Program-made: the position numbers and the translations under genes | DNA from: Pseudomonas putida | Lineage (GTDB): Bacteria; Pseudomonadota; Gammaproteobacteria; Pseudomonadales; Pseudomonadaceae | Direction of reading: 5' to 3' | Assembly (NCBI RefSeq): GCF_026625125.1 | Contig: NZ_CP113097.1 | Location: 3,596,001-3,660,000, forward strand | Length of the DNA stretch: 64,000 nt | Shown here: piece by piece, positions 1-64,000 of the stretch | Position numbering within the stretch: the stretch's first letter is position 1 | How the letters are laid out: the number at the start of each line of letters is the position of its first letter | The notes under the pieces: model-generated | The model's input: the letters and a program-made list of their open reading frames with translations, nothing else | What the model was told of the DNA's origin: nothing | The model's database searches: none

Positions 1-1
1 T

Positions 2-118
2 GACCTGCCCTTCGCCCTGGAGCCCTTCGAGCTGGAACTGGTGTACCTTGCCCATCGTCAGCACGACCCGGCACTGGCCTGGCTGGTCGCGCGCATCATG
101 GATATTCGCGCCGGCTGA
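2..118 (+). CDS. C-terminal end of a protein, probably a LysR-type regulator (partial)
   Basis: The frame is open from the left edge to a TGA at 116-118 and gives 38 residues. The ending, with DPALAWL followed by an Arg-Ile pair, resembles the last helix of LysR effector-binding domains. The 5' part lies outside the window, so the family call rests on this tail only. It runs in the same direction as the alkyl sulfatase that follows about 100 nt later. Confidence 0.5.
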   Translation, partial: DLPFALEPFELELVYLAHRQHDPALAWLVARIMDIRAG

Positions 119-220
119 GCCATCGCATTCAGGTATGGCCACCCATGCAAGAGTGGTATTGGTTCGCTGGCAATCGATGTCCTTAGAGTGGTGGCCCCCA
201 TAACAACAAGGACCACCCCT

Positions 221-2179
221 ATGCGCCTACGCTACCTGCCCACCCTGCTGGCCCTCGCCCTGCCCTCTGCGGTGCTGGCCCAGGCACCGGCCAAGGACGC
301 CACCGAGCTGACGCGCCAAAGCAACCAGCAGTGGCTGCAGCGCCTGCCCTTCGAGAACCGGGCAGACTTCGACAACGCCCGCCGCGGCCTGCTGGAAAGT
401 GCCGACCAGGCGGTGCTCAATGCCGATGGCAAGACGGTCTGGGACCTGCAGCGCTACGCCTTCCTCAAGGGCGAGGCGCCGGCGACGGTCAACCCCAGCC
501 TGTGGCGCATCGCCCAGCTCAATACCATCGCCGGCCTGTTCAAGGTTACCGACCGCATCTACCAGATACGCGGCATGGACCTGGCCAACATGACCTTGAT
601 CGAAGGCGAACACGGGCTGATCGTGATGGACCCGCTGCTGTCGGTGGAAACCGCCCGGGCCGGGCTGGCCATGTACTTCAGGCATCGCCCGCAGCGGCCG
701 GTGGTGGCAGTGATCTACACCCACCCACACGTCGACCATTTTGGCGGCGCGCGCGGGGTGATCGATGAGGCCGACGTAAAGGCCGGCAAGGTTCAGGTCA
801 TCGCCCCTCAAGGTTTCTTGGAACATGCCATCAGCGAGAACGTACTGGCCGGGCCGGCGATGAAGCGCCGGGCGCAGTACATGTATGGTGCGCCTCTGCC
901 ACGCAGCGCCCGCGGGCAGGTTGACGCAGGCCTCGGCAAGGCCGTGCCGGCCAATGCCACAGTCAGCCTCATCGCCCCGACACGGCTGATCGAAAAACCG
1001 TTCGAGACCCTGCGCATCGACGGCGTGGATATCGAGTTCCAGCTGACGCCCGGCACCGAAGCACCGGCCGAGATGAACCTGTGGTTCCCGGCGTTCAAAG
1101 CCCTGTGCATGGCCGAAAACGCCTCCCATGTGCAGCACAACATCCTCACCCTGCGTGGCGCGCAGGTGCGCGATGCGAAGGTCTGGGCGCACTACCTGGA
1201 CCAGTCGCTGCTGCGTTACGGCGACAAGGCCGAGGTGGTGTTCGCCCAGCACCATTGGCCGACCTGGGGCGGCGCGGCGATCCGTGAATACCTGGCCGAT
1301 CAGCGCGACATGTACGCCTTCCTCGACAGCCAGACGCTGCGCCTGCTCAACCGCGGCCTCACCCCTACTGAGATCGCCGCCGAACTGACCTCGCTGCCCC
1401 CCCGCCTGGCCAACAAATGGTACAGCCGTGACTACTACGGCTCACTCAGCCACAACGTGCGGGCGGTGTACCAGCGCTACATGGGCTTCTACGACGGCAA
1501 CCCGGCGACCCTCAACCCCTTGCCGCCGAGCGATGCGGGCCAGCGCTACGTGGCGGCGCTGGGCGGCAGCGAGCGGGTGCTGACGCTGGCGCGTGAGGCG
1601 TACGACAAGGGTGACTACCGCTGGGTGGCGGAGCTCACCCGGCACCTGGTGTTCGCCCAAGCCGACAACAGCGCTGCACGTAACCTGCAAGCCGATGCCC
1701 TGGAGCAACTGGGTTACCAGAGCGAGAACGCCACCTGGCGCAACGCCTACCTGACCGGTGCGCAGGAGCTGCGCAACGGCGTCGCGGCCGGTGCCAGCAA
1801 AGGCGGCAGCGCCGACGACCTGGTACGCGCACTGACCCCATCGCTGTTCTTCGACTACCTGGGTGTGCGCGTCGATGCCGCCAAGGCGGCTGAGCAGGAC
1901 CTGACCATCAACTGGCGCTTCACCGACATCGATGAAGACTACGCCCTGACCCTGCGCAATGGCGTGCTGACCCACCGCGACCATGCACAGCACGCCCAAG
2001 CGGATGTGCAGATCAACATGAGCAAGGCCACCCTGGACCGCATTGCACTCAAGCAGACCGGTTTTCTCAAGGAAGCCAAGACGGGTGATATCGACATCAG
2101 CGGTGAGCGGGTGAAGTTCATGCAGTTCATGGCTGGGCTGGATGAGCCGGACGGGCGCTTCAATATCGTCACGCCCTGA
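221..2179 (+). CDS. SdsA-type alkyl sulfatase (metallo-beta-lactamase fold), exported
   Basis: This 652-residue protein probably hydrolyses primary alkyl sulfates such as dodecyl sulfate to alcohol and sulfate. A Sec signal peptide ends near residue 20 (SAVLAQ). The metallo-beta-lactamase core carries the dinuclear zinc motif THPHVDH at about residue 168, followed by GGARG. After it come an alpha-helical dimerisation domain (about 420-530) and a C-terminal SCP2-like lipid-binding domain (about 550-652). This domain order and length match SdsA1 of Pseudomonas aeruginosa. I chose ATG 221 over GTG 188 because AAGGA lies eight bases before it and the signal peptide then starts correctly. A LysR-like gene precedes it, which is common for these inducible sulfatases. 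The substrate range cannot be read from sequence. Confidence 0.88.
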   Translation: MRLRYLPTLLALALPSAVLAQAPAKDATELTRQSNQQWLQRLPFENRADFDNARRGLLESADQAVLNADGKTVWDLQRYAFLKGEAPATVNPSLWRIAQLNTIAGLFKVTDRIYQIRGMDLANMTLIEGEHGLIVMDPLLSVETARAGLAMYFRHRPQRPVVAVIYTHPHVDHFGGARGVIDEADVKAGKVQVIAPQGFLEHAISENVLAGPAMKRRAQYMYGAPLPRSARGQVDAGLGKAVPANATVSLIAPTRLIEKPFETLRIDGVDIEFQLTPGTEAPAEMNLWFPAFKALCMAENASHVQHNILTLRGAQVRDAKVWAHYLDQSLLRYGDKAEVVFAQHHWPTWGGAAIREYLADQRDMYAFLDSQTLRLLNRGLTPTEIAAELTSLPPRLANKWYSRDYYGSLSHNVRAVYQRYMGFYDGNPATLNPLPPSDAGQRYVAALGGSERVLTLAREAYDKGDYRWVAELTRHLVFAQADNSAARNLQADALEQLGYQSENATWRNAYLTGAQELRNGVAAGASKGGSADDLVRALTPSLFFDYLGVRVDAAKAAEQDLTINWRFTDIDEDYALTLRNGVLTHRDHAQHAQADVQINMSKATLDRIALKQTGFLKEAKTGDIDISGERVKFMQFMAGLDEPDGRFNIVTP

Positions 2180-2197
2180 GCCTGCAACGGCGCCGTG

Positions 2198-2497
2198 CTA
2201 AGCAGTGCGGCGCAACCACACGCCCAGCACCAACCCGGCCACCAATAACGCAGCCAGCGGTACGGTGCGCACTGCAGCCCACCCCCGCTCGCTGCGCAAC
2301 ATGGCCAGGCCCCGGCGGTAGATGGCGCGTTCGCGGACCCTGCCCAGTAGCGCCAACGACAGTGCCGCGCCGGCCACAGCCACCAGGCCGCCGCGCCAGG
2401 CCAGGCAAGCCAGTACCAGTAAAGCCAACTGGGTTCGCCGCCAGGCCAACACCGTACGCTCGGCCTGCAGCCCGGTATCGGCCGGGCCGTCAGCCAT
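2198..2497 (-). CDS. DUF202 family small membrane protein
   Basis: The 99-residue product begins with the DUF202 signature (AERTVLAWRRTQLAL) and has about three hydrophobic segments, so it is an inner-membrane protein. Its start overlaps the end of the next upstream gene, also DUF202, by 8 nt, so the two are translationally coupled and may form a heteromer. DUF202 proteins (YidG/YidH in E. coli) have no settled function. It converges on the alkyl sulfatase with an 18-nt gap. Confidence 0.75.
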   Translation of the reverse strand: MADGPADTGLQAERTVLAWRRTQLALLVLACLAWRGGLVAVAGAALSLALLGRVRERAIYRRGLAMLRSERGWAAVRTVPLAALLVAGLVLGVWLRRTA

Positions 2498-2876
2498 GCC
2501 AACGCCCCCATAACAGCGGTATCAGTGCCGCGCAGCCCAGCGCGCAGGCCACGCTCAACAGCGGTACCAAGCGTGGCAGCGGCAATGGCGCAGCGCGGCG
2601 CAGGGCGCGTTCCACCACCAGCCAGCGCCAACCAGCCCCCAGGCTTACCAGCAGGCTCGCCAGCAGCAACGCGAACTCCATCGCCAGGCGCCCGGATTGC
2701 GGCCAGGCATGCGCGGCAAAGGTTTCCAGGGCAATGGCACCGCCCAGCAATGCCAGGGCGGTGCGCAGCCAGGCCAGAAAGGTGCGTTCATTGGCCAGGG
2801 TGAAGCGCGGGTCAGGTGGCTTGCCAGGCCCCAGCAACCAGCGCTCCCAGGCGCTGTAATGGTGATCGGAACTCAT
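2490..2876 (-). CDS. DUF202 / YidH family membrane protein
   Basis: The product has 128 residues. A short soluble N-terminus leads into the DUF202 motif (LANERTFLAWLRTALAL, residues about 27-43), followed by two more hydrophobic helices. It is YidH-like and probably forms a membrane complex with the shorter partner encoded immediately downstream, with which it overlaps by 8 nt. The DUF1329 gene on the same strand ends only 28 nt upstream of its start, so it may be co-transcribed. No enzymatic residues are evident. Confidence 0.78.
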   Translation of the reverse strand: MSSDHHYSAWERWLLGPGKPPDPRFTLANERTFLAWLRTALALLGGAIALETFAAHAWPQSGRLAMEFALLLASLLVSLGAGWRWLVVERALRRAAPLPLPRLVPLLSVACALGCAALIPLLWGRWHG

Positions 2877-2904
2877 CGGCTGTCCTGTGTGTGGCCCTGG
2901 GCGC

Positions 2905-4242
2905 TCAACGCAGCCCTTGGCTGCGCAATGCCCCGGGCGAGAAGTACGAAGCGCTGGTGCGCAGGTCGAAGGTGAAGGGTTTGGGTTGCTCGTTGGTCAG
3001 GCCCGACAGCTGGTAACGCCCATTGCGCAGGTCGTAGATCACCTCCATGGCGTTGACCAGTGCCTGCCCGGTGACGTGGTAGTAACTGTGCGCCTGGGCC
3101 GTGCGCCACAGCCGCCCCTGGTGGTCGAAGAAGTCGGCTTCGACGATGGCCCAGCTGTCCTCGTCCAGGTAATAGCGGCGGCTGGCATAGATATGCTCGG
3201 CCCCGGGCTTGAGGGTACCGACCAGCTCCCATACCCGGTGCAATTCGTAGCGGGTTGGCTGCGGGTTGACGTGGCCCGGGCCGACCAGCGCGGTGTAGCT
3301 CAGCTGTGGCGAAGCCAGCCGATAACTGTTGTAGGGTACGTGCAGGGTTTTCTTGCCGATCAGGGTCCAGTGGTAAAGGTCCGGGGCACCGTTGAACATG
3401 TCGCGGCTGTCGGCGGTGCGCAGCCCGGCCGTCCCTGGGGTGATGCTGTCGTAGGCCACGGCAGGCGCGCGCCGTACGCGTCGCTGGCTGCTGCTGTACA
3501 ACCACGACAGGCGTGGCTGGGCGACCTGGTCGAGGGTTTCGTGCAGCACCAAGGCGTCACCTGCCAGGCGCGATGGCGCGGTCATGCGGTAGCTCAGGTA
3601 ATACAGTACGTTGCTTGCCTGGCCGCCAGGCAGCACATCGGGCCTGGCGAAGGTTTGCTGCGCGCTGAACATGACAAAGCGACCATCACGACGCGGGGTG
3701 ATGCTGTCCGACGCCAGGCTGTAACTGCCGTTGCGTGGCCGCGTCAGGTGGTTCCACAGTACCTGCAGGCCATTGCGTGGCAGCGGAAACGCCAGTACCC
3801 CGGCAAAACCCTGCACGCCATTGCCGTCATTGACCAGATGGGCGCTGGCGGCGTTGTGCCGGGCCCACTCGCTGACCCGAGCCGGCACCGCGACACTGCG
3901 GTGCGAGGGGTATACCGGCAGGCGAAAAGAGTCGGGAAAACGCTCGAGCAGCGCCACCTGGCCTGTCGTGAGCTGCTCGCGATAGCGCCGGTAGTTCTGC
4001 GCGGTGATGGTGTACAGCGGCTGCTCATCGGCGTAGGGGTCAAGCGGCGTGCCGTTGACCGCCAGTGAGACCTGCCCCGGTTGCAGCCCCCCGTTCCAGG
4101 CCGGTATGCGGCCATCACTGCTGGGCGCACGCTCGGCACCCACGGGTGTCAGTTGCGGGGGCAGTGGCGTAGCGCCAAGGTGAAGGGCCAGCAGGCTGGC
4201 ATTGACGAGCAGGATACTTCGCAGCATGGCAGCAGGTTTCAT
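2905..4242 (-). CDS. DUF1329 domain exported protein
   Basis: The 445-residue protein starts with a signal peptide (MKPAAML then a hydrophobic run ending near GATPL). The rest matches the DUF1329 pattern, with VGAERAPSSDGRIPAWNGG near the mature N-terminus and a Tyr/Trp-rich beta-structure. DUF1329 proteins are outer-membrane-associated, LolA/LolB-fold-like proteins often encoded with a DUF1302 partner and an RND transporter; neither partner is next to it here. ATG 4242 was preferred to an upstream in-frame start because AAGAGG precedes it and the signal peptide is then complete. It is divergent from the LysR gene at 4398, which may control it. Confidence 0.75.
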   Translation of the reverse strand: MKPAAMLRSILLVNASLLALHLGATPLPPQLTPVGAERAPSSDGRIPAWNGGLQPGQVSLAVNGTPLDPYADEQPLYTITAQNYRRYREQLTTGQVALLERFPDSFRLPVYPSHRSVAVPARVSEWARHNAASAHLVNDGNGVQGFAGVLAFPLPRNGLQVLWNHLTRPRNGSYSLASDSITPRRDGRFVMFSAQQTFARPDVLPGGQASNVLYYLSYRMTAPSRLAGDALVLHETLDQVAQPRLSWLYSSSQRRVRRAPAVAYDSITPGTAGLRTADSRDMFNGAPDLYHWTLIGKKTLHVPYNSYRLASPQLSYTALVGPGHVNPQPTRYELHRVWELVGTLKPGAEHIYASRRYYLDEDSWAIVEADFFDHQGRLWRTAQAHSYYHVTGQALVNAMEVIYDLRNGRYQLSGLTNEQPKPFTFDLRTSASYFSPGALRSQGLR

Positions 4243-4397
4243 GGGGTTGGCCTCTTGTTGTTGTTGGCTGACCTGGCCGGGCGGGCTTGCTTTGGCACGC
4301 CCCTTCCGGGTGATACTAGGAGCCACGCTTCGAACCCCACAAATAACGTGTTCGGATACGTGCCATATCAGTTCGGCATACCCTTGGAACCGCTGCG

Positions 4398-5360
4398 ATG
4401 ACCCTCAAACAGCTCCGCTACCTGATCGCAATCGTCGAAGCCGGCAGCTTTTCCTCGGCCGCGCGTCGTGCCTACATCGCCCAGCCGGCGCTGAGCAGGC
4501 AGATCGGCCTGCTGGAGAGTGAACTGGAAATGCAGCTGCTCGACCGCCAGCACGACGGCATCGTCCTGACCGACGCCGGTCGGCAGCTTTACGAGGTGGC
4601 CCGCCAGGTGGTGCAGAAGCTCGATTCGGTGAAGGACGAGCTCAAATCGAGCCGCGGTGACCCCAAGGGCCACGTCGCCATTTCCATTCCTGCCACCGCC
4701 GCAGACATGCTGCTGCCAGAAATCATCAAGCGTGACGAGCAGCGCTTTCCCGGCGTGACCCTGACCGTGTGGGACGGCCTGAGCCGCAACGGCGGCCAAG
4801 CCATCGAATTGGGCAAGGTCGACTTCGGCGTGGTGCCCAATGCCGAGGAGCTGGAGCATGTCGAGGCCGAGCCGATCTTCACCGAGGCGCTGTACTGGGT
4901 CGGCCCTTCAGCCGCTGGCGTCGCCGATACCATCACCCTGGCCGAAGCCGCCGCCACGCGGCTGGTGCTGCCACCAAGGGCACTGCACCTGCGCCGGCGC
5001 ATCGAACAGGCGGCCATGGAAGCCGGCGTACCGTTGGCGGCCGCCTACGAGCAGCAGTCGGCCCCCGGCATCGCCAGCCTGGTCCGCGCAGGGCTGGCGG
5101 CGACCATCAGCAACTGGCCGCCGCTGTGCGAGCTGCTCGAACCGACCCAGGCGCGGCTCATCGTCGAGCCACGCATCAGCCGCACCATTGCCTTGGCGCA
5201 CTCACGGCACAAGCCCCTGTCGTTTGCCGCCGGTTGCTTGCACGACCTGGTGCGCGGGCTGCTGATCGAGCTGGTACTCGGCGGCCGCTGGCGTGGTGAG
5301 CTGATCGGCGGCGATGACGCGCCGCTCGGGTCGGTGCCGGGGGTTCAGCTGGCTGTCTGA
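4398..5360 (+). CDS. LysR-family transcriptional regulator (Nac/CynR-like group)
   Basis: The 320-residue product has an N-terminal winged helix-turn-helix (MTLKQLRYLIAIVEAGSFSSAARR, QPALSRQI) and a LysR substrate domain. The opening and the linker resemble the Nac group of LysR proteins. It is divergent from the DUF1329 gene with a 155-nt intergenic region and convergent with the MFS gene, whose 3' end it overlaps by 16 nt. Its likely targets are the DUF1329 gene and itself. The effector cannot be inferred. Confidence 0.85.
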   Translation: MTLKQLRYLIAIVEAGSFSSAARRAYIAQPALSRQIGLLESELEMQLLDRQHDGIVLTDAGRQLYEVARQVVQKLDSVKDELKSSRGDPKGHVAISIPATAADMLLPEIIKRDEQRFPGVTLTVWDGLSRNGGQAIELGKVDFGVVPNAEELEHVEAEPIFTEALYWVGPSAAGVADTITLAEAAATRLVLPPRALHLRRRIEQAAMEAGVPLAAAYEQQSAPGIASLVRAGLAATISNWPPLCELLEPTQARLIVEPRISRTIALAHSRHKPLSFAAGCLHDLVRGLLIELVLGGRWRGELIGGDDAPLGSVPGVQLAV

Positions 5361-6661
5361 GAGCGCGCCGGCACCCCAGGCGCCACCGCACGCGGTTCAG
5401 CCAAGCGCTTCAGGGTGCGCTGCGGGTTCAGGCTCACCAGGCCCACCAGCCCCGCCACGACCAGTACTGCGCCACACACCAGAAAGCCCTGGGCATACCC
5501 GGTGGGATGCGCGGCACCTGCGCCCTGCACCAGCAACCCGGTTACCACCGGCGCAGCCAGCCCGGCCAGCGAAGCGATACCGTTACCGATGGCAAGCACC
5601 CCGCCGCGCTGGGCCGTCGGGGTGAACTCGGCGAGCATGGCCGGCCCTACGGAGTACATCACCAGCGCCAGGCCACCGCTGAAGGTCAGTGCGCCAACCC
5701 GCACGGCGGTGCTCAGGCCTGGCAGCATCAGCGACGCAGACAGCAGCCCGGAAAGCACCAGGCACAGCGAGACGAACACGCCGCGCGCCACGCGCGAAGA
5801 TACGCCACGGCGCATCAGGCGTTGTGACAACCAGGCCATGAACAGGCTCAACGGCGTGGTCACCACCACGAACATCACAAAGATCCGCCCGGTCTGCAAG
5901 GGGTCTATGCCCAGGCCGACCTGCAGATAACTGGGCACCCAGGTCAGCGTCAGGGCCAGTGACCAGTTGGCGGCGAAGTGGCAAAGGTAGTTGCCCATCA
6001 CGCTGGGGTCGCCCAGCAGCTTGCGGTACGGTATTGCCGGCTCATCGCTCTTGAGCTGGCTGGCACGCAGGCGCTCAAGGGTGCCCTCCTGCCCCAGCCG
6101 CCACCACAGCAGGCACCACACCACGCCGATCAATGAAAGGATGATGAAGTTGGTGCGCCAGCCATAGTGCAGGCTGACCCAGGGGATCATCGCGCCGGCC
6201 ACCAGCAGCCCCATGGCGCTACCGGTGTGCAGCAACGCCACGGGCAGGTTGCGACGGTCATTGGGAAACCACTTGTACAGCGCATGGGTAGCGACCGGCG
6301 ATGCCGGGCCCTCACCGATGCCCAGCAACACGCGGCAGGCAACGATGGCCCACAGTGAAGTGGCGAACAGCATCGGCAACTGGATCACCGCCCAGAACAG
6401 GCCCATGCCCAATAGCAGCGTGCGGGTGGGGCGCCGGTTGGCCATGAAGCCACCCACCACGGCGGACAAGGCGAAGAACCAATGCAAAGCGCCGCCAATC
6501 AGCCCGAACTCGGTCGCGGTCAGGCCCAGCTCGGCGCTCATCGGCACCGCAACCAGGCCAATCACCACCTTGTCGAGAAAATTGATCAGCATCAGCATGG
6601 CCAGCAGTACGGCCACCATCCAGGCGGTCCGTGGGTTGGGCAGGGAAGCATCCACAGTCAT
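5345..6661 (-). CDS. MFS transporter, anion:cation symporter type
   Basis: The product has 438 residues with about twelve hydrophobic segments and an MFS-like loop after helix 2 (GGFMANRRPTR), so it is an inner-membrane secondary carrier. The overall pattern fits the ACS family, whose members take up organic acids. ATG 6661 has AAGAG nine bases upstream; the longer frame adds twelve unlikely residues. It lies downstream of acyl-CoA dehydrogenase and acyl-CoA ligase genes on the same strand but a strong hairpin with a U-run separates them, so transcription may be only partly shared. A carboxylic acid activated by the neighbouring ligase is a plausible substrate, by inference. Confidence 0.8.
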   Translation of the reverse strand: MTVDASLPNPRTAWMVAVLLAMLMLINFLDKVVIGLVAVPMSAELGLTATEFGLIGGALHWFFALSAVVGGFMANRRPTRTLLLGMGLFWAVIQLPMLFATSLWAIVACRVLLGIGEGPASPVATHALYKWFPNDRRNLPVALLHTGSAMGLLVAGAMIPWVSLHYGWRTNFIILSLIGVVWCLLWWRLGQEGTLERLRASQLKSDEPAIPYRKLLGDPSVMGNYLCHFAANWSLALTLTWVPSYLQVGLGIDPLQTGRIFVMFVVVTTPLSLFMAWLSQRLMRRGVSSRVARGVFVSLCLVLSGLLSASLMLPGLSTAVRVGALTFSGGLALVMYSVGPAMLAEFTPTAQRGGVLAIGNGIASLAGLAAPVVTGLLVQGAGAAHPTGYAQGFLVCGAVLVVAGLVGLVSLNPQRTLKRLAEPRAVAPGVPARSQTAS

Positions 6662-6695
6662 GGCGATTACTCTTGTTATTGTTGTGGAATGTGAC

Positions 6696-6718
6696 AAAAG
6701 GCCGCCTTGGTGGCGGCC
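6696..6718 (-). terminator. Rho-independent terminator after the acyl-CoA dehydrogenase gene
   Basis: On the minus strand a perfect 7-bp GGCCGCC/GGCGGCC stem with a 5-nt loop is followed directly by four U residues. It lies just past the stop of the acyl-CoA dehydrogenase gene and upstream of the MFS start. Confidence 0.8.
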
Positions 6719-6724
6719 TGAGGG

Positions 6725-7894
6725 TCACGCGGGCATCAGCACGCTTTTGGCGATGGTGTTGCGCTGAATTTCACTGGTCCCGGTCAGGATGCGCATCATT
6801 CGGGTGGCACGGAAAATCCATTCCACCGGGTGGCCCTGCATCAACCCGGCACCGCCATGCACCTGCACGGCCTTGTCGGCAATGCGGAATGCAGCCTCCG
6901 AGACGAACAGCTTGCACATCGGCGCCTGGGTACGGATATCGCCGCCGGCATCGTTCACCTGCGCCGTGGCGTAGACCATGCTGCGTGCTGCATGCAGCTC
7001 GGTAGCCATATCGGCGATCATGTGGTTGACCGCCTGGAACATGGCGATCGGCTGGCCGAACTGCTTACGGCTACGGGCATGCTCGATCGACAGGTTCAGG
7101 GCCAGGCCGGCCATGCCCAGCAAGGTCGGGCAATGCAGCAGCCGGTTGAGGGTAATGCGCCCCATGGCCAGCTTGAAGCCCTGGCCCTGCTCGCCAATCA
7201 GGTTGGCCGCTGGCACGCGCACGTCATCCAGCACGATGTCGCCGTGGGCCCCGCCACCGGACATCACCGCATAGTCGCTTTCGACACGCACGCCCGGGGC
7301 CTTGAGGTCGACGAAGAACGCCGAAATACCCTGTGCGCCCTGCCCGGGGCCGGTCACGGCCAGCAACACCGCCAGGTCCGCGTACGTGGCACCAGAGATG
7401 TAGCGCTTGCTGCCGCTCAGCACGTAGTGATCACCATCGCGGCGCGCCTGGGTACGGATGGCAGTGGCGTCTGAACCCGCCTCGGCCTCGGTCAGGGCGA
7501 AGCACACGGCTTTCTCGGCACGGCACACTGGCTGCAGGAAATGCTCCACCTGATAGGGGCTGGCCACTTTGAGCAGGTGGCCCACCCGCGGCGGCCCGGA
7601 CAGCTCGCCCAGTACGTGCGGGGCGAGCATCGAACCGGTCAGCACCGTGGCTTCTTTCACGGCGCACAGGTCAGCCACGCTCAAACCTGCACCGCCCATG
7701 GCTTCGGGCAGCATGAGGGTGTAAAGGCCCTGCTCGCTGGAGCGCTTCCAGACTTCCCGCAAGACCGCCTGAGGATGCGGGCGCGCCCAATTCAGCTGCA
7801 TCTGCTGCTCCAGCGGGCGAACCTGGTCGCGGACGAACCCTTCGATGGCTTCAATGATCTGCGCAGCTTTTGCACTTGGTTGATACATGGTCAT
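6725..7894 (-). CDS. Acyl-CoA dehydrogenase
   Basis: This 389-residue FAD flavoprotein of the acyl-CoA dehydrogenase family would introduce an alpha-beta double bond into an acyl-CoA. The N-terminal helical domain, the middle beta domain (CFALTEAEAGSD, the family signature near residue 130) and the C-terminal helical domain (QVHGGAGLMQGHPVEW, then RNTIAKSVL) are all present, and the length is typical. The start may be ATG 7894 or ATG 7888; AGGGAG lies four or ten bases upstream respectively. It follows the acyl-CoA ligase gene by 8 nt, so activation and oxidation of the same acid are coupled. The acid itself is unknown. Confidence 0.9.
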   Translation of the reverse strand: MTMYQPSAKAAQIIEAIEGFVRDQVRPLEQQMQLNWARPHPQAVLREVWKRSSEQGLYTLMLPEAMGGAGLSVADLCAVKEATVLTGSMLAPHVLGELSGPPRVGHLLKVASPYQVEHFLQPVCRAEKAVCFALTEAEAGSDATAIRTQARRDGDHYVLSGSKRYISGATYADLAVLLAVTGPGQGAQGISAFFVDLKAPGVRVESDYAVMSGGGAHGDIVLDDVRVPAANLIGEQGQGFKLAMGRITLNRLLHCPTLLGMAGLALNLSIEHARSRKQFGQPIAMFQAVNHMIADMATELHAARSMVYATAQVNDAGGDIRTQAPMCKLFVSEAAFRIADKAVQVHGGAGLMQGHPVEWIFRATRMMRILTGTSEIQRNTIAKSVLMPA

Positions 7895-7902
7895 GCTCCC
7901 TG

Positions 7903-9450
7903 TCAGATACGACGATCGCTGTGTTGCCAGTAGGCTTCCCGGACCAGGCGGCGGACCACCTTGCCATTGGGGTTCTTCGGCAGTTCGGTGACGAAATCCA
8001 CGCCTCGCGGCTTCTTGAAACCGGCCAGTGCACGGCCGCAGCGCTCGATGAGCTCGGCGGCGTCAAGCTGCGCGCCAGGCTTGAGCACCACCACAGCACG
8101 CACCGCTTCACCCCACTGCTCGTCCGGCACACCGACCACTGCCGCCTCGAACACTTCGGGAAAGCCGTAGATCACCTGCTCCACTTCGCTGGGGTACACG
8201 TTGAAGCCCCCGGAAATGATCATTTCCTTCTTGCGGTCGACGATGAACACGTAACCCTGCGCATCGACCGTGGCCAGGTCGCCGGTCAGGTAATAGCCGT
8301 CGCGCATGACTTCGGCGGTGAGCGCGGGCGCGCGCCAGTAGCCCTGCATGATGTCCGGGCCCTTGACCACGATTTCGCCGATCTCGCCCGGCACCACATC
8401 CTCGAATGCGTCGTTCACCACACGCAGGTCGGTCTCGAAATAGCAGCGCCCGCAAGAGGCCAGGCGTTGGTAGTTGCCGTCCTCGACCAGGTGGTCCTGC
8501 TCGGTCAGTACCGTGACCAGCGAGCAGGTTTCGCCGGCGCCATAACCTTGCACCAGAATCGGCCCGAACAGTTCGATGGCCTTCTTCACCAGGGCCGGCG
8601 CCATGGGCGCAGCGCCATACATGACCAGTCTGAGGCTGGACAGGTCGAAGCGCTCGACATCGGGGTAATTGACCAGGCGGTTGATCATGGCCGGCACCAG
8701 GAACAGCCGCGTCACCCGCTCACGTTCGATGGTCTCCAGCAACAGGCGATCGTCGTAGCGGTCGAGCAGCAGGTTGCAGGCGCCTACCGCCAGCAGCGGC
8801 ATGATCTGCATGCCGCTGGCATGGGTGATCGGTCCCACATGGGCCATCACATCATCAGGGCCAGAGCGCCGCGTGGGGCTGGCGATGCTCTTGCGGACCA
8901 GCGCCTTGCGGTTGCCAAACGACAACATGGCCGCCTTGAGTACCCCGGAGCTACCGGAGGTGTAATGCAGCACCGCCAGGGCGTCGTCGGCAGGGTCAAG
9001 GCTGCACGGCGCCTCGCTGCCGCGCTCAAGCAGCGCGGCGTAACCCAGGTCACCGCCCTCGCCCTCCAGCGCGATCACCTGGCGCAACATCGGCAAAGCC
9101 TCGCGTCGTTCGGCCAGCGCCTGGGCGAAGGTGGCATCGGTGATCAGCGCAACGCTGCAGGAGTCTTCCAGTACCCGTACCACTTCATCCAGCGACAACC
9201 GCGCGTTGATCGGCACCTTGACCATCGCTGCCTTGTACAGCGCCACCTCTGCCTCTACCAGTTCCACGCGGTTGGCAGCGAGGATCGCCACATGTTCACC
9301 GCTGGCCACGCCCAGTGCGCCCAGCCCCGAGGCCAGGCGGTTGCTGCGCCGTTCCAGTTGGGCATAGGTCAGGCGCGTCTGGCTGTCCGCCACGGCAGTG
9401 TGGTCCGGCCAGTAGCGGGCACTGCGGGTAATGATCTTTCCAAGGTTCAC
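7903..9450 (-). CDS. AMP-forming acyl-CoA synthetase
   Basis: The 515-residue protein belongs to the ANL adenylating family and should activate a carboxylic acid to its CoA thioester using ATP. The P-loop-like motif YTSGSSGVLKAAMLS (about residue 168), YGAAPM, the GYGAGET segment, YLTGDLATVD, and the C-terminal catalytic lysine region (PKNPNGKVVRR) are all visible. Length fits medium-chain or aromatic acid CoA ligases. It is the first gene of the ligase-dehydrogenase unit and is divergent from the exported protein at 9657. Confidence 0.9.
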   Translation of the reverse strand: MNLGKIITRSARYWPDHTAVADSQTRLTYAQLERRSNRLASGLGALGVASGEHVAILAANRVELVEAEVALYKAAMVKVPINARLSLDEVVRVLEDSCSVALITDATFAQALAERREALPMLRQVIALEGEGGDLGYAALLERGSEAPCSLDPADDALAVLHYTSGSSGVLKAAMLSFGNRKALVRKSIASPTRRSGPDDVMAHVGPITHASGMQIMPLLAVGACNLLLDRYDDRLLLETIERERVTRLFLVPAMINRLVNYPDVERFDLSSLRLVMYGAAPMAPALVKKAIELFGPILVQGYGAGETCSLVTVLTEQDHLVEDGNYQRLASCGRCYFETDLRVVNDAFEDVVPGEIGEIVVKGPDIMQGYWRAPALTAEVMRDGYYLTGDLATVDAQGYVFIVDRKKEMIISGGFNVYPSEVEQVIYGFPEVFEAAVVGVPDEQWGEAVRAVVVLKPGAQLDAAELIERCGRALAGFKKPRGVDFVTELPKNPNGKVVRRLVREAYWQHSDRRI

Positions 9451-9571
9451 GTTGTTGTTCTCGTCGACAGGAAGACATCGACGATGCTAAACACCCAGGC
9501 GTGGCCGGATGTAATACCAGTTTCCGATGCCGGCCATAACGAATTTGGCTGGCGCTATCATCAACGCCATT

Positions 9572-9589
9572 GGTTAAGGATGTTTAACC
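9572..9589. promoter_or_regulatory. Palindrome GGTTAA-N6-TTAACC upstream of the aconitate isomerase-like gene
   Basis: A perfect 6-bp inverted repeat separated by 6 nt lies in the divergent region between the acyl-CoA ligase and the exported protein, about 68 bp before ATG 9657. It is a candidate operator for an unknown regulator. Confidence 0.4.
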
Positions 9590-9656
9590 TGATTTCACCC
9601 ATCCTGCGGAGCACGCGCCATTAACATGACGCGTCTTTGACCCAGGATTCTCAGCA

Positions 9657-10448
9657 ATGCGAAATACGCTGTTACGCGCAACCTTGCTTCTTTCCGTAAC
9701 TGCGGCATCGGCAGCAGTTGCCGCACCGACACCAACACTCACCGTACTCAGCTCGGGGGGCATCATGGGCGCCATCCGCGCGGCGCAACCTGCTTATGAA
9801 AAGGCCTACCACGTCAAGCTCGACATCCAGGCGGCGCCCTCGATGGGTGACACCCCACAGGCCGTACCTAACCGACTCGCCCGCGACGAACCTGCGGATG
9901 TCGTGCTTATGGTAGGTTCGGCGCTGGACGGCTTGCAGGCCAAAGGCCTGGTCGAGCCGACCAGCCGTGTCGATCTCGGCAAATCCTATATCGCCATGGC
10001 AGTACGCAAGGGTGAGCCCAAGCCAGACATAAGCAGTATGAAAAGCTTTCGCCAAACGCTGCTGGACAGCACATCGGTAGCCTATTCCGATAGCGCCAGC
10101 GGCGTTTACCTCTCCCGTTCATTGTTCCCCCGTATGGCGCTGGGCGAGAGCTTCAAGGCCAAAGCCCATATGATTCCCGCCGAGCCAGTGGGGGCAGTGG
10201 TAGCGCGCGGGCAGGCGCAGATCGGCTTCCAGCAATTGAGCGAGCTCAAACCCGTCCCAGGCATCGACATCGTTGGGCTGGTTCCATCGCAGGCCCAGAA
10301 GATGACGCTGTATGCCGGCGCTGTGGTCAGCAACAGCGTCCATCAGGCACAGGCACGACAACTGCTGGACTATCTTGCCTCGGCCCAGTCCGACGCAGCT
10401 ATCCAGGCCAGCGGCCTGACACCGCTGCAGCATGCCGCCAGGCAATAG
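9657..10448 (+). CDS. Periplasmic protein of PBP type II fold, probable aconitate isomerase
   Basis: The 263-residue precursor has a Sec signal peptide (cleavage near AAVAAPT, residue 22-23) and a ModA-like type II periplasmic binding protein fold (TVLSSGGIMGAIRAAQP, then ADVVLMVG). Automatic annotation would call it a molybdate-binding protein. However, it stands alone without ModB or ModC, and a genuine modABC is present at 44.4 kb. The neighbouring genes are an OprD porin, a CitMHS carrier, DctA and a PrpF-type isomerase. The periplasmic aconitate isomerase described from a Pseudomonas species has this length, signal peptide and fold, and converts trans-aconitate to cis-aconitate before uptake. 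I therefore infer that role; the fold is seen and the reaction is inferred. Confidence 0.65.
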   Translation: MRNTLLRATLLLSVTAASAAVAAPTPTLTVLSSGGIMGAIRAAQPAYEKAYHVKLDIQAAPSMGDTPQAVPNRLARDEPADVVLMVGSALDGLQAKGLVEPTSRVDLGKSYIAMAVRKGEPKPDISSMKSFRQTLLDSTSVAYSDSASGVYLSRSLFPRMALGESFKAKAHMIPAEPVGAVVARGQAQIGFQQLSELKPVPGIDIVGLVPSQAQKMTLYAGAVVSNSVHQAQARQLLDYLASAQSDAAIQASGLTPLQHAARQ

Positions 10449-10483
10449 CGGTCGACGGGCCGGGCTCATGCCCGGCCGCTGGC

Positions 10484-11740
10484 TCACCAGATGGCGACGT
10501 CATAGGTCAGGTACAGGCGGTTGCTGTCCCGACCGCGGGAAAAGTCAGACCTGTAGACATAGTTGCGCAGCCGTATTCCAAGCCCTTTGAGGGCCCCGCC
10601 CTGCACCACATACGCAAGCTCGGCGTCACGCTCCCACTCACTCAAGCCCTGCGCTCCGGAGCGGCCGTTGTCCCCGCTCAGGTAGCGCGTCATGAAGGTC
10701 AGCCCGGGCACCCCTGCGGCGGCAAAGTTGTAGGCATAGCTTGCCATCCAGGTCTTTTCTTCTTCCTCGATGAACTTGCCGATGCCAACGTTGCTGAACG
10801 AATACACCGTTGCGCCACTGATGTACGGCAGCCCGGCTTCACCGTCGAGCACCTGGTACCCAGCGCCGAAGGTGTGCCCTGAATGGGCGTAGGACACTTG
10901 CGCACTGAACATGTCGTTGTCGATGCTGCCGCCGTATGCGGCGCCGCTGTCACGGCTGGCGAAATACCGCAGGTCGGTGGTCAGCACCCCGCCGGCCAGC
11001 GCAAGGTCATGCACCAGGCCGGCGAAGTCCTGGCGGTAGAAGTGTTCGAGCTGACCGTGGAAGTAGCTCAAGCGCACGTGCTTGCTGAGCGCGTAGTCGG
11101 CGCCGGCGAAGTTGAAATCGCCCGACTCGGCGCCGCCATAACCGTCCAGGTACAAGCCGGTACTGTCGGACGAGTCGCGTTGTTTGAATCGGTCGAGATG
11201 CCCGGCAGTGAGTGTCAGCCGCTCGATGTCGGTGCTGGTCAGCTGCGTGCCCTGGTAGGTCTGCGGCAGTAGTCGGGCATCGTTGTAGACCAATACCGGC
11301 GTCTTGGGCAGCAAGGTACCGTGCTTGACCACCGTACGGCCCAGGCGAGCCTTGGCCGTCACCCCGGCACTGGCGAATTCCTGGGCAGCGCGACCGTCGT
11401 CATGCACCGGCAACAGGCCCGTACCGCTGCGGCCACGGCCGGAGTCCAGCCTGACTCCCAACAGCCCCATGGCGTCGAGCCCCAGGCCCAGCGTGCCTTG
11501 GGTAAAGCCTGACTGATAGTCGAGCAGAAAACCCTGCGCCCACTCGGTTCGCTCGCTTTTGGCGGTGGCGGCGGCGCGGGCGCTCATGCCCTGCTCGTCG
11601 CGGAAATTTTCGTTGAAATAAACGTTGCGCAGTTGCAGTTTGAGCGTGCCGTCATCGACGAATCCAGCAGCGCCGGCAACAGGCAGGCAGCCGCAGAGCA
11701 GGCCACAGGCGGCCGCCGCACGCAGAGCAGTTGGGGACAT
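10484..11740 (-). CDS. OprD-family outer-membrane porin
   Basis: The 418-residue precursor has a signal peptide (MSPTALRAAAACGLL...AGAAG) and then the typical OprD start (FVDDGTLKLQLRNVYFNENF). The alternating beta-strand pattern ends in the outer-membrane C-terminal signature (LYLTYDVAIW, aromatic last residue). It forms an 18-stranded channel for small anionic nutrients. ATG 11740 was chosen over an upstream in-frame start because only it gives an intact signal peptide. It is the last gene of the PrpF-like, DctA, CitMHS, porin series, so it probably lets tricarboxylates or dicarboxylates cross the outer membrane. Confidence 0.9.
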   Translation of the reverse strand: MSPTALRAAAACGLLCGCLPVAGAAGFVDDGTLKLQLRNVYFNENFRDEQGMSARAAATAKSERTEWAQGFLLDYQSGFTQGTLGLGLDAMGLLGVRLDSGRGRSGTGLLPVHDDGRAAQEFASAGVTAKARLGRTVVKHGTLLPKTPVLVYNDARLLPQTYQGTQLTSTDIERLTLTAGHLDRFKQRDSSDSTGLYLDGYGGAESGDFNFAGADYALSKHVRLSYFHGQLEHFYRQDFAGLVHDLALAGGVLTTDLRYFASRDSGAAYGGSIDNDMFSAQVSYAHSGHTFGAGYQVLDGEAGLPYISGATVYSFSNVGIGKFIEEEEKTWMASYAYNFAAAGVPGLTFMTRYLSGDNGRSGAQGLSEWERDAELAYVVQGGALKGLGIRLRNYVYRSDFSRGRDSNRLYLTYDVAIW

Positions 11741-11805
11741 GGTCGGTACTCTGTTGTTGTTTTTGAATGAGTTGAAAGCGGGCGCCCGGCGGCGCCCAGG
11801 GCGGT

Positions 11806-13110
11806 TCAGACGAAGAAGGACAAGGCCCCGGTGGCCAGGGCCAGGGCGGTGATCACCAGGGAGGTGAGCACCGCCCATTTGACGGTGGCCTTCTGGAAAT
11901 CACCGATATCGCGGTCGACCATACCCACCAGCAGCAGGGTCGAGGCCACCAGCGGGCTCATCAGGTGCACAGGCTGGCCGAGCACCGAAGCGCGGGCGAT
12001 CTCTACCGGGTCGATGCCGTAGGCAGCCGCCGCGTTGGCCAGGATCGGCACCACGCCAAAGTAATAGGCATCATTGGACAGCACGAACGTCAGCGGCATG
12101 CTGGTGATCGCCACCACCAGCGGGAACCAGTGGCCCCAGGACTGCGGAATCCAGTCCACCAGTGTCTGCGCCAGCGCATCGACCATTTTCGTGCCGGAGA
12201 AGATGCCGGCGAAAATCCCTGCGGCAAACACCAGCAGCACGACCGTCATGGCGTTGCCGGAGTGGGCCAGGATGCGCTCTTTCTGCACCTCCAGTTGCGG
12301 GTAGTTGATCATCAAGGCAGCAACGAAACCGATCATGAACAGAATCGCTGCGTGCATCACGCCCAGGACCAGCGCGACCATTACCGCTACCACCAGCAGC
12401 AGGTTCACGTAGGCAAGCCGCGGACGCTTGTGCGGCGTGTCCTCGAGAATCGCCTTGATGTAGCAATTGCCGCCACCAGACTCGAGCTTGATGTTGCCGA
12501 TGCGTTTGCGTTCAGCACGGCCCAGCAGGAACGCGGTGAAGACCACCCAGGCAGCCCCACCGATCATGGTGGGCAACATCGGGATGAAGTACTCGGTCGC
12601 ATCGAGCCCCAGCGCCGCGATCGCCCGCGTCGCCGGTCCGCCCCAAGGACTCAGGCCGCTCATGATGCTCAGTGAAAGCATCGCCACCGTTGCCAGGATC
12701 ATTGGGTTCATGCCGATGCGCTTGTACAGCGGCAACATGGCCGCGCAGGTGATCATGTAGGTGGTGGTGCCATCACCATCGAGCGCCACCAGCAGCGAAA
12801 GCAGTGCAGTGCCGATGGCGATCTTGATCGGGTCGCCATTGACGCGTTTGAGAATCTTGCGGATCAGCGGGTCGAACAGCCCTGCGTCGATCATCAGGCC
12901 AAAGAACAGAATGGCGAACAGCAACAAGGCAGCCGACGGGGCAACCATCTTCAGGCCGTCGAGCATCATCTTGCCGGTGGTCGGCGCAAAACCGCCGATC
13001 ACGGCGAAAACGATGGGGACTACGGTGAGCGCAACGATCGGCGACAGGCGTTTGCTCATGATGAGGTAGGTGAATGTCACCACCATGATCAAGCCAAGCA
13101 ATGCAAGCAT
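11806..13110 (-). CDS. CitMHS-family citrate/tricarboxylate:cation symporter
   Basis: The product has 434 residues and about twelve hydrophobic segments typical of the CitMHS family (ALDGDGTTTYMITCAAMLPLY around residue 105-125, GLSPWGGPATRAIAAL around 155-170, VLSNDAYYFGVVPIL near 350). Members import metal-citrate complexes or other tricarboxylates with protons. The first residues are hydrophobic, as expected for a start at ATG 13110. It sits between DctA and an OprD porin on the same strand, which supports a role in uptake of citrate, aconitate or tricarballylate; which one is not decided by sequence. Confidence 0.87.
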   Translation of the reverse strand: MLALLGLIMVVTFTYLIMSKRLSPIVALTVVPIVFAVIGGFAPTTGKMMLDGLKMVAPSAALLLFAILFFGLMIDAGLFDPLIRKILKRVNGDPIKIAIGTALLSLLVALDGDGTTTYMITCAAMLPLYKRIGMNPMILATVAMLSLSIMSGLSPWGGPATRAIAALGLDATEYFIPMLPTMIGGAAWVVFTAFLLGRAERKRIGNIKLESGGGNCYIKAILEDTPHKRPRLAYVNLLLVVAVMVALVLGVMHAAILFMIGFVAALMINYPQLEVQKERILAHSGNAMTVVLLVFAAGIFAGIFSGTKMVDALAQTLVDWIPQSWGHWFPLVVAITSMPLTFVLSNDAYYFGVVPILANAAAAYGIDPVEIARASVLGQPVHLMSPLVASTLLLVGMVDRDIGDFQKATVKWAVLTSLVITALALATGALSFFV

Positions 13111-13170
13111 GATTGGGTTCTCTTGTTTTTATTCTAAGGCGTGGCCATCTGGCGCGCAGACGGCCCCCTG

Positions 13171-13203
13171 CCCCACTCGGCATCACAGTGATGCTGAGCG
13201 GGG
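13171..13203. other. Long hairpin between dctA and the CitMHS gene
   Basis: The segment folds into CCCC, CTC and GCATCA arms pairing with TGATGC, GAG and GGGG, with single mismatches between arms and a 3-nt loop. It lies in the minus-strand transcript 3' of dctA and 60 nt before the CitMHS start. There is no U-run, so it may stabilise or process the dctA mRNA rather than terminate it. Confidence 0.45.
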
Positions 13204-13235
13204 GCCAAGTCAACGAAGGGGGTTAAGGGTGACGA

Positions 13236-14552
13236 TCAGCCGTGACGACGGGGCTCTGCAGGCCAGCTGGACACCGTTGGCGTACCCTGCTCGGCGAGCG
13301 GCTCAGGCTCACCGTTCAGGGTGCGCATCAAGGTCTCCCGCTCACAGGCATTTTCCGACAGCGAAACCACCACGGTGGCAACGGCATTGCTGGCCAGGCT
13401 GGTCAGGGCGCGCGCCTCGGACATGAAACGATCGACGCCGATCAGCAACGCCAAGCCTGCCAAGGGGATGTCGTGGATGACGGTCAGGGTGGAGGCCAGG
13501 GCTACGAAGCCACTCCCGGTGACACCGGCAGCGCCCTTGGAAGACAGCAGCATGATGGCGAGCATGGTGATGGTCTGGCCCAAGGTCAGGTCGATGTTGC
13601 AGGCCTGGGCGATGAAGATGGCCGCCAGCGACAGGTAGATCGCCGTGCCGTCCAGGTTGAAGGAGTAACCGGTGGGCAGCACCAGCCCCACCACACCTTT
13701 TTTGCAGCCCAGTGCTTCCAGTTTCTCCAACATGCGCGGCAACACCGGCTCGGTGGAAGAAGTACCCAGCACCACCAGAAACTCCTCACGGAAATAACGC
13801 AGCAGTTTCCACAGGCTGAAACCGTGCGCGCGGCAGATGCCACCCAACACGACGATGACGAAGAAGGCACAGGCGATGTACAAGGTGCCGACCAGCTTCG
13901 CCAGGGCGCCAAGCGAGCTGATTCCGTACTGGCCTACGGTAAAGGCCAGTGCACCGAACGCACCGATCGGCGCGAAGCGCATCAGGTAGCCGAAAATGCG
14001 AAACACCATGGTCGAAGCGGATTCGAGCACATCCAGCACCGGCTTGCCCTTTTCACCCATCGACGACAGGGCAAAGCCGCTGAGTACCGCGATGAACAGC
14101 ACTGGCAGCACTTCGCCTTTGTTGAATGCGCCGATGAAGGTATCGGGAATGATGTGCATGAAAAAGTCGACCACACTCAGTTTCGCCGCAGACGCAGCAT
14201 ACTGGCTCAGCCCTTCGGTGCTGAGGGTGGCGGGGTCGATGTTCATGCCCTCGCCAGGCCGAAAGAGGTAGACCGCTGCAAGGCCGATGATCAGGCTGAC
14301 CACGGTCAGGCCCAGGAACAGCAGCAACGTCTTGCTCATCAAACGCCCCAGCGAACGCTTGTCGGTCATGCCGGCGATCCCGGTGACGATGGTGCAGAAC
14401 ACCACAGGCGCGATCATCATCTTGATCAGCTTGATGAAGGCATCGCCCAGCGGTTTGAGCGCAACCGCCTGTTGCGCCCAGAAATGCCCGACCACCACGC
14501 CCAGCAGGACGGCGCAGAGGATCTGGAAGTACAGTGATTTTGCGATCTTCAT
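13236..14552 (-). CDS. dctA: C4-dicarboxylate transporter DctA
   Basis: This 438-residue member of the dicarboxylate/amino acid:cation symporter family begins in the characteristic way (YFQILCAVLLGVVVGHFW). It contains the reentrant-loop motif SSKGAAGVTGSGFVALA near residue 340 and NLDGTAIYLSL near residue 300. It imports succinate, fumarate or malate with sodium or protons. It sits 77 nt downstream of a PrpF-type isomerase gene and upstream of the CitMHS and porin genes. A second organic acid carrier in this locus suggests that either the substrate or the breakdown product is a C4 acid; pseudomonads usually also have a separate main dctA. Confidence 0.9.
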   Translation of the reverse strand: MKIAKSLYFQILCAVLLGVVVGHFWAQQAVALKPLGDAFIKLIKMMIAPVVFCTIVTGIAGMTDKRSLGRLMSKTLLLFLGLTVVSLIIGLAAVYLFRPGEGMNIDPATLSTEGLSQYAASAAKLSVVDFFMHIIPDTFIGAFNKGEVLPVLFIAVLSGFALSSMGEKGKPVLDVLESASTMVFRIFGYLMRFAPIGAFGALAFTVGQYGISSLGALAKLVGTLYIACAFFVIVVLGGICRAHGFSLWKLLRYFREEFLVVLGTSSTEPVLPRMLEKLEALGCKKGVVGLVLPTGYSFNLDGTAIYLSLAAIFIAQACNIDLTLGQTITMLAIMLLSSKGAAGVTGSGFVALASTLTVIHDIPLAGLALLIGVDRFMSEARALTSLASNAVATVVVSLSENACERETLMRTLNGEPEPLAEQGTPTVSSWPAEPRRHG

Positions 14553-14629
14553 GAGGCATCACCCATTGTTGAAATTGTGCGGATGCGCTTGTGTTGCCTG
14601 GGTTACCACGGTTTGACGCCTGGCAGGTT

Positions 14630-15709
14630 TCAACCCGCCATGCGCTGAAAACCAGGGGCGTATACAAATCCGGAGAACAGCCGGCGGGCGGTTCGAACCA
14701 CCGAGGCCTGAATGGTCTGGCCATCCGGGCCACCGCGCGAAAGCGCGACATCGATACCGCCGCTAGGATGTTCCAGGCGCACTTCGGTGAGTGCTTGGGC
14801 GGTATCACCGAGCATGTCCATCACGACGGTGCCTGGGCTGACGCAGGCAGTTGCCAGCCCGATGGATCCTGTGATGGCCAGCGCCCGGTGGCAGTTGTGC
14901 GGCATGAAATACCTTACCTGCAGCGTACCGTCATAGCGCGGCGCAGAGATCAGCACGGGCTTGGGGATCACCATGTTGCTGACGTCGCCCAGGCCCATGG
15001 CCTTGCCCGCTTTCAGGCGCAGGGCTTCCAGGCGCTGCAGCAGGTGCGTGTTCGCATCCAGTTGCGCGGGGGTTTCCGAACCTGTCACGCCCATTTGCGC
15101 GGCATCGACGATCATCATCGGCATGGCCATGTCGATGCAGGTGACAGGGATACCGTCGATCACATCCTTGGCCTGCCCGGTAGGGAACAGCTTGCCAGTT
15201 TTGCTACCCACGGCATCGAGGAATGTCAGGTGCACCGGGGCGGCAGTCCCCGGCACGCCGTCGATCGCCGTACGCCCTTCGTAGCGCACGATGCCGCCGG
15301 GGGTCTCCACCAGCGAATTGACGAACGTGTTGGTATTGAGGTTACGGATACGCACCAGGGTCTTGCCGTCATTGCCCTTGACCAGCCCTTGCTCGATGGC
15401 GAAAGGGCCCACGGCACACAGCATGTTGCCGCAGTTGGGGGCGGTATCGACGCGGCGCTGGGCAACCATCACTTGCACGAACAGGTAGTCGACGTCGGCG
15501 TCGGCATGCAGCGAAGGGCTGATGATGGCCACCTTGCTGGTCTGCGGGCTGCCACCGCCAATGCCGTCGATCTCCAGCTCGTGACCGGAGCCCATCAGGT
15601 TGATCAGCAGCTCGTCGCGCTCGACCACATTGGCTGGCAGATCCCACGCATGAAAGAACGGGCCTTTGGAGGTACCGCCGCGCATGAGCACACAAGGAAT
15701 TCGTTGCAT
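14630..15709 (-). CDS. PrpF/GalD-family isomerase (4-oxalomesaconate tautomerase-like)
   Basis: The 359-residue protein belongs to the PrpF family, which has a diaminopimelate epimerase-like fold. RIPCVLMRGGTSKGPFF at the N-terminus, GIGGGSPQTSKVA, and the catalytic NCGNML cysteine motif (about residue 95) are present. Family members move a double bond in methylaconitate (PrpF), 4-oxalomesaconate (GalD) or aconitate. The context (porin, two organic acid carriers and a probable aconitate isomerase, but no gallate dioxygenase) favours an aconitate-like or tricarballylate-type substrate over gallate catabolism. ATG 15709 was chosen over a much longer frame since homologues begin at this point. 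It is divergent from the LysR gene at 15857, with a LysR-type box between them. Confidence 0.85.
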   Translation of the reverse strand: MQRIPCVLMRGGTSKGPFFHAWDLPANVVERDELLINLMGSGHELEIDGIGGGSPQTSKVAIISPSLHADADVDYLFVQVMVAQRRVDTAPNCGNMLCAVGPFAIEQGLVKGNDGKTLVRIRNLNTNTFVNSLVETPGGIVRYEGRTAIDGVPGTAAPVHLTFLDAVGSKTGKLFPTGQAKDVIDGIPVTCIDMAMPMMIVDAAQMGVTGSETPAQLDANTHLLQRLEALRLKAGKAMGLGDVSNMVIPKPVLISAPRYDGTLQVRYFMPHNCHRALAITGSIGLATACVSPGTVVMDMLGDTAQALTEVRLEHPSGGIDVALSRGGPDGQTIQASVVRTARRLFSGFVYAPGFQRMAG

Positions 15710-15804
15710 GACTACTGACTCTTGTTGATCAATTGGGGAAATTGATGTTCTGGACACAAGAGTGACAAAGTTTGATAAATCGATCCAATGCAAATATCGT
15801 AGCC

Positions 15805-15827
15805 ATTGTTGCGTTTTACAAAACAAT
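15805..15827. promoter_or_regulatory. LysR-type box ATTGTT-N11-AACAAT
   Basis: A perfect 6-bp inverted repeat with 11-nt spacing (the T-N11-A pattern of LysR operators) lies 30 bp before the LysR start and about 95 bp before the divergent PrpF-like gene. It probably binds the LysR protein encoded at 15857. Confidence 0.65.
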
Positions 15828-15856
15828 AAAGCGGTGAATTCCCTTAGGAAAACGTC

Positions 15857-16750
15857 ATGGAATATGAGCTGCAAGACATCAGATCTTTCGTGAAAATCGC
15901 CGAACTTGGCAGCTTCCACGAGGCGGCGGAGGTGCTGCACCTGTCACAACCGGCGTTGAGCCGGCGGATAAAAAAGCTCGAAGAGGGCCTGGGAACGCCC
16001 TTGCTCGAACGGACCACCCGGCGCGTGAGCCTGACCACGGTCGGCCGCGACTTTCTGCCCAAGGCCAGGCGCCTGCTGGACGATTTCGAAGATTCGATCC
16101 TGAGCATTCGTGAACTTGCCGAGCGCCAGACCGGCCAAGTGACCCTGGCCTGCATCCCGACCGCTGCGTTTTACTTCCTGCCCTCGGTGATTCGGGACTA
16201 CAACGAGCAGTACCCGAAAATCCGTATTCGGCTGCTGGACCTCAGTGCCAACGAGGGGCTGGAGGCGGTGCTGCGCGGTGAAGCCGATTTCGGTATCAAC
16301 ATGATGAGCGGCCAGCATCCGGATATCGAGTTCGTGTCGCTGGTGCAGGAGCGTTTCGTGCTGGCGTGCCGGCGCGATCACGAACTGGCCGATCGCGCAT
16401 CGGTCACCTGGACAGAGCTTGCCGATTACAGGCTCATCGGCGTCGGGCGCCTGAGCGGCAATCGCATGTTGCTGGACCATGCGCTGTCCGGCCTCAGCTG
16501 GCGGCCGAAGTGGTTCTATGAGGTGCAGCACCTTTCCACCTCGTTGGGCATGGTCGAAGCGGGGCTGGGGGTGTCGGCCATGCCAAGCCTGGCCATGCCG
16601 GCTGCCGACCATCCGACGTTGGTGAGCGTTCCGCTGATGGAGCCCGAGGTGACGCGTACGCTCGGGCTGGTGTATCGGCGTGGGGCCTCGCTTTCACCTG
16701 CGGCAGAAAAGTTCGTTTCCATTCTGCTGGAGAAATGGCCGAATCGTTGA
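15857..16750 (+). CDS. LysR-family regulator of the tricarboxylate locus
   Basis: The 297-residue protein has a LysR helix-turn-helix (YELQDIRSFVKIAELGSFHEAAE, QPALSRRIKKLEEG) and a full-length effector domain. AGGA precedes ATG 15857. It is divergent from the PrpF-like gene and shares with it a 147-bp promoter region containing a T-N11-A palindrome. It is therefore probably the activator of the isomerase-transporter-porin genes, responding to the imported acid or its isomer. This role is inferred from position. Confidence 0.88.
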   Translation: MEYELQDIRSFVKIAELGSFHEAAEVLHLSQPALSRRIKKLEEGLGTPLLERTTRRVSLTTVGRDFLPKARRLLDDFEDSILSIRELAERQTGQVTLACIPTAAFYFLPSVIRDYNEQYPKIRIRLLDLSANEGLEAVLRGEADFGINMMSGQHPDIEFVSLVQERFVLACRRDHELADRASVTWTELADYRLIGVGRLSGNRMLLDHALSGLSWRPKWFYEVQHLSTSLGMVEAGLGVSAMPSLAMPAADHPTLVSVPLMEPEVTRTLGLVYRRGASLSPAAEKFVSILLEKWPNR

Positions 16751-16771
16751 TCGGTCGTGGCCAGCCACGCA

Positions 16772-17950
16772 TCAGGTTGAGCGTTGTCCTTGGAATCGTT
16801 GCAGGGTGAATGATGAAAGATCGAGGTCGGTCCAGCCCCGGATGCACCACTGTGCGAATGCCTCGCCCAAGGCGGCGGAGTGCTTGAAACCATGGCCAGA
16901 GCACGCTGACGCCACCAGGGTGTGCTTCAGCGCAGGGTGTTCATCGATGATGAAGTGGCGATCGGCAGTGACGGTGTAGGCGCAAACAGCCGACTTGACG
17001 ACCCTGTCGGTCACCCCGGCGATACGGCCTTGTACTTGCGACTCATACATCTGCCGCTGTTCTTCTGCGTTCACGGTCCGGTCCAGCAGGTCGGGCAGCG
17101 ATGCCGTGTGGTATTGGGCCGTGGCGATTTTCATGCTGCCCTCCCCGGGCAGCGCTGGGAAACCATAGTTGATTTTGTCGTCCCCGCGCCCATGGGTGAG
17201 GATGAATGTTGGCGATGCACCCTCAAGGCCCGCCTCGGCTTCGAGCTCGAACCAGAACAGCTTCTGCCGGTAGACCCCCAGCAAACGGTCGAACGGCTCG
17301 CCCAACAAACCGCCCGCCCAGTTGCCGGCGCTGAACACCAGCTTGCGCGCCTTTAATGTGCGCAGGTTGGTGCAGACCGTGACACCGCAGTCATCCGAGC
17401 TGATCTGAGTGACCGTTTCTGCTGTGTGCAGCGTCGCCCCGTGTTGCATTGCCAGGCGCAGCTGCACGTCGATGCACCGCTCGGGGCGCACGAAGCCGCC
17501 ACCGGGCTCGAAGTAGCCGATCGCATCGTCGCGCACATTGGCAAATTGCGGGAAGCGTTGACGGATCTGTGCGGCGCCAAGCACTTCGTGCTCGATTCCA
17601 TAGGCCTGGGCCAGGCCTATGGTGCGCAAGGTGAAATCGCTTTTATCGTGCGGATCGAAGTCGGGACTGGAGGTCAGTGCAAGCAGACCGGACTGTTCGA
17701 ACAACGATTCGCCAGACAGCGCCTCAAGTTCACGCCAGATCTGCTGAGCCCTCTTCACGATCGGCACGTACTGGGCACCCTCGCCGACGGAAAGACGCGT
17801 AATGCGCGTATCACCGTGGCTCGAGCCGAGGGTATGCGGTGGGTGGTAGCGATCGACCCCCACCACATCGACGCCCGCCTTGGCCAGTTGATAAGCGGTG
17901 GCGGCCCCCATTGCACCAAGCCCGATGACGACTACTTCGCAATGCTCCAC
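16772..17950 (-). CDS. MSOX/SolA-type FAD amine oxidase (sarcosine or N-methyl amino acid oxidase)
   Basis: The 392-residue flavoprotein starts with the dinucleotide-binding motif VVVIGLGAMGAATAYQLA and has the MSOX family tail (VCAYTVTADRHFIID, then SGHGFKHSAALGEA). The cysteine in VCAYT, about residue 323, aligns with the residue that carries covalent FAD in monomeric sarcosine oxidase. It would oxidise an N-methylated or secondary amino acid, releasing hydrogen peroxide. Translation appears to start at GTG 17950. It converges on the LysR gene with a 21-nt gap and lies upstream of an MFS exporter gene on the same strand. The true amine substrate is unknown. Confidence 0.85.
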   Translation of the reverse strand: MEHCEVVVIGLGAMGAATAYQLAKAGVDVVGVDRYHPPHTLGSSHGDTRITRLSVGEGAQYVPIVKRAQQIWRELEALSGESLFEQSGLLALTSSPDFDPHDKSDFTLRTIGLAQAYGIEHEVLGAAQIRQRFPQFANVRDDAIGYFEPGGGFVRPERCIDVQLRLAMQHGATLHTAETVTQISSDDCGVTVCTNLRTLKARKLVFSAGNWAGGLLGEPFDRLLGVYRQKLFWFELEAEAGLEGASPTFILTHGRGDDKINYGFPALPGEGSMKIATAQYHTASLPDLLDRTVNAEEQRQMYESQVQGRIAGVTDRVVKSAVCAYTVTADRHFIIDEHPALKHTLVASACSGHGFKHSAALGEAFAQWCIRGWTDLDLSSFTLQRFQGQRST

Positions 17951-18055
17951 TGACTATCGCTCGCTCAAAAAAGGCGGTAGTTGAAAGCAGGCGGGCCCAG
18001 GAAACAAAGAATTAAAGGGTATATCGATATGCCCTTGCGCAGGCCGTGTTCACCA

Positions 18056-19300
18056 TCAGCCTTGCTTCACTGGCGCGGATGCCGCTGGGCGGGCGCGGTG
18101 AGCAGCCTTGCCGGCCCGATCGCTTGCCACCCACAGCAGCAGTGAGAAGCCCACCGCCAGCACTGCAATCAGCGCGCCCACCCAGCCCAGCGCAGCCAGC
18201 CCCAGTTGCTCGATGGTGAAGCCGCCAATCACAGCGCCCAACCCGATGCCCGCGTTCGCCGCCGAGACATTCAATGTGCCGGCCAGGGCCTGCGCTTTGG
18301 CACCTGCGATCATCACGCGTACCTGGCAAACAGGGAACAACGCGGTATACGCAATACCCCACGCGGCCAAGGCCACCACCAGTAACCACCGCGTATCGAC
18401 CGCAGGCGGCGCGCCTGCCATGCCGGCGCCCAGCACCGTCAGCAGCACGATGGTCGCGCCAAGCGGGCTGCGGTCGACCAGCCGCCCGCCGATGGCGTTG
18501 CCGATCATGCCCACCGCACCGAAGCCCATCAGCCACCAGCCGACCTGCGCGCTGGGCACGTGGGCAAGGCGCTCGAGGATGTCGGCCAGGTAGGTGTAGG
18601 CGCTGAACATCGCAGTGAACACCACCACAGAGAGCGCGACATGGAAGATGAATTTCGGGTCCCGCAGGATAATCGTCTGGCGTTCGCCGCCCGCCCTTTT
18701 GGGCGCCTCCGGCAGCTGTGGCAGGCACACCCACATCAGCAGCGCGATGACCAGGCAAAGGCCCGAGATCAGCCAGAAGGTGCCCCGCCAGCCGAGGGCA
18801 TCGGCTGCCAGTGTGCCCAGCGGAATGCCGAACACGAACGCCGCCGTGATGCCCAGATAGACCCGGGCGACGGCCTTGCCTTCATTGCCTTTACCCGCCA
18901 GCTGGCCTGCCGATTCACTGGCGGTGCCCCAGAACACCGGAAGCGTGGCAGCAGCCAGGATGCGCGACAAGGCCATGGTCCAGAAATCCGTAGCGACCGC
19001 CGACAGCGCATTGGATGCGGCGAAGATGATCAGCACCCCGAGAAACACCTTTTTGCGGTCCCAGTGGGATATGGCAGCGGTGAGAAACGGCCCGACGAGC
19101 ATCACGGTAAAGGCGAAAACGGTGACCAACTGGCCCGCTTTCGGCACAGAAATACCCAGATCACGGGCGAGCCCGGGCAAGATGCCGAGGATGATGAATT
19201 CGGTGGTCAGCACAGCGAACGCCGCCATCGTAAGGATCAGAATGCTGGTGCCTGCACGGGCATCTGCTGCCCCCGACAGGGACGCAGGGTTGGCATGCAT
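18056..19300 (-). CDS. MFS transporter of the arabinose-efflux/drug:H+ type
   Basis: The 414-residue protein has about twelve membrane segments with the DHA1/AraJ-like pattern (ILTMAAFAVLTTEFIILGILPGLARDLG at the start, and AAISHWDRKKVF after helix 2). Such proteins export sugars, purines or drugs by proton antiport. It is divergent from the LysR gene at 19416, so that regulator is its probable controller. The substrate is not evident. Confidence 0.82.
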   Translation of the reverse strand: MHANPASLSGAADARAGTSILILTMAAFAVLTTEFIILGILPGLARDLGISVPKAGQLVTVFAFTVMLVGPFLTAAISHWDRKKVFLGVLIIFAASNALSAVATDFWTMALSRILAAATLPVFWGTASESAGQLAGKGNEGKAVARVYLGITAAFVFGIPLGTLAADALGWRGTFWLISGLCLVIALLMWVCLPQLPEAPKRAGGERQTIILRDPKFIFHVALSVVVFTAMFSAYTYLADILERLAHVPSAQVGWWLMGFGAVGMIGNAIGGRLVDRSPLGATIVLLTVLGAGMAGAPPAVDTRWLLVVALAAWGIAYTALFPVCQVRVMIAGAKAQALAGTLNVSAANAGIGLGAVIGGFTIEQLGLAALGWVGALIAVLAVGFSLLLWVASDRAGKAAHRARPAASAPVKQG

Positions 19301-19415
19301 GAGCGACTACTCCAGAACAGGGAATTGGAGCAGGAGGGTATCCTGGAATAAAATTATCGTCTTTGGTATTTAAGAAAGGCCATTTGAGAAATTCATTCAA
19401 CAATTGGAGGCGTCT

Positions 19416-20345
19416 TTGCTCAATGAACAACGCTTGAAGGGCATTGCGGTCTTCATTTGCGTGGCAGAGGCCGGAAGCTTCACTGCTGCGGCCGAACGCA
19501 TGAGCCTGACCACCTCCGCCGTCAGTAAAAGCGTGACCCGGCTGGAGCAACGCCTGAACATGAAGCTCTTCGCACGCACCACACGGCGCTTGGCGCTGAC
19601 CGATGCGGGAGCCGATTACTACCAGACCTGCAAGCAGATCCTGGCCAGCCTTGAAGAGGCCGAAATGCAGATGCACAGTGCCCAGGTCGAGCCCTGTGGC
19701 CGGGTGCGCATCGACTTGCCTGCTTCTTACGGCAAACTGCGGGTACTGCCCTTGCTCATCGAGCTGATTGCCGAGCATGAGCTGCTGATGCCACATATCA
19801 CGCTCACGGACCGCTTCCTCGACCCCATCGAGCATGACATCGACATCCTGGTGCGCATTGGCGGGCCGCACATCTGGCCCCAAGGTGTAGAGCGGCGGCT
19901 GATTGGCGTGCAGCAGCACATCTTTTGCGCCGCACCGGGTTATCTGCAACGCCGGGGCGTGCCTGAAACGGAACGGGACCTCCATGAGCACGGCTGCGTG
20001 CTTTATGGCAGGACCGACGGCGGTGTATATCCGCTGCACTTCCCAGGTGCCCATGCCAGTGACAGCGAGCAGCGCGTGGTCTCGGGCCGTATTGCCATCG
20101 GCAACGCAGAAGGCCAGCTTGCCATGGTGCTGGCCGGGCTGGGAGTGGGCCAGTTGCCCTCCTGGCTGGTGCAGGAGCATCTTGATGCGGGCTCGCTGGT
20201 CCAGATCCTGCCGCAGCTGAGCACCACCGGCCTGCCTATCAACGTCGCATGGCTGAAAAGCCGGCAGTCGCTTCCCAAAGTAGCCGCATTGGTCGATGCC
20301 ATCTGCACCAGGCTGAGCGAGCAAGCAACAGCCAACGCCGGCTAG
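19416..20345 (+). CDS. LysR-family regulator (PtxR/YafC-like group), TTG start
   Basis: The 309-residue protein has a LysR helix-turn-helix (LKGIAVFICVAEAGSFTAAAERM, TTSAVSKSVTRLEQRL) and an effector domain of the AaeR/YafC type. No ATG lies near the start; TTG 19416 is preceded by GGAGG with a 5-nt spacer, better placed than TTG 19404, which overlaps the Shine-Dalgarno sequence. It is divergent from the MFS exporter. Its stop overlaps that of the LitR-like gene by 4 nt in convergent orientation. Confidence 0.82.
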   Translation: MLNEQRLKGIAVFICVAEAGSFTAAAERMSLTTSAVSKSVTRLEQRLNMKLFARTTRRLALTDAGADYYQTCKQILASLEEAEMQMHSAQVEPCGRVRIDLPASYGKLRVLPLLIELIAEHELLMPHITLTDRFLDPIEHDIDILVRIGGPHIWPQGVERRLIGVQQHIFCAAPGYLQRRGVPETERDLHEHGCVLYGRTDGGVYPLHFPGAHASDSEQRVVSGRIAIGNAEGQLAMVLAGLGVGQLPSWLVQEHLDAGSLVQILPQLSTTGLPINVAWLKSRQSLPKVAALVDAICTRLSEQATANAG

Positions 20346-21289
20346 CGGGATTGCTCAGCGCTTTGCTTTCCTGGTGCAGGCTGGGTGGTCGAGAGCTCCA
20401 ACGCCCCCCTGAGCAAGGCATTGAGCATCGCGCCGGCATCACCACCCTGCCCCTCCAGCAGGCGCAGTGGAATACCCTTGAGCGCAGTCGCCGATTCGGC
20501 CAGGCCATCACCGAGCAGCGCCAATGGGCAGGCAATATCCATCTGCAAGGCGCGCAGACGATCTGCCAGGCCACGGCTCACAGGGGGCTGCACCAGCAGC
20601 ACCAGCGCGGCAGGCGCAATGGCTGCACACAACAGGGGCAACTCCTCCAGCGGTTGTTCGCTGCTGAGCACCTCAATCCGCTGCTGCTCGCCGCTCATCA
20701 GCAAGCCGTGGCACAGCAGTTCAAACTCAGCGCTGCCACCGGTGCCGGCCAACAGCACGCGAGGGGCGGCGGCCTGGTTCAACTGCAGGCGTAGCAGCAA
20801 ACGGGCGCGCAGAAAGGCATCGAGAAACAGCCACTGGCTCCGCTGGCCGTATGAGCTGCCTGACTGTAATGTGCGCCACACAGGCATCAGTATGTCGAGC
20901 AGCACCGTGGATTTGGGCAACAGTGTGAACAGCTGGCCATGAATGGCTTCTAGCGCCTGGCCATCGAACGCCAGGGTTGCGCGGAGCACGGCAGCGCGCC
21001 ACGTGGCATAGCCATCGGCAGCCGGTTCAACCGTTTGCTCATAGGCGTCTCGCCGCCTGGCCAGCATTTCGCTGACTTTGCTGATCGGCAGCCCGCTGGC
21101 GGTCCAGCGCAGTATGTCGCGGATGTGCTGCACATCCTGTGCGGTGTACAGCCGGTGACCACCCTCGGTACGCTGCGGCTGGATCAGGCCATGACGGCGC
21201 TCCCAGGCACGCAAGGTCACCGGGTTGACCCCGGTCAGGCTGACAACGTCACGCATTGGCAACAGGTCGGTGAAGGTCGCTTCGTTCAT
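20342..21289 (-). CDS. MerR-type regulator of the class II LitR/CarH group
   Basis: The 315-residue protein has an N-terminal MerR helix-turn-helix (VVSLTGVNPVTLRAWERRHGL, GGHRLYTAQDV). A long C-terminal region resembles the helical and cobalamin-binding-like parts of LitR/CarH, but I see no DxHxxG cobalamin motif, as in class II LitR. In Pseudomonas putida, class II LitR proteins (PplR) repress light-inducible genes and act with short LOV proteins. A short LOV gene is divergent here at 96 bp, and operators matching the published PplR consensus sit at neighbouring operon heads. I infer a light-relieved repressor. Confidence 0.85.
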   Translation of the reverse strand: MNEATFTDLLPMRDVVSLTGVNPVTLRAWERRHGLIQPQRTEGGHRLYTAQDVQHIRDILRWTASGLPISKVSEMLARRRDAYEQTVEPAADGYATWRAAVLRATLAFDGQALEAIHGQLFTLLPKSTVLLDILMPVWRTLQSGSSYGQRSQWLFLDAFLRARLLLRLQLNQAAAPRVLLAGTGGSAEFELLCHGLLMSGEQQRIEVLSSEQPLEELPLLCAAIAPAALVLLVQPPVSRGLADRLRALQMDIACPLALLGDGLAESATALKGIPLRLLEGQGGDAGAMLNALLRGALELSTTQPAPGKQSAEQSR

Positions 21290-21385
21290 TGCGGCGGATC
21301 ATCAGGGCGGTTACACATACTAAACCTATAGCTGCATGCAGGCTAAGCTGCGCATAAGCATACGCAACCACTTCAAGGAGGCCCC

Positions 21386-21832
21386 ATGATCGACGCAAAA
21401 CTCCTGCAATTGATGGTCGAGGCGTCCAACGACGGCATCGTCATTGCCGAGCAGGAAGGAAACGACAGCATCCTCATCTACGTCAACCCCGCCTTCGAGC
21501 GCCTGACCGGCTACGCTGCCGATGACATTCTCTACCAGGATTGCCGCTTCCTGCAGGGGCAGGACCATGATCAGGAGGCGCTGGACGCCATTCGCCAGGC
21601 CATCCGGGACGGGCGCCCGTGCTGCCAGGTGCTGCGCAATTACCGCAAGGATGGCAGCCTGTTCTGGAATGAACTGTCGATTTCGCCAATACGCAACGAG
21701 GCCGATCAATTGACGTATTACATTGGCATACAGCGTGATGTCACGGCCCAGGTGTTTGCCGAGGAAAGGGTACGAGAGCTGGAAGCAGAGGTGGCCCAAT
21801 TGCGCCGGCAACTGGATGAAAGGGACAGCTGA
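21386..21832 (+). CDS. Short LOV-domain photoreceptor (PpSB-LOV type)
   Basis: The 148-residue protein is a single LOV/PAS core with short flanking helices and no output domain. The flavin-adduct cysteine is Cys53 within the motif DCRFLQG, and NPAFERLTGY, NYRKDGSLFWNEL and YYIGIQRDVT complete the FMN pocket. The C-terminal helix (about 120-148) is charged and coiled, typical of dimeric Pseudomonas SB-LOV proteins. AAGGAGG precedes the ATG by six bases. It is divergent from the LitR-type gene, with which blue-light signalling is probably shared through protein contact. A rho-independent terminator is not obvious before the downstream operator region. Confidence 0.93.
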   Translation: MIDAKLLQLMVEASNDGIVIAEQEGNDSILIYVNPAFERLTGYAADDILYQDCRFLQGQDHDQEALDAIRQAIRDGRPCCQVLRNYRKDGSLFWNELSISPIRNEADQLTYYIGIQRDVTAQVFAEERVRELEAEVAQLRRQLDERDS

Positions 21833-21848
21833 CACGCCCATGCAAAAC

Positions 21849-21872
21849 TGTACAAAAATATGACCCTGTATA
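21849..21872. promoter_or_regulatory. LitR/PplR operator 1, TGTACA-N12-TGTATA
   Basis: The site fits T(G/A)TACA-N12-TGTA(C/T)A, the motif I recall as the class II LitR (PplR) binding consensus of Pseudomonas putida. It lies 61-84 bp before the first gene of the lipid-modification operon, where a promoter would be expected. Confidence 0.75.
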
Positions 21873-21899
21873 GCTTTATGCGGCGGGATCGACTATACC

Positions 21900-21923
21900 T
21901 GTACAAGAAACCATTTTTGTACA
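21900..21923. promoter_or_regulatory. LitR/PplR operator 2, TGTACA-N12-TGTACA
   Basis: A perfect palindromic half-site pair with 12-nt spacing ends 9 bp before ATG 21933. It is 51 bp downstream of operator 1 on the same helical face within about one base of five turns, suggesting that two repressor units may cooperate. Confidence 0.8.
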
Positions 21924-21932
21924 GGGCCGCGC

Positions 21933-22355
21933 ATGTCAAGCTACCTGCAAACCTTCGCCGAACGCTTTGCCAGCCTCGATGCGAACAACCTCGACCGCTT
22001 GGGTGACTTGTACAGCGAAGATGTCACCTTCCGCGACCCCTTGCACAAGATCGACGGGCTGAGCGACCTGCGCGCGTACTTTGCAGAGCTCTACGCCAAT
22101 ACCCAGGAGGTGCACTACACCTTCGAGGGTACCGACGAAGTCCAACCCGGCCACGGCTACATTCGCTGGACGCTGAACTTCCGCCACCCACGCCTGGCCA
22201 ACGGGCGCCTGATCAGTTTGCAGGGTTGCAGCCACCTGCGCTGGCATGAACGCGTGCACTTCCATCAAGACTACTTCGACGCCGGCGCACTGCTTTATGA
22301 GCATGTACCGGTGATGGGCAGCGCTGTGCGTTGGCTCAAGGGGCGGCTGGCATGA
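21933..22355 (+). CDS. SnoaL-like/NTF2-fold protein, first gene of the light operon
   Basis: The 140-residue protein shows the NTF2-like/SnoaL pattern: an N-terminal helix, LYSEDVTFRDPLHKIDG, LRAYFAELYANTQEVHYTFE, and a C-terminal strand with HFHQDYFDAGALLYEHVP. Proteins of this group precede SDR and amine-oxidase genes in LitR- or ChrR-controlled clusters. No catalytic function has been assigned. It starts 9 bp after operator 2 and its stop overlaps the SDR start (ATGA), which shows translational coupling. Confidence 0.85.
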   Translation: MSSYLQTFAERFASLDANNLDRLGDLYSEDVTFRDPLHKIDGLSDLRAYFAELYANTQEVHYTFEGTDEVQPGHGYIRWTLNFRHPRLANGRLISLQGCSHLRWHERVHFHQDYFDAGALLYEHVPVMGSAVRWLKGRLA

Positions 22356-23104
22356 GCCGCTGTTGGCTGACGGGCGCCAGCAGCGGCATCGGCGCTGCGC
22401 TGGCGCAACAGCTGCTTGAGCAGGGGCATCAGGTGGCGCTGGGTGGCCGGCAAGCGGAAAAACTGGCGCCGCTGGCCGCCCAGTACCCCCAACAGACGCT
22501 GCAGGCCATCGGCGATATCAGTGACCCTCGACAGGTCGCTGATGTTGCCGCGCACATCGAGCGCAACTGGGGCGCGCTCGACCTGGTAATCCTCAATGCA
22601 GGCACCTGTGAATACCTGGAGCCAGGCCATTTCGACCCAGAGCTGGTCGAGCGCGTGGTGCGCACCAACCTGCTCGGCGTCAGTCACTGCCTGCAGGCTG
22701 CCCTGCCCTTGCTGCGCCGCGGTCGACGCCCGCACCTGGTGGTGATCGGCAGCTCGGTATCCTGGCTGGCGCTGCCCCGTGCCGGGGCCTATGGCGCCTC
22801 CAAAGCGGCCGTGCGCTACCTGATCGAGTCCCTGCGCATCGATCTGGTCAACGAGGGCATCGATGTCACGCTGGTCAGCCCTGGCTTTGTCGATACGCCA
22901 TTGACCCGCCGCAATGACTTCCCCATGCCCCAGATCTGGAGTGCAGAGCGCGCCGCCAGGCACATTGCCGAGCGCATACCCAAGCGCCCGCTGGAAATCA
23001 ACTTCCCCGGTGTCTTCACTGTGGTACTGCGCCTGCTGGGCGCAATGCCGGTGCGCTGGCGACTGAAGCTAGGCCAGCGCCTGGCACGTAAGCAACAGGA
23101 CTGA
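22352..23104 (+). CDS. Short-chain dehydrogenase/reductase
   Basis: The 250-residue SDR has the cofactor motif TGASSGIGAALA at residues 7-18, the NAG motif (VILNAGT) and the catalytic Ser and YxxxK (GSSVSWLALPRAGAYGASKAAV). It likely reduces or oxidises a lipid-related carbonyl or hydroxyl with NAD(P)H. ATG 22352 overlaps the upstream stop by four bases. In homologous light- or singlet-oxygen-induced clusters it accompanies CFA synthase-like and DUF1365 proteins. Confidence 0.9.
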   Translation: MSRCWLTGASSGIGAALAQQLLEQGHQVALGGRQAEKLAPLAAQYPQQTLQAIGDISDPRQVADVAAHIERNWGALDLVILNAGTCEYLEPGHFDPELVERVVRTNLLGVSHCLQAALPLLRRGRRPHLVVIGSSVSWLALPRAGAYGASKAAVRYLIESLRIDLVNEGIDVTLVSPGFVDTPLTRRNDFPMPQIWSAERAARHIAERIPKRPLEINFPGVFTVVLRLLGAMPVRWRLKLGQRLARKQQD

Positions 23105-23111
23105 AATAAAC

Positions 23112-24359
23112 ATGCGCATCGCAATCATCGGCAGCGGCATTGCCGGCCTCACCTGTGCCTATCTGCTGTCTCGGCGGCATGAAGTCACCGTATTCGAGGC
23201 CGCCGACTGGATCGGTGGCCACACCCATACCGTCGATGTCCAATGGGGTGGCCGGCAATACGCTGTGGACACCGGTTTTATCGTGTTCAACGACTGGACC
23301 TACCCGCACTTCATCCGCCTGCTCGACCAGCTCAAGGTTGCCTCCCGGCCCACTGAAATGAGCTTTTCGGTGCATGACCCGCGCAGCGGCTTCGAATACA
23401 ACGGCCATGACCTGAACACGCTGTTCGCCCAGCGCAGCAACCTGCTATCGCCAGGCTTCTGGGGCATGCTGCGCGATATCCTGCGCTTCAACCGCAAGGC
23501 CATTGCCGACCTGGACAGCCAACGTATCGACGAGGCCACCACCCTGGGCGGCTACCTGCAGACGCAAGGCTATGGCCAGCGTTTTATCGACCACTACATC
23601 GTGCCAATGGGCTCGGCGATCTGGTCGATGTCACGCGCTGACATGCTCAGTTTTCCGCTGCAGTTCTTCGTGCGTTTTTGCCGTAACCACGGCCTTCTCT
23701 CGGTGAGCAACCGCCCGCAGTGGCGGGTGATCGAAGGCGGCTCGCGCAGCTACCTGGCGCCGTTGTGCAAACCCTTTGCCGAGCGCATCCGCCTCAACTG
23801 CCCTGTTGACCGGGTCAGCCGTGACGCAGGTGGCGTGACCGTGTTCAGCGCGGCCGGTAGCGAACGTTTCGACAGCGTGGTGTTCGCCTGCCACAGCGAT
23901 CAGGCGTTGGCCTTGCTGGAGGCGCCGAGTGCCGATGAGCGTGCAGTGCTCGGCGCCATCACCTATGCCAGCAACGATGTGGTGCTGCATACCGACACCC
24001 GGCTGCTGCCCACCCGACGCAAAGCCTGGGCCAGCTGGAACTACCGCCTTGGCGGGCCGCAACAGGCACCGGCTGCGCTGACCTACGCGATGAACATCCT
24101 GCAAGGTATCGAAGCGCCGGTGACCTTCTGCGTGAGCCTGAACCAGACCGCGCTGGTGGACCCGACGCAGATCCTCGCTCGCTTCAACTACGCGCATCCG
24201 CAGTACAGCCTTGTCGCCCTCGCCGCCCAGGCCCGGCAGGCTGAACTGCAGGGCCGCCAGCACAGCTACTTCTGCGGCGCCTACTGGGCCAACGGCTTCC
24301 ACGAGGACGGTGTGGTCAGCGCCTTGAAAGTGGCCGAGTGTTTTGGGGAAGCGTTGTGA
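23112..24359 (+). CDS. FAD-dependent amine-oxidase-like protein
   Basis: The 415-residue flavoprotein begins with the Rossmann motif IAIIGSGIAGLTCAYLLS and IGGHTHTVDV, typical of the NAD(P)-binding/amine oxidase group found beside CFA synthases. The C-terminus has SYFCGAYWANGFHEDGV, the second FAD-binding signature. Its relatives are thought to desaturate or oxidise modified fatty acyl chains in phospholipids; the reaction here is inferred. It is 7 nt after the SDR and overlaps the DUF1365 gene by 4 nt (GTGA). Confidence 0.88.
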   Translation: MRIAIIGSGIAGLTCAYLLSRRHEVTVFEAADWIGGHTHTVDVQWGGRQYAVDTGFIVFNDWTYPHFIRLLDQLKVASRPTEMSFSVHDPRSGFEYNGHDLNTLFAQRSNLLSPGFWGMLRDILRFNRKAIADLDSQRIDEATTLGGYLQTQGYGQRFIDHYIVPMGSAIWSMSRADMLSFPLQFFVRFCRNHGLLSVSNRPQWRVIEGGSRSYLAPLCKPFAERIRLNCPVDRVSRDAGGVTVFSAAGSERFDSVVFACHSDQALALLEAPSADERAVLGAITYASNDVVLHTDTRLLPTRRKAWASWNYRLGGPQQAPAALTYAMNILQGIEAPVTFCVSLNQTALVDPTQILARFNYAHPQYSLVALAAQARQAELQGRQHSYFCGAYWANGFHEDGVVSALKVAECFGEAL

Positions 24360-25168
24360 TCAGCAGCCTGTGCCACGGTTGGGTCAGCCATCGGCGCCTG
24401 ACCCCGCGCCAGCATGCCTTTCGCTATCGTATCGGCATGCTCTACCTGAACCTGGATGAGCAAACCCACCTGCTCAGCCTCAGCCGCTGGCTGGGGCGGT
24501 CGCGACTGGCGCCGCTGAGCTGGCGCGAAAGCGATTACCTGCCAGCGCTGACCGGCAATGGCACGCCACTGGCCCAGGCCGCTCGGCAATTGGTTGGCCA
24601 GGCGACCGGGCAAACGCCGGAAGGCGCCGTACACCTGTTGACCCAGCCGCGCTGCTGGGGCCTTTCGTTCAACCCGGTGAGTGTCTACTTCTGCCACGAC
24701 CAGGCGGGCCAGTTGCAAGCCATCCTGCTGGAGGTGCGCAACACGCCATGGCGCGAGCGCTTTCACTACGTATTGCCGGTGCAGGACGGCCTGTCTACCG
24801 GGTTTTCCGTGGCCAAGGCGTTTCATGTGTCGCCGTTCATGCCCCTGGACATGGAGTACCGCCTGCGTTTCTTGCTCGATGCGCGGCGCGTGCACGTGCA
24901 CATGGAGAACTGGCGCGAAGGGCAAAAGGTGTTCGATGCCGACCTGGCGCTGCAGCGCGGGCCGCTGGATCGCACTGCCCTGCACCGCCACATCCTGAGT
25001 TTCCCCTGGATGAGCCTGCGCACCGTAGCGGCCATCTATTGGCAGGCCTTGCAGCTACTGCTCAAGCGCACGCCCGTCCACGACCATAGCGCCAGCCTGG
25101 GCAACCTGAGCCTGGGCCAAGCCGCCTCCAAGGAGTTAGATGATGACCGAGCCCACCCTGAGCGTTAG
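24356..25168 (+). CDS. DUF1365 family protein
   Basis: The 270-residue protein matches DUF1365 (SSLCHGWVSHRRLTP at the start, LLTQPRCWGLSFNPVSVYFC near residue 100, KAFHVSPFMPLDMEYRLRF near 160). DUF1365 genes almost always lie between an amine-oxidase-like gene and a CFA synthase-like gene and are needed for some lipid modification. GTG 24356 is the likely start because it overlaps the preceding stop as GTGA and follows GGGGAAG. Its end overlaps the CFA-like gene by 26 nt. Confidence 0.88.
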   Translation: MISSLCHGWVSHRRLTPRQHAFRYRIGMLYLNLDEQTHLLSLSRWLGRSRLAPLSWRESDYLPALTGNGTPLAQAARQLVGQATGQTPEGAVHLLTQPRCWGLSFNPVSVYFCHDQAGQLQAILLEVRNTPWRERFHYVLPVQDGLSTGFSVAKAFHVSPFMPLDMEYRLRFLLDARRVHVHMENWREGQKVFDADLALQRGPLDRTALHRHILSFPWMSLRTVAAIYWQALQLLLKRTPVHDHSASLGNLSLGQAASKELDDDRAHPER

Positions 25169-26402
25169 CAAGTCCACCGGCCTGACACCGCTGCTTGGCA
25201 ACCTGGCCAGGACCGCCGTACTGGCCCAGTTGCGCGGCTTGGCCCACGGCAGTTTGCGGGTCATCTGCAATGATCGTCAGTGGACCTTCGGTGAAGCCGG
25301 CAGCGCCCTGCAAGCCGAGGTCGAGATCGTTGACGAGGCCGCCTGGAGCCTGGTCGCCAGTAACGGCTCGATCGGCGCTGGGGAAGGCTATATCCATGGC
25401 TACTGGCGCACCCCTGACCTGGCCGCGGTCACCCGTTTGTTCGTCGCCAACCTTGAGGTGCTCGATGCCATGGAGGGCGGGCTGGCACGCCTGGCACGCC
25501 CGGCCCTGCACCTGCTGCACCGGCTCAACCGCAACAGCCGACGCGGTGCGCGGCGCAACATCCTGGCCCATTACGACCTGGGCAACGCCTTGTTCGAACG
25601 CCTGCTCGACCCAACCATGATGTACTCGGCGGCGCAGTTCGAGAGCGCCGAGCAAACCCTGGAGCAGGCGCAACTGAACAAGCTTGAACGCATCTGCCAG
25701 AAGCTCGAACTCAAACCCCACGAACACCTGCTGGAAATCGGTACCGGCTGGGGCAGCCTGGCCATCCATGCTGCCACCCGGTATGGCTGCCGCGTCACCA
25801 CCACGACGCTGTCCGAGGCGCAGTACGCCCACACCCAACAGCGGGTGCAAGCGCTGGGCCTCACGCAACAGATCACGGTACTGCGCGAGGACTACCGCGA
25901 CCTGAGCGGGCGCTTCGACAAGCTGGTTTCGATCGAGATGATTGAAGCCGTCGGCCACCGGTACCTGCCCACCTACTTCCGCCAGTGTGCCGCCCTGCTC
26001 AAAGAGGATGGCCTGATGCTGCTGCAGGCCATCACCATTCGCGACCAACGATATGCCCAGGCGCGGCGCTCGGTGGACTTCATTCAGCGCTACATATTCC
26101 CGGGCGGTGCGCTGCCATCCTTGACCGTGCTGCTGGACACCGCCAGCCGCAAGACCGGGTTGAATCTGGTGCATATGGAGGACTTTGGCCAGGACTATGC
26201 CCGCACCTTGCGCCACTGGCGCGATAACCTGCGCCAGGCGCGCACGGCACTCAAGGAACTGGGTTACGACGAAACCTTCCAGCGCCTGTGGGAGTTCTAC
26301 CTGTGTTACTGCCAGGGCGGTTTCGAGGAGCGTGCCATCGGCGTGGCGCAATTGTTGTGGGCCGCGCCGAAGGCCCGTCGGGCGCCTTTGTCAGGTGCCT
26401 GA
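25143..26402 (+). CDS. Cyclopropane-fatty-acyl-phospholipid synthase-like SAM methyltransferase
   Basis: The 419-residue protein has the class I SAM motif LLEIGTGWGSLAIHAA near residue 200, the CFA signature region RRNILAHYDLGNALFERLLDPTMMYSAA, and SIEMIEAVGHRYL. It should transfer a methyl or methylene group to the double bond of an acyl chain in membrane phospholipids. The operon resembles the ChrR/LitR type that makes protective lipids, and UfaM-type methyl transfer towards furan fatty acids is an alternative to cyclopropanation. ATG 25143 is seven bases after AGGAG; ATG 25140 is also possible. Confidence 0.88.
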   Translation: MTEPTLSVSKSTGLTPLLGNLARTAVLAQLRGLAHGSLRVICNDRQWTFGEAGSALQAEVEIVDEAAWSLVASNGSIGAGEGYIHGYWRTPDLAAVTRLFVANLEVLDAMEGGLARLARPALHLLHRLNRNSRRGARRNILAHYDLGNALFERLLDPTMMYSAAQFESAEQTLEQAQLNKLERICQKLELKPHEHLLEIGTGWGSLAIHAATRYGCRVTTTTLSEAQYAHTQQRVQALGLTQQITVLREDYRDLSGRFDKLVSIEMIEAVGHRYLPTYFRQCAALLKEDGLMLLQAITIRDQRYAQARRSVDFIQRYIFPGGALPSLTVLLDTASRKTGLNLVHMEDFGQDYARTLRHWRDNLRQARTALKELGYDETFQRLWEFYLCYCQGGFEERAIGVAQLLWAAPKARRAPLSGA

Positions 26403-26404
26403 AC

Positions 26405-26893
26405 ATGTCCCGTACCTGGCTTGTCGCCAACGCCGTAGGGTTGCAGGCTGGCTGGTGGGTGTGTGTACTCGGCGCCCACACGCCCTGGTTGCTTGCGCTG
26501 GTACCGTTGGGCCTGGCGCTGCACTTGGGTTATTGCCATGAGCGCCGGGCAGAAGCGCGTGCGCTGCTGGCGGTAGGGTTTGCAGGTTGCCTGCTGGACA
26601 GCATCTTGGGGGCGCTGGGGGTATTCGCGTTTGCCCAGTGGCCCCTGCCCGGCTGGCTGGCCCTGATGTGGCTGGTATTGGCCAGCGGTTTACGCCACAG
26701 CCTGGCTTGGGCTACCCACCCACTATGGCTCGGGGCGCTGCTGGGACTGTTCGGTGGGCCGTTGGCCTACCTGGCCGGGGCGCGGCTGGCCGGTGTGGAA
26801 CTGCCGATGGGGCCCATGCCTACCGCCCTGCTGCTGGCAGCGGTCTGGGCGGTGGCATTTCCGTTGATGCTACGCCTGGCAAGAGCAACCTGA
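26405..26893 (+). CDS. DUF2878 family membrane protein
   Basis: The 162-residue protein has about five hydrophobic segments (WLVANAVGLQAGWWVCVL, then GCLLDSILGALGVF and ASGLRHSL) and matches the DUF2878 pattern. It starts 2 nt after the CFA-like stop, so it closes the operon. It is an inner-membrane protein of unknown role that travels with CFA-like and DUF1365 genes. It converges on the DUF3833 gene with a 1-nt gap, leaving no room for a conventional terminator. Confidence 0.85.
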   Translation: MSRTWLVANAVGLQAGWWVCVLGAHTPWLLALVPLGLALHLGYCHERRAEARALLAVGFAGCLLDSILGALGVFAFAQWPLPGWLALMWLVLASGLRHSLAWATHPLWLGALLGLFGGPLAYLAGARLAGVELPMGPMPTALLLAAVWAVAFPLMLRLARAT

Positions 26894-26894
26894 G

Positions 26895-27431
26895 TCACGG
26901 CACAGCCGTTGGCAGGCGGCGGAAGAACAAGGTGATCTGCCCAACCTCCACACCCAGCTTGCGCATGCTCGAGCGGTTGATCAGGGTGTCCTCATCCATC
27001 AGGTACATCCAGTCATCGATGTCCATTTCCCAATGCCGGCCGTCGACCGGCAGGTCCAGGCGGTAGCGCCAGTGCAAAGCATTGCCCGCAACCTCGCCGC
27101 GGGCTTCGCCGATCACATCGCCCGCACGCCCGCGCCAGCGCCCGGGGCCGTCCGGGGTCAGGGTCCAGGTGCGTTGCTGACGCGTACCGTCGCTGTACAC
27201 GAAGTGCTCGTCAAGAATCAGCCGGTCCCCTTCGCGGCGGCTGTCGATGCGCACATCGAAGCGTTTGACCACCTCCCCCGAGCGATTCTGGAAAATGCCC
27301 CAAGCCTGCACCGGCACGGAAAAGAATGTGACCAGGTCCAGCGCGGGTTTTTCACGGGCGTAATGGTCGACTTCGACATTGCCGCAGCTGGCCAGCAGCA
27401 GGCAGCCGACCAGTAGCAAGATTCTTCGCAT
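26895..27431 (-). CDS. DUF3833 family lipoprotein
   Basis: The 178-residue precursor has a lipobox (LLLASC, Cys near residue 16) and matches DUF3833 (KRFDVRIDSRREGDRLILDE, DDWMYLMDEDTLINRS). It is an outer-membrane or periplasmic lipoprotein with a lipocalin-like beta pattern. ATG 27431 follows GGAG by seven bases and directly follows the upstream stop. DUF3833 genes are consistent neighbours of CFA-like clusters, so it may bind or shuttle modified lipids; this is inference. Confidence 0.85.
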   Translation of the reverse strand: MRRILLLVGCLLLASCGNVEVDHYAREKPALDLVTFFSVPVQAWGIFQNRSGEVVKRFDVRIDSRREGDRLILDEHFVYSDGTRQQRTWTLTPDGPGRWRGRAGDVIGEARGEVAGNALHWRYRLDLPVDGRHWEMDIDDWMYLMDEDTLINRSSMRKLGVEVGQITLFFRRLPTAVP

Positions 27432-27433
27432 GT

Positions 27434-27988
27434 TCAATCTCCTGGTTCATTACCGGCCAGGCCGAGCAGGCGCTGGCGCAGTTGGGGGTCACGGGCACGC
27501 GGGTCCAGCCAGATACCAAAAAATGCCCGGGCGAATGCCGGGTCGGCGATTTCGCGACGCAGTTGGCCATCGACATAGAACCGACTGCCCTGCCCCGGCA
27601 GGTACACCCCGGTGATGCGCGTGCCTGGGCGCACATCGACGAACGCCCCGTTCATCGCCTGTGCCCAACGCTCAAGCGTGGCCTCGGCCAGAGGACGGTC
27701 GCTGAGGCGACGCATTTCATCGAGGCTGGCCTGCACCAGCGTGTCGCGTGACAGCTCCCGGTGGTAGCGAAGCTCCAGGGCAAACGGCTCATTCCAACCC
27801 TGCGGTGAGCCGGCGCTCCACAAACGGGCGGTATAGACACGCAGGCCGAACCAGGTGAACTCACCGCTGCCCACGGTGCGTGCGTCCGGCACCGCTGGCC
27901 GCCAGTCCGCCACGGCGGGTGGCAAGGCGGTAAGCGCCACGGTAAGCACGAACAGATTCAGGGCTGAGATAGAGCTGCGCATGGCCAT
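27434..27988 (-). CDS. Chalcone-isomerase-like exported protein
   Basis: The 184-residue precursor has a signal peptide (cleavage near AVADW) and the chalcone isomerase-like fold found in bacteria (SGEFTWFGLRVYTARLWS, then SRDTLVQASLDEMRRL, ending in FFGIWLDPRARDPQLRQRLLG). Members of this fold include fatty-acid-binding proteins, consistent with its lipid-modification neighbours. The start is ATG 27988 or 27982. It heads a two-gene operon with DUF3833 behind a LitR-type operator 28 bp upstream. Confidence 0.85.
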   Translation of the reverse strand: MAMRSSISALNLFVLTVALTALPPAVADWRPAVPDARTVGSGEFTWFGLRVYTARLWSAGSPQGWNEPFALELRYHRELSRDTLVQASLDEMRRLSDRPLAEATLERWAQAMNGAFVDVRPGTRITGVYLPGQGSRFYVDGQLRREIADPAFARAFFGIWLDPRARDPQLRQRLLGLAGNEPGD

Positions 27989-28015
27989 ACGTTGAAGACC
28001 GTGATACCTAAATAT

Positions 28016-28039
28016 TGTACAAGTATATTTTCATGTACA
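28016..28039. promoter_or_regulatory. LitR/PplR operator 3, TGTACA-N12-TGTACA
   Basis: A perfect match to the same motif as operators 1 and 2, starting 28 bp before the chalcone-isomerase-like gene on the minus strand. It ties that operon to the light-responsive regulon. It also lies 212 bp upstream of the divergent MFS gene. Confidence 0.78.
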
Positions 28040-28092
28040 ACTTTATGTAGAGATATCGGTTGTTTCACGCAAAATAATGACGGACGGCGACT

Positions 28093-28107
28093 GTTCGGTT
28101 ATCGAAC
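28093..28107. promoter_or_regulatory. Inverted repeat GTTCG-N5-CGAAC upstream of the MFS gene
   Basis: A perfect 5-bp inverted repeat with 5-nt spacing lies about 145 bp before ATG 28251. It may be an operator for the MFS gene, but no dedicated regulator adjoins it. Confidence 0.3.
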
Positions 28108-28250
28108 GCTAGAGCATTCTCTGGCATTGACGGCCCTTGTTTCACTGCTCACCATGCCCGGCCTTGCGAGTGCTCCCTGCCTTGAGCCAAACCCGCGGGC
28201 TAGAAGCATCCAGCAACTCATTACAATTTCAAGAAACAGGTACATCGGCC

Positions 28251-29549
28251 ATGCCTCCTATTCCCCCTGCTTCCATGGGCAGCAAGATTCGCGACGCCTT
28301 CGCTGTCGGCAAGACGCGCTGGGGCATGCTTGCCCTGGTGTTCTTCGCCACCACACTCAATTACATCGACCGCGCCGCCCTCGGCATCATGCAGCCCATG
28401 CTGGCCAAGGACATGAGCTGGACGGCGATGGACTACGCCAACATCAACTTCTGGTTCCAGGTGGGTTACGCCATCGGCTTCCTGCTGCAGGGCCGGTTGA
28501 TCGACAACATCGGCGTAAAACGCGCATTCTTCATGGCGGTACTGCTCTGGAGCCTGGCCACCGGGGCCCACGGCTTGGCCACATCGGCCGCAGGCTTCAT
28601 GGTCTGCCGCTTCATCCTCGGCCTGACCGAGGCCGCCAACTACCCAGCCTGTGTGAAGACCACCCGGCTGTGGTTCCCCGCAGGTGAAAGAGCCATCGCC
28701 ACCGGGCTGTTCAACGCCGGTACCAACGTTGGCGCGATGGTCACCCCGGCGCTGCTGCCAGTGATCCTGGCTGCCTGGGGCTGGCAGGCGGCCTTTATCG
28801 CCATGGGCTGCCTGGGGCTGGTCTGGGTGGTGTTCTGGGGCTTGAAATACTTCAACCCCGAAGAGCACCCCACCGTGCGCCAGAGCGAGCTGGAGTACAT
28901 TCAGCGCGAGGCCGAGCCTGAGGCGGTACGTGTGCCCTTCAGCCTTATCATGCGCATGCGCGGTACCTGGGCCTTCGCCGTGGCGTTCGCGATCACCGCA
29001 CCGGTGTTCTGGTTCTACCTGTACTGGCTGCCACCTTTTCTCAACCAGCAGTACAACCTGGGCATCAGCGTGACCCAGATGGGCATCCCGCTGATCCTGA
29101 TCTGGCTAACGGCCGACTTCGGCAGCATTGGCGGCGGCATCCTTTCGTCCTGGCTCATAGGCCGTGGCGTACGCGCCATACGGGCCCGCCTGATATCGAT
29201 GCTGATCTTCGCCTGCACCATGATCAGCGTGACCTTCGCCGCCAACGCCAGTGGCCTGTGGGTAGCGGTGCTCGCCATTGCCGTGGCGGTCGGCGCGCAC
29301 CAGGCCTGGACGGCGAACATATGGAGCCTGCTGATGGATTACACGCCCAAGCACCTGATAAGCACGGTGTTCGGCTTTGGCAGCATGTGTGCGGCCATCG
29401 GCGGCATGTTCATGACGCAGATCGTCGGCACGGTGCTGACGGTTACCAATAACAACTACGCCGTGCTGTTCACCATGATCCCGGCGATGTACTTCATTGC
29501 ACTGGTGTGGTTGTACTTCATGGCACCGCGCAAGGTGGAAGCGGCGTAA
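28251..29549 (+). CDS. MFS transporter of the hexuronate/sugar-acid (ACS) type
   Basis: The 432-residue protein has about twelve membrane segments. Its opening (WGMLALVFFATTLNYIDRAALGIMQPML) is the ACS-family signature of ExuT, GudP and phthalate or glucarate carriers, and RFILGLTEAANYPACVKTTRLWFP is also typical. It would import a sugar acid or aromatic acid with protons. ATG 28251 was chosen because homologues begin at MPPIP-like leaders and a further upstream frame adds a non-conserved stretch. No catabolic gene adjoins it, so the substrate remains open. Confidence 0.85.
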   Translation: MPPIPPASMGSKIRDAFAVGKTRWGMLALVFFATTLNYIDRAALGIMQPMLAKDMSWTAMDYANINFWFQVGYAIGFLLQGRLIDNIGVKRAFFMAVLLWSLATGAHGLATSAAGFMVCRFILGLTEAANYPACVKTTRLWFPAGERAIATGLFNAGTNVGAMVTPALLPVILAAWGWQAAFIAMGCLGLVWVVFWGLKYFNPEEHPTVRQSELEYIQREAEPEAVRVPFSLIMRMRGTWAFAVAFAITAPVFWFYLYWLPPFLNQQYNLGISVTQMGIPLILIWLTADFGSIGGGILSSWLIGRGVRAIRARLISMLIFACTMISVTFAANASGLWVAVLAIAVAVGAHQAWTANIWSLLMDYTPKHLISTVFGFGSMCAAIGGMFMTQIVGTVLTVTNNNYAVLFTMIPAMYFIALVWLYFMAPRKVEAA

Positions 29550-29566
29550 GGGGCAGTTGCGTTCTT

Positions 29567-29645
29567 CCGGCAGGGCCTGCCGGCAGAGACCGTCAGTCAG
29601 GCGACTGGGGGCCGGGCTGCCGGCGAATGGGGCGCCTCGCGCCCC
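29567..29645. other. Two GC-rich hairpins in the convergent gap between the MFS and TerC genes
   Basis: CCGGCAGG-G-CCTGCCGG at 29567-29583 and GGGGCGC-CTC-GCGCCCC at 29629-29645 are perfect inverted repeats in the 105-nt gap. Neither has a U-run. They may act as a weak bidirectional terminator or be relics of REP elements. Confidence 0.45.
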
Positions 29646-29654
29646 CGCCTTGAA

Positions 29655-30407
29655 TCAGCCTTCGGTCGCTTCACGCTTCATGCGTGCGCGGCGGGCCAGG
29701 ATGTTGAGCACTTCGATCGCCGTCGAGAAGGCCATTGCCGCATACACATACCCTTTGGGCACATGGGCACCGAAACCTTCAGCGATCAAGGTCATGCCGA
29801 TCATGATCAGGAAGCCCAAGGCCAGCATGACTACGGTCGGGTTGTCGTTGATGAAGTTCGCCAACGGGTCAGCGGCCACCATCATCACGATCACGGCAGT
29901 GACCACGGCAATGATCATGATCGGCAGGTGCTCGGTCATGCCCACAGCGGTGATGATGCTGTCAACCGAGAACACGATGTCCAGCAACAGGATCTGGAAG
30001 ATCGCGGCAGCGAAGCCCAGGGTGACTGTGGAGGACACCTTGGCTTCTTCCTTGGCGCCGTGCGGGTCGACGTTCTCATGGATTTCCTTGGTCGCTTTCC
30101 ACAGCAGGAACAGGCCACCGGCAATCAGGATCACGTCCTTCCAGGAGAAGGCATTACCGAACACTTCGAACACCGGGTCGGTCAACTGAACGATCCACGC
30201 CACCGTGCTGAGCAGCGCCAAGCGCATGATCAAGGCCATGCTGATACCGATCCGGCGTGCCTTGGAGCGGTATTCGACCGGCAACTTGTTGGTCAGGATC
30301 GAGATGAAGATCAGGTTATCGATGCCCAGTACCACTTCCATGGCCACCAGCGTGGCAAGTGCTATCCAGGCGGTGGGGCTTGCGGCGAGTTCCAGCAAAT
30401 ATTCCAT
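29655..30407 (-). CDS. TerC/YkoY-family integral membrane protein
   Basis: The 250-residue protein has seven or so membrane helices and the acidic TerC motifs ([21 protein letters not shown] near the start and [21 protein letters not shown] in the middle). The conserved Asp residues in these motifs are thought to bind metal. TerC-family proteins export manganese or load it onto exported enzymes; tellurite resistance itself needs other ter genes that are absent here. It appears to be monocistronic, followed by convergent MFS. Confidence 0.88.
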
Positions 30408-30432
30408 TTTTCAGTCCTGCAACGTTTCTGGG

Positions 30433-30672
30433 TCAGATGTCCTGGGTTTTGTCTTGCTGGTCAGCGTCCTTGGGCTTCTGCCCTTCGGTGCCGATAGCGT
30501 CGCTCAGCGCCTGCTGCGCCGCTTCGTTGGTGTCATCGATGGCCTGCTTGGCCGACTTGGCGGCCTGGTCGAGCATCTGCTGGGCAGATTTCTCGGCCTG
30601 ATCGCAGCCTGCCAGGCTCATCAGTGCCAAGGCTAGCACCAAGGGTGTGCCAATGGATTTGAATTGCAGCAT
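30433..30672 (-). CDS. Small lipoprotein with heptad-like Ala/Gln/Lys repeats
   Basis: The 79-residue precursor has a signal sequence ending in a lipobox (LMSLAGC, Cys at about residue 22). The mature part, rich in Ala, Gln, Lys and Asp (SAQQMLDQAAKSAKQAID), should form an amphipathic helix or coiled coil. ATG 30672 is preferred to an earlier in-frame start because it gives a proper signal peptide. It precedes terC on the same strand by 25 nt, so they may be co-transcribed. Function unknown. Confidence 0.75.
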   Translation of the reverse strand: MLQFKSIGTPLVLALALMSLAGCDQAEKSAQQMLDQAAKSAKQAIDDTNEAAQQALSDAIGTEGQKPKDADQQDKTQDI

Positions 30673-30806
30673 GGGGTCCTCGCTTGTCGATATACCGGCG
30701 GCGCGCAATACGCCTGATGGCGTCGAATTCTAAAGATGACGATACATCAGGAAAATTCGTATTTTCACCGGGTATACTTCGGTTTTAACGAATCGGGAAT
30801 CCAGTG

Positions 30807-31700
30807 ATGCTCAACTATCGACAGCTTCACTATTTCTGGGCCGTGGCCAAGACCGGCAGCATCGCCCGCGCCAGTGAGCAACTGAACCTGACCCCGCAGA
30901 CCATCAGCGGTCAGATCAGCCTGTTCGAGCAAACCTACGGCCTTGAACTGTTCCAGCGGGTTGGGCGGCAGCTGGAACTGACCGAAACCGGTCGCCAGAC
31001 CTTGGTCTACGCCGAACAGATGTTCCAGATCGGCAGTGAGCTGGAGGCCATGTTGCGAGCGGGCCCGCAGGAGCAGATCCTGTTCCGCGTGGGGGTGGCG
31101 GACGTGGTACCCAAGTCCATCGTCTATCGCCTGCTCGCGCCCACCATGGAGCTGGACGACGTGCTGCGCATCAACTGCCGTGAGGACAAACTCGAACGTT
31201 TGCTGGCCGACCTGGCGATCCAGCGCCTGGACCTGGTGATCTCTGACAGCCCGATGCCCAGCCACCTGGATATCAAGGGTTACAGCCAGAAGCTCGGGGA
31301 GTGCGGCTTGAGCTTCTTCGCTACCAAAGCGTTGGCCCAACGCCACGCTGGGGTCTTTCCTGGCTGCCTGCACGATGCACCCTTGCTGATCCCGGGCCAG
31401 GAGACGGTGGTGCGCAGCCGGCTGCTGCGCTGGCTTGGCGAGCAGCAGGTGCAGCCGCGGATAATCGGCGAATTCGACGACAGCGCCTTGATGCAGGCAT
31501 TCGGCCAGTCCGGCAGCGGTATCTTCGTGGCGCCCAGTGTGATTGCCGAGGAAGTGTGCCGCCAATACGGGGTGGAACTGATCGGGCAGACCGAGGCGGT
31601 GCACGAGTCGTTCTACGCTATTTCAGTCGAGCGCAAGGTCAAGCACCCAGGGATCGTGGCCATCACCGAGGGGGCGCGCCGGGAGTTGTTCAATTGGTGA
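30807..31700 (+). CDS. nhaR: LysR-family regulator, NhaR type
   Basis: The 297-residue protein opens with the NhaR-specific sequence [20 protein letters not shown] and [17 protein letters not shown], then a LysR effector domain. NhaR responds to sodium and activates Na+/H+ antiporter and other genes in enterobacteria. In pseudomonads this protein lies apart from nhaA; here it precedes the sodium-driven serine/threonine transporter gene by 79 nt, so SstT may be a target. ATG 30807 is preferred to the overlapping GTG 30804. Confidence 0.82.
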
Positions 31701-31779
31701 GCGCGAAGAGGCCGGGACGCCCCCTGCCAAGGTCTATGGTAAAGTCACGCCCTTTCAAAATACCGAGATAGCGCAGCAC

Positions 31780-32991
31780 ATGTCCCCCTTCCTCCGCGTC
31801 CTGAACCGCACCAGCCTGGTGACCCAGATCGTCATCGGCCTGATTGCCGGTATTGTCCTGGCCTTGCTTGCGCCAGCCATCGCCCTCGACCTGGGCTTTC
31901 TCGGCAAGGTGTTCGTCAGCGCCCTGAAAGCAGTCGCACCGGTGCTGGTGTTCATTCTGGTGATGGCCTCGATCGCCAACCATCGCCACGGCCAGGAAAC
32001 CCACATCCGCCCGATTCTCTGGCTGTACCTGCTGGGCACCTTCTCCGCTGCCGTGGTGGCCGTTGTCGCCAGCATGCTGTTCCCTTCGCAGCTTGCCCTG
32101 AGTGCCGGCGATGTCACCCTGAGCGCGCCTGGCGGCATTGGTGAAGTGCTGCAAAACCTGGTACTGAGCGCCGTCGACAACCCGATCAACGCCCTGCTCA
32201 ACGCCAATTTCATTGGTGTGCTGACCTGGGCCATTGGTTTGGGCGTGGCCTTGCGTCATGCCGGCGAAACCACCCGGACAGTGGTCGAGGACCTGTCCAA
32301 CGGCGTAACCCTGATCGTGCGTGTGGTCATCCGCTTCGCCCCGCTGGGTATCTTCGGCCTGGTCAGCTCGACACTCGCCCAGTCTGGCCTGGATGCCCTG
32401 CTTGGCTACCTGCACCTCCTGGCGGTGCTGATTGGCTGCATGCTGTTCGTGGCACTGGTGATGAACCCGCTGATCGTGTTCTGGAAGATCCGCCGCAACC
32501 CTTACCCATTGACGCTGCTGTGCCTGCGCGAGAGCGGTATCACGGCGTTCTTCACCCGCAGCTCAGCGGCGAACATTCCGGTCAACCTGGCACTGTCCGA
32601 GCGCTTGGGGCTGCATGAAGACACCTATTCGGTATCGATCCCGCTGGGTGCGACCATCAACATGGCGGGCGCGGCCATCACGATCACCGTGCTGACCCTG
32701 GCAGCGGTGCACACGCTGGGCATCCCGGTCGACCTGCCTACCGCCGTGCTGCTGAGCATGGTGGCGGCGGTGTGCGCCTGTGGTGCGTCTGGCGTGGCTG
32801 GCGGTTCGTTGCTGCTGATCCCGCTGGCATGCAGCCTGTTCGGCATTCCCAGCGAGATTGCCATGCAGGTGGTGGCTGTGGGCTTCATCATTGGCGTGCT
32901 GCAGGACTCGGCCGAGACTGCACTGAATTCTTCGACCGATGTGCTGTTCACTGCGGCGGCCTGCCAGGCGCAAGAGCGCCGCAGCGCCTGA
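31780..32991 (+). CDS. sstT: Serine/threonine:Na+ symporter SstT
   Basis: The 403-residue protein belongs to the dicarboxylate/amino acid:cation symporter family in its SstT branch. It starts with [21 protein letters not shown]. The reentrant-loop and ion-binding motifs [21 protein letters not shown] and [15 protein letters not shown] (about residues 250-300) and [15 protein letters not shown] are typical. It takes up serine and threonine with sodium. It follows nhaR, whose product senses sodium. A hairpin with three U residues follows the stop. Confidence 0.92.
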
Positions 32992-32999
32992 GACACGTG

Positions 33000-33019
33000 G
33001 GGCCGCATGGCGGCCCTTT
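33000..33019 (+). terminator. Likely terminator after sstT
   Basis: A perfect 7-bp GGGCCGC/GCGGCCC stem with a 3-nt loop is followed by UUU. It begins 8 nt after the sstT stop. The U-run is short, so termination may be partial. Confidence 0.6.
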
Positions 33020-33116
33020 CGCTGCAAAGCAGGCTCCCATAGCAGCCCCCAAGTGATTGCTTAAGCCAGGCGCTTTACCTACGCTAGTGGCCTTTTCCTC
33101 GCAATGAGAGTTGGCC

Positions 33117-33764
33117 ATGTCAGAACATCAAACCGCAGACGAAGGCCGCTTCAGCAGTATCGAGATCCGCATTCTCGGCGCGCTGATCGAAAAACAGGCC
33201 ACCAGCCCTGAAAGTTACCCATTGACCCTCAATGCCCTGGTGCTGGCCTGCAACCAGAAGACCAGCCGTGAGCCGGTGATGAACCTGACCCAGGGCCAGG
33301 TCGGCTTGGCGCTGCGTGCCCTGGAAGGCCAAGGCATGACCCGGCTGCAGATGGGTAGCCGCGCAGACCGTTGGGAGCAGCGGGTGGACAAGGCACTGGA
33401 GCTGGTACCGGCCCAGTTGATACTGATGGGCCTGATGTTTCTGCGTGGGCCGCAAACGCTCAACGAACTGCTGACGCGCAGCAACCGCCTGCACGACTTC
33501 GACGACACCGAGCAGATCCAGCACCAGCTCGAGCGCCTGATCTCGCGTGGTTTGGCGCTGCACCTGCCACGCCATGCCGGGCAGCGCGAAGACCGCTATA
33601 CCCATGCGCTGGGGAATCCGGCAGAAATCGAGGCGATTCTTGCGGCTCGCCAGCAGGAAGGCGGGGCGCGCAACAGTGGCGGCAATGTGTCGGAAGAAAG
33701 GATCGAAGCGCTGGAGGCACGAATTGCCGCGCTGGAGGCGCGCCTGGCCGAGCTTGAAGGCTAA
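33117..33764 (+). CDS. YceH family protein (DUF480)
   Basis: The 215-residue protein matches YceH: two winged-helix-like domains ([41 protein letters not shown]) and a C-terminal coiled-coil tail ([22 protein letters not shown], residues about 190-215). It is a conserved, probably DNA- or protein-binding protein of unknown role. ATG 33117 gives the conserved start. Confidence 0.88.
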
Positions 33765-33769
33765 GCCAC

Positions 33770-33958
33770 TCAGTGTTCCGGTTCGGGGAAGTTGCGGCAG
33801 CTTTTGCGCTCGGCCATTTCCCGGTCACTGGGGCGCTGGTTGACGAACACGGTACGGCCGTCTGCGTAGATCTCCAGGTAACCCCAGTGCAGGTCCTGCT
33901 CCTGCTGCCCGGGCTGGGGTGGCACTAGCCACCAGGGTTCACGGCTGATCAGGGTCAT
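33770..33958 (-). CDS. Small hypothetical protein
   Basis: A 62-residue open frame converges on yceH with a 5-nt gap. The sequence (TLISREPWWLVPPQPGQQEQ, then GYLEIYADGRTVFVNQRPSDREM, ending PEPEH) has coherent amino acid use and no hydrophobic segment. I do not recognise a family. ATG 33958 was chosen over the in-frame TTG at 33967. Confidence 0.55.
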   Translation of the reverse strand: MTLISREPWWLVPPQPGQQEQDLHWGYLEIYADGRTVFVNQRPSDREMAERKSCRNFPEPEH

Positions 33959-34015
33959 GGCTAACAATTCCGGAGGGTGTCGGCACTAAGCATAGACACC
34001 CCCCGGTTGTCAGCG

Positions 34016-35578
34016 TTACGCCGGCGCCGAGGTGCGGATCAGGTGATCGAAGGCCGCCAACGATGCCTTGGCACCCTCGCCCACTGCAATGACGATCTGC
34101 TTGTACGGCACGGTGGTCACGTCCCCGGCAGCGAAGACACCCGGGATGCTGGTAGCACCTTTGGCATCGACAATGATCTCGCCACGCGGCGACAGCTCGA
34201 CCGTTCCCTTGAGCCAGTCGGTGTTGGGCAACAGGCCGATCTGCACGAAGATACCTTCCAGCGCCAGGTCATGCAGCTCATCGCTGGTGCGGTCCTTGTA
34301 GCGCAGGCCGGTCACCTTCTCGCCATTGCCCAGCACTTCGGTGGTCAACGCGCTGGTGATCACCTTGACGTTCGGCAGGCTATGCAGCTTACGCTGCAGC
34401 ACGGCGTCGGCACGCAGCTGGCTGTCGAACTCGATCAACGTCACCTGGGCGACGATACCTGCCAGGTCGATCGCTGCTTCCACGCCGGAGTTGCCGCCGC
34501 CGATCACCGCCACACGCTTGCCCTTGAACAACGGGCCGTCGCAGTGCGGACAGTAAGCCACGCCACGGGCGCGGTATTGCTGCTCACCCGGCACGTTCAT
34601 TTCGCGCCAGCGGGCGCCCGTGGCAAGGATCACGGTCTTGGCTTTGAGCGAGGCGCCGCCGGCAAGGCGCACTTCGTGCAGGCCACCGTCGGTGGCAGGA
34701 ATGAGCGCTTCACCGCGCTGCAGGTTCATGATGTCGACATCGTACTGCTTGACGTGCTCTTCCAGTGCAGTCGCCAGTTTCGGCCCCTCGGTTTCCTGCA
34801 CGGAAATGAAGTTCTCGATGGCCATGGTATCGAGCACCTGGCCGCCGAAACGCTCGGCAGCGACACCGGTACGGATACCCTTGCGTGCTGCGTAGATGGC
34901 GGCGGCAGCGCCGGCGGGGCCACCACCGACCACCAGCACGTCAAAAGCGTCCTTGGCGTTGATCTTCTCGGCCTGGCGGGCGCCGGAGCTGGTGTCGATC
35001 TTGCCGAGGATCTCTTCCAGGCCCATGCGGCCCTGGCCGAACACTTCACCGTTCAGGTAGATGCTGGGCACGGCCATGATCTTGCGTGACTCGACTTCGT
35101 CCTGGAACAGCGCGCCGTCAATGGCCACGTGGCGTACGTTGGGGTTGAGCACCGCCATCAGGTTCAGCGCCTGGACCACGTCGGGGCAGTTCTGGCACGA
35201 CAGCGAGAAGTAGGTCTCGAAGGTGAACTCGCCTTCCAGGGCCTGGATCTGCTCGATCACTTCGGCACTGGCCTTGGAGGGGTGGCCGCCGACTTGCAGC
35301 AGCGCCAGCACCAGGGAGGTGAATTCGTGGCCCATGGGGATGCCGGCAAAACGCAGGCTGATGTCGGCACCCGGGCGGTTGAGCGAGAACGACGGGCGAC
35401 GGGCATCGGTACCGTCCGCGCTCAAGGTAATGAGGTTCGACAGACTGGCAATTTCCACCAGCAGGTCGTGCAGTTCGCGGGACTTCGCGCCGTCGTCGAG
35501 GGATGCAACGATCTCGATCGGCTGGGTGACCCGCTCCAGGTAGGTTTTCAGTTGCGATTTAAGCGTGGCGTCCAACAT
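34016..35578 (-). CDS. ahpF: Alkyl hydroperoxide reductase subunit F (AhpF)
   Basis: The 520-residue flavoprotein regenerates AhpC using NADH. The N-terminal double thioredoxin-like domain carries CQNC (about residue 127). A FAD domain ([21 protein letters not shown]) and an NAD domain ([19 protein letters not shown]) flank the redox centre CPHCDGP, and the C-terminus shows [15 protein letters not shown]. Length is standard. ATG 35578 follows AAGGAA with an eight-base spacer. It lies downstream of ahpC on the same strand, separated from it by a terminator, so it is partly independent or expressed by read-through. Confidence 0.96.
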
Positions 35579-35607
35579 ACGGGCGATTCCTTTTTCAATC
35601 TTCGGAT

Positions 35608-35641
35608 ACAAAAACGCCCAGGCAATAGCGCCCGGGCGTTT
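35608..35641 (-). terminator. Rho-independent terminator or attenuator between ahpC and ahpF
   Basis: On the minus strand an 8-bp AAACGCCC/GGGCGTTT stem encloses a GC-rich loop and runs into UUUUU. It lies 62 nt after the ahpC stop and 30 nt before the ahpF start, so it probably sets a higher AhpC to AhpF ratio. Confidence 0.75.
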
Positions 35642-35702
35642 GGCGGGGCAGTGAGTACTTCAGCTTTGGCGGCTGCTCACCGCCCACGACTGGCGCACGG
35701 TC

Positions 35703-36266
35703 TTAGATCTTGCCGACCAGGTCCAGGGATGGCGCGAGGGTAGCTTCGCCTTCTTTCCACTTGGCTGGGCAGACTTCGCCTGGGTGAGCGGCGATGTACT
35801 GGGCAGCCTTGACCTTGCGCAGCAGCTCGCTGGCGTCGCGGCCTACGCCACCGTCGTTGATTTCGACGATCTTGATCTGGCCTTCCGGGTTGATCACGAA
35901 GGTACCGCGATCGGCCATGCCGGCTTCTTCGATCAGCACGTCGAAGTTGCGCGAAATGACGTGGGTCGGGTCACCGATCAGCGGGTACTTGATCTTGCTG
36001 ATGGTGTCGGACGTGTCGTGCCAGGCTTTGTGGGTGAAGTGGGTGTCGGTGGACACGCCGTAGATTTCCACGCCCAGCTTCTGGAACTCGGCGTAGTTGT
36101 CAGCAAGGTCACCCAGCTCGGTCGGGCAGACGAAGGTGAAATCGGCCGGGTAGAAGAACACGACAGACCACTTGCCCTTCAGGTCGGCTTCGCTTACCTG
36201 AACGAATTCGCCGTTGTGGAAGGCGGTGGCGTTGAACGGTTTGACCTGGCTGTTGATGATTGGCAT
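35703..36266 (-). CDS. ahpC: Alkyl hydroperoxide reductase peroxidase subunit (AhpC)
   Basis: The 187-residue typical 2-Cys peroxiredoxin reduces hydrogen peroxide, organic peroxides and peroxynitrite. The peroxidatic cysteine is in [19 protein letters not shown] (Cys47 or so) and the resolving cysteine is in GEVCPAKW (about 166). AhpF encoded next re-reduces it. An OxyR-like half-pattern is visible upstream. Length and termini are standard. Confidence 0.97.
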
Positions 36267-36529
36267 GAGAGATGCTCCTTCATGGGGTTGGAATCAGTTG
36301 ATGGAGAGAATCCTAACCGCTGGTCGCCATGAAGGCTCATTGGCAAACCTCATGCTTGCGATTGGTTTTGGCTATAAGCGAGGTTTATTAATAGAAGGGA
36401 TTGGGCTGAGCAAAGGATTGCGCCCGCTTGTGCGGCCCTCGCCGGCAAGCAGGCTGCCATGGGTAGGCGCCGGCTTCAGGGCTGGGCATACCCGGGAAGC
36501 CGGCTTGCGGGTTTCAGGGGGAATGAGGT
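36267..36529. other. ahpC upstream region with an OxyR-like pattern and REP-like sequence
   Basis: This 263-nt gap holds the ahpC promoter. At 36361-36397 tetrads ATTG, CTAT, GTTT and GAAG are spaced by 7 nt each, the spacing of OxyR sites (ATAG-N7-CTAT repeated), although only CTAT matches exactly. At about 36438-36456 GCCGGCAAGCAGGCT resembles a worn Pseudomonas REP element. No open frame with coding character was seen. Confidence 0.35.
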
Positions 36530-37885
36530 TCAGCGCGTAACGGTGCGCATGGTGACGAACTCTTCCGCCGCCGTCGGGTGCACGCCAATGGTCTCGTCGA
36601 ACTGCTGCTTGGTAGCGCCAGCCTTCAGGGCAATACCCAAGCCCTGGATGATCTCGCCAGCCTCAGGGCCGACCATGTGGCAGCCCAGCACCTTGTCGGT
36701 TTCGGCGTCCACCACCAGTTTCATCAAGGTCTTTTCCTGGATGTCGGTGAGGGTCAGTTTCATGGCGCGGAAGCGGCTCTCGAAGACCTGCACCTTGTGC
36801 CCGGCTTCCAGTGCCTGCTCTTCAGTCAGGCCCACGGTACCGATCGGCGGCTGGCTGAACACTGCGGTGGGGATGTTCTGGTAATCCACCGCGCGGTACT
36901 GCTCGGGTTTGAACAGGCGCCGTGCCACGGCCATGCCTTCGGCCAGGGCGACCGGGGTGAGTTGCACGCGGCCAATCACATCGCCAATGGCCAGGATCGT
37001 CGGAGCGGTGGTCTGGTACTGCTCGTCCACACGGATGTAACCGCGGCCGTCCAGCTCCACACCGGTGTTTTCCAGGCCCAGATTGTCGAGCATCGGGCGT
37101 CGGCCGGTGGCGTAGAACACGCAATCGGTGACCAGTTCACGGCCATCCTTGAGGGTGGCCTTGAGGCTGCCGTCTTCAAGCTGCTCGATGCGCTGGATAT
37201 CGGCATTGAACTGCAAGTCCATGCCGCGTTTTTCCAGCTCTTCCTTCAAATGGGTACGCACCGAACCGTCGAAACCGCGCAGGAACATGTCGCCGCGATA
37301 GAGCAACGTGGTGGCAGCGCCCAGCCCTTGGAAAATGCCGGCGAACTCGACCGCAATGTAGCCGCCGCCCACCACCAGCACCCGGCGTGGCAGCGCTTTG
37401 AGGTAGAACGCCTCGTTGGAGGTGATGGCCAGCTCCTTGCCCGGAATGTCCGGCACCTGTGGCCAGCCACCCGTCGCGATAAGGATGTGCCCGGCGCTGT
37501 AGCGCTGGCCTTGCACTTCCACTTCGTTGGCGCCGGTGATGCGCGCATGGCCTTGCAGCAGCGTCACGCCGCTGTTGACCAGCAGGTTGCGATAGATGCC
37601 GTTGAGGCGTTCGATTTCGCGGTTTTTGTTGGCGATGAGGGTACCCCAGTCGAAGTGGCCCTCCTCCAAGGTCCAGCCGTAGCCGGCAGCCTGCTCCAGT
37701 TCATCCGCGACGTGGGCGCCATACACCAGCAGCTTCTTGGGCACACAACCAACGTTGACGCAGGTGCCACCCAGGTAGCGGCTCTCGGCTACCGCCACTT
37801 TTGCGCCAAAGCCCGCTGCGAAGCGCGCCGCGCGCACACCACCGGACCCGGCACCAATCACGAACAGATCAAAATCGTAGGCCAT
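36530..37885 (-). CDS. gor: Glutathione-disulfide reductase
   Basis: The 451-residue flavoprotein reduces glutathione disulfide with NADPH. The redox-active disulfide is in [13 protein letters not shown] (about residues 39-51), with FAD ([17 protein letters not shown]) and NADPH ([16 protein letters not shown]) motifs and the C-terminal catalytic HPTAAEE. Length is typical. It is adjacent to ahpC/ahpF, so three thiol-peroxide defence genes lie together. Confidence 0.96.
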
Positions 37886-37937
37886 GTATTCAGTCTCCTT
37901 GGCTGGCGCTCAGCATACCGCCGTTGGCCGCCACAAA

Positions 37938-38040
37938 CAAAAAAGCCACCCAGCCGGGTAATGCACGGCAGTCAGCATTTTCAGGGCCGCTGTGCGGCTC
38001 CAAATCGCTTGACTGTAGTGCATTACCCAGAAGGGTGGCT
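37938..38040 (-). terminator. Nested-hairpin terminator of galU, possible structured 3' RNA
   Basis: On the minus strand the transcript after galU folds into four nested stems: AGCCACCC/GGGTGGCT (8 bp), GGGTAATGCAC/GTGCATTACCC (11 bp), CAGTCA with TGACTG, and an apical GCCGC/GCGGC with a 3-nt loop. The outer arms are separated by a 4x4 internal loop and are followed by UUUUUUG. It begins 20 nt after the galU stop. The length (97 nt) far exceeds an ordinary terminator. Confidence 0.8.
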
Positions 38041-38060
38041 CGTAGACCTGCAGTGGCTTA

Positions 38061-38900
38061 TCAGTAAGCCTTGCCGGTCTTGTAGTAGTTCTCGAAGCAG
38101 AAGTTGGTCGCGTCGATGTAACCTTCGGCGCCGCCGCAGTCGAAACGCTGGCCCTTGAACTTGTAGGCGATCACGCAGCCGTTCTGCGCCTGCTGCATCA
38201 GTGCGTCAGTGATCTGGATCTCGCCGCCTTTGCCCGGTGGGGTGTTACGGATGATATCGAAGATATCCGGGGTCAGGATGTAGCGGCCGATGATCGCCAG
38301 GTTCGACGGAGCGTCTTCCGGGGCAGGCTTCTCGACCATGTTGGTCACACGGAAGATGTCGTCGCGGATCATGTCGCCGGCAATCACGCCGTACTTGTTG
38401 GTTTCCTGCGGATCGACTTCCTGGATGGCGATGATCGAGCAGCGGAACTGGTTGTACAGCTTCACCATCTGGGTCAGTACGCCGTCACCTTCCGGGTTGA
38501 CGCACAGGTCATCGGCCAGCACCACAGCAAACGGTTCGTCACCGATCAGCGGCTGGCCGGTCAGGATGGCATGGCCCAGGCCTTTCATTTCGGTCTGGCG
38601 GGTGTAGGAGAACGAGCACTCGTTGAGCAGGCGACGGATGCCGACCAGGTATTTTTCCTTGTCGGTGCCCTTGATCTGGTTTTCCAGCTCGTAGCTGATG
38701 TCGAAGTGGTCTTCCAGGGCGCGCTTACCGCGGCCTGTGACAATGGAAATCTCGTTCAGGCCAGCGTCCAGGGCCTCTTCAACGCCATACTGGATCAGTG
38801 GCTTGTTGACCACTGGCAGCATTTCCTTGGGCATGGCTTTGGTAGCAGGCAGGAAGCGAGTGCCGTAACCGGCTGCCGGGAACAAGCATTTCTTGATCAT
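38061..38900 (-). CDS. galU: UTP-glucose-1-phosphate uridylyltransferase
   Basis: The 279-residue enzyme makes UDP-glucose from UTP and glucose-1-phosphate for lipopolysaccharide and exopolysaccharide. The nucleotide-binding signature FPAAGYGTRFLPATKAMPKEMLP lies at the N-terminus (residues 7-29), with VVLADDL and the glucose-binding EKPAP segment. Length is standard for proteobacterial GalU. It is 48 nt downstream of ugd on the same strand, so the two enzymes form a UDP-glucose to UDP-glucuronate unit. A large hairpin terminates the transcript. Confidence 0.96.
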   Translation of the reverse strand: MIKKCLFPAAGYGTRFLPATKAMPKEMLPVVNKPLIQYGVEEALDAGLNEISIVTGRGKRALEDHFDISYELENQIKGTDKEKYLVGIRRLLNECSFSYTRQTEMKGLGHAILTGQPLIGDEPFAVVLADDLCVNPEGDGVLTQMVKLYNQFRCSIIAIQEVDPQETNKYGVIAGDMIRDDIFRVTNMVEKPAPEDAPSNLAIIGRYILTPDIFDIIRNTPPGKGGEIQITDALMQQAQNGCVIAYKFKGQRFDCGGAEGYIDATNFCFENYYKTGKAY

Positions 38901-38948
38901 AAACGTCCTTAAACAAAGGCGGAGCCTGTGGAATTCGGCGCAGTCTAA

Positions 38949-40310
38949 TCAGGCGGCAGTCACCTTACAATGCCCCGCCTGCGGCCGACCGATGCCATGA
39001 TAGAGATAACCCAGTGTAGATAGTTCCAGGGGATCGTAAATATTACGGCCATCAAATATCACTGGCATGCGCATCAGCCCACGCACACGGCTGAAATCCG
39101 GTTGGCGGAACTGCTTCCATTCAGTCACCAGGGCCAGTGCATCGGCACCTTCCACGCAGGCGTAAGGGTCCTCGGTCAGCTTCAGTTGACCACTGGCCAG
39201 CGCCTGCGCATAGCGCTCGGTAACCCCGGCCAGCGCCACCGGATCGCAGGCCTGCACACGTGTGCCTGCGGCCAGCAACGCATCGAGCAGCACCAGGCTG
39301 GGCGCCTCGCGCAGGTCATCGGTGCCCGGTTTGAAGGCCAGCCCCCATACCGCCACGGTACGGCCGCGCAGCACACCACCGAAATGCTGCTGCAGGGCGG
39401 TGAACAACAGGGTTTTTTGCTGATCGTTGCGGGCCTGTACTGCCCGCAGGATGACAGGCTGATAACCTTGCTGCTCGGCTGTGCGCAGCAACGCACGGAT
39501 GTCCTTCGGGAAGCACGATCCCCCATAGCCACAGCCGGCGTAGATGAAATGGCTGCCGATGCGCCGGTCGCTGCCAATGCCGTGGCGCACCTGCTCGATG
39601 TCCACGCCCAGGTGGGCGCACAGCCCGGCCAGTTCGTTGATGAACGATATCTTGGTGGCCAGGAAGGCGTTGGCGGCGTACTTGCTGAACTCGGCCGCAC
39701 GCGGAGACATCACCAGGATACGTTCGCGATTGCGCACAAAGGGCGCGTAGAGGCGTTGCAAGCACTGCCGTGCGGCCTCGTTGTCCGTACCTATGATGAT
39801 GCGGTCCGGGCGCATGAAATAGTCGATGGCGCTGCCTTCCTTGAGAAACTCCGGGTTGCTCGCCACCTCGACGGTAAAGCCTGCGCTGCGCTCGCGCAGG
39901 CCCTGCATCACCTGCCGGGCCACGCGCTCTGCGGTGCCGACCGGCACGGTCGACTTGTTGACCACCAGGCAACTGCGCGGCAAATGGCGGCCAAGGCTGT
40001 CGGCCACGGCCAGGACGTGCTGCAGGTCGGCCGAGCCGTCTTCCAGGCTGGGCGTGCCCACGGCGATGAACACCACCTGCGCCGTGGCCAGCGACGGCTG
40101 CCACTGGTCGCTGAAGCTCAGCAGCCCTTGCTCCACGCCTGCTTGCAGCAGTGCCTGCAACCCCGGTTCATGGATCGGACACTGGCCCTTCCGCAGCTGT
40201 GCCAGGCGGTGCGGGTCGCGCTCCAGGCACACCACCCGGTTGCCCATCCCGGCGAAACAGGCTGCCGTCACCAACCCTACATACCCTGCCCCGATCACAC
40301 AGAGGTCCAT
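38949..40310 (-). CDS. ugd: UDP-glucose 6-dehydrogenase
   Basis: The 453-residue enzyme oxidises UDP-glucose to UDP-glucuronate with two NAD+. The N-terminal Rossmann motif (VIGAGYVGLVTAACFAGMGN), VEVASNPEFLKEGSAI, and the catalytic cysteine in GCGYGGSCFPKD (about residue 265) are present. UDP-glucuronate supports lipid A aminoarabinose and exopolysaccharides. It precedes galU on the same strand, which supplies its substrate. Confidence 0.95.
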   Translation of the reverse strand: MDLCVIGAGYVGLVTAACFAGMGNRVVCLERDPHRLAQLRKGQCPIHEPGLQALLQAGVEQGLLSFSDQWQPSLATAQVVFIAVGTPSLEDGSADLQHVLAVADSLGRHLPRSCLVVNKSTVPVGTAERVARQVMQGLRERSAGFTVEVASNPEFLKEGSAIDYFMRPDRIIIGTDNEAARQCLQRLYAPFVRNRERILVMSPRAAEFSKYAANAFLATKISFINELAGLCAHLGVDIEQVRHGIGSDRRIGSHFIYAGCGYGGSCFPKDIRALLRTAEQQGYQPVILRAVQARNDQQKTLLFTALQQHFGGVLRGRTVAVWGLAFKPGTDDLREAPSLVLLDALLAAGTRVQACDPVALAGVTERYAQALASGQLKLTEDPYACVEGADALALVTEWKQFRQPDFSRVRGLMRMPVIFDGRNIYDPLELSTLGYLYHGIGRPQAGHCKVTAA

Positions 40311-40409
40311 GGCCGCGCTCCTTGAGTGAGATAGCGGACATTGCTACCGCCCGGGGGTTGCAAAGCGGTGACGGCGCGATGACAGAACAGTGCGCCAACG
40401 GTGAGCGCG

Positions 40410-41342
40410 TCAGCTACCGGTGCCCTGCCCGATCAGCACCCCGTCGACCTTCTGCCCATACAGGTTGACGCCGTCGTTGGCATGAAACTTCAGCCGGGTC
40501 TTCTCGACAGAGCCCTCCACCAGCCGAGGGTCCTGCGGCCGCTCGTGGCGGTTGACCCAGGCTGCCACATCCCACGCCTGCTGATCACTCAGGCTGCCTG
40601 GCCGGCCCAGCGGCATGTTGTGCTTGATGAAGGAAGCGGCCGTATTGATCCGGTGCATGCCGGCGCCCCAGTTGTAGGAATCCTTGCCCCACAACGGCGG
40701 CATCACGTATTCGTCGGCCACCTTCTGCCCTTCGCCGTCGTCCCCGTGGCAGATGGCGCACTGCTCGCGGTAGACCTGCTGACCGCGCTTGAAGTCATAG
40801 CCACCCTTGGGTTGCGGTACTTCAGGGTACCCGCGCCCGGCGATCTCCACCCCTGTAGGGGCTTTGGTAGCCAACCAGTAGGCATAGACCGACAGCGCGG
40901 TCATCTGCGGGCTGTCTGCGGCCGGTGGCTTGCCGTTCATGCTGAACTGGAAGCAGCCCTGGATACGCTCGGCGAAGGTGTTGACCTTGTCATTTTTCTT
41001 GCGATATGCCGGATACATAGGGTACGCACCCCACATCGGCGCGGAGTGCGGCAAGCGGCCTTGGTCCAGGTGGCAGTTGCTGCAGTTCATGCCGTTACCC
41101 ACCGCCTCAGGCATCAGTCGGCGGGTGTCGACGAACAGCGCATGGCCCTCGCGCACCATGTTGCCGAAAGCGTTGTCGGGCAGTTCACGCTCAGCGGGAG
41201 GCGCAAACTGCGCTGAGCCCTTGGCAGCAGTAACGTTCAACTGCGACTGGTCTTCCATGGCGATGGGCGCCGCAACCGCATGCCCCATGGCCGACAGCAG
41301 CAACGCTGGCATCAGTGCTTTCTTGGCTTTCACGGCTTTCAT
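40410..41342 (-). CDS. tsdA: Thiosulfate dehydrogenase (tetrathionate-forming), diheme cytochrome c TsdA
   Basis: The 310-residue precursor has a signal peptide and two haem c sites: CSNCH at residues 87-91 and CAICH at 195-199. Between them NTFAERIQGCFQFSMNG holds Cys130, which matches the unusual cysteine axial ligand of haem 1 in TsdA. The enzyme joins two thiosulfates into tetrathionate in the periplasm. ATG 41342 overlaps the stop of the upstream cytochrome gene (ATGA) and begins a good signal peptide. Together with TsdB it delivers electrons to the respiratory chain. Confidence 0.88.
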   Translation of the reverse strand: MKAVKAKKALMPALLLSAMGHAVAAPIAMEDQSQLNVTAAKGSAQFAPPAERELPDNAFGNMVREGHALFVDTRRLMPEAVGNGMNCSNCHLDQGRLPHSAPMWGAYPMYPAYRKKNDKVNTFAERIQGCFQFSMNGKPPAADSPQMTALSVYAYWLATKAPTGVEIAGRGYPEVPQPKGGYDFKRGQQVYREQCAICHGDDGEGQKVADEYVMPPLWGKDSYNWGAGMHRINTAASFIKHNMPLGRPGSLSDQQAWDVAAWVNRHERPQDPRLVEGSVEKTRLKFHANDGVNLYGQKVDGVLIGQGTGS

Positions 41343-41992
41343 GGCTTGACCTCCTGGCTGGCAGGGTTGGCAAAGAATGCTGCGATTGCCTGGACCTCTT
41401 GGTCGGTCAGGGCCTTGGCCACGCCGACCATCAGCTGATTGGGGTCGTTGCTGCGGCTGCCATCGCGCCAGCCGTTGAGTTGCGCCGCCAGGTAGCTGGC
41501 AGGCTGACCTGCCAGGGGCGGAAAGTGCTCGCCCACACCACTGCCACCAGGACCATGGCATTGCACGCAACCGGGAATGTTACGGCTCCAGTCACCGTAA
41601 AGCGCCAGGCGGGTGGTGGGATCGTTAGCGATCTGCTGACGGCGCACGCCTGGGGCCTGCTCGCCTGGCAGGGCGGCCAGGTAGCTGCTGACGGCCGTGA
41701 TCTCATCCTCGGTCAAGGCCTTGGCCAGCGGTTCCATCACCGCTTGTTTGCGGCTGCCGGCACGCCAGTCATGCAACTGTTTGCTCAGGTAACCTGCCGG
41801 CAGGCCGGCCAGGCGTGGGAAGCCAGCGGCGACTATGCCCTTGCCGTCAGGGCCATGGCAGCCCAGGCAAGCCATGGCGGCGGGGTTGGCGCCACCCTGG
41901 GTGAAGATCTTCTGGCCATCGGCGGCATGCGCCATGGGCCAGGCCACGATCAGCAGGCTGCCGATCAGGACTCGACTCAACGGGGTCATCAC
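41339..41992 (-). CDS. tsdB: Diheme cytochrome c TsdB (cytochrome c4-like electron acceptor of TsdA)
   Basis: The 217-residue precursor has a signal peptide (cleavage near AHAAD) and a duplicated cytochrome c4 fold with CLGCH at residues 42-46 and CVQCH at 142-146. Each half repeats a FPRLAGLPAGYL / FPPLAGQPASYL motif. In tsdBA operons such as that of Pseudomonas stutzeri, TsdB accepts electrons from TsdA. Its stop overlaps the tsdA start by four bases, so translation is coupled. The start may be ATG 41992 or 41989. Confidence 0.87.
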   Translation of the reverse strand: MMTPLSRVLIGSLLIVAWPMAHAADGQKIFTQGGANPAAMACLGCHGPDGKGIVAAGFPRLAGLPAGYLSKQLHDWRAGSRKQAVMEPLAKALTEDEITAVSSYLAALPGEQAPGVRRQQIANDPTTRLALYGDWSRNIPGCVQCHGPGGSGVGEHFPPLAGQPASYLAAQLNGWRDGSRSNDPNQLMVGVAKALTDQEVQAIAAFFANPASQEVKP

Positions 41993-42134
41993 GAATCTCC
42001 ATTTCTTTTGTTATAAGCTTAGGCTTAAAACACATAAGCAAATGGATACTAGCCCCGCCTGGGAACTGCCAACAACGGCAACACGACCAGCACATGGCAA
42101 TTGGCCTTGTTAACCGCGTTTTACTTGAGCCAGA

Positions 42135-42494
42135 TCAACCGCCAGAGATGCACTTGGTCGCCGCAGTGCGCACATCGCCCAAACGCAGTGGGAAGTTGTT
42201 CAAGCGTTCATGCAGCTTGATGCTGCTGCCGCTGCCACGTTCATCGATATCCACCAGTGCCGCTGGCCCGGCGCCGGCCGTCAGCTTTTGCGGCACGATC
42301 AAGCGCAGGCCATCGCCGCGCTGCTCTTCGACCAACGGATCACGGGTGTTCGCCAGCTCCTTCTTGACACAGTCGGCATACTCGCGGGGCGTCTTGCCAG
42401 AGATCACATCCATCGTTTCGTGCGACTGCTCCAGCTCGGAAACGCTGACACAACCACCCAGCGTCAGGGACAACGCCGCCACCATCCACTTCAT
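42135..42494 (-). CDS. Small lipoprotein of unknown function
   Basis: The 119-residue precursor has a lipobox (LTLGGC, Cys at about residue 14). The mature part (SGKTPREYADCVKKELANTRD, then GDGLRLIVPQKL and KLHERLNNFPLRLGDVRTAATKC) has two further cysteines that could form a disulfide. Such short lipoproteins with a YADCVK motif are common in Pseudomonas but uncharacterised. ATG 42494 was chosen because a much longer frame upstream has no coding character. Confidence 0.75.
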   Translation of the reverse strand: MKWMVAALSLTLGGCVSVSELEQSHETMDVISGKTPREYADCVKKELANTRDPLVEEQRGDGLRLIVPQKLTAGAGPAALVDIDERGSGSSIKLHERLNNFPLRLGDVRTAATKCISGG

Positions 42495-42654
42495 TTGGCA
42501 TACCTCAGCTATCAGGAATGCATCAGACCACGGCCAGGCACTTTTGCTCCGTGCTTTGGCAGATTTATCTAGCCCCACGCCATCCGGCGCGCCAGCCAAT
42601 CCCGACATCGTGGTATCGTTCGCGTTTGCTGAACCCGACTTTGCGGAGCACCCC

Positions 42655-42957
42655 ATGAAATTCGTACACCAGCGCGAGCATCTCAACGAGGACGACATCG
42701 TCGTCATCGAGTGCTCTCAACGCTGCAACATCCGCCTGATGAACGACGCCAACTTCCGCAGCTTCAAAAACGGCGGCCGACACACCTACCACGGCGGCCA
42801 CTTCGAGCGGTTCCCGGCCAAGATCACGGTACCTAGCACCGGTTTCTGGAACATCACCATCGACACCGTGACCACGCGCCCGATCTCGGTAACGCGCAAG
42901 CCAACCTTGTCCCACAAGATCAAGATCATCCGTCGTTCGTCGTCCAAACTCAGATAA
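42655..42957 (+). CDS. DUF1883 domain protein
   Basis: The 100-residue protein (MKFVHQREHLNEDDIVVIECS, FPAKITVPSTGFWNITID, ending KIKIIRRSSSKLR) matches DUF1883, a small beta-rich domain sometimes fused to TIR or other sensor modules. Here it stands alone. ATG 42655 follows GGAG with a seven-base spacer. The next small gene starts 7 nt after its stop, so they probably form an operon ending with the nitronate monooxygenase. Confidence 0.8.
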   Translation: MKFVHQREHLNEDDIVVIECSQRCNIRLMNDANFRSFKNGGRHTYHGGHFERFPAKITVPSTGFWNITIDTVTTRPISVTRKPTLSHKIKIIRRSSSKLR

Positions 42958-42964
42958 GACCGCC

Positions 42965-43135
42965 ATGAACCAGAACATCAAGTACGTCATCAAATACAAG
43001 CTCGACGGCGAACGCCGCTGGGACTTCGCCGTCATGTCCGATGCCTCGCACGAGCAGGCACTGGAAGCCCTGCGCAAGATCCACGGCGACGACGCCGACA
43101 AGATCAGCGAGATCCACGTCAGCAAGGCCCTGTAA
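42965..43135 (+). CDS. Small 56-residue protein between DUF1883 and nitronate monooxygenase genes
   Basis: The frame ATG 42965 to TAA 43133-43135 encodes 56 residues (NIKYVIKYKLDGERRWDFAV at the start, ISEIHVSKAL at the end). The pattern strand-strand-helix-strand suggests a small alpha-beta fold. It lies 7 nt after DUF1883 and 18 nt before the next gene, which supports its being real and co-transcribed. No family recognised. Confidence 0.7.
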   Translation: MNQNIKYVIKYKLDGERRWDFAVMSDASHEQALEALRKIHGDDADKISEIHVSKAL

Positions 43136-43153
43136 AACCGCTGGGAGAACTGC

Positions 43154-44230
43154 ATGAGCAACTGGCCAGACCGTCGTATTCTCGATCTGCTGGGCATCGA
43201 GTTGCCCATTCTCCAGGCGCCCATGGCCGGCGCCAGCGGCTCGGCCCTGGCCATCGCCGTGGCCAACGCCGGGGGCCTGGGCGCCCTGCCCTGCGCCATG
43301 CTCACCGGCGAGCAGGTGCGCGACGAGATCGCAGCCTTTCGCAGCGCTTGCCCGAGCGCCCCGCTGAACCTGAATTTCTTCTGCCACCAGCCGCCAGCCC
43401 CTGACGTCGACCGCGACAAGCGCTGGAAGCTGGCACTCAAGCCGTACTACACCGAAGTGGGCGCCGACTTCGAGGCTCCCACCCCGGTGTCCAATCGCGC
43501 CCCCTTTGACGAGCACAGCTGCCAGTGGGTCGAACAACTGCGCCCGGAGGTGGTGAGCTTCCACTTCGGCCTGCCCGACGCTGCGCTGCTGCAGCGTGTG
43601 AAAGCAACCGGAGCCAAGGTGCTGTCCAGCGCCACTACGGTGGAAGAAGCACTGTGGTTGGAGGCCAAGGGTTGCGATGCGATCATTGCCATGGGCAGTG
43701 AAGCCGGTGGCCATCGCGGCATGTTCCTCAGTGAAGACATCAACAGCCAGATCGGCACCTTCGCCCTGGTGCCGCAGGTTGCCGATGCAGTCGGGGTGCC
43801 GGTGATCGCCGCTGGCGGCATCGCTGACCCTCGTGGCCTGGTTGCCGCGCTGGCCCTGGGGGCCAGCGCCGTGCAAATCGGCACGGCCTACCTGTTCTGC
43901 CCGCAGGCCAAGGTGTCTACGGCCCACCGGCGCGCGCTGGACAGTGCTTCGGCCAGCGACACGGCCCTGACCAACCTGTTCACCGGGCGCCCGGCACGCG
44001 GCATCAATAACCGCGTCATGCGCGAACTGGGGCCGATAAGTGAACTGGCGCCACGCTTCCCCCTGGCTGGCGGCGCGCTGATGCCGTTGCGGGCAATCAC
44101 CGATCCACAAGGCAACAGCGACTTCAGCAACTTGTGGGCAGGGCAAGCGTTGCGGCTGGGCAAGGCGATGCCGGCTGAACAGCTGACCCGGGAAATTGCA
44201 GAGAGGGCGTTGACACTGGTTGGGCGCTAG
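43154..44230 (+). CDS. Nitronate monooxygenase
   Basis: The 358-residue FMN-dependent TIM-barrel enzyme belongs to the 2-nitropropane dioxygenase family and oxidises alkyl nitronates such as propionate-3-nitronate. Family motifs: LPILQAPMAGASGSALAIAVANAGG at the N-terminus, AIIAMGSEAGGHRG (catalytic His near residue 190), PVIAAGGIADPRGL and GASAVQIGTAYLFCPQA for phosphate binding. AGGGGAAC-like purines precede the ATG weakly (GGGAGAAC). It closes the small-gene unit that begins at DUF1883. Confidence 0.9.
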   Translation: MSNWPDRRILDLLGIELPILQAPMAGASGSALAIAVANAGGLGALPCAMLTGEQVRDEIAAFRSACPSAPLNLNFFCHQPPAPDVDRDKRWKLALKPYYTEVGADFEAPTPVSNRAPFDEHSCQWVEQLRPEVVSFHFGLPDAALLQRVKATGAKVLSSATTVEEALWLEAKGCDAIIAMGSEAGGHRGMFLSEDINSQIGTFALVPQVADAVGVPVIAAGGIADPRGLVAALALGASAVQIGTAYLFCPQAKVSTAHRRALDSASASDTALTNLFTGRPARGINNRVMRELGPISELAPRFPLAGGALMPLRAITDPQGNSDFSNLWAGQALRLGKAMPAEQLTREIAERALTLVGR

Positions 44231-44257
44231 CGACTGGCGTGGGGTGCCTGCCCCTGA

Positions 44258-45126
<869 letters not shown>

Positions 45127-45127
<1 letters not shown>

Positions 45128-45807
45128 TGCCACTGGACGCCAGTGACCTGGGGGCCATCTGGCTGACCGTCAAGCTGGCCAGCCTGACCACCCTGATCTT
45201 GCTGCTCATCGGCACGCCCATCGCCTGGTGGCTGGCGCGTACGCGCTCTTGGCTGCGCGGGCCGGTGGGCGCGGTGGTTGCGCTGCCGCTGGTGCTGCCG
45301 CCGACGGTGATCGGGTTTTACCTGCTGATCGCCCTCGGCCCGCATGGCTGGATAGGCCAGGCCACCGCGGCCCTGGGCCTGGGCAGCGTGGTGTTCAGTT
45401 TCACTGGCCTGGTGATCGGCTCGACGGTGTACTCCCTGCCGTTCGTGGTGCAACCGCTGCAGAACGCCTTCGCTGCCATCGGCCAGCGCCCGCTGGAAGT
45501 CGCCGCGACCTTGCGCGCCAGCCCGTGGGACACCTTCGTACATGTGGTGCTGCCGCTGGCACGGCCTGGTTTCATCACCGCCAGCATCCTTGGTTTTGCC
45601 CACACCGTAGGCGAGTTTGGTGTGGTACTGATGATTGGCGGCAACATCCCTGACAAGACCCGCGTGGTCTCGGTGCAGATCTTCGATCACGTCGAGGCCA
45701 TGGAATATACGCAAGCCCACTGGCTGGCCGGTGCCATGCTGGTGTTCTCGTTCCTGGTGCTGCTCCTGCTGTACGCAGGGCGCCGAGGCAAGCCTGGCTG
45801 GAGCTGA
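45127..45807 (+). CDS. modB: Molybdate ABC transporter permease ModB
   Basis: The 226-residue membrane protein has about five helices ([26 protein letters not shown] first) and the permease EAA loop ([25 protein letters not shown] near residue 120-145) that contacts the ATPase. It forms the channel dimer for molybdate. Translation is coupled to modA (overlapping TGATG) and modC follows 1 nt after its stop. Confidence 0.95.
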
Positions 45808-45808
45808 A

Positions 45809-46900
45809 ATGAGCGGATCGATTGTGGCGCGCATCAAGCTTGCGCGTGACGACTTCACCTTGGATGTCGACCTGCAACTGCCAGGGCGCGGCATCAGCGC
45901 CCTGTTCGGCCATTCCGGCTCGGGCAAAACCTCGTGCCTGCGCTGCCTGGCCGGCCTGGAAAGGGCCGCGAGCGCTTATATCGAGGTCAACGGTGAAGTC
46001 TGGGAAGACAGTGCGCGCAACTACTTCCAGGCGCCCCACCTGCGGCCGGTCGGCTACGTGTTTCAGGAGGCCAGCCTGTTCCCGCATTTGTCGGTGCGCG
46101 GCAACCTGGCGTTCGGCTGGCGGCGAATTGCACCAGACGAGCGCAAGGTCAACCTCGACCAAGCCTGCCAACTGCTGGGCATCGGCCACCTGCTCGAACG
46201 CAGACCGGCAACCCTGTCGGGCGGCGAGGCTCAGCGTGTGGGTATCGCCCGGGCGCTGCTCAGCAGCCCGCGCCTGTTATTGATGGATGAGCCCCTGGCC
46301 GCACTGGACGGGCCGCGCAAGCGCGAGATCCTGCCCTACCTGGAGCGCCTGCACGATGAACTGGACGTTCCTGTGATCTACGTCAGCCATGCCCAGGACG
46401 AAGTGGCGCGGCTGGCCGACCACCTGGTGCTGCTGGAGCAAGGCAGGGCAACGGCCAGCGGCCCGATTGGGCAAACCCTCGCGCGCCTGGACCTGTCGCT
46501 GGCCCAGGGCGACGATGCCGGCGCGGTATTAGAGGGCGTGGTGGTTGACCACGACGCCCATTACGGCTTGCTCGACCTGCGCCTGCCTGGCAGTCAAGCG
46601 CCGGTGCTACGCATTGCCCACCCGGCGCACGAAACGGGCAGCACCTTGCGGGTCAAGATTCAGGCCCGCGACGTCAGCCTGACGCTATCGCCAGATGGCG
46701 CCTCCAGCATCCTTAACCGGCTGGCCGTGCGGGTGCGTGACGTGCACCCGGCAGACAACCCGGCGCATGTGCTGGTCAGCCTGGATGCCGGCGGCAATGC
46801 CCTGCTGGCGCGCATCACCCGCTTCTCGGCGGACCAGCTCGGCCTGCATCCGGGGCAGGCGTTGATCGCGCAGATAAAGTCGGTAGCGCTATTGGGCTGA
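45809..46900 (+). CDS. modC: Molybdate ABC transporter ATP-binding protein ModC
   Basis: The 363-residue protein has an ABC ATPase domain with Walker A (GHSGSGKTS), the Q-loop ([13 protein letters not shown]), the signature [16 protein letters not shown] and Walker B ([11 protein letters not shown]). A C-terminal TOBE/mop domain (about 290-360) binds oxyanions. ATG 45809 lies 1 nt after the modB stop; a longer frame upstream overlaps modB and is not used. Confidence 0.95.
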
Positions 46901-46957
46901 GCATCACTCGCGCGGCCGCTGTCCATTGATCAGTGACCTGATCGAGGCCTGCCGCCC

Positions 46958-47980
46958 ATGCTTGACTGCACCCTACCCGCCAGCCTGCATTACGTTGACG
47001 ATAGCCAGCCCGGCCTGAGCCGGCGCCGCTGGCGCGACCGTTTCATCTACCTCGATGCCCAAGGCCAGCGGGTGCGCGACAGCGAAACCCTGGCACGCAT
47101 CGCCGCCCTGGTGATCCCGCCAGCCTACACCGACGTGTGGATTTGCGCCGACCCGCAAGGCCACCTGCAAGCCACAGGGCGCGATGCGCGTGGCCGCAAG
47201 CAATACCGCTACCACGCCCAGTGGCGCGAGCTGCGCGATCAACACAAATATGGACGCATGCTGGCCTTCGCCCAGGCATTGCCCAAGCTTCGGGCACAGC
47301 TGGAGACCCACCTGGCGCGCCCGGGGCTGGACCGGGAGAAGGTAATGGCACTGGTGGTCAGCCTGCTGGACCACACACTGATCCGCATCGGCAACCAGCG
47401 CTATTTGCGCGACAACAAATCCTACGGCCTGACCACGCTGCGCAACCGCCATGTGAAGGTCGAGGGCAGCACCATCCGCTTCCAGTTCCGCGGCAAGCGC
47501 GGCGTGGAACACAATGTCACCCTGCGCGACCGACGCCTGGCCAACCTGCTCAAACGTTGCATGGAGCTGCCGGGCCAAGCGCTGTTCCAGTACCTGGACG
47601 AAGAAGGCCAGCGGCACAGCATTGGGTCCAGTGAGATCAACCAATTCCTGCAGCAACTGACCGGTGCCGATTTCACTGCCAAGGATTACCGCACCTGGGC
47701 AGGTAGCAGCCTGGCGCTGAGCCTGCTCAGGCCGCTGGCCTGGGAGCCGGAGAGCGAGGCCAAGCGCCAGGTTGCGAGTATCGTCAAGCAGGTGGCCGCG
47801 CGCCTGGGTAACACCCCGGCCGTATGCAGGCGCTGCTATATCCACCCTGCCGTGCTGGAGCATTACGCCTTGGGACGCCTGGCAGAGCTTCCTGGCCGCC
47901 GCGTGCGCAAGGGCCTTGATCCCGAAGAAGTGGCATTGCTGTTGTTTCTGCAGGCACTGGAGCAAGCACAAGCCAATTGA
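46958..47980 (+). CDS. DNA topoisomerase IB (poxvirus/bacterial type)
   Basis: The 340-residue enzyme relaxes supercoiled DNA by forming a 3'-phosphotyrosine. The N-terminal domain (RRWRDRFIYLDAQGQRV, RIAALVIPPAYTDVWIC, GRDARGRKQYRYH) and the catalytic region (RIGNQRYLRDNKSYGLTTLRNRHV, FRGKRGVEH, DYRTWAGS, then CYIHPAVLEHY with the active-site tyrosine near residue 295) match bacterial topoisomerase IB of the poxvirus type. It is monocistronic and lies 57 nt after modC. Confidence 0.93.
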   Translation: MLDCTLPASLHYVDDSQPGLSRRRWRDRFIYLDAQGQRVRDSETLARIAALVIPPAYTDVWICADPQGHLQATGRDARGRKQYRYHAQWRELRDQHKYGRMLAFAQALPKLRAQLETHLARPGLDREKVMALVVSLLDHTLIRIGNQRYLRDNKSYGLTTLRNRHVKVEGSTIRFQFRGKRGVEHNVTLRDRRLANLLKRCMELPGQALFQYLDEEGQRHSIGSSEINQFLQQLTGADFTAKDYRTWAGSSLALSLLRPLAWEPESEAKRQVASIVKQVAARLGNTPAVCRRCYIHPAVLEHYALGRLAELPGRRVRKGLDPEEVALLLFLQALEQAQAN

Positions 47981-48201
47981 ACGAGCCTATACCTGTAATC
48001 ATGCAGAGAAATTTCACATTAAGGTCGAAGCGCCCTATCCTTGCCACCGAGCACCTTCGCCGGACGCTTACCCGCGTTTCACCACGGCACCTGCAACTAA
48101 AGACACACAACAGAATTTGCTTTACGGGGAATTAATATCCGCCGAAAGCGTCTTTAATGAGAAGGAAGAGGGACAGGCTCCCACCACTGCGGCACTTGCC
48201 G

Positions 48202-48226
48202 GGTGGATTTCGATACCACCAAGGAG
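48202..48226 (+). promoter_or_regulatory. csrA leader hairpin with GGA motifs and Shine-Dalgarno
   Basis: A GGTGG/CCACC hairpin (48202-48220) exposes a GGA next to its 5' arm and ends directly before the Shine-Dalgarno AAGGAG (48221-48226). More GGA triplets lie upstream around 48161-48172. This is the layout of CsrA/Rsm autoregulatory binding sites. Confidence 0.5.
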
Positions 48227-48232
48227 AACTAC

Positions 48233-48430
48233 ATGCTGATACTCACCCGTAAGGTTGGCGAAAGCATCGTCATCAACGATGACATCAAAGTCACCATTCT
48301 GGGCGTCAAGGGGATGCAGGTGAGGATTGGCATTGATGCACCAAAGGATGTCCAGGTGCACCGTGAAGAAATCTTCAAGCGTATCCAGGCCGGTAGCCCA
48401 GCCCCGGAAAAGCACGACGATCAACACTGA
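48233..48430 (+). CDS. csrA: CsrA/Rsm-family RNA-binding regulator (RsmE-like)
   Basis: The 65-residue protein is a complete Csr[45 protein letters not shown] and FKRIQAG with RNA-contacting residues Leu4 and Arg44-like positions preserved. The acidic tail ([10 protein letters not shown]) suits the RsmE branch of Pseudomonas. It represses translation by binding GGA in leaders and is itself titrated by Rsm small RNAs. ATG 48233 follows AAGGAG with a six-base spacer. About 250 nt of leader and promoter separates it from topoisomerase IB. Confidence 0.93.
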
Positions 48431-48492
48431 TTGCGACACTTCAAGCCGCACGGACGCGCTTGATCGATTGCGTACCTACCGCAGCCCGAGCC

Positions 48493-48846
48493 TCAGGCGC
48501 CAAGCAGCTCGCGCACTTTGGCGATCAACTTGTCCACGTCGAACGGTTTGTCGAACGCCGCAGCGAACAGCTCCGGGCGTCCTTGGCTGGCCTGCGCGCC
48601 ACTCATCAGGATCACAGGGAGGTCGGGCAACTGCAGCTCTTTGCGGATGGCCAGTACCAACTCTTCGCCGTTGAGCACCGGCATCATGTAGTCGGTGATC
48701 ACCAGATCCACGCGTTTTTCCTGTAACGCTTCCAGGGCCTTGCGCCCATTGCTCGCCTTTTCTACCAGAAAGCCTTCGTCCTCCAGGGCAAAGCCCAGGA
48801 TATCGGCGATCAGGTATTCGTCATCGACGATCAGAATAGTGTTCAT
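48493..48846 (-). CDS. Single-domain response regulator
   Basis: The 117-residue protein is a bare receiver domain with acidic pocket (ILIVDDE), phospho-acceptor Asp52 (LVITDYMMP), conserved Ser/Thr (ILMSGAQ) and Lys (FDKPFDV). It has no output domain. It is the third gene of a unit with a KaiC-like ATPase and a PAS histidine kinase, starting 10 nt after the KaiC gene, so it probably receives phosphate from that kinase. Confidence 0.88.
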   Translation of the reverse strand: MNTILIVDDEYLIADILGFALEDEGFLVEKASNGRKALEALQEKRVDLVITDYMMPVLNGEELVLAIRKELQLPDLPVILMSGAQASQGRPELFAAAFDKPFDVDKLIAKVRELLGA

Positions 48847-48856
48847 CCGCCGCCCT

Positions 48857-50302
48857 TCACCCGCTGCCTTGGGGCACGGGCGTACCCGAGAGCACACCGG
48901 ATGCGCCCTCGAAAGCCTTGTGCAGGTGAATGCCCTGTGGGCCGATATGCAACTCATGCAGCGCAGGGTCATGATGGCTGTCACGCACCTTGAGCACTGA
49001 CAACATGCGCCGCAGTTGCGAATCCAGTTCGACAAAACGCATCAATAACAGGTTATCGACGATGCTCGACAGGTCGGGGGCCGGGGCGGTGATTTCCGAG
49101 CCGAACAGGTCGCGCATCTCCCAGGTGAGCATGACGCTGACATCGCGTGCGCGCAGCTCGCCAGTCAGGGCGCGGAAAAACGCATTGAGCCGTGCCGGAT
49201 CAGTCGCCAGGCGGCTGAATGCGCCCAGGCTGTCGATCAGCACACGCTTGCTACCCTGCTGCTGGACTTGTTCCAACAGGCGGGCACCGACCTGGTCGAG
49301 CAAGCCCTCGGTCGTCGGCTGCCAGCTCAGTTGCAAAGCACCTTGCCGCTCCAGCGCGTCGAAGTCGTAACCCAAGGAAGCGGCCTTCAGGCGTACCCTG
49401 GCAGGTGTTTCATAGAAGCCGAAATGCAGCGCAGGGCTTTCGGCGGTTGCTGCGCCAAGAAAGGCCAGGCCCAGCGACGTCTTGCCTGCACCGGAGGGGC
49501 CCATCAACAAACTCACCGAACCACTGGCCAGCCCGCCGCCCAACATTTCGTCCAGCGCGGTTACGCCCGAGGTCACCTGGCTCAGCGTGGCCGAACCCAA
49601 CTGGCTGGGGTGGCTGTACAGCGCTTCCAGGCGCGGGTAAACATGGATCCCGTCCTCGTCGATCAGGCATTCATGGCGCCCGGACAGTGCCCCGCTACCC
49701 CGCGTCTTGCGCAGTTGCACATGGCGCACGGCGCGGCTACCCAGCAACTGTTCCCCCAGTTCGATCACGCCATCGACCATGGTGTGCTCGGGGCTGCCTT
49801 CATCGAGCCGGGCACTGGTCAGCAGCAGCACGGTACAGCCGGCAAAAGCGGCATGCCCCTGCAGTTCAGAAACGAACTTCTTGGTATCCAGTGTGGTTTC
49901 CGCGCGGACCCTGGCATTGAGCAGGCCGTCGACGATCAGCAGGCTGGCTTGCTGCCGGGCAATTTCCTGGCGGAGCAATTTGACCACCGCATCGAGCCCC
50001 TCCTTTTCGAGGGTATCGAAGGCACTGACGAACTGGATCTGGTCACCGATCAGCGCCGAGTCGAAGAACCCCATGGTCGCCAGATACTGAAAAAGCCGTT
50101 CATGGGACTCGCTGAGCAGGGTGGCAACCAACACTCGTCCACCCGTACGTACATGACCACATGCCAACTGGTTGGCGAGGATGGTCTTGCCCGCGCCAGG
50201 TGGGCCCTGAACGATGTAGGAGCCGCCTGTGACCAGGCCGCCCTTGAGCAAGGCATCGAGCCCTTCGATCCCCGTCAACAGCCGCTTGAGTGCCTGAACC
50301 AT
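48857..50302 (-). CDS. KaiC-like double RecA-domain ATPase
   Basis: The 481-residue protein has two KaiC/RadA domains with Walker A motifs GPPGAGKT (about residue 34) and GPSGAGKT (about 268). Typical segments are RLLTGIEGLDALLKGGL at the start of the first and VTSGVTALDEMLGGGL at the start of the second. It resembles cyanobacterial KaiC in architecture but KaiA and KaiB are absent. Non-cyanobacterial KaiC proteins work with kinases and receivers in stress adaptation. Upstream by 5 nt is the histidine kinase gene and downstream the receiver gene, which forms a compact signalling unit. Confidence 0.9.
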   Translation of the reverse strand: MVQALKRLLTGIEGLDALLKGGLVTGGSYIVQGPPGAGKTILANQLACGHVRTGGRVLVATLLSESHERLFQYLATMGFFDSALIGDQIQFVSAFDTLEKEGLDAVVKLLRQEIARQQASLLIVDGLLNARVRAETTLDTKKFVSELQGHAAFAGCTVLLLTSARLDEGSPEHTMVDGVIELGEQLLGSRAVRHVQLRKTRGSGALSGRHECLIDEDGIHVYPRLEALYSHPSQLGSATLSQVTSGVTALDEMLGGGLASGSVSLLMGPSGAGKTSLGLAFLGAATAESPALHFGFYETPARVRLKAASLGYDFDALERQGALQLSWQPTTEGLLDQVGARLLEQVQQQGSKRVLIDSLGAFSRLATDPARLNAFFRALTGELRARDVSVMLTWEMRDLFGSEITAPAPDLSSIVDNLLLMRFVELDSQLRRMLSVLKVRDSHHDPALHELHIGPQGIHLHKAFEGASGVLSGTPVPQGSG

Positions 50303-50307
50303 GGGAG

Positions 50308-51468
50308 TTACCTGTGGGGTTGAGGAGCCGCAGCGTGCTCCGACGCCGGCAGGTAAAGGCGCATGCAGGTGCCCTTGCCGACCGTACTTTGCACCGTGAT
50401 TGCGCCGTTGCTTTGCTTGGCAAAGCCGTAGGCCTGACTGAGCCCGAGACCTGTACCCTTGCCAAAAGGCTTGGTGGTGAAAAATGGCTCGAAGATGCGT
50501 GGCAGCACTTGGGAGTCGATGCCAGCGCCGGAGTCGCGCACTTCAAAGCACACGAACGTGCCGTGCAGCCCGTCTACTTCGCCCGTGAGCTCGACCGCAT
50601 CAAGCGCAATACAGATTGTACCGCGCTCACTGACGGCATCGCGGGCATTGAACAGCAAATTGAGCAGTACCATCTGCAACTGCCCGGCATCCACCTCGAT
50701 CACGGGCAAGTCAGGTTGCAGGTGCTCTTGCAGTTCGATATCGCTCGGCAAGGCGTGCTCCAGCAAACTGCGCGTGGAAGCCAGTACCGTAGCGGGCGCC
50801 ACCACCGTGACATCCATCTGCCGATGCCTGGCGAACGTCAGCAGTTGCTGCGTCAGCTCGGTACCACGCTGGCCTGCATCCAGAATGTGCTCCAGCATAC
50901 GCTGCACGCGCACGGGGTCCGGGCTGTTCAGTGCCAGCTTGGCCGAACTCATGATGATGGTGAGCAGGTTGTTGAAGTCGTGCGCCAATCCGCCGGTCAA
51001 TTGGCCCAGCGCCTCGAGCTTTTGCGCCTGGAACAGCTGGGCACGCATGGCGTCCAGCTGCAAGGCCGATTCGCGTCGGTCGGTAATATCGCGCGTGACC
51101 TTGGCCAGGCCAATGATGTGTCCCAGATCATCGCGGATCACATCGAGGGCGGCCAACGCCCAGAATTGCGTACCGTCCTTGCGTACCCGCCAACCCTCAT
51201 CTTGCGCCACGCCCAGCTCGAGGGCTTGCTTGAGCAGATAGTCAGGGCGCCCTTCAGCGCGGTCTTGGGGCGTGAAGAACAGCGAGAAATGCCGGCCTAC
51301 CACCTCGTCGGCACGGTAGCCCTTGATCCGTTCGGCGCCGGCATTCCACGACACCACGTGACCAGAAGGGTCGAGCATGTAAATGGCATAGTCCACCACA
51401 GCCTGCACCAGCTGCTCGTAGCGGTTGGCGGTCATTGCAGGCGGGGCGATGCAGTCGGCTGAAACCAT
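50308..51468 (-). CDS. PAS-domain hybrid-free histidine kinase
   Basis: The 386-residue soluble kinase has a PAS/PAC domain (AIYMLDPSGHVVSWNAGAERIKGY, residues about 29-52, ending in VTRDITDRRE), a HisKA dimerisation domain with the phospho-acceptor His163 in GGLAHDFNNLL, and a HATPase domain (LLFNARDAV, DSGAGID, GKGTGLGLSQ). No receiver or membrane segment is present, so it senses a cytosolic signal, possibly redox or light through PAS. It heads the kinase-KaiC-receiver operon. Confidence 0.9.
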   Translation of the reverse strand: MVSADCIAPPAMTANRYEQLVQAVVDYAIYMLDPSGHVVSWNAGAERIKGYRADEVVGRHFSLFFTPQDRAEGRPDYLLKQALELGVAQDEGWRVRKDGTQFWALAALDVIRDDLGHIIGLAKVTRDITDRRESALQLDAMRAQLFQAQKLEALGQLTGGLAHDFNNLLTIIMSSAKLALNSPDPVRVQRMLEHILDAGQRGTELTQQLLTFARHRQMDVTVVAPATVLASTRSLLEHALPSDIELQEHLQPDLPVIEVDAGQLQMVLLNLLFNARDAVSERGTICIALDAVELTGEVDGLHGTFVCFEVRDSGAGIDSQVLPRIFEPFFTTKPFGKGTGLGLSQAYGFAKQSNGAITVQSTVGKGTCMRLYLPASEHAAAPQPHR

Positions 51469-51944
51469 GCAAACTCCACAGGCACAGCGGTTGGGCGGTA
51501 ATGAGTGCGGCCAGCGTAGCCCCGGGCATGGGCGAACGATGCACCCGTTAGCACGATGATGGCTGGCGAGGTACGCAGACGCTGCACTTATTGGATCCAG
51601 TAAGGAACGGCACAGTGGCCTAATGACAGCGAGGTGTCAATCGCCTGTGCAAATGCCACCCACTTCTTAGATCATAGGCGCTATGGTTGACTCAACTATA
51701 ACAATGGGTTATATGGCGCGCCTGATTAGCAGCGCCTTCTGCTCAGAGGCGTGCCGGGTTCAAGCGTGCGAGTGCGGTGGAGTTGGTATATACAGCAGAC
51801 TTAAATCTGCTTTTTGACACGATCGTGTCCCGGGAAGTGGTGCAACTGAACCAGCCGAAGGCGCCCTGCGGGCGAAAGAGGATGGTCATCGTGGTTCTTG
51901 GCTAACGTTTAGTTTGCGAAGAAACACTCACCAGAGAAACCACG
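51469..51944. other. Gene-free border region with tRNA-Leu-like and IS-end sequence
   Basis: These 476 nt hold the promoter of the histidine kinase operon at the left, then a stretch where base composition starts to fall. A tRNA-Leu-like fragment lies at 51771-51810. From about 51831 the sequence (GGGAAGTGGTGCAACTGAACC) looks like the left inverted repeat and leader of the IS256-type element. No coding frame is convincing. Confidence 0.5.
51771..51810 (+). pseudogene. Degenerate tRNA-Leu(TAA)-like 5' half
   Basis: The segment resembles the D-arm and anticodon arm of a leucine tRNA (TGGAGTTGGTATA, then GCAGA-CTTAAA-TCTGC). The anticodon stem is perfect, but the loop has six rather than seven bases, and neither acceptor nor T arm follows. 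A T-arm-like GTGCCGGGTTCAAG lies upstream at 51751-51764 instead. It is a remnant or a chance likeness, not a working tRNA. tRNA-Leu genes are frequent island integration sites. Confidence 0.35.
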
Positions 51945-52343
51945 ATGACCAAGCCCACTATCGCACTGACCGAGTTGGTTGATAAAGGGACAGACGCTGA
52001 TCTGCTCAAGCAAATGATCCAGTTTGTTGCCCAGCGCATGATGGAGTTCGACGTCGAGGGCCTGTGCGGCGCGGGCTTCGATGTCAAAAGCCCAGACCGG
52101 ACAAATAGCGGTAATGGCTACCGCGATCGTCTTTGGGAGACCCGCGCAGGCGACGTCGACCTTAAGATTCTCAAGCTGCGCCAGGGCAGCTATTTCTCTG
52201 GTTTCCTTGAACCTCGACGCACCGCTGAGAAAGCCATGGCGGCGGTCATCCAGGAGGCCTACATCCAAGGCGTTTCAACGCGTTCGGTGGACGAGCTAGT
52301 CAAGGCCATGGGCATGACCGGTATCATACAAAACCAAATATAA
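51945..52343 (+). pseudogene. IS256-family transposase, N-terminal remnant
   Basis: The 132-residue frame matches the start of IS256/Mutator-type transposases ([64 protein letters not shown]). Similarity ends after MGMTGI at about 52322, where foreign sequence continues to a stop. About two thirds of the gene, including the last two acidic catalytic residues and the right inverted repeat, is missing. It marks the left end of the A+T-richer region. Confidence 0.88.
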
Positions 52344-52365
52344 CTTTAAGGACTACTCAGGGACT

Positions 52366-52818
52366 TTACTCACTCGCACTATCAATCCCGTAATCCAGGC
52401 ATTGAATGCCGGTGTCCAAGATGTCGTGCAAAATCGCGACGGTCTCTAATCCGAGTTTGTCATTGAGGGCATCTTGAGCTTGCTTCCAAGCCCTCTGGCC
52501 CTCGGCCTGCTTAGCTCGGCCTGCCTCAGTGGCTACCACAACGCGACTCCGGGCGTCCTTTCCCGGCTGAATTTCAATCCACCCATGTGCCACTAATGGC
52601 TGAGTGTTGCGGGTCAGCGTCGACGCATCCATTTGCATGCTTCTAGCGAGATCACCTGGACGGATTGGGCCAAGCCTTACGACATAGGACAGCAATGCGT
52701 ACTGAGTATTTTTCAAACCGGTCGCAGCGACGTAGCCATCGTAATGCCGAGTCACCATTCGCGTCAGTTGCCTGAGCTTCAGGTTGGTACAGCCTTGAGG
52801 CTTCCGGATGTTTTCCAT
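52366..52818 (-). CDS. MarR-family transcriptional regulator 1
   Basis: The 150-residue protein has the MarR winged helix (YALLSYVVRLGPIRPGDLARSMQMDASTLTRNTQPLVAHGWIEI, then DARSRVVVATEAG). The N-terminus CTNLKLRQLTRMVTRHYD is typical of a MarR subgroup with a possible reactive cysteine. ATG 52818 was chosen, although a GTG fifteen bases earlier cannot be excluded and no strong ribosome-binding site is seen. Palindromes TACAACAGTTGTA and GTTGTATATGCAAC lie just upstream and recur near the thioesterase gene at 54.6 kb, suggesting autoregulation and control of that gene. It ends 23 nt from the IS remnant's stop. Confidence 0.85.
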   Translation of the reverse strand: MENIRKPQGCTNLKLRQLTRMVTRHYDGYVAATGLKNTQYALLSYVVRLGPIRPGDLARSMQMDASTLTRNTQPLVAHGWIEIQPGKDARSRVVVATEAGRAKQAEGQRAWKQAQDALNDKLGLETVAILHDILDTGIQCLDYGIDSASE

Positions 52819-52841
52819 GAGACAGACTTGCACCTACAACA

Positions 52842-52855
52842 GTTGTATATGCAAC
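52842..52855. promoter_or_regulatory. MarR-type operator GTTGTATATGCAAC
   Basis: A 14-bp palindrome with one mismatched pair lies 24 bp before the MarR 1 start, overlapping a second palindrome TACAACAGTTGTA (52835-52847). The core TTGYATATGCAA is shared with the sites at 54629 and, more loosely, 59362. Confidence 0.6.
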
Positions 52856-52922
52856 CATATCCCAAAGCGCCTTAGCCAACAAGCAACATCTGGCTGACAA
52901 ACACCTTGGGACACCTGAAAGC

Positions 52923-53909
52923 TTACTTTCCACCCCACACAACCGGCGTTCTTGCTGGAGCGGCTGGATTCAAACTGCTCACGACATCCAAGCGATCAAT
53001 CTGCTCCGGAGTCATGTGCAAGTTCAGGGCGGCAAGGTTATCGACAAGGTGAGACAGCGACCGTGGCCCGATGATTGGTACTGAGCCGTGAGTACCTGCC
53101 CAGGCGAGTGCAACTTGGCCTGGAGTGGTGCCCAGCTCCTCGGCGATCTTGATCACGGTGTCCAGCACCTCAGTTCTCTGAGTCGAGTTTTCAGGCTGGA
53201 ACGCTTTCCCGCCAAGCGCTTCCGCACGCCCCGCTTCGCCTTTTCGGTATTTCCCGGTCAGCAACCCTCCGCCCAGAGGCGACCACGTCACCATGCCCAA
53301 GTTGAAGGCTTGGGAAGCAGGGAAAATATCGGCCTCGGGCTCGCGGCGTACCAGGCTGTGCTCGAACTGAACCGCAGCTATCGGCAGGGAGCGGGTCAGC
53401 TCAGCAATCGTCACAGCCCTCGAGAGCTGCCATGCAGAGAAATTCGACAACCCGGCGTACAGAATCTTGCCGGCCCGGGCGAGATCATCGAGGCCACGCA
53501 GGATTTCATCCAGAGACGTCACACCGTCCGGATGATGCACCCAATACATGTCGATTCGATCCGTCCCCAGGCGCTTGAGGCTTGCTTCGACCGACGCAAC
53601 CATGGCCTTACGGCTATTGCCCGTCACCAGGCGGTTAGCATTGGGGTTAGCACCGTTTGTGTACTTTGTGGCCAACACAAAATCTTCGCGGCGACCTTTC
53701 AGCAGCTCGCCTACAAGCTCTTCTGATTGGCCAAACTGGTAGATGTCAGCAGTATCAATGAAATTGCCACCCGCCTCTGCATAAGCGTTAAAGAGGCCCT
53801 TGCTGGCTTCTGGATCAGCCCCATGCCCCCAGCCCGTGCCGAAATTACCAGTTCCCAGGGATACCTGGGATACCCGCAACCCAGTATTTCCAAATGCAAC
53901 GTACTTCAT
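52923..53909 (-). CDS. Aldo/keto reductase
   Basis: The 328-residue NADPH-dependent TIM-barrel reductase has the family tetrad region (NFIDTADIYQFGQSEELVGELL, ATKYTNG), the catalytic HHPDG segment near residue 130, and the cofactor-binding VPIIGPRSLSHLVDNLAAL. It is in the YajO/voltage-gated potassium channel beta-like group acting on aldehydes. ATG 53909 follows GGAG with a seven-base spacer. It lies upstream of MarR 1 on the same strand with a gap holding the operator, and may belong to the same regulon. Confidence 0.9.
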   Translation of the reverse strand: MKYVAFGNTGLRVSQVSLGTGNFGTGWGHGADPEASKGLFNAYAEAGGNFIDTADIYQFGQSEELVGELLKGRREDFVLATKYTNGANPNANRLVTGNSRKAMVASVEASLKRLGTDRIDMYWVHHPDGVTSLDEILRGLDDLARAGKILYAGLSNFSAWQLSRAVTIAELTRSLPIAAVQFEHSLVRREPEADIFPASQAFNLGMVTWSPLGGGLLTGKYRKGEAGRAEALGGKAFQPENSTQRTEVLDTVIKIAEELGTTPGQVALAWAGTHGSVPIIGPRSLSHLVDNLAALNLHMTPEQIDRLDVVSSLNPAAPARTPVVWGGK

Positions 53910-54077
53910 ATTCAAACTCCGATTCCAGAACTGACTATATCCAATGCCCCAGAGCAGTTAACTTTGAGGCAGTCAAAAAGGTGCAGAAAAACGCTCCGCT
54001 CAAAGCTAAGCTCCAAGCTGTTGAGGTTCTTCCTTTAACTACACACGTAAAAGCGGGTGAACTCAGCCCGCCGAAAA

Positions 54078-54608
54078 TCAGGCGCGATAATCGAATATCA
54101 AACACGTGGTAGTAGCATGCGCATAAAGCTTGCCGTCTGGGCCAATAATTCGGCCCTCCGCTATCGCGACCTGTCGCCCCACCTGGATGACCTTCCCTTC
54201 TGCACGCACCACCGCGACATCAGCAGTCAGGGCCCGCACCATGTTCACCTTGAGCTCCAGGGTCGTATAAGCCTTCCCTGCAGGTAGCGTGGTGTGGATC
54301 GCACACCCAACCGCTGAATCGAGAATCGTTGCGTACCAGCCTCCATGAACCGTTCCCATGGGGTTGTAGTGCCGCACCTGCGGGCGGCCCTGAAAAACAG
54401 CCTCACCTGGGCTCATCTGTATCGGTATGAAGCTGAGGGTGTCTCCCATCGGTGGCTGTGGGAGCTCACCATCGAAAATCGCGTTGAACATCTCCATACC
54501 GGAACGACTAGCGACCTCTTCGGCGGATGCCACGCCAGGAGATCTGAGGCGAACTCGGACCCTCTCCTCCTCAGCAAGCCAGCGAACACTCTCGTCGAAT
54601 CCTCCCAT
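54078..54608 (-). CDS. PaaI-family hotdog thioesterase 1
   Basis: The 176-residue protein has the PaaI hotdog core with the catalytic loop RHYNPMGTVHGGWYATILDSAVGCAIHTTL (residues about 82-110) and TTLELKVNMVRAL. It hydrolyses an acyl- or aryl-CoA. About 65 extra N-terminal residues precede the core. ATG 54608 was chosen over the adjacent GTG because GGGGGTG precedes it. Palindromes 21 to 47 bp upstream resemble those at MarR 1. Confidence 0.85.
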   Translation of the reverse strand: MGGFDESVRWLAEEERVRVRLRSPGVASAEEVASRSGMEMFNAIFDGELPQPPMGDTLSFIPIQMSPGEAVFQGRPQVRHYNPMGTVHGGWYATILDSAVGCAIHTTLPAGKAYTTLELKVNMVRALTADVAVVRAEGKVIQVGRQVAIAEGRIIGPDGKLYAHATTTCLIFDYRA

Positions 54609-54628
54609 CACACCCCCTTAGCAAACAG

Positions 54629-54655
54629 TTGCATATGCAAACGTTGTAGATACAA
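54629..54655. promoter_or_regulatory. Pair of MarR-type palindromes TTGCATATGCAA and TTGTAGATACAA
   Basis: Two palindromes (54629-54640, perfect; 54644-54655, all but the central pair) lie between the divergent thioesterase 1 gene and the exporter pseudogene. They resemble the sites at 52835-52855 in sequence and doubling. Confidence 0.62.
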
Positions 54656-54817
54656 TAATCTAGTATGATCGCCTCAGCAAACCCCTGCTTGGTCCGAGCC
54701 GCGAGAAATCGCGGCATTCGTAACTGCACGAACACCGCGCTCATGGACAGCCCTGAAGCTTTTCAAGGCCGCCTTCAAGACGAGGTACAGAATTCATTTG
54801 CTAGAAATGAACAGCAC

Positions 54818-55533
54818 ATGAGCGACGACCAAATGTCGCAGGTAGCTGCTATTCGAACCGATAGCTCGAACCCTGCTTCGAACATCACGACGTTGCACAC
54901 AGGCGCTGTGCTGCTCCTACCAGCGCTGGCAGCTATGGGGGCACTGGCAACGAACTTCATCCTGCCCGTATTCCCTTCAATGGCCCGGGACCTGGGAGCC
55001 TCAATCAGCCAGCTGAGTGGAACACTGAGTAGCTTCTTCCTGGTGTTCGGATTGGGACAGTTGGTAGTGGTCCGTTATCGGATCGCTTTGGCCGGCAACG
55101 TCTGGCGCTGTCCGGCTTGGCTATTTTCATGCTCGGAAGTGTCGTGCGCGCATTGGCAGATTCTCTACCCGCACTCATTGCAGGGCGGAGCATTCAGGCG
55201 TTAGGCGTGTGCGGTACGGCAGTTTTATCACGTGCCATTGCTCGTGACTTGTATGACGGTGAGGGGCTGGCACGAGCCTTATCCCTAACCATGGTCGCTA
55301 TGGCAGCTGCTCCAGGGTTTTCCCCATTGATCGGCGGCATTTTGAGTGACGCTCTAGGGTGGAGGGCTTTGTTCATCATCATCGCGATGGCGGCGGTGAT
55401 ACTCGCACTGATTTACAGCATACGCCTGGGTGAGACACATTCACCGGACAGGCGCTCGCCGCTGTCGGTGCTTGGGGTCGTGCTCGTGGGCGCGATGGCT
55501 ACTGCTTTATTGTGCTTCTTGACTGCCGAGTAA
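54818..55533 (+). pseudogene. Bcr/CflA-type MFS exporter, frameshifted and C-terminally truncated
   Basis: Two frames together make the N-terminal half of a drug-resistance MFS protein. The first (LLPALAAMGALATNFILPVFPSMARDLG) runs to about 55068, where one G appears missing in GTAGTGG-TCCG. Restoring it gives GPLSDRFGRQR, the family loop, and continues in the frame of the second part (GLAIFMLGSVVRALA ... DLYDGEGLARALSL, IRLGETH). The second part stops at 55533 after about six helices, where a complete protein would have twelve. Start within 54665-54818 is uncertain. It is probably dead. Confidence 0.85.
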
Positions 55534-55585
55534 CGACCAAGGCGGAACGCCCGAACAAACCGCAACTGGACTAAACTGCAGCCAT

Positions 55586-55610
55586 AAAAAAAGGGGAGCT
55601 TTCGCTCCCC
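55586..55610 (-). terminator. Rho-independent terminator after the YkgJ-type gene
   Basis: On the minus strand a 7-bp GGGGAGC/GCTCCCC stem with a GAAA-type tetraloop is followed by seven U residues. It lies about 165 nt past the stop of the cysteine-cluster gene. Confidence 0.85.
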
Positions 55611-55774
55611 CCTATATCTGGACAACAACCTTGCCTTTCGCTCAAAGTGAAAAAGCCGTCAATATGAGCTGTTCACATGGAACTGTTCGGGGTTCGAAGA
55701 AGCTGATTCGATTGCCTCAGATGGCCAACTCAAGGCACGCTCAGAACGCATAGGCATTGATACTTTTCAAAGCG

Positions 55775-56524
55775 CTAAAGTGGATGGAAGATATAGTCAG
55801 CTGTCTCTTGGTCATCCAATGCCACACCAAACTGTTTAAGTTTCTGCCGCAGAACTGGAGTGTCGACTCGGACTTTCCAATCCGTTCGAATATGGATGGC
55901 TCTCATGAGTGTGTCGTAGAAAGCATAGGCTTCGAGTAGCTGTTCTCGATCAAGCAGGTATACACTCAATGCGTTACCTTTCCACGCAGCAACATTGAGT
56001 CCCAAGATTTCGCATAGAGCGATTTTAGCGCGAGCATCCTCCCTATCTGCCTTTCGAGAGCGCTCAATCTTATTCTGCAGAATGGGGTCAATGATACGGT
56101 CAGTAAATAACACTTCACCACCCTCCCATACCTCAGGCGGACAAATTTTGCTCGCAGGATCCAGAGTGATGAATGGGTTTATTTCCGCAGGATAGATTCG
56201 ACACACCAATGGGCGTTCATCATAGATACTGCAAAGGTTGTTTTCGCCCAGATTCTGACAGCTATTTAGGGCATTGCCCGCGAATACTGCAATGACATGG
56301 ATAGAGGCGTCACCACAGATGACCTCCACGGCTCTGCCTTTAGCATGAGCTAACTCCTGCTGGTTTGAACTCCAATGAAGCTCATCAAATGCCTCAAGTA
56401 GAATTGCTACCTCATGCCCTCTCTTTAGCCACTGCCTCGTTTCATACAGCGTGAGTGGAATCAGCCGACCTTTGCAGCAAACCCCACACCCGTTGCAGGC
56501 AAACCGGATAGCTGTGTTTTCCAT
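55775..56524 (-). CDS. YkgJ-family cysteine-cluster protein
   Basis: The 249-residue protein carries the YkgJ/CxxCxxxCC cluster near the N-terminus (ACNGCGVCCKGRLIPLT, residues 9-25), a second cysteine in NSCQNLGENNLCSIY, and LVCRIYPAEI. The cysteines are expected to bind zinc or an iron-sulfur cluster; the family is often called a flagellin-methylase-like or putative oxidoreductase group, without proven activity. Codon use is more A+T-rich than in the first 50 kb. It appears monocistronic with its own terminator. Confidence 0.78.
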   Translation of the reverse strand: MENTAIRFACNGCGVCCKGRLIPLTLYETRQWLKRGHEVAILLEAFDELHWSSNQQELAHAKGRAVEVICGDASIHVIAVFAGNALNSCQNLGENNLCSIYDERPLVCRIYPAEINPFITLDPASKICPPEVWEGGEVLFTDRIIDPILQNKIERSRKADREDARAKIALCEILGLNVAAWKGNALSVYLLDREQLLEAYAFYDTLMRAIHIRTDWKVRVDTPVLRQKLKQFGVALDDQETADYIFHPL

Positions 56525-56601
56525 AGAAGAACTCGAAAGCGCTCTCGGCGCACCACTTGCAAAATTGACCTAGCAAGGCAGCACCTTTCAAGCAAAATTA
56601 A

Positions 56602-57285
56602 CTAAGCGGGACAATCACTGACCACGAACGCACTTTTACCAATCAGAAATTTTCTTAAATTTTCAGAATAGTCCGCAGATACAGCCTGACGTACGCTTGG
56701 GCGAGTCATTAGCGATTGTCTCCAAGCTTCAACTCGAGGGAGCCCCTCCAGCACAATATTCTGGGCTGAAGAGTTAAGCACTTCAAAAAACCTGAAAATT
56801 GGTGCCATTACAACATCGACCATACTGAATTCAGCCCCTTCAAAGTACGGCCCGGCGACCAAGGCAGAATCAAGTTTAATTAGTTTCCCACGAAGCTCGG
56901 AGGCCTTATGAGCGAAACCCTCTTTATCGGGAGAATTAATCATTCCCCAAACGTCCCCCATCGCCGCTGTGGCGAACTCCATCCATGCTCGATGTTTAGC
57001 TCGTTTCAAAGGATCACTCGGGTGCAATGGCACCTGGCGATACTCGTCTTCAATAAATTCACATATCGGAAAACTTTCAAATAAAATAGTTTGACTCCCC
57101 TCCTCTTCACCTAGGATCAACAGCGGTACCTTGCCGGACGGAGAGATTGCGAGGAACCATTCTGGCTTATTAGCCAAATCGATGGTTTCACGCTCGAAGG
57201 CAATATTTTTCTCGAGCAAGGCAATTGCGACACGCTGGACAAACGGACACAAACCATGGCTCACGAGCTTGAGGTTACTGGGCAT
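56602..57285 (-). CDS. Glutathione S-transferase family protein
   Basis: The 227-residue protein has a thioredoxin-like N-terminal domain with a cysteine in place of the usual Ser/Tyr (SHGLCPFVQRVAIALLEK, Cys13), as in omega and beta type GSTs, and the glutathione-binding SPSGKVPLL. The C-terminal helical domain follows (WMEFATAAMGDVWG, SMVDVVMAPIFRFFEVL). It could act as a thiol transferase or dehalogenation/ring-cleavage helper. It lies upstream of the cysteine-cluster gene on the same strand and is A+T-rich. Confidence 0.88.
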   Translation of the reverse strand: MPSNLKLVSHGLCPFVQRVAIALLEKNIAFERETIDLANKPEWFLAISPSGKVPLLILGEEEGSQTILFESFPICEFIEDEYRQVPLHPSDPLKRAKHRAWMEFATAAMGDVWGMINSPDKEGFAHKASELRGKLIKLDSALVAGPYFEGAEFSMVDVVMAPIFRFFEVLNSSAQNIVLEGLPRVEAWRQSLMTRPSVRQAVSADYSENLRKFLIGKSAFVVSDCPA

Positions 57286-57386
57286 TTCAGAGGCCTATAT
57301 TGAAAGGAGGCGGGACAGCGAATACATCTAGGCCTACTAGGCCGCACACTGTCTCGCCCAAACGCTGAAGTAATAGGTTAGGACTT

Positions 57387-58133
57387 TTACAGTCGGCGTC
57401 CGCCGTCTACGATGATTTCAGACCCAATCGTCCATTTGGACTCATCAGATGCTAGGTACACTACCGCTTTGGCGATCTCTTCTGGCGTGCCGAAACGACC
57501 TGCGGGAATGGAAGAAACGATTTCAGCGTTTACCTGCTCCCTGTACTCAACTGGAATACCGAGCTTGTCATAAAGTGGTGTATCCACAGGACCAGGACTC
57601 ACAGCATTCAGACGAACACCGCGATCAAGCAGCTCTGTTGAAAGTGTTTTCGACATATTCAGCAGCGCTGCTTTGGTCGCCGCGTAAACCGAAGAGTTGG
57701 CATCACCCACATGAACACTCACAGAAGTATTCAATACTACGGAAGCCGGATTTGCGAACACCGGCAGGAGTGCCTGGATCAGGAAGTAAGGCCCTTTGAC
57801 ATTGACGTCAAAAGACCGATCAAACATCTCTTCACTCCACGCTTCCATAGGCATCCATACAGAAACACCAGCATTGAGGAAAGCGATATCAAGCTGTCCA
57901 AAATGATCACGGATGTCGAGAGCGAGTTTTTTCTGGGCTTCCACGTCAGCGGATTCCGCCTGGAGCACAAGTACCTCGCTCCCTAGCTGATTCTTAGCTT
58001 TAGCGATTGAATCTGGGTTCACGCCTGTAACGACAACTCTGGCCCCCTCATTCAGAAAATGTTTAGCGGCTTCGAGACCAATTCCGCTGGTGCCACCGGT
58101 GATCAGTGCGCGTTTGCCTTGCAATCTTGCCAT
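57387..58133 (-). CDS. Short-chain dehydrogenase/reductase (FabG-like)
   Basis: The 248-residue SDR has cofactor motif LITGGTSGIGLEAA, LNAGV, the catalytic triad (NTSVSVH, SSVYAATKAALLNMSKTLS) and the C-terminal IGSEIIVDGGRRL. It would reduce or oxidise a carbonyl with NAD(P)H. It is divergent from the LysR gene at 58264, its likely regulator; such SDR-LysR pairs are common in detoxification loci. Confidence 0.92.
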   Translation of the reverse strand: MARLQGKRALITGGTSGIGLEAAKHFLNEGARVVVTGVNPDSIAKAKNQLGSEVLVLQAESADVEAQKKLALDIRDHFGQLDIAFLNAGVSVWMPMEAWSEEMFDRSFDVNVKGPYFLIQALLPVFANPASVVLNTSVSVHVGDANSSVYAATKAALLNMSKTLSTELLDRGVRLNAVSPGPVDTPLYDKLGIPVEYREQVNAEIVSSIPAGRFGTPEEIAKAVVYLASDESKWTIGSEIIVDGGRRL

Positions 58134-58263
58134 TGGAAATTCTCCTGGTGTGCGGGGCCTTCATGCCCCGGTTAGGTGTACTATGTACCCATGCCGGAAA
58201 ATTGATAAGATGGCAAAATTGAATAGCATTCATGCCCTCAAAGCATAAATCGGAGAATGGAAC

Positions 58264-59166
58264 GTGGATCGTCTGCTACTGATGACATGCTTTGTACGCA
58301 CTGTGGAAACGGGTAGCTTCTCGTCGGCAGGTCGAGATTTAGGCCTTGGCCAACCGAACGTAAGCCGCTACGTAGCCGCCTTGGAAGATCATCTGAAGAC
58401 CCGGTTACTTCACAGATCCACCAGGAAACTGTCCCTTACGCCGGAAGGAGAGCGGTACTATGCGGATGCACGTCGAATCCTCGATGCTGTTGCTGAATCG
58501 GAATCGGCACTGAAGAACGACATTACGCCTTCTGGCTTGCTGAGGGTGGCCTGCCCTACTGCTCTGGCACATACCTTTATCGTTCCTGAAATACCCAGAT
58601 TTCTAAGCCTTTATCCGGAAATGACCCTAGATCTGCAGATTAATGATCGCTTCGTAAACCTTGTAGATGAGGGTGCTGACCTAGCACTGCGGATCGGTCA
58701 CTTCGATGACAAGACACTTAGAACTAAACAATTAGGTTCATTCAAGCGTGTATGCGTCGCTAGCTCAGATTATTTGGCCAAGCGTGGCACCCCTTCGACG
58801 CCGCAAGACCTCGAAAATCATGACTGTATAATTTATACATTATTAAATACCGGGGCCACATGGCGTTTTCGCAATGTGGACATAGCTGTCACCGGAAAGC
58901 TCAGAGTAAACTCTCCAGAAGCTACCCGAGAGTTGGTCAATACGGGTGTGGGGATAGCACAAGGGCCCCAATGGCTATACGAGGCGGGGTTGAGCAATGG
59001 AAATCTTAAACTGATACTTCAGGAGTTTTATCCGCCTCCCGTACCTATCCAGTTTGTTTACATTGCGGATCGGCTAATGCCTAAAAGAGCGCTGGTATTC
59101 ATGGAATTCATAGCGGAAGCATTCGCCAACAGTCCCGTGATTGACGAATGTCATGCCTCACCCTAG
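58264..59166 (+). CDS. LysR-family regulator, GTG start
   Basis: The 300-residue protein has a LysR helix-turn-helix (VRTVETGSFSSAGRDLGLGQPNVSRYVAALE) and a YafC/AaeR-type effector domain (EGADLALRIGHFDD). GTG 58264 is preceded by GGAG with an eight-base spacer; an ATG seven bases before is out of frame. It is divergent from the SDR with a 130-bp gap and probably controls it. The 222 nt after its stop contain no recognised gene. Confidence 0.87.
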   Translation: MDRLLLMTCFVRTVETGSFSSAGRDLGLGQPNVSRYVAALEDHLKTRLLHRSTRKLSLTPEGERYYADARRILDAVAESESALKNDITPSGLLRVACPTALAHTFIVPEIPRFLSLYPEMTLDLQINDRFVNLVDEGADLALRIGHFDDKTLRTKQLGSFKRVCVASSDYLAKRGTPSTPQDLENHDCIIYTLLNTGATWRFRNVDIAVTGKLRVNSPEATRELVNTGVGIAQGPQWLYEAGLSNGNLKLILQEFYPPPVPIQFVYIADRLMPKRALVFMEFIAEAFANSPVIDECHASP

Positions 59167-59361
59167 CTAATGTGTTTACGAGCCTGCTGCCTCCCGCCGA
59201 TCTCGTTACTGGCTGCAGGCTATTATTTGACGCCCTGGATCATGATTCCTCATCTACGCCCCCATCGGCGAAGCGATTAGCCTACAGCAGCAGGCCTTGG
59301 CAGCACGTCGTGGTGCTGGAGATGAGTGAAGCCTACCAAAGACCAAAAATCCGTTGACCAT

Positions 59362-59379
59362 TACGTGCATATGCACGTA
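59362..59379. promoter_or_regulatory. MarR-type operator, 18-bp perfect palindrome
   Basis: TACGTGCATATGCACGTA is self-complementary over all 18 bases and lies 10 bp before the MarR 2 start, where it would overlap the transcription start. Its centre GCATATGC equals that of the site at 54629. Confidence 0.7.
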
Positions 59380-59389
59380 CCTTGGAAAA

Positions 59390-59809
59390 ATGAATCTCGA
59401 TTGCACATGCTTCCGCGTCAGGCGGCTTTCTAGACATATTTCGCAGCTCTACGATGACGCCTTGCGTCCCGTAGGCCTGCGAGTCACGCAGTTCAGTCTG
59501 CTCTCAGCGCTTAAGAAAAATGGAACCATGACGGTGACGAGCCTGGCTGATTACCTGGGCTCAGACCACACCTCCATTTCTCGGGCACTGGCAACCCTGA
59601 AGAGTCACCATTGGGTCATGTTGACCCAGGGCGGCGACAAGCGCTCAACCTTGGTAGAAATCTCCAATCTGGGTCTTGAGATAGTCCGCGAGGCAACTCC
59701 CTATTGGAGTAATGCACAGCAGCGGATTTCCGATTTACTAGGAAGTGGAACCAAGCTTGAGTTAGATAAAGGCTTGGATGAACTTTTCAGGAGGCTATCT
59801 GAATTATGA
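59390..59809 (+). CDS. MarR-family transcriptional regulator 2
   Basis: The 139-residue protein has a MarR fold (RRLSRHISQLYDDALRPVGLRVTQFSLLSALKKNG, SLADYLGSDHTSISRALATLKSHHW, DKRSTLVEISNLG). Two cysteines at the N-terminus (LDCTCFRVRRL) could act as a redox or thiol-reactive switch. ATG 59390 has only a weak GGA before it. It overlaps the thioesterase 2 gene by four bases (ATGA), forming a coupled regulator-enzyme pair behind an 18-bp palindrome. Confidence 0.87.
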   Translation: MNLDCTCFRVRRLSRHISQLYDDALRPVGLRVTQFSLLSALKKNGTMTVTSLADYLGSDHTSISRALATLKSHHWVMLTQGGDKRSTLVEISNLGLEIVREATPYWSNAQQRISDLLGSGTKLELDKGLDELFRRLSEL

Positions 59810-60192
59810 ATGACTTCAACAAGCACTATAAAGGTACTTTAGAGTTTGATGTCTCGCTCGTATCGGAAAGCGAAGCCCAAGGTCAAGCTCTAATCACTGA
59901 TGGCATTCGCAACCCATTTGGTACTGTACACGCTGGGGCGATGATTTGGTTCGCTGATGTCGTAGCGACCACCCTTGCACTGCAGGGCGCTTCGCCTGAA
60001 AAAGGCATGGCAGGATTCCCTCTAGCCATCAACCTTTCAGCAAATATGCTGAGCAACTCGAGCGAAGGCAGATTAATTGCTACAGCCCGCTTCGTTAAGA
60101 GAGGCCGCAAGGTTTCGACCATACGTACAACTGTAGAGAGTGATCAAGGTCGGCTCCTCTTAGACATGACGACCACACATATACCCTCCTAA
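59806..60192 (+). CDS. PaaI-family hotdog thioesterase 2
   Basis: The 128-residue hotdog protein has the PaaI catalytic loop (IRNPFGTVHAGAMIWFADVVATTLAL, residues about 34-59) and LAINLSANML, with an acidic residue replacing the usual Asp position by Asp51. It hydrolyses an unknown acyl-CoA. It is translationally coupled to MarR 2, and a tautomerase gene follows after 85 nt. Confidence 0.87.
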   Translation: MNDFNKHYKGTLEFDVSLVSESEAQGQALITDGIRNPFGTVHAGAMIWFADVVATTLALQGASPEKGMAGFPLAINLSANMLSNSSEGRLIATARFVKRGRKVSTIRTTVESDQGRLLLDMTTTHIPS

Positions 60193-60277
60193 ACTGCCAC
60201 ATTAGAGCCCAAGGAATATCTCAAAATCAAGAGATAGAGTGAACATCAACCCCTAAGCCACGTTAGAGGAACTTAAA

Positions 60278-60682
60278 ATGCCAGTCTTCACCGCATACCT
60301 ACCAAAAGATCGTTTCTCCTCAGAAGAGAAACGCTCAATCGCGAATGCATTTAACCAAACTCTTGTACAGGGCCTGGGCATACCTCAAGGGGATCACTTT
60401 GTTGTGCTGAGCGAGCACGGGAATGATGAACTCTTCATACATCCCACATTCATGGACATGAATCGTGACCCTAAAAATGCAATGATCGTAACCGTGCTAT
60501 TGGGCGCTCACAGGCCGCTCGAAGACAAGAGAGCTCTGGTTAGCACCTTGAATAGATTGGTTTGCGAGGCAGTAGATATATCCCCTGACGACATTTTTGT
60601 AGCACTGATTCCAGCACCAAACGAGAACTTTTCGTTTGGCAGAGGCGAATTACAGCTAGCGGAAGGTAGTCCCAAGTGGTGA
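60278..60682 (+). CDS. Tautomerase-superfamily protein
   Basis: The 134-residue protein has Pro directly after the initiator Met (MPVFTAYLPKDRF), the catalytic residue of the tautomerase superfamily, and two beta-alpha-beta units in one chain, the fused length seen in cis-CaaD- and MSAD-like members. It may tautomerise or hydrate an unsaturated keto acid. It lies in the same direction as MarR 2 and thioesterase 2 and converges on gpmI. Confidence 0.82.
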   Translation: MPVFTAYLPKDRFSSEEKRSIANAFNQTLVQGLGIPQGDHFVVLSEHGNDELFIHPTFMDMNRDPKNAMIVTVLLGAHRPLEDKRALVSTLNRLVCEAVDISPDDIFVALIPAPNENFSFGRGELQLAEGSPKW

Positions 60683-60750
60683 TTTGAGCTCTAAGGCTTG
60701 GGAGTCTTATACCCCAAGCCTTAATAAGTCGAACACAGAAAACCTAGATA

Positions 60751-62280
60751 CTACTGATGCCTTGACTTCAACAACGAAACACCGGTCATCTCTTTGGGCT
60801 GCGGAAGATCGAGGACATCTAGAATGGTTGGAGCAATATCACACAGCCGTCCATTACTTAGATCGAATTTACTCCCACCGGAAATGTAGATGAGCGGAAC
60901 AGCATTAAGAGTATGGGCAGTGTGAACTTGTCCGGCCTCAGGATCCCACATCTGCTCGACGTTGCCGTGGTCTGCAGTTATCAGGCAATTGCCACCCGAC
61001 ACAAGCACTGCGTCTACAACACGCCGCAGACATTGATCGACGGCCTCCACAGCTTTTACAGCAGCTTCAAAAACACCACTATGTCCAACCATGTCCCCAT
61101 TTGCATAATTACATACAATCAAGTCATGATTGGCACTTAAAATTTCTGCGACTAAATTATCCGTCAACTCAAAGGCACTCATCTTGGGCTGAAGATCGTA
61201 GGACTCCACCAGCGGAGATTTAACAAGAATCCTTTTTTCCAATGAGAATGGCTCTTCCTGCCCCCCATTAAAGAAAAACGTAACGTGGGCATACTTTTCT
61301 GTTTCGGCAATTCTAAGTTGAGACCTTCCCAGCCGGGCCATGTACTCACCCAGACTGTTCCTAATAGGTTCTGGCGGAAAAGCACACAATACATCCAACT
61401 CTTCTGCGTAGCGCGTCATAGTGAGCATCTGCTCTTTGCTTATGACAAAAGGTCTCTTGAATTCAGAAAAATTAGAATCAGTGAGCGCTTTGCAAATTTG
61501 ACGAGATCGGTCAGGTCTGAAGTTCAACAGTATGACTGCATCGTTTTCACTGATGACAACAGGGCTGCCAACCGATGTTGCCTGGACAAACTCATCGCTT
61601 TCGTCACGTGCATAGGCTTCTTGAAGAGCCTCCTGCGCAGTTTCATAGTGAAACTTGCTTTGCCCTTGAACAATTAACCTGTAGGCCGCCTCTACCCGAC
61701 TCCAGCGGTTATCGCGATCCATCGCATAGTAACGCCCTACTAACGACGCAATTCTACCTCCGCCATTGTTGGCCAATTCAAGCTCAAGGGCAGAAATAGA
61801 TTCCGAAGCGCTTTTAGGTGGGGTATCTCGCCCATCAAGGAACGCATGAACATAGTATTGTTCGATACCATTCGCCGCAACCAAACTGGCTGCTGCAACA
61901 AAATGATCCAAGTGACTATGAACACCGCCAGATGACAATAAGCCAAGCAGATGAACTGAACCACCTCGTTGCCTTGTACGTTTCACAACCTCCAGAAAAG
62001 CATCGTTCTCATAGAACGAGCCATCTTCGATACTTTTGTTGATCCGCGAGAAATTTTGATAAACGATCCGACCCGCTCCGAGGTTCATATGACCGACCTC
62101 GGAATTTCCCATTTGACCTTCAGGAAGCCCTACAGCCATACCGGACGTCGCAATCTCACTGTGGGGGTAATTTTCGAAAAGGTAGTCCAGGGTCGGAGTG
62201 TTGGCAGCAGCTACTGCATTGGCGTCCTGCTGAGACCTCAGTCCAATTCCATCCAAAATAATTAGAGTGCAGGTTGTCAT
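60751..62280 (-). CDS. gpmI: 2,3-bisphosphoglycerate-independent phosphoglycerate mutase, accessory copy
   Basis: The 509-residue enzyme interconverts 3- and 2-phosphoglycerate using two Mn2+. The N-terminal LIILDGIGLR, the phospho-serine region GQMGNSEVGHMNLGAGRIVYQ (Ser near 61), the metal motifs CNYANGDMVGHSG and LITADHGN, and the C-terminal TGVSLL are all present. Length is standard. Base composition is much richer in A+T than the other core metabolic genes in the window, and the gene lies in an operon with enolase and a small peptide, so I judge it an acquired second copy. Its ribosome-binding site can pair with an upstream loop. Confidence 0.93.
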   Translation of the reverse strand: MTTCTLIILDGIGLRSQQDANAVAAANTPTLDYLFENYPHSEIATSGMAVGLPEGQMGNSEVGHMNLGAGRIVYQNFSRINKSIEDGSFYENDAFLEVVKRTRQRGGSVHLLGLLSSGGVHSHLDHFVAAASLVAANGIEQYYVHAFLDGRDTPPKSASESISALELELANNGGGRIASLVGRYYAMDRDNRWSRVEAAYRLIVQGQSKFHYETAQEALQEAYARDESDEFVQATSVGSPVVISENDAVILLNFRPDRSRQICKALTDSNFSEFKRPFVISKEQMLTMTRYAEELDVLCAFPPEPIRNSLGEYMARLGRSQLRIAETEKYAHVTFFFNGGQEEPFSLEKRILVKSPLVESYDLQPKMSAFELTDNLVAEILSANHDLIVCNYANGDMVGHSGVFEAAVKAVEAVDQCLRRVVDAVLVSGGNCLITADHGNVEQMWDPEAGQVHTAHTLNAVPLIYISGGSKFDLSNGRLCDIAPTILDVLDLPQPKEMTGVSLLKSRHQ

Positions 62281-62286
62281 ATGAGA

Positions 62287-62350
62287 ACCTCTAAATAATA
62301 TTCCTGGCGCACACGGCTCATACTTCTACTTAGAGGTAAACCGTGCGCGC
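62287..62350 (-). promoter_or_regulatory. Intergenic hairpin with anti-Shine-Dalgarno segment before gpmI
   Basis: In the minus-strand RNA a 10-bp stem with one mismatch (arms 62341-62350 and 62307-62316) carries a 24-nt loop containing ACCUCUAA (62330-62337). This is exactly complementary to UUAGAGGU (62287-62294), which includes the AGAGG ribosome-binding site of gpmI. Loop pairing would sequester the site. Confidence 0.5.
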
Positions 62351-62388
62351 AATGGTCAGTCGGCATCTACGAGGATTGTCCCAGCGCC

Positions 62389-63969
<1,581 letters not shown>

Positions 63970-64000
63970 TCAATTAACTGAGAGTTAGACTTGGAGGATT

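Follow-up and report, generated by a model that had tools for sequence, protein, structure and literature searches.

Gene content and predicted operator sites of the snoaL locus

We analysed a 64,000 nt stretch of the Pseudomonas putida genome (contig NZ_CP113097.1, positions 3,596,001 to 3,660,000; hereafter the window), in which a class II LitR gene neighbours a short LOV gene and is followed by a presumed lipid operon headed by snoaL (Table 1). Between the lov stop and the SnoaL ATG the sequence contains TGTACAAAAATATGACCCTGTATA and then TGTACAAGAAACCATTTTTGTACA (sites 1 and 2), both of which are exact matches to the operator consensus T(G/A)TACA-N12-TGTA(C/T)A of the class II LitR proteins PplR and PmlR2. 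Direct reading of the sequence bore out the original prediction, which had placed two such sites, offset by 51 bp from start to start, in a 100 bp gap between lov and snoaL (intergenic positions 21833-21932), with site 2 ending 9 bp before the start codon; the consensus that it gave for PplR is printed in PMC9758184. A TATACC block abuts site 2 and is similar in many aligned relatives, its candidate roles being an initial transcribed region, a -10 element or an extra half-site. The CMAS-family methyltransferase of the presumed operon appears to be UfaM-like, judged by its syntenic position in the operon of P. mendocina (PMC9758184). The SnoaL protein was 100% identical in P. putida HAI-2, the nearest named record found.

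A third exact site, absent from the original prediction, precedes a convergent unit that encodes chalcone isomerase-like and DUF3833 proteins. An exact operator was also found within 130 bp of the start of the chalcone isomerase-like gene in eight of the nine Pseudomonas relatives with the whole convergent gene in the locus (the miss being L100; L092 and L093, cut by the locus end, were not counted), and with the window site the cluster consists of a pair of convergent units, a LitR-type operator standing at the outer end of each. No site was found in two loci from other genera (L103 and L104) in which the chalcone isomerase-like gene is co-directional.

Table 1. Genes and predicted regulatory features of the cluster (window coordinates).
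Feature	Position	Strand	Evidence or remark
Class II LitR/CarH-type MerR regulator, 315 aa	20342..21289	-	Pfam MerR_1 5.3e-15
Short LOV blue-light receptor, 148 aa	21386..21832	+	PAS_9; Cys53 in DCRFLQ
Operator site 1 (predicted LitR site)	21849..21872	+	TGTACA-N12-TGTATA, exact match
Weak candidate core promoter, overlaps site 1	21849..21876	+	TGTACA-N16-TAGCTT; weight-matrix score 3.7 (low)
TATACC block	21894..21899	+	Abuts site 2; similar in many relatives (alignment)
Operator site 2 (predicted LitR site)	21900..21923	+	TGTACA-N12-TGTACA, exact match
SnoaL_2 protein, first gene of presumed operon	21933..22355	+	Pfam 2.7e-13
Short-chain dehydrogenase (SDR)	22352..23104	+	Pfam 7.9e-41
FAD-dependent amine-oxidase-type oxidoreductase	23112..24359	+	Pfam 2.9e-28
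DUF1365 protein	24356..25168	+	Pfam 2.7e-78
CMAS-family SAM methyltransferase	25140..26402	+	Pfam 4.2e-90
DUF2878 protein, last gene of presumed operon	26405..26893	+	Pfam 3e-37
DUF3833 protein, second gene of convergent unit	26895..27437	-	Pfam 5.1e-68
Chalcone isomerase-like protein, first gene of convergent unit	27434..27988	-	Pfam 2.8e-13
Third operator (predicted), TGTACATGAAAATATACTTGTACA	28016..28039	-	Exact match; 27 bp before convergent unit start

Rarity of the motif and other sites in the genome

With up to two mismatches allowed, the window contained 13 strand-hits to the motif against a mean of 2.74 in shuffled sequence, and none of 100 shuffles reached 13. The full-genome scan that the original prediction had suggested as a check returned the exact pattern at 8 places in 5.86 Mb and the reversed control at none, while at up to one mismatch there were 24 matches compared with 5 for the reversed pattern. 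A first-order Markov model based on the window composition put the expected number of exact sites in 5.86 Mb at 0.13 and that of pairs offset by 36-66 bp at about 1e-7. Given these expectations, the empty reversed control and the conservation of the sites in relatives described below, a chance occurrence was rejected as having a negligible probability.

Three of the eight exact sites fall inside the window. Elsewhere, on a reading of the open frames, exact sites were found at the start of a DCC1-like/FolE gene pair (L001), in L002 with a DUF6482/photolyase-related pair on one side and a DUF1543 gene on the other, and upstream of rudS-litR1-phrB genes (L004), the last with a one-mismatch site 50 bp further up. 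In L004 a separate exact operator (4938-4961) serves as the predicted control site of an FAD gene of the amine-oxidase type that lies upstream of rudS, and a site with at most one mismatch was present within 150 bp of the start of this type of gene in all 18 relatives with room for one. Only a single site at up to one mismatch was found nearby at the promoters at 28016, of L001, of L002 and of the L004 FAD gene. The litR-lov gap (21290-21385) contained no match to the searched pattern at up to two mismatches, and operators of this pattern serving litR-lov themselves were rejected; P. mendocina expresses both pmlR2 and the LOV gene constitutively (PMC9758184).

We also noted an exact LitR-type operator in L003 (4951-4974; C1:3943850 of the same genome) upstream of a GAF-EAL gene, with a one-mismatch site 85 bp above it. 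The encoded protein is likely to be a c-di-GMP phosphodiesterase. L106, the closest GAF-EAL homolog, has an exact site before it too, and a site was found in 2 of 14 matches, the gene of this genome included; judged by these sites, light control of c-di-GMP through the GAF-EAL gene is possible.

The LitR regulator and the short LOV receptor

The window LitR has an N-terminal MerR DNA-binding domain (Pfam) and matches Thermus LitR/CarH over residues 7-262 (phmmer, 3.9e-15). The top PDB matches of its predicted model (pLDDT 83, pTM 0.64, 26 aligned sequences) were CarH structures at about 1e-13, and in this model the protein folds like CarH, with a helical bundle and a C-terminal domain; residues 302-315 have a pLDDT below 50. 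The protein is 315 aa long, compared with 295 or 299 aa in 19 of the 20 other putida-type orthologs aligned, the exception being L066 at 315 aa. It thus has its MerR DNA-binding domain and overall fold in common with Thermus CarH and class I LitR, and differs from CarH at the RHEIG motif, the histidine of which binds B12. In the phmmer alignment RHEIG falls on SAEFE in the window protein, with alanine in place of histidine, and B12 light sensing by the window LitR is not favoured; a LOV protein probably supplies the light sensing. B12-binding_2-type and B12-binding domains gave no match to the window LitR at an E-value of 0.001, and the L004 paralog matched B12-binding_2 at 6.6e-5. Class II LitRs are called B12-dependent in PMC11417400, a description contradicted by PMC9758184.

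Three LitR paralogs were found in the genome, with a common DNA-binding core that is invariant in an alignment of 26 such proteins (window residues 24-32 and 44-48 among others), and since they share this core a paralog could bind the sites besides the product of 20342-21289. The best PDB match of the LOV protein was 7a6p (7.4e-83, residues 1-143), which we take to be PpSB2-LOV of KT2440. The receptor has no effector domain, and its core cysteine carries the residue number given for PmSB-LOV (PMC9758184). At about C1:922-924 kb there is a further LOV gene, with 70% identity, close to another of the LitR genes.

Conservation of the operator pair

A SnoaL protein scan of named genomes found 39 loci, and in 34 of these (L066-L098 and L100) snoaL heads its operon. 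Left out of the 34 were two Pseudomonas loci (L099 and L101) in which snoaL is internal, behind litR1-phrB, with no pair at snoaL and a pair of offset 50 about 3.4 kb upstream, and three loci from outside Pseudomonas (L102-L104; Vreelandella, Aliidiomarina and Idiomarina) in which no operator site was found. Site 2 was present at up to one mismatch in all 34 operon-head loci and both sites (N12, up to one mismatch each) in 29; the five altered copies of site 1 comprised an N11 spacer (L085), N13 spacers (L091 and L094), a mismatch with N11 (L072) and loss of the left half (L098). A LOV gene lay beside snoaL in 21 of the 34, and 11 of the 13 loci without an adjacent LOV match retained both sites, so the operators are not favoured as a mere property of the litR-lov neighbourhood. 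The distance from site 2 to the start codon was 9-10 bp in 12 of 35 aligned loci (window included), 18-20 bp in 22 and 32 bp in one; the close position of the ATG, being confined to 12 loci, is not essential.

Two records in this set were unusual in themselves. L072 (P. monteilii NBRC 103158) has no SDR match, its snoaL, FAD, DUF1365 and ufaM genes stand at shortened distances from one another, and its operon looks partly deleted in the assembly. The record of L073 has a cluster of Pseudomonas type, and its label, Pantoea sp. Ap-967, is probably an error.

The offset between the two sites was followed across the genus with a pair pattern that left the gap free over offsets of 36-66 bp and required TGTACA as an outer half-site, so that pairs with TATACA at both ends were missed. 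It matched 200 of 298 genus genomes, with no reversed-control hit among the matches listed. At the 101 distinct places among the matches listed, the window's own pair not included, the offset was 49-52 bp in all but one (46 bp, 1; 49 bp, 11; 50 bp, 65; 51 bp, 20; 52 bp, 4), and an offset of 46 was seen in two genus genomes (G054 and G028). At the level of the order the pair was found in 6 of 145 genomes. This genus accounts for two of them, the window's own included (offsets 51 and 46), another genus of the family for two (50 and 50) and a genus of a different family for two (51 and 51). In the latter two (L123 and L124) the pair lies before rudS, with litR1 and snoaL behind. When 25 pattern-found pairs were examined (20 from the genus search and five from the order-level search), 22 preceded rudS, two snoaL and one phrB, at 19-70 bp from the estimated gene start. 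Since pairs stand before rudS, in another family as well, the arrangement may be older than the separation that left snoaL heading a unit of its own.

Comparison with published light-switch systems

PmlR2, a class II LitR of P. mendocina, footprints two sites at P6650, the promoter of an operon of the same family, and a short LOV protein activated by blue light releases it (PMC9758184). According to this study, P6650 contains two TGTACA-N12-TGTACA sites, of which the first covers the -35 and the second falls between the start site and the ATG; the footprint is one broad region, from +32 to -45 on the sense strand and from +37 to -54 on the antisense strand, and PmlR2 elutes as about a hexamer. 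Replacement of both site-2 half-sites abolished PmlR2 binding, and an oligonucleotide with site 2 alone was bound. PmlR2 repressed runoff transcription in vitro and the illuminated short LOV protein restored it, and transcripts of phrB and ufaM rose about 25-33-fold in light. In a gel shift the LitR-LOV complex was still on DNA in the light, which conflicts with the SPR result of the same paper. The sections of PMC9758184 consulted hold no discussion of pair geometry, and the terms 'spacing', 'loop' and 'bp apart' are absent from its text; the literature matches listed contained no further primary study of the operators of class II LitR proteins.

The window shares with P. mendocina the pair of sites, an operon with SDR, FAD oxidoreductase, UfaM and neighbouring genes, and likewise genes, not far apart, for a class II LitR and for a short LOV protein with Cys53; the two sites are about 50 bp apart in both, the P6650 spacing being inferred from the printed footprint. 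The systems differ in that P. mendocina has a nine-gene operon from PME6650 that includes pmlR1 and phrB, whereas the window has a separate lipid unit headed by snoaL, and in that pmlR2 and its LOV gene are at another locus in P. mendocina but litR-lov stands beside the lipid unit in the window. The window also lacks the -35 sequence of P6650 and has its ATG 9 bp from site 2. The KT2440 system (PplR1-3, PpSB1-LOV and PpSB2-LOV; Sumi 2020, as given in PMC9758184 and PMC8508746) has the same consensus, three LitR and two short LOV genes; its regulon, in a different strain, includes phrB, ufaM, folE and cryB.

PplR1, PhrB, UfaM, FolE and CryB are among the products of 19 light-inducible genes of KT2440 (PMC9758184), and PMC8508746 reports that the short LOV proteins of this strain promote blue-light-dependent transcription of folE2, ufaM and phrB. 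A LitR-controlled operon encoding PhrB, LitR and RudS is described in PMC11417400. In PMC11014904, co-culture raised the expression of PP_0738-0742 with illumination kept the same, so there may be inputs other than light.

Promoter region of the lipid operon

No promoter of the sigma-70 type was found when 21300-22000 was scanned for the consensus. A simple scan between lov and snoaL found no terminator, and read-through from lov into snoaL is therefore possible. The weak candidate core promoter in Table 1 came from a weight-matrix scan based on approximate sigma-70 frequencies, and serves as a guide only. Among the sequences with a leader of at least 18 bp after site 2, 18 of 23 have TTGAC within the 62 bp that precede site 2; the form found in these relatives, TTGAC(T/C)-N16-TAnnCT, corresponds to TTGACT-N16-TATGAT of P6650 (PMC9758184). 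In the window subgroup (12 sequences with a 9-10 bp leader) TTGAC was found in none, and GGAG likewise in none compared with 22 of the 23 longer-leader sequences; TTGTAC-N17-TAGATT was the best-scoring candidate in five of the 12. Because the window has no TTGAC and no consensus promoter was found there, an arrangement with site 1 over the -35, as at P6650, is not demonstrable in the window. That the pair persists where the core promoter of the relatives is missing is mild evidence that the pair as such is under constraint, an argument that shared descent limits.

A proposed light switch and its alternatives

The pair very probably represents class II LitR operators that confer repression in the dark and LOV-dependent release in blue light, with both ends of the cluster switched. 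The LitR reading agrees with the printed consensus, with the expected flanking genes and with the two-site promoter of the same operon family in PMC9758184, much as the original prediction had supposed, and by gene content and synteny the pair precedes a class of genes known to be light-induced. LitR repressors encoded by 20342-21289 and by the two paralogs elsewhere would bind both sites and, in the dark, bar RNA polymerase from the promoter of the 21933-26893 lipid operon; occupation of site 2 could plausibly hit both initiation and escape. On exposure to blue light, the short LOV protein encoded next to litR, with its Cys53-flavin adduct, would bind LitR and remove it from the DNA, allowing transcription. 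The single operator at 28016-28039 would place the chalcone isomerase-like/DUF3833 pair under the same LitR control, and the lipid cluster would thus be switched from both ends. The motif, its rarity, its conserved geometry and the protein families of regulator and receptor are features of the window and its relatives themselves, while binding, repression, LOV-dependent release and light induction would be expected here from P. mendocina and P. putida KT2440. Against this explanation counts the finding that 295 of the 298 genus genomes have a LitR match and only 200 the exact pair; the three genomes without a LitR match also lack the pair, which is a weak test. The missing consensus promoter and TTGAC, the five altered copies of site 1 and the gel-shift result in PMC9758184 weigh on the same side.

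The assignment to LitR in the window strain is made by sequence comparison, and the sites might be bound by a different, unrelated regulator, but this is very improbable, for the motif is the printed class II LitR consensus (PMC9758184) and the sites adjoin litR-lov. It is also unlikely, though less so, that site 2 alone matters at the snoaL promoter and that site 1 is a decaying relic: the invariable presence of site 2 and the changed spacers or lost half of site 1 in five of the 34 operon-head loci would fit such decay, but the remaining 29 keep both sites, including sequences that have diverged between the half-sites. A refinement of the LitR switch that we regard as a serious possibility, if not quite the probable outcome, is that the offset of about 50 bp is functional, one LitR oligomer (or two that touch) bridging the sites. 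This would account for offsets of 49-52 bp in 100 of the 101 listed pairs when 36-66 bp were allowed, for the offset of 51 in two genomes of another family, and for the 51-52 bp kept in 11 of the 12 short-leader sequences that lack TTGAC (the twelfth, L072, has the altered site 1); the near-hexameric size of PmlR2 and its one broad footprint are consistent with it (PMC9758184). On the other side, promoter geometry (-35, -10 and start) could by itself hold the distance in most lineages, and the count is inflated by shared ancestry. Moreover, the promoters named above have one site only, the GAF-EAL sites are 85 bp apart, G054 and G028 have an offset of 46, and PmlR2 binds a site-2 oligonucleotide alone (PMC9758184). 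We put forward more tentatively a specific form of this refinement, in which a LitR oligomer would clamp the promoter at about five helical turns, and the constraint would have outlived the core promoter, lost in the window subgroup and perhaps re-made there from operator half-sites.

The light switch of the preferred LitR-LOV explanation was already known, and the window is a well-supported further example of it. The present analysis adds the near-constant distance between the two sites across many related bacteria and the third operator at the other end of the cluster. In a soil bacterium that is not phototrophic, membrane-lipid enzymes would be tied to a blue-light switch, the operator sites point to promoters expected to answer to that switch, and the conserved offset raises the question of whether LitR works as a single clamp or as a pair of roadblocks.
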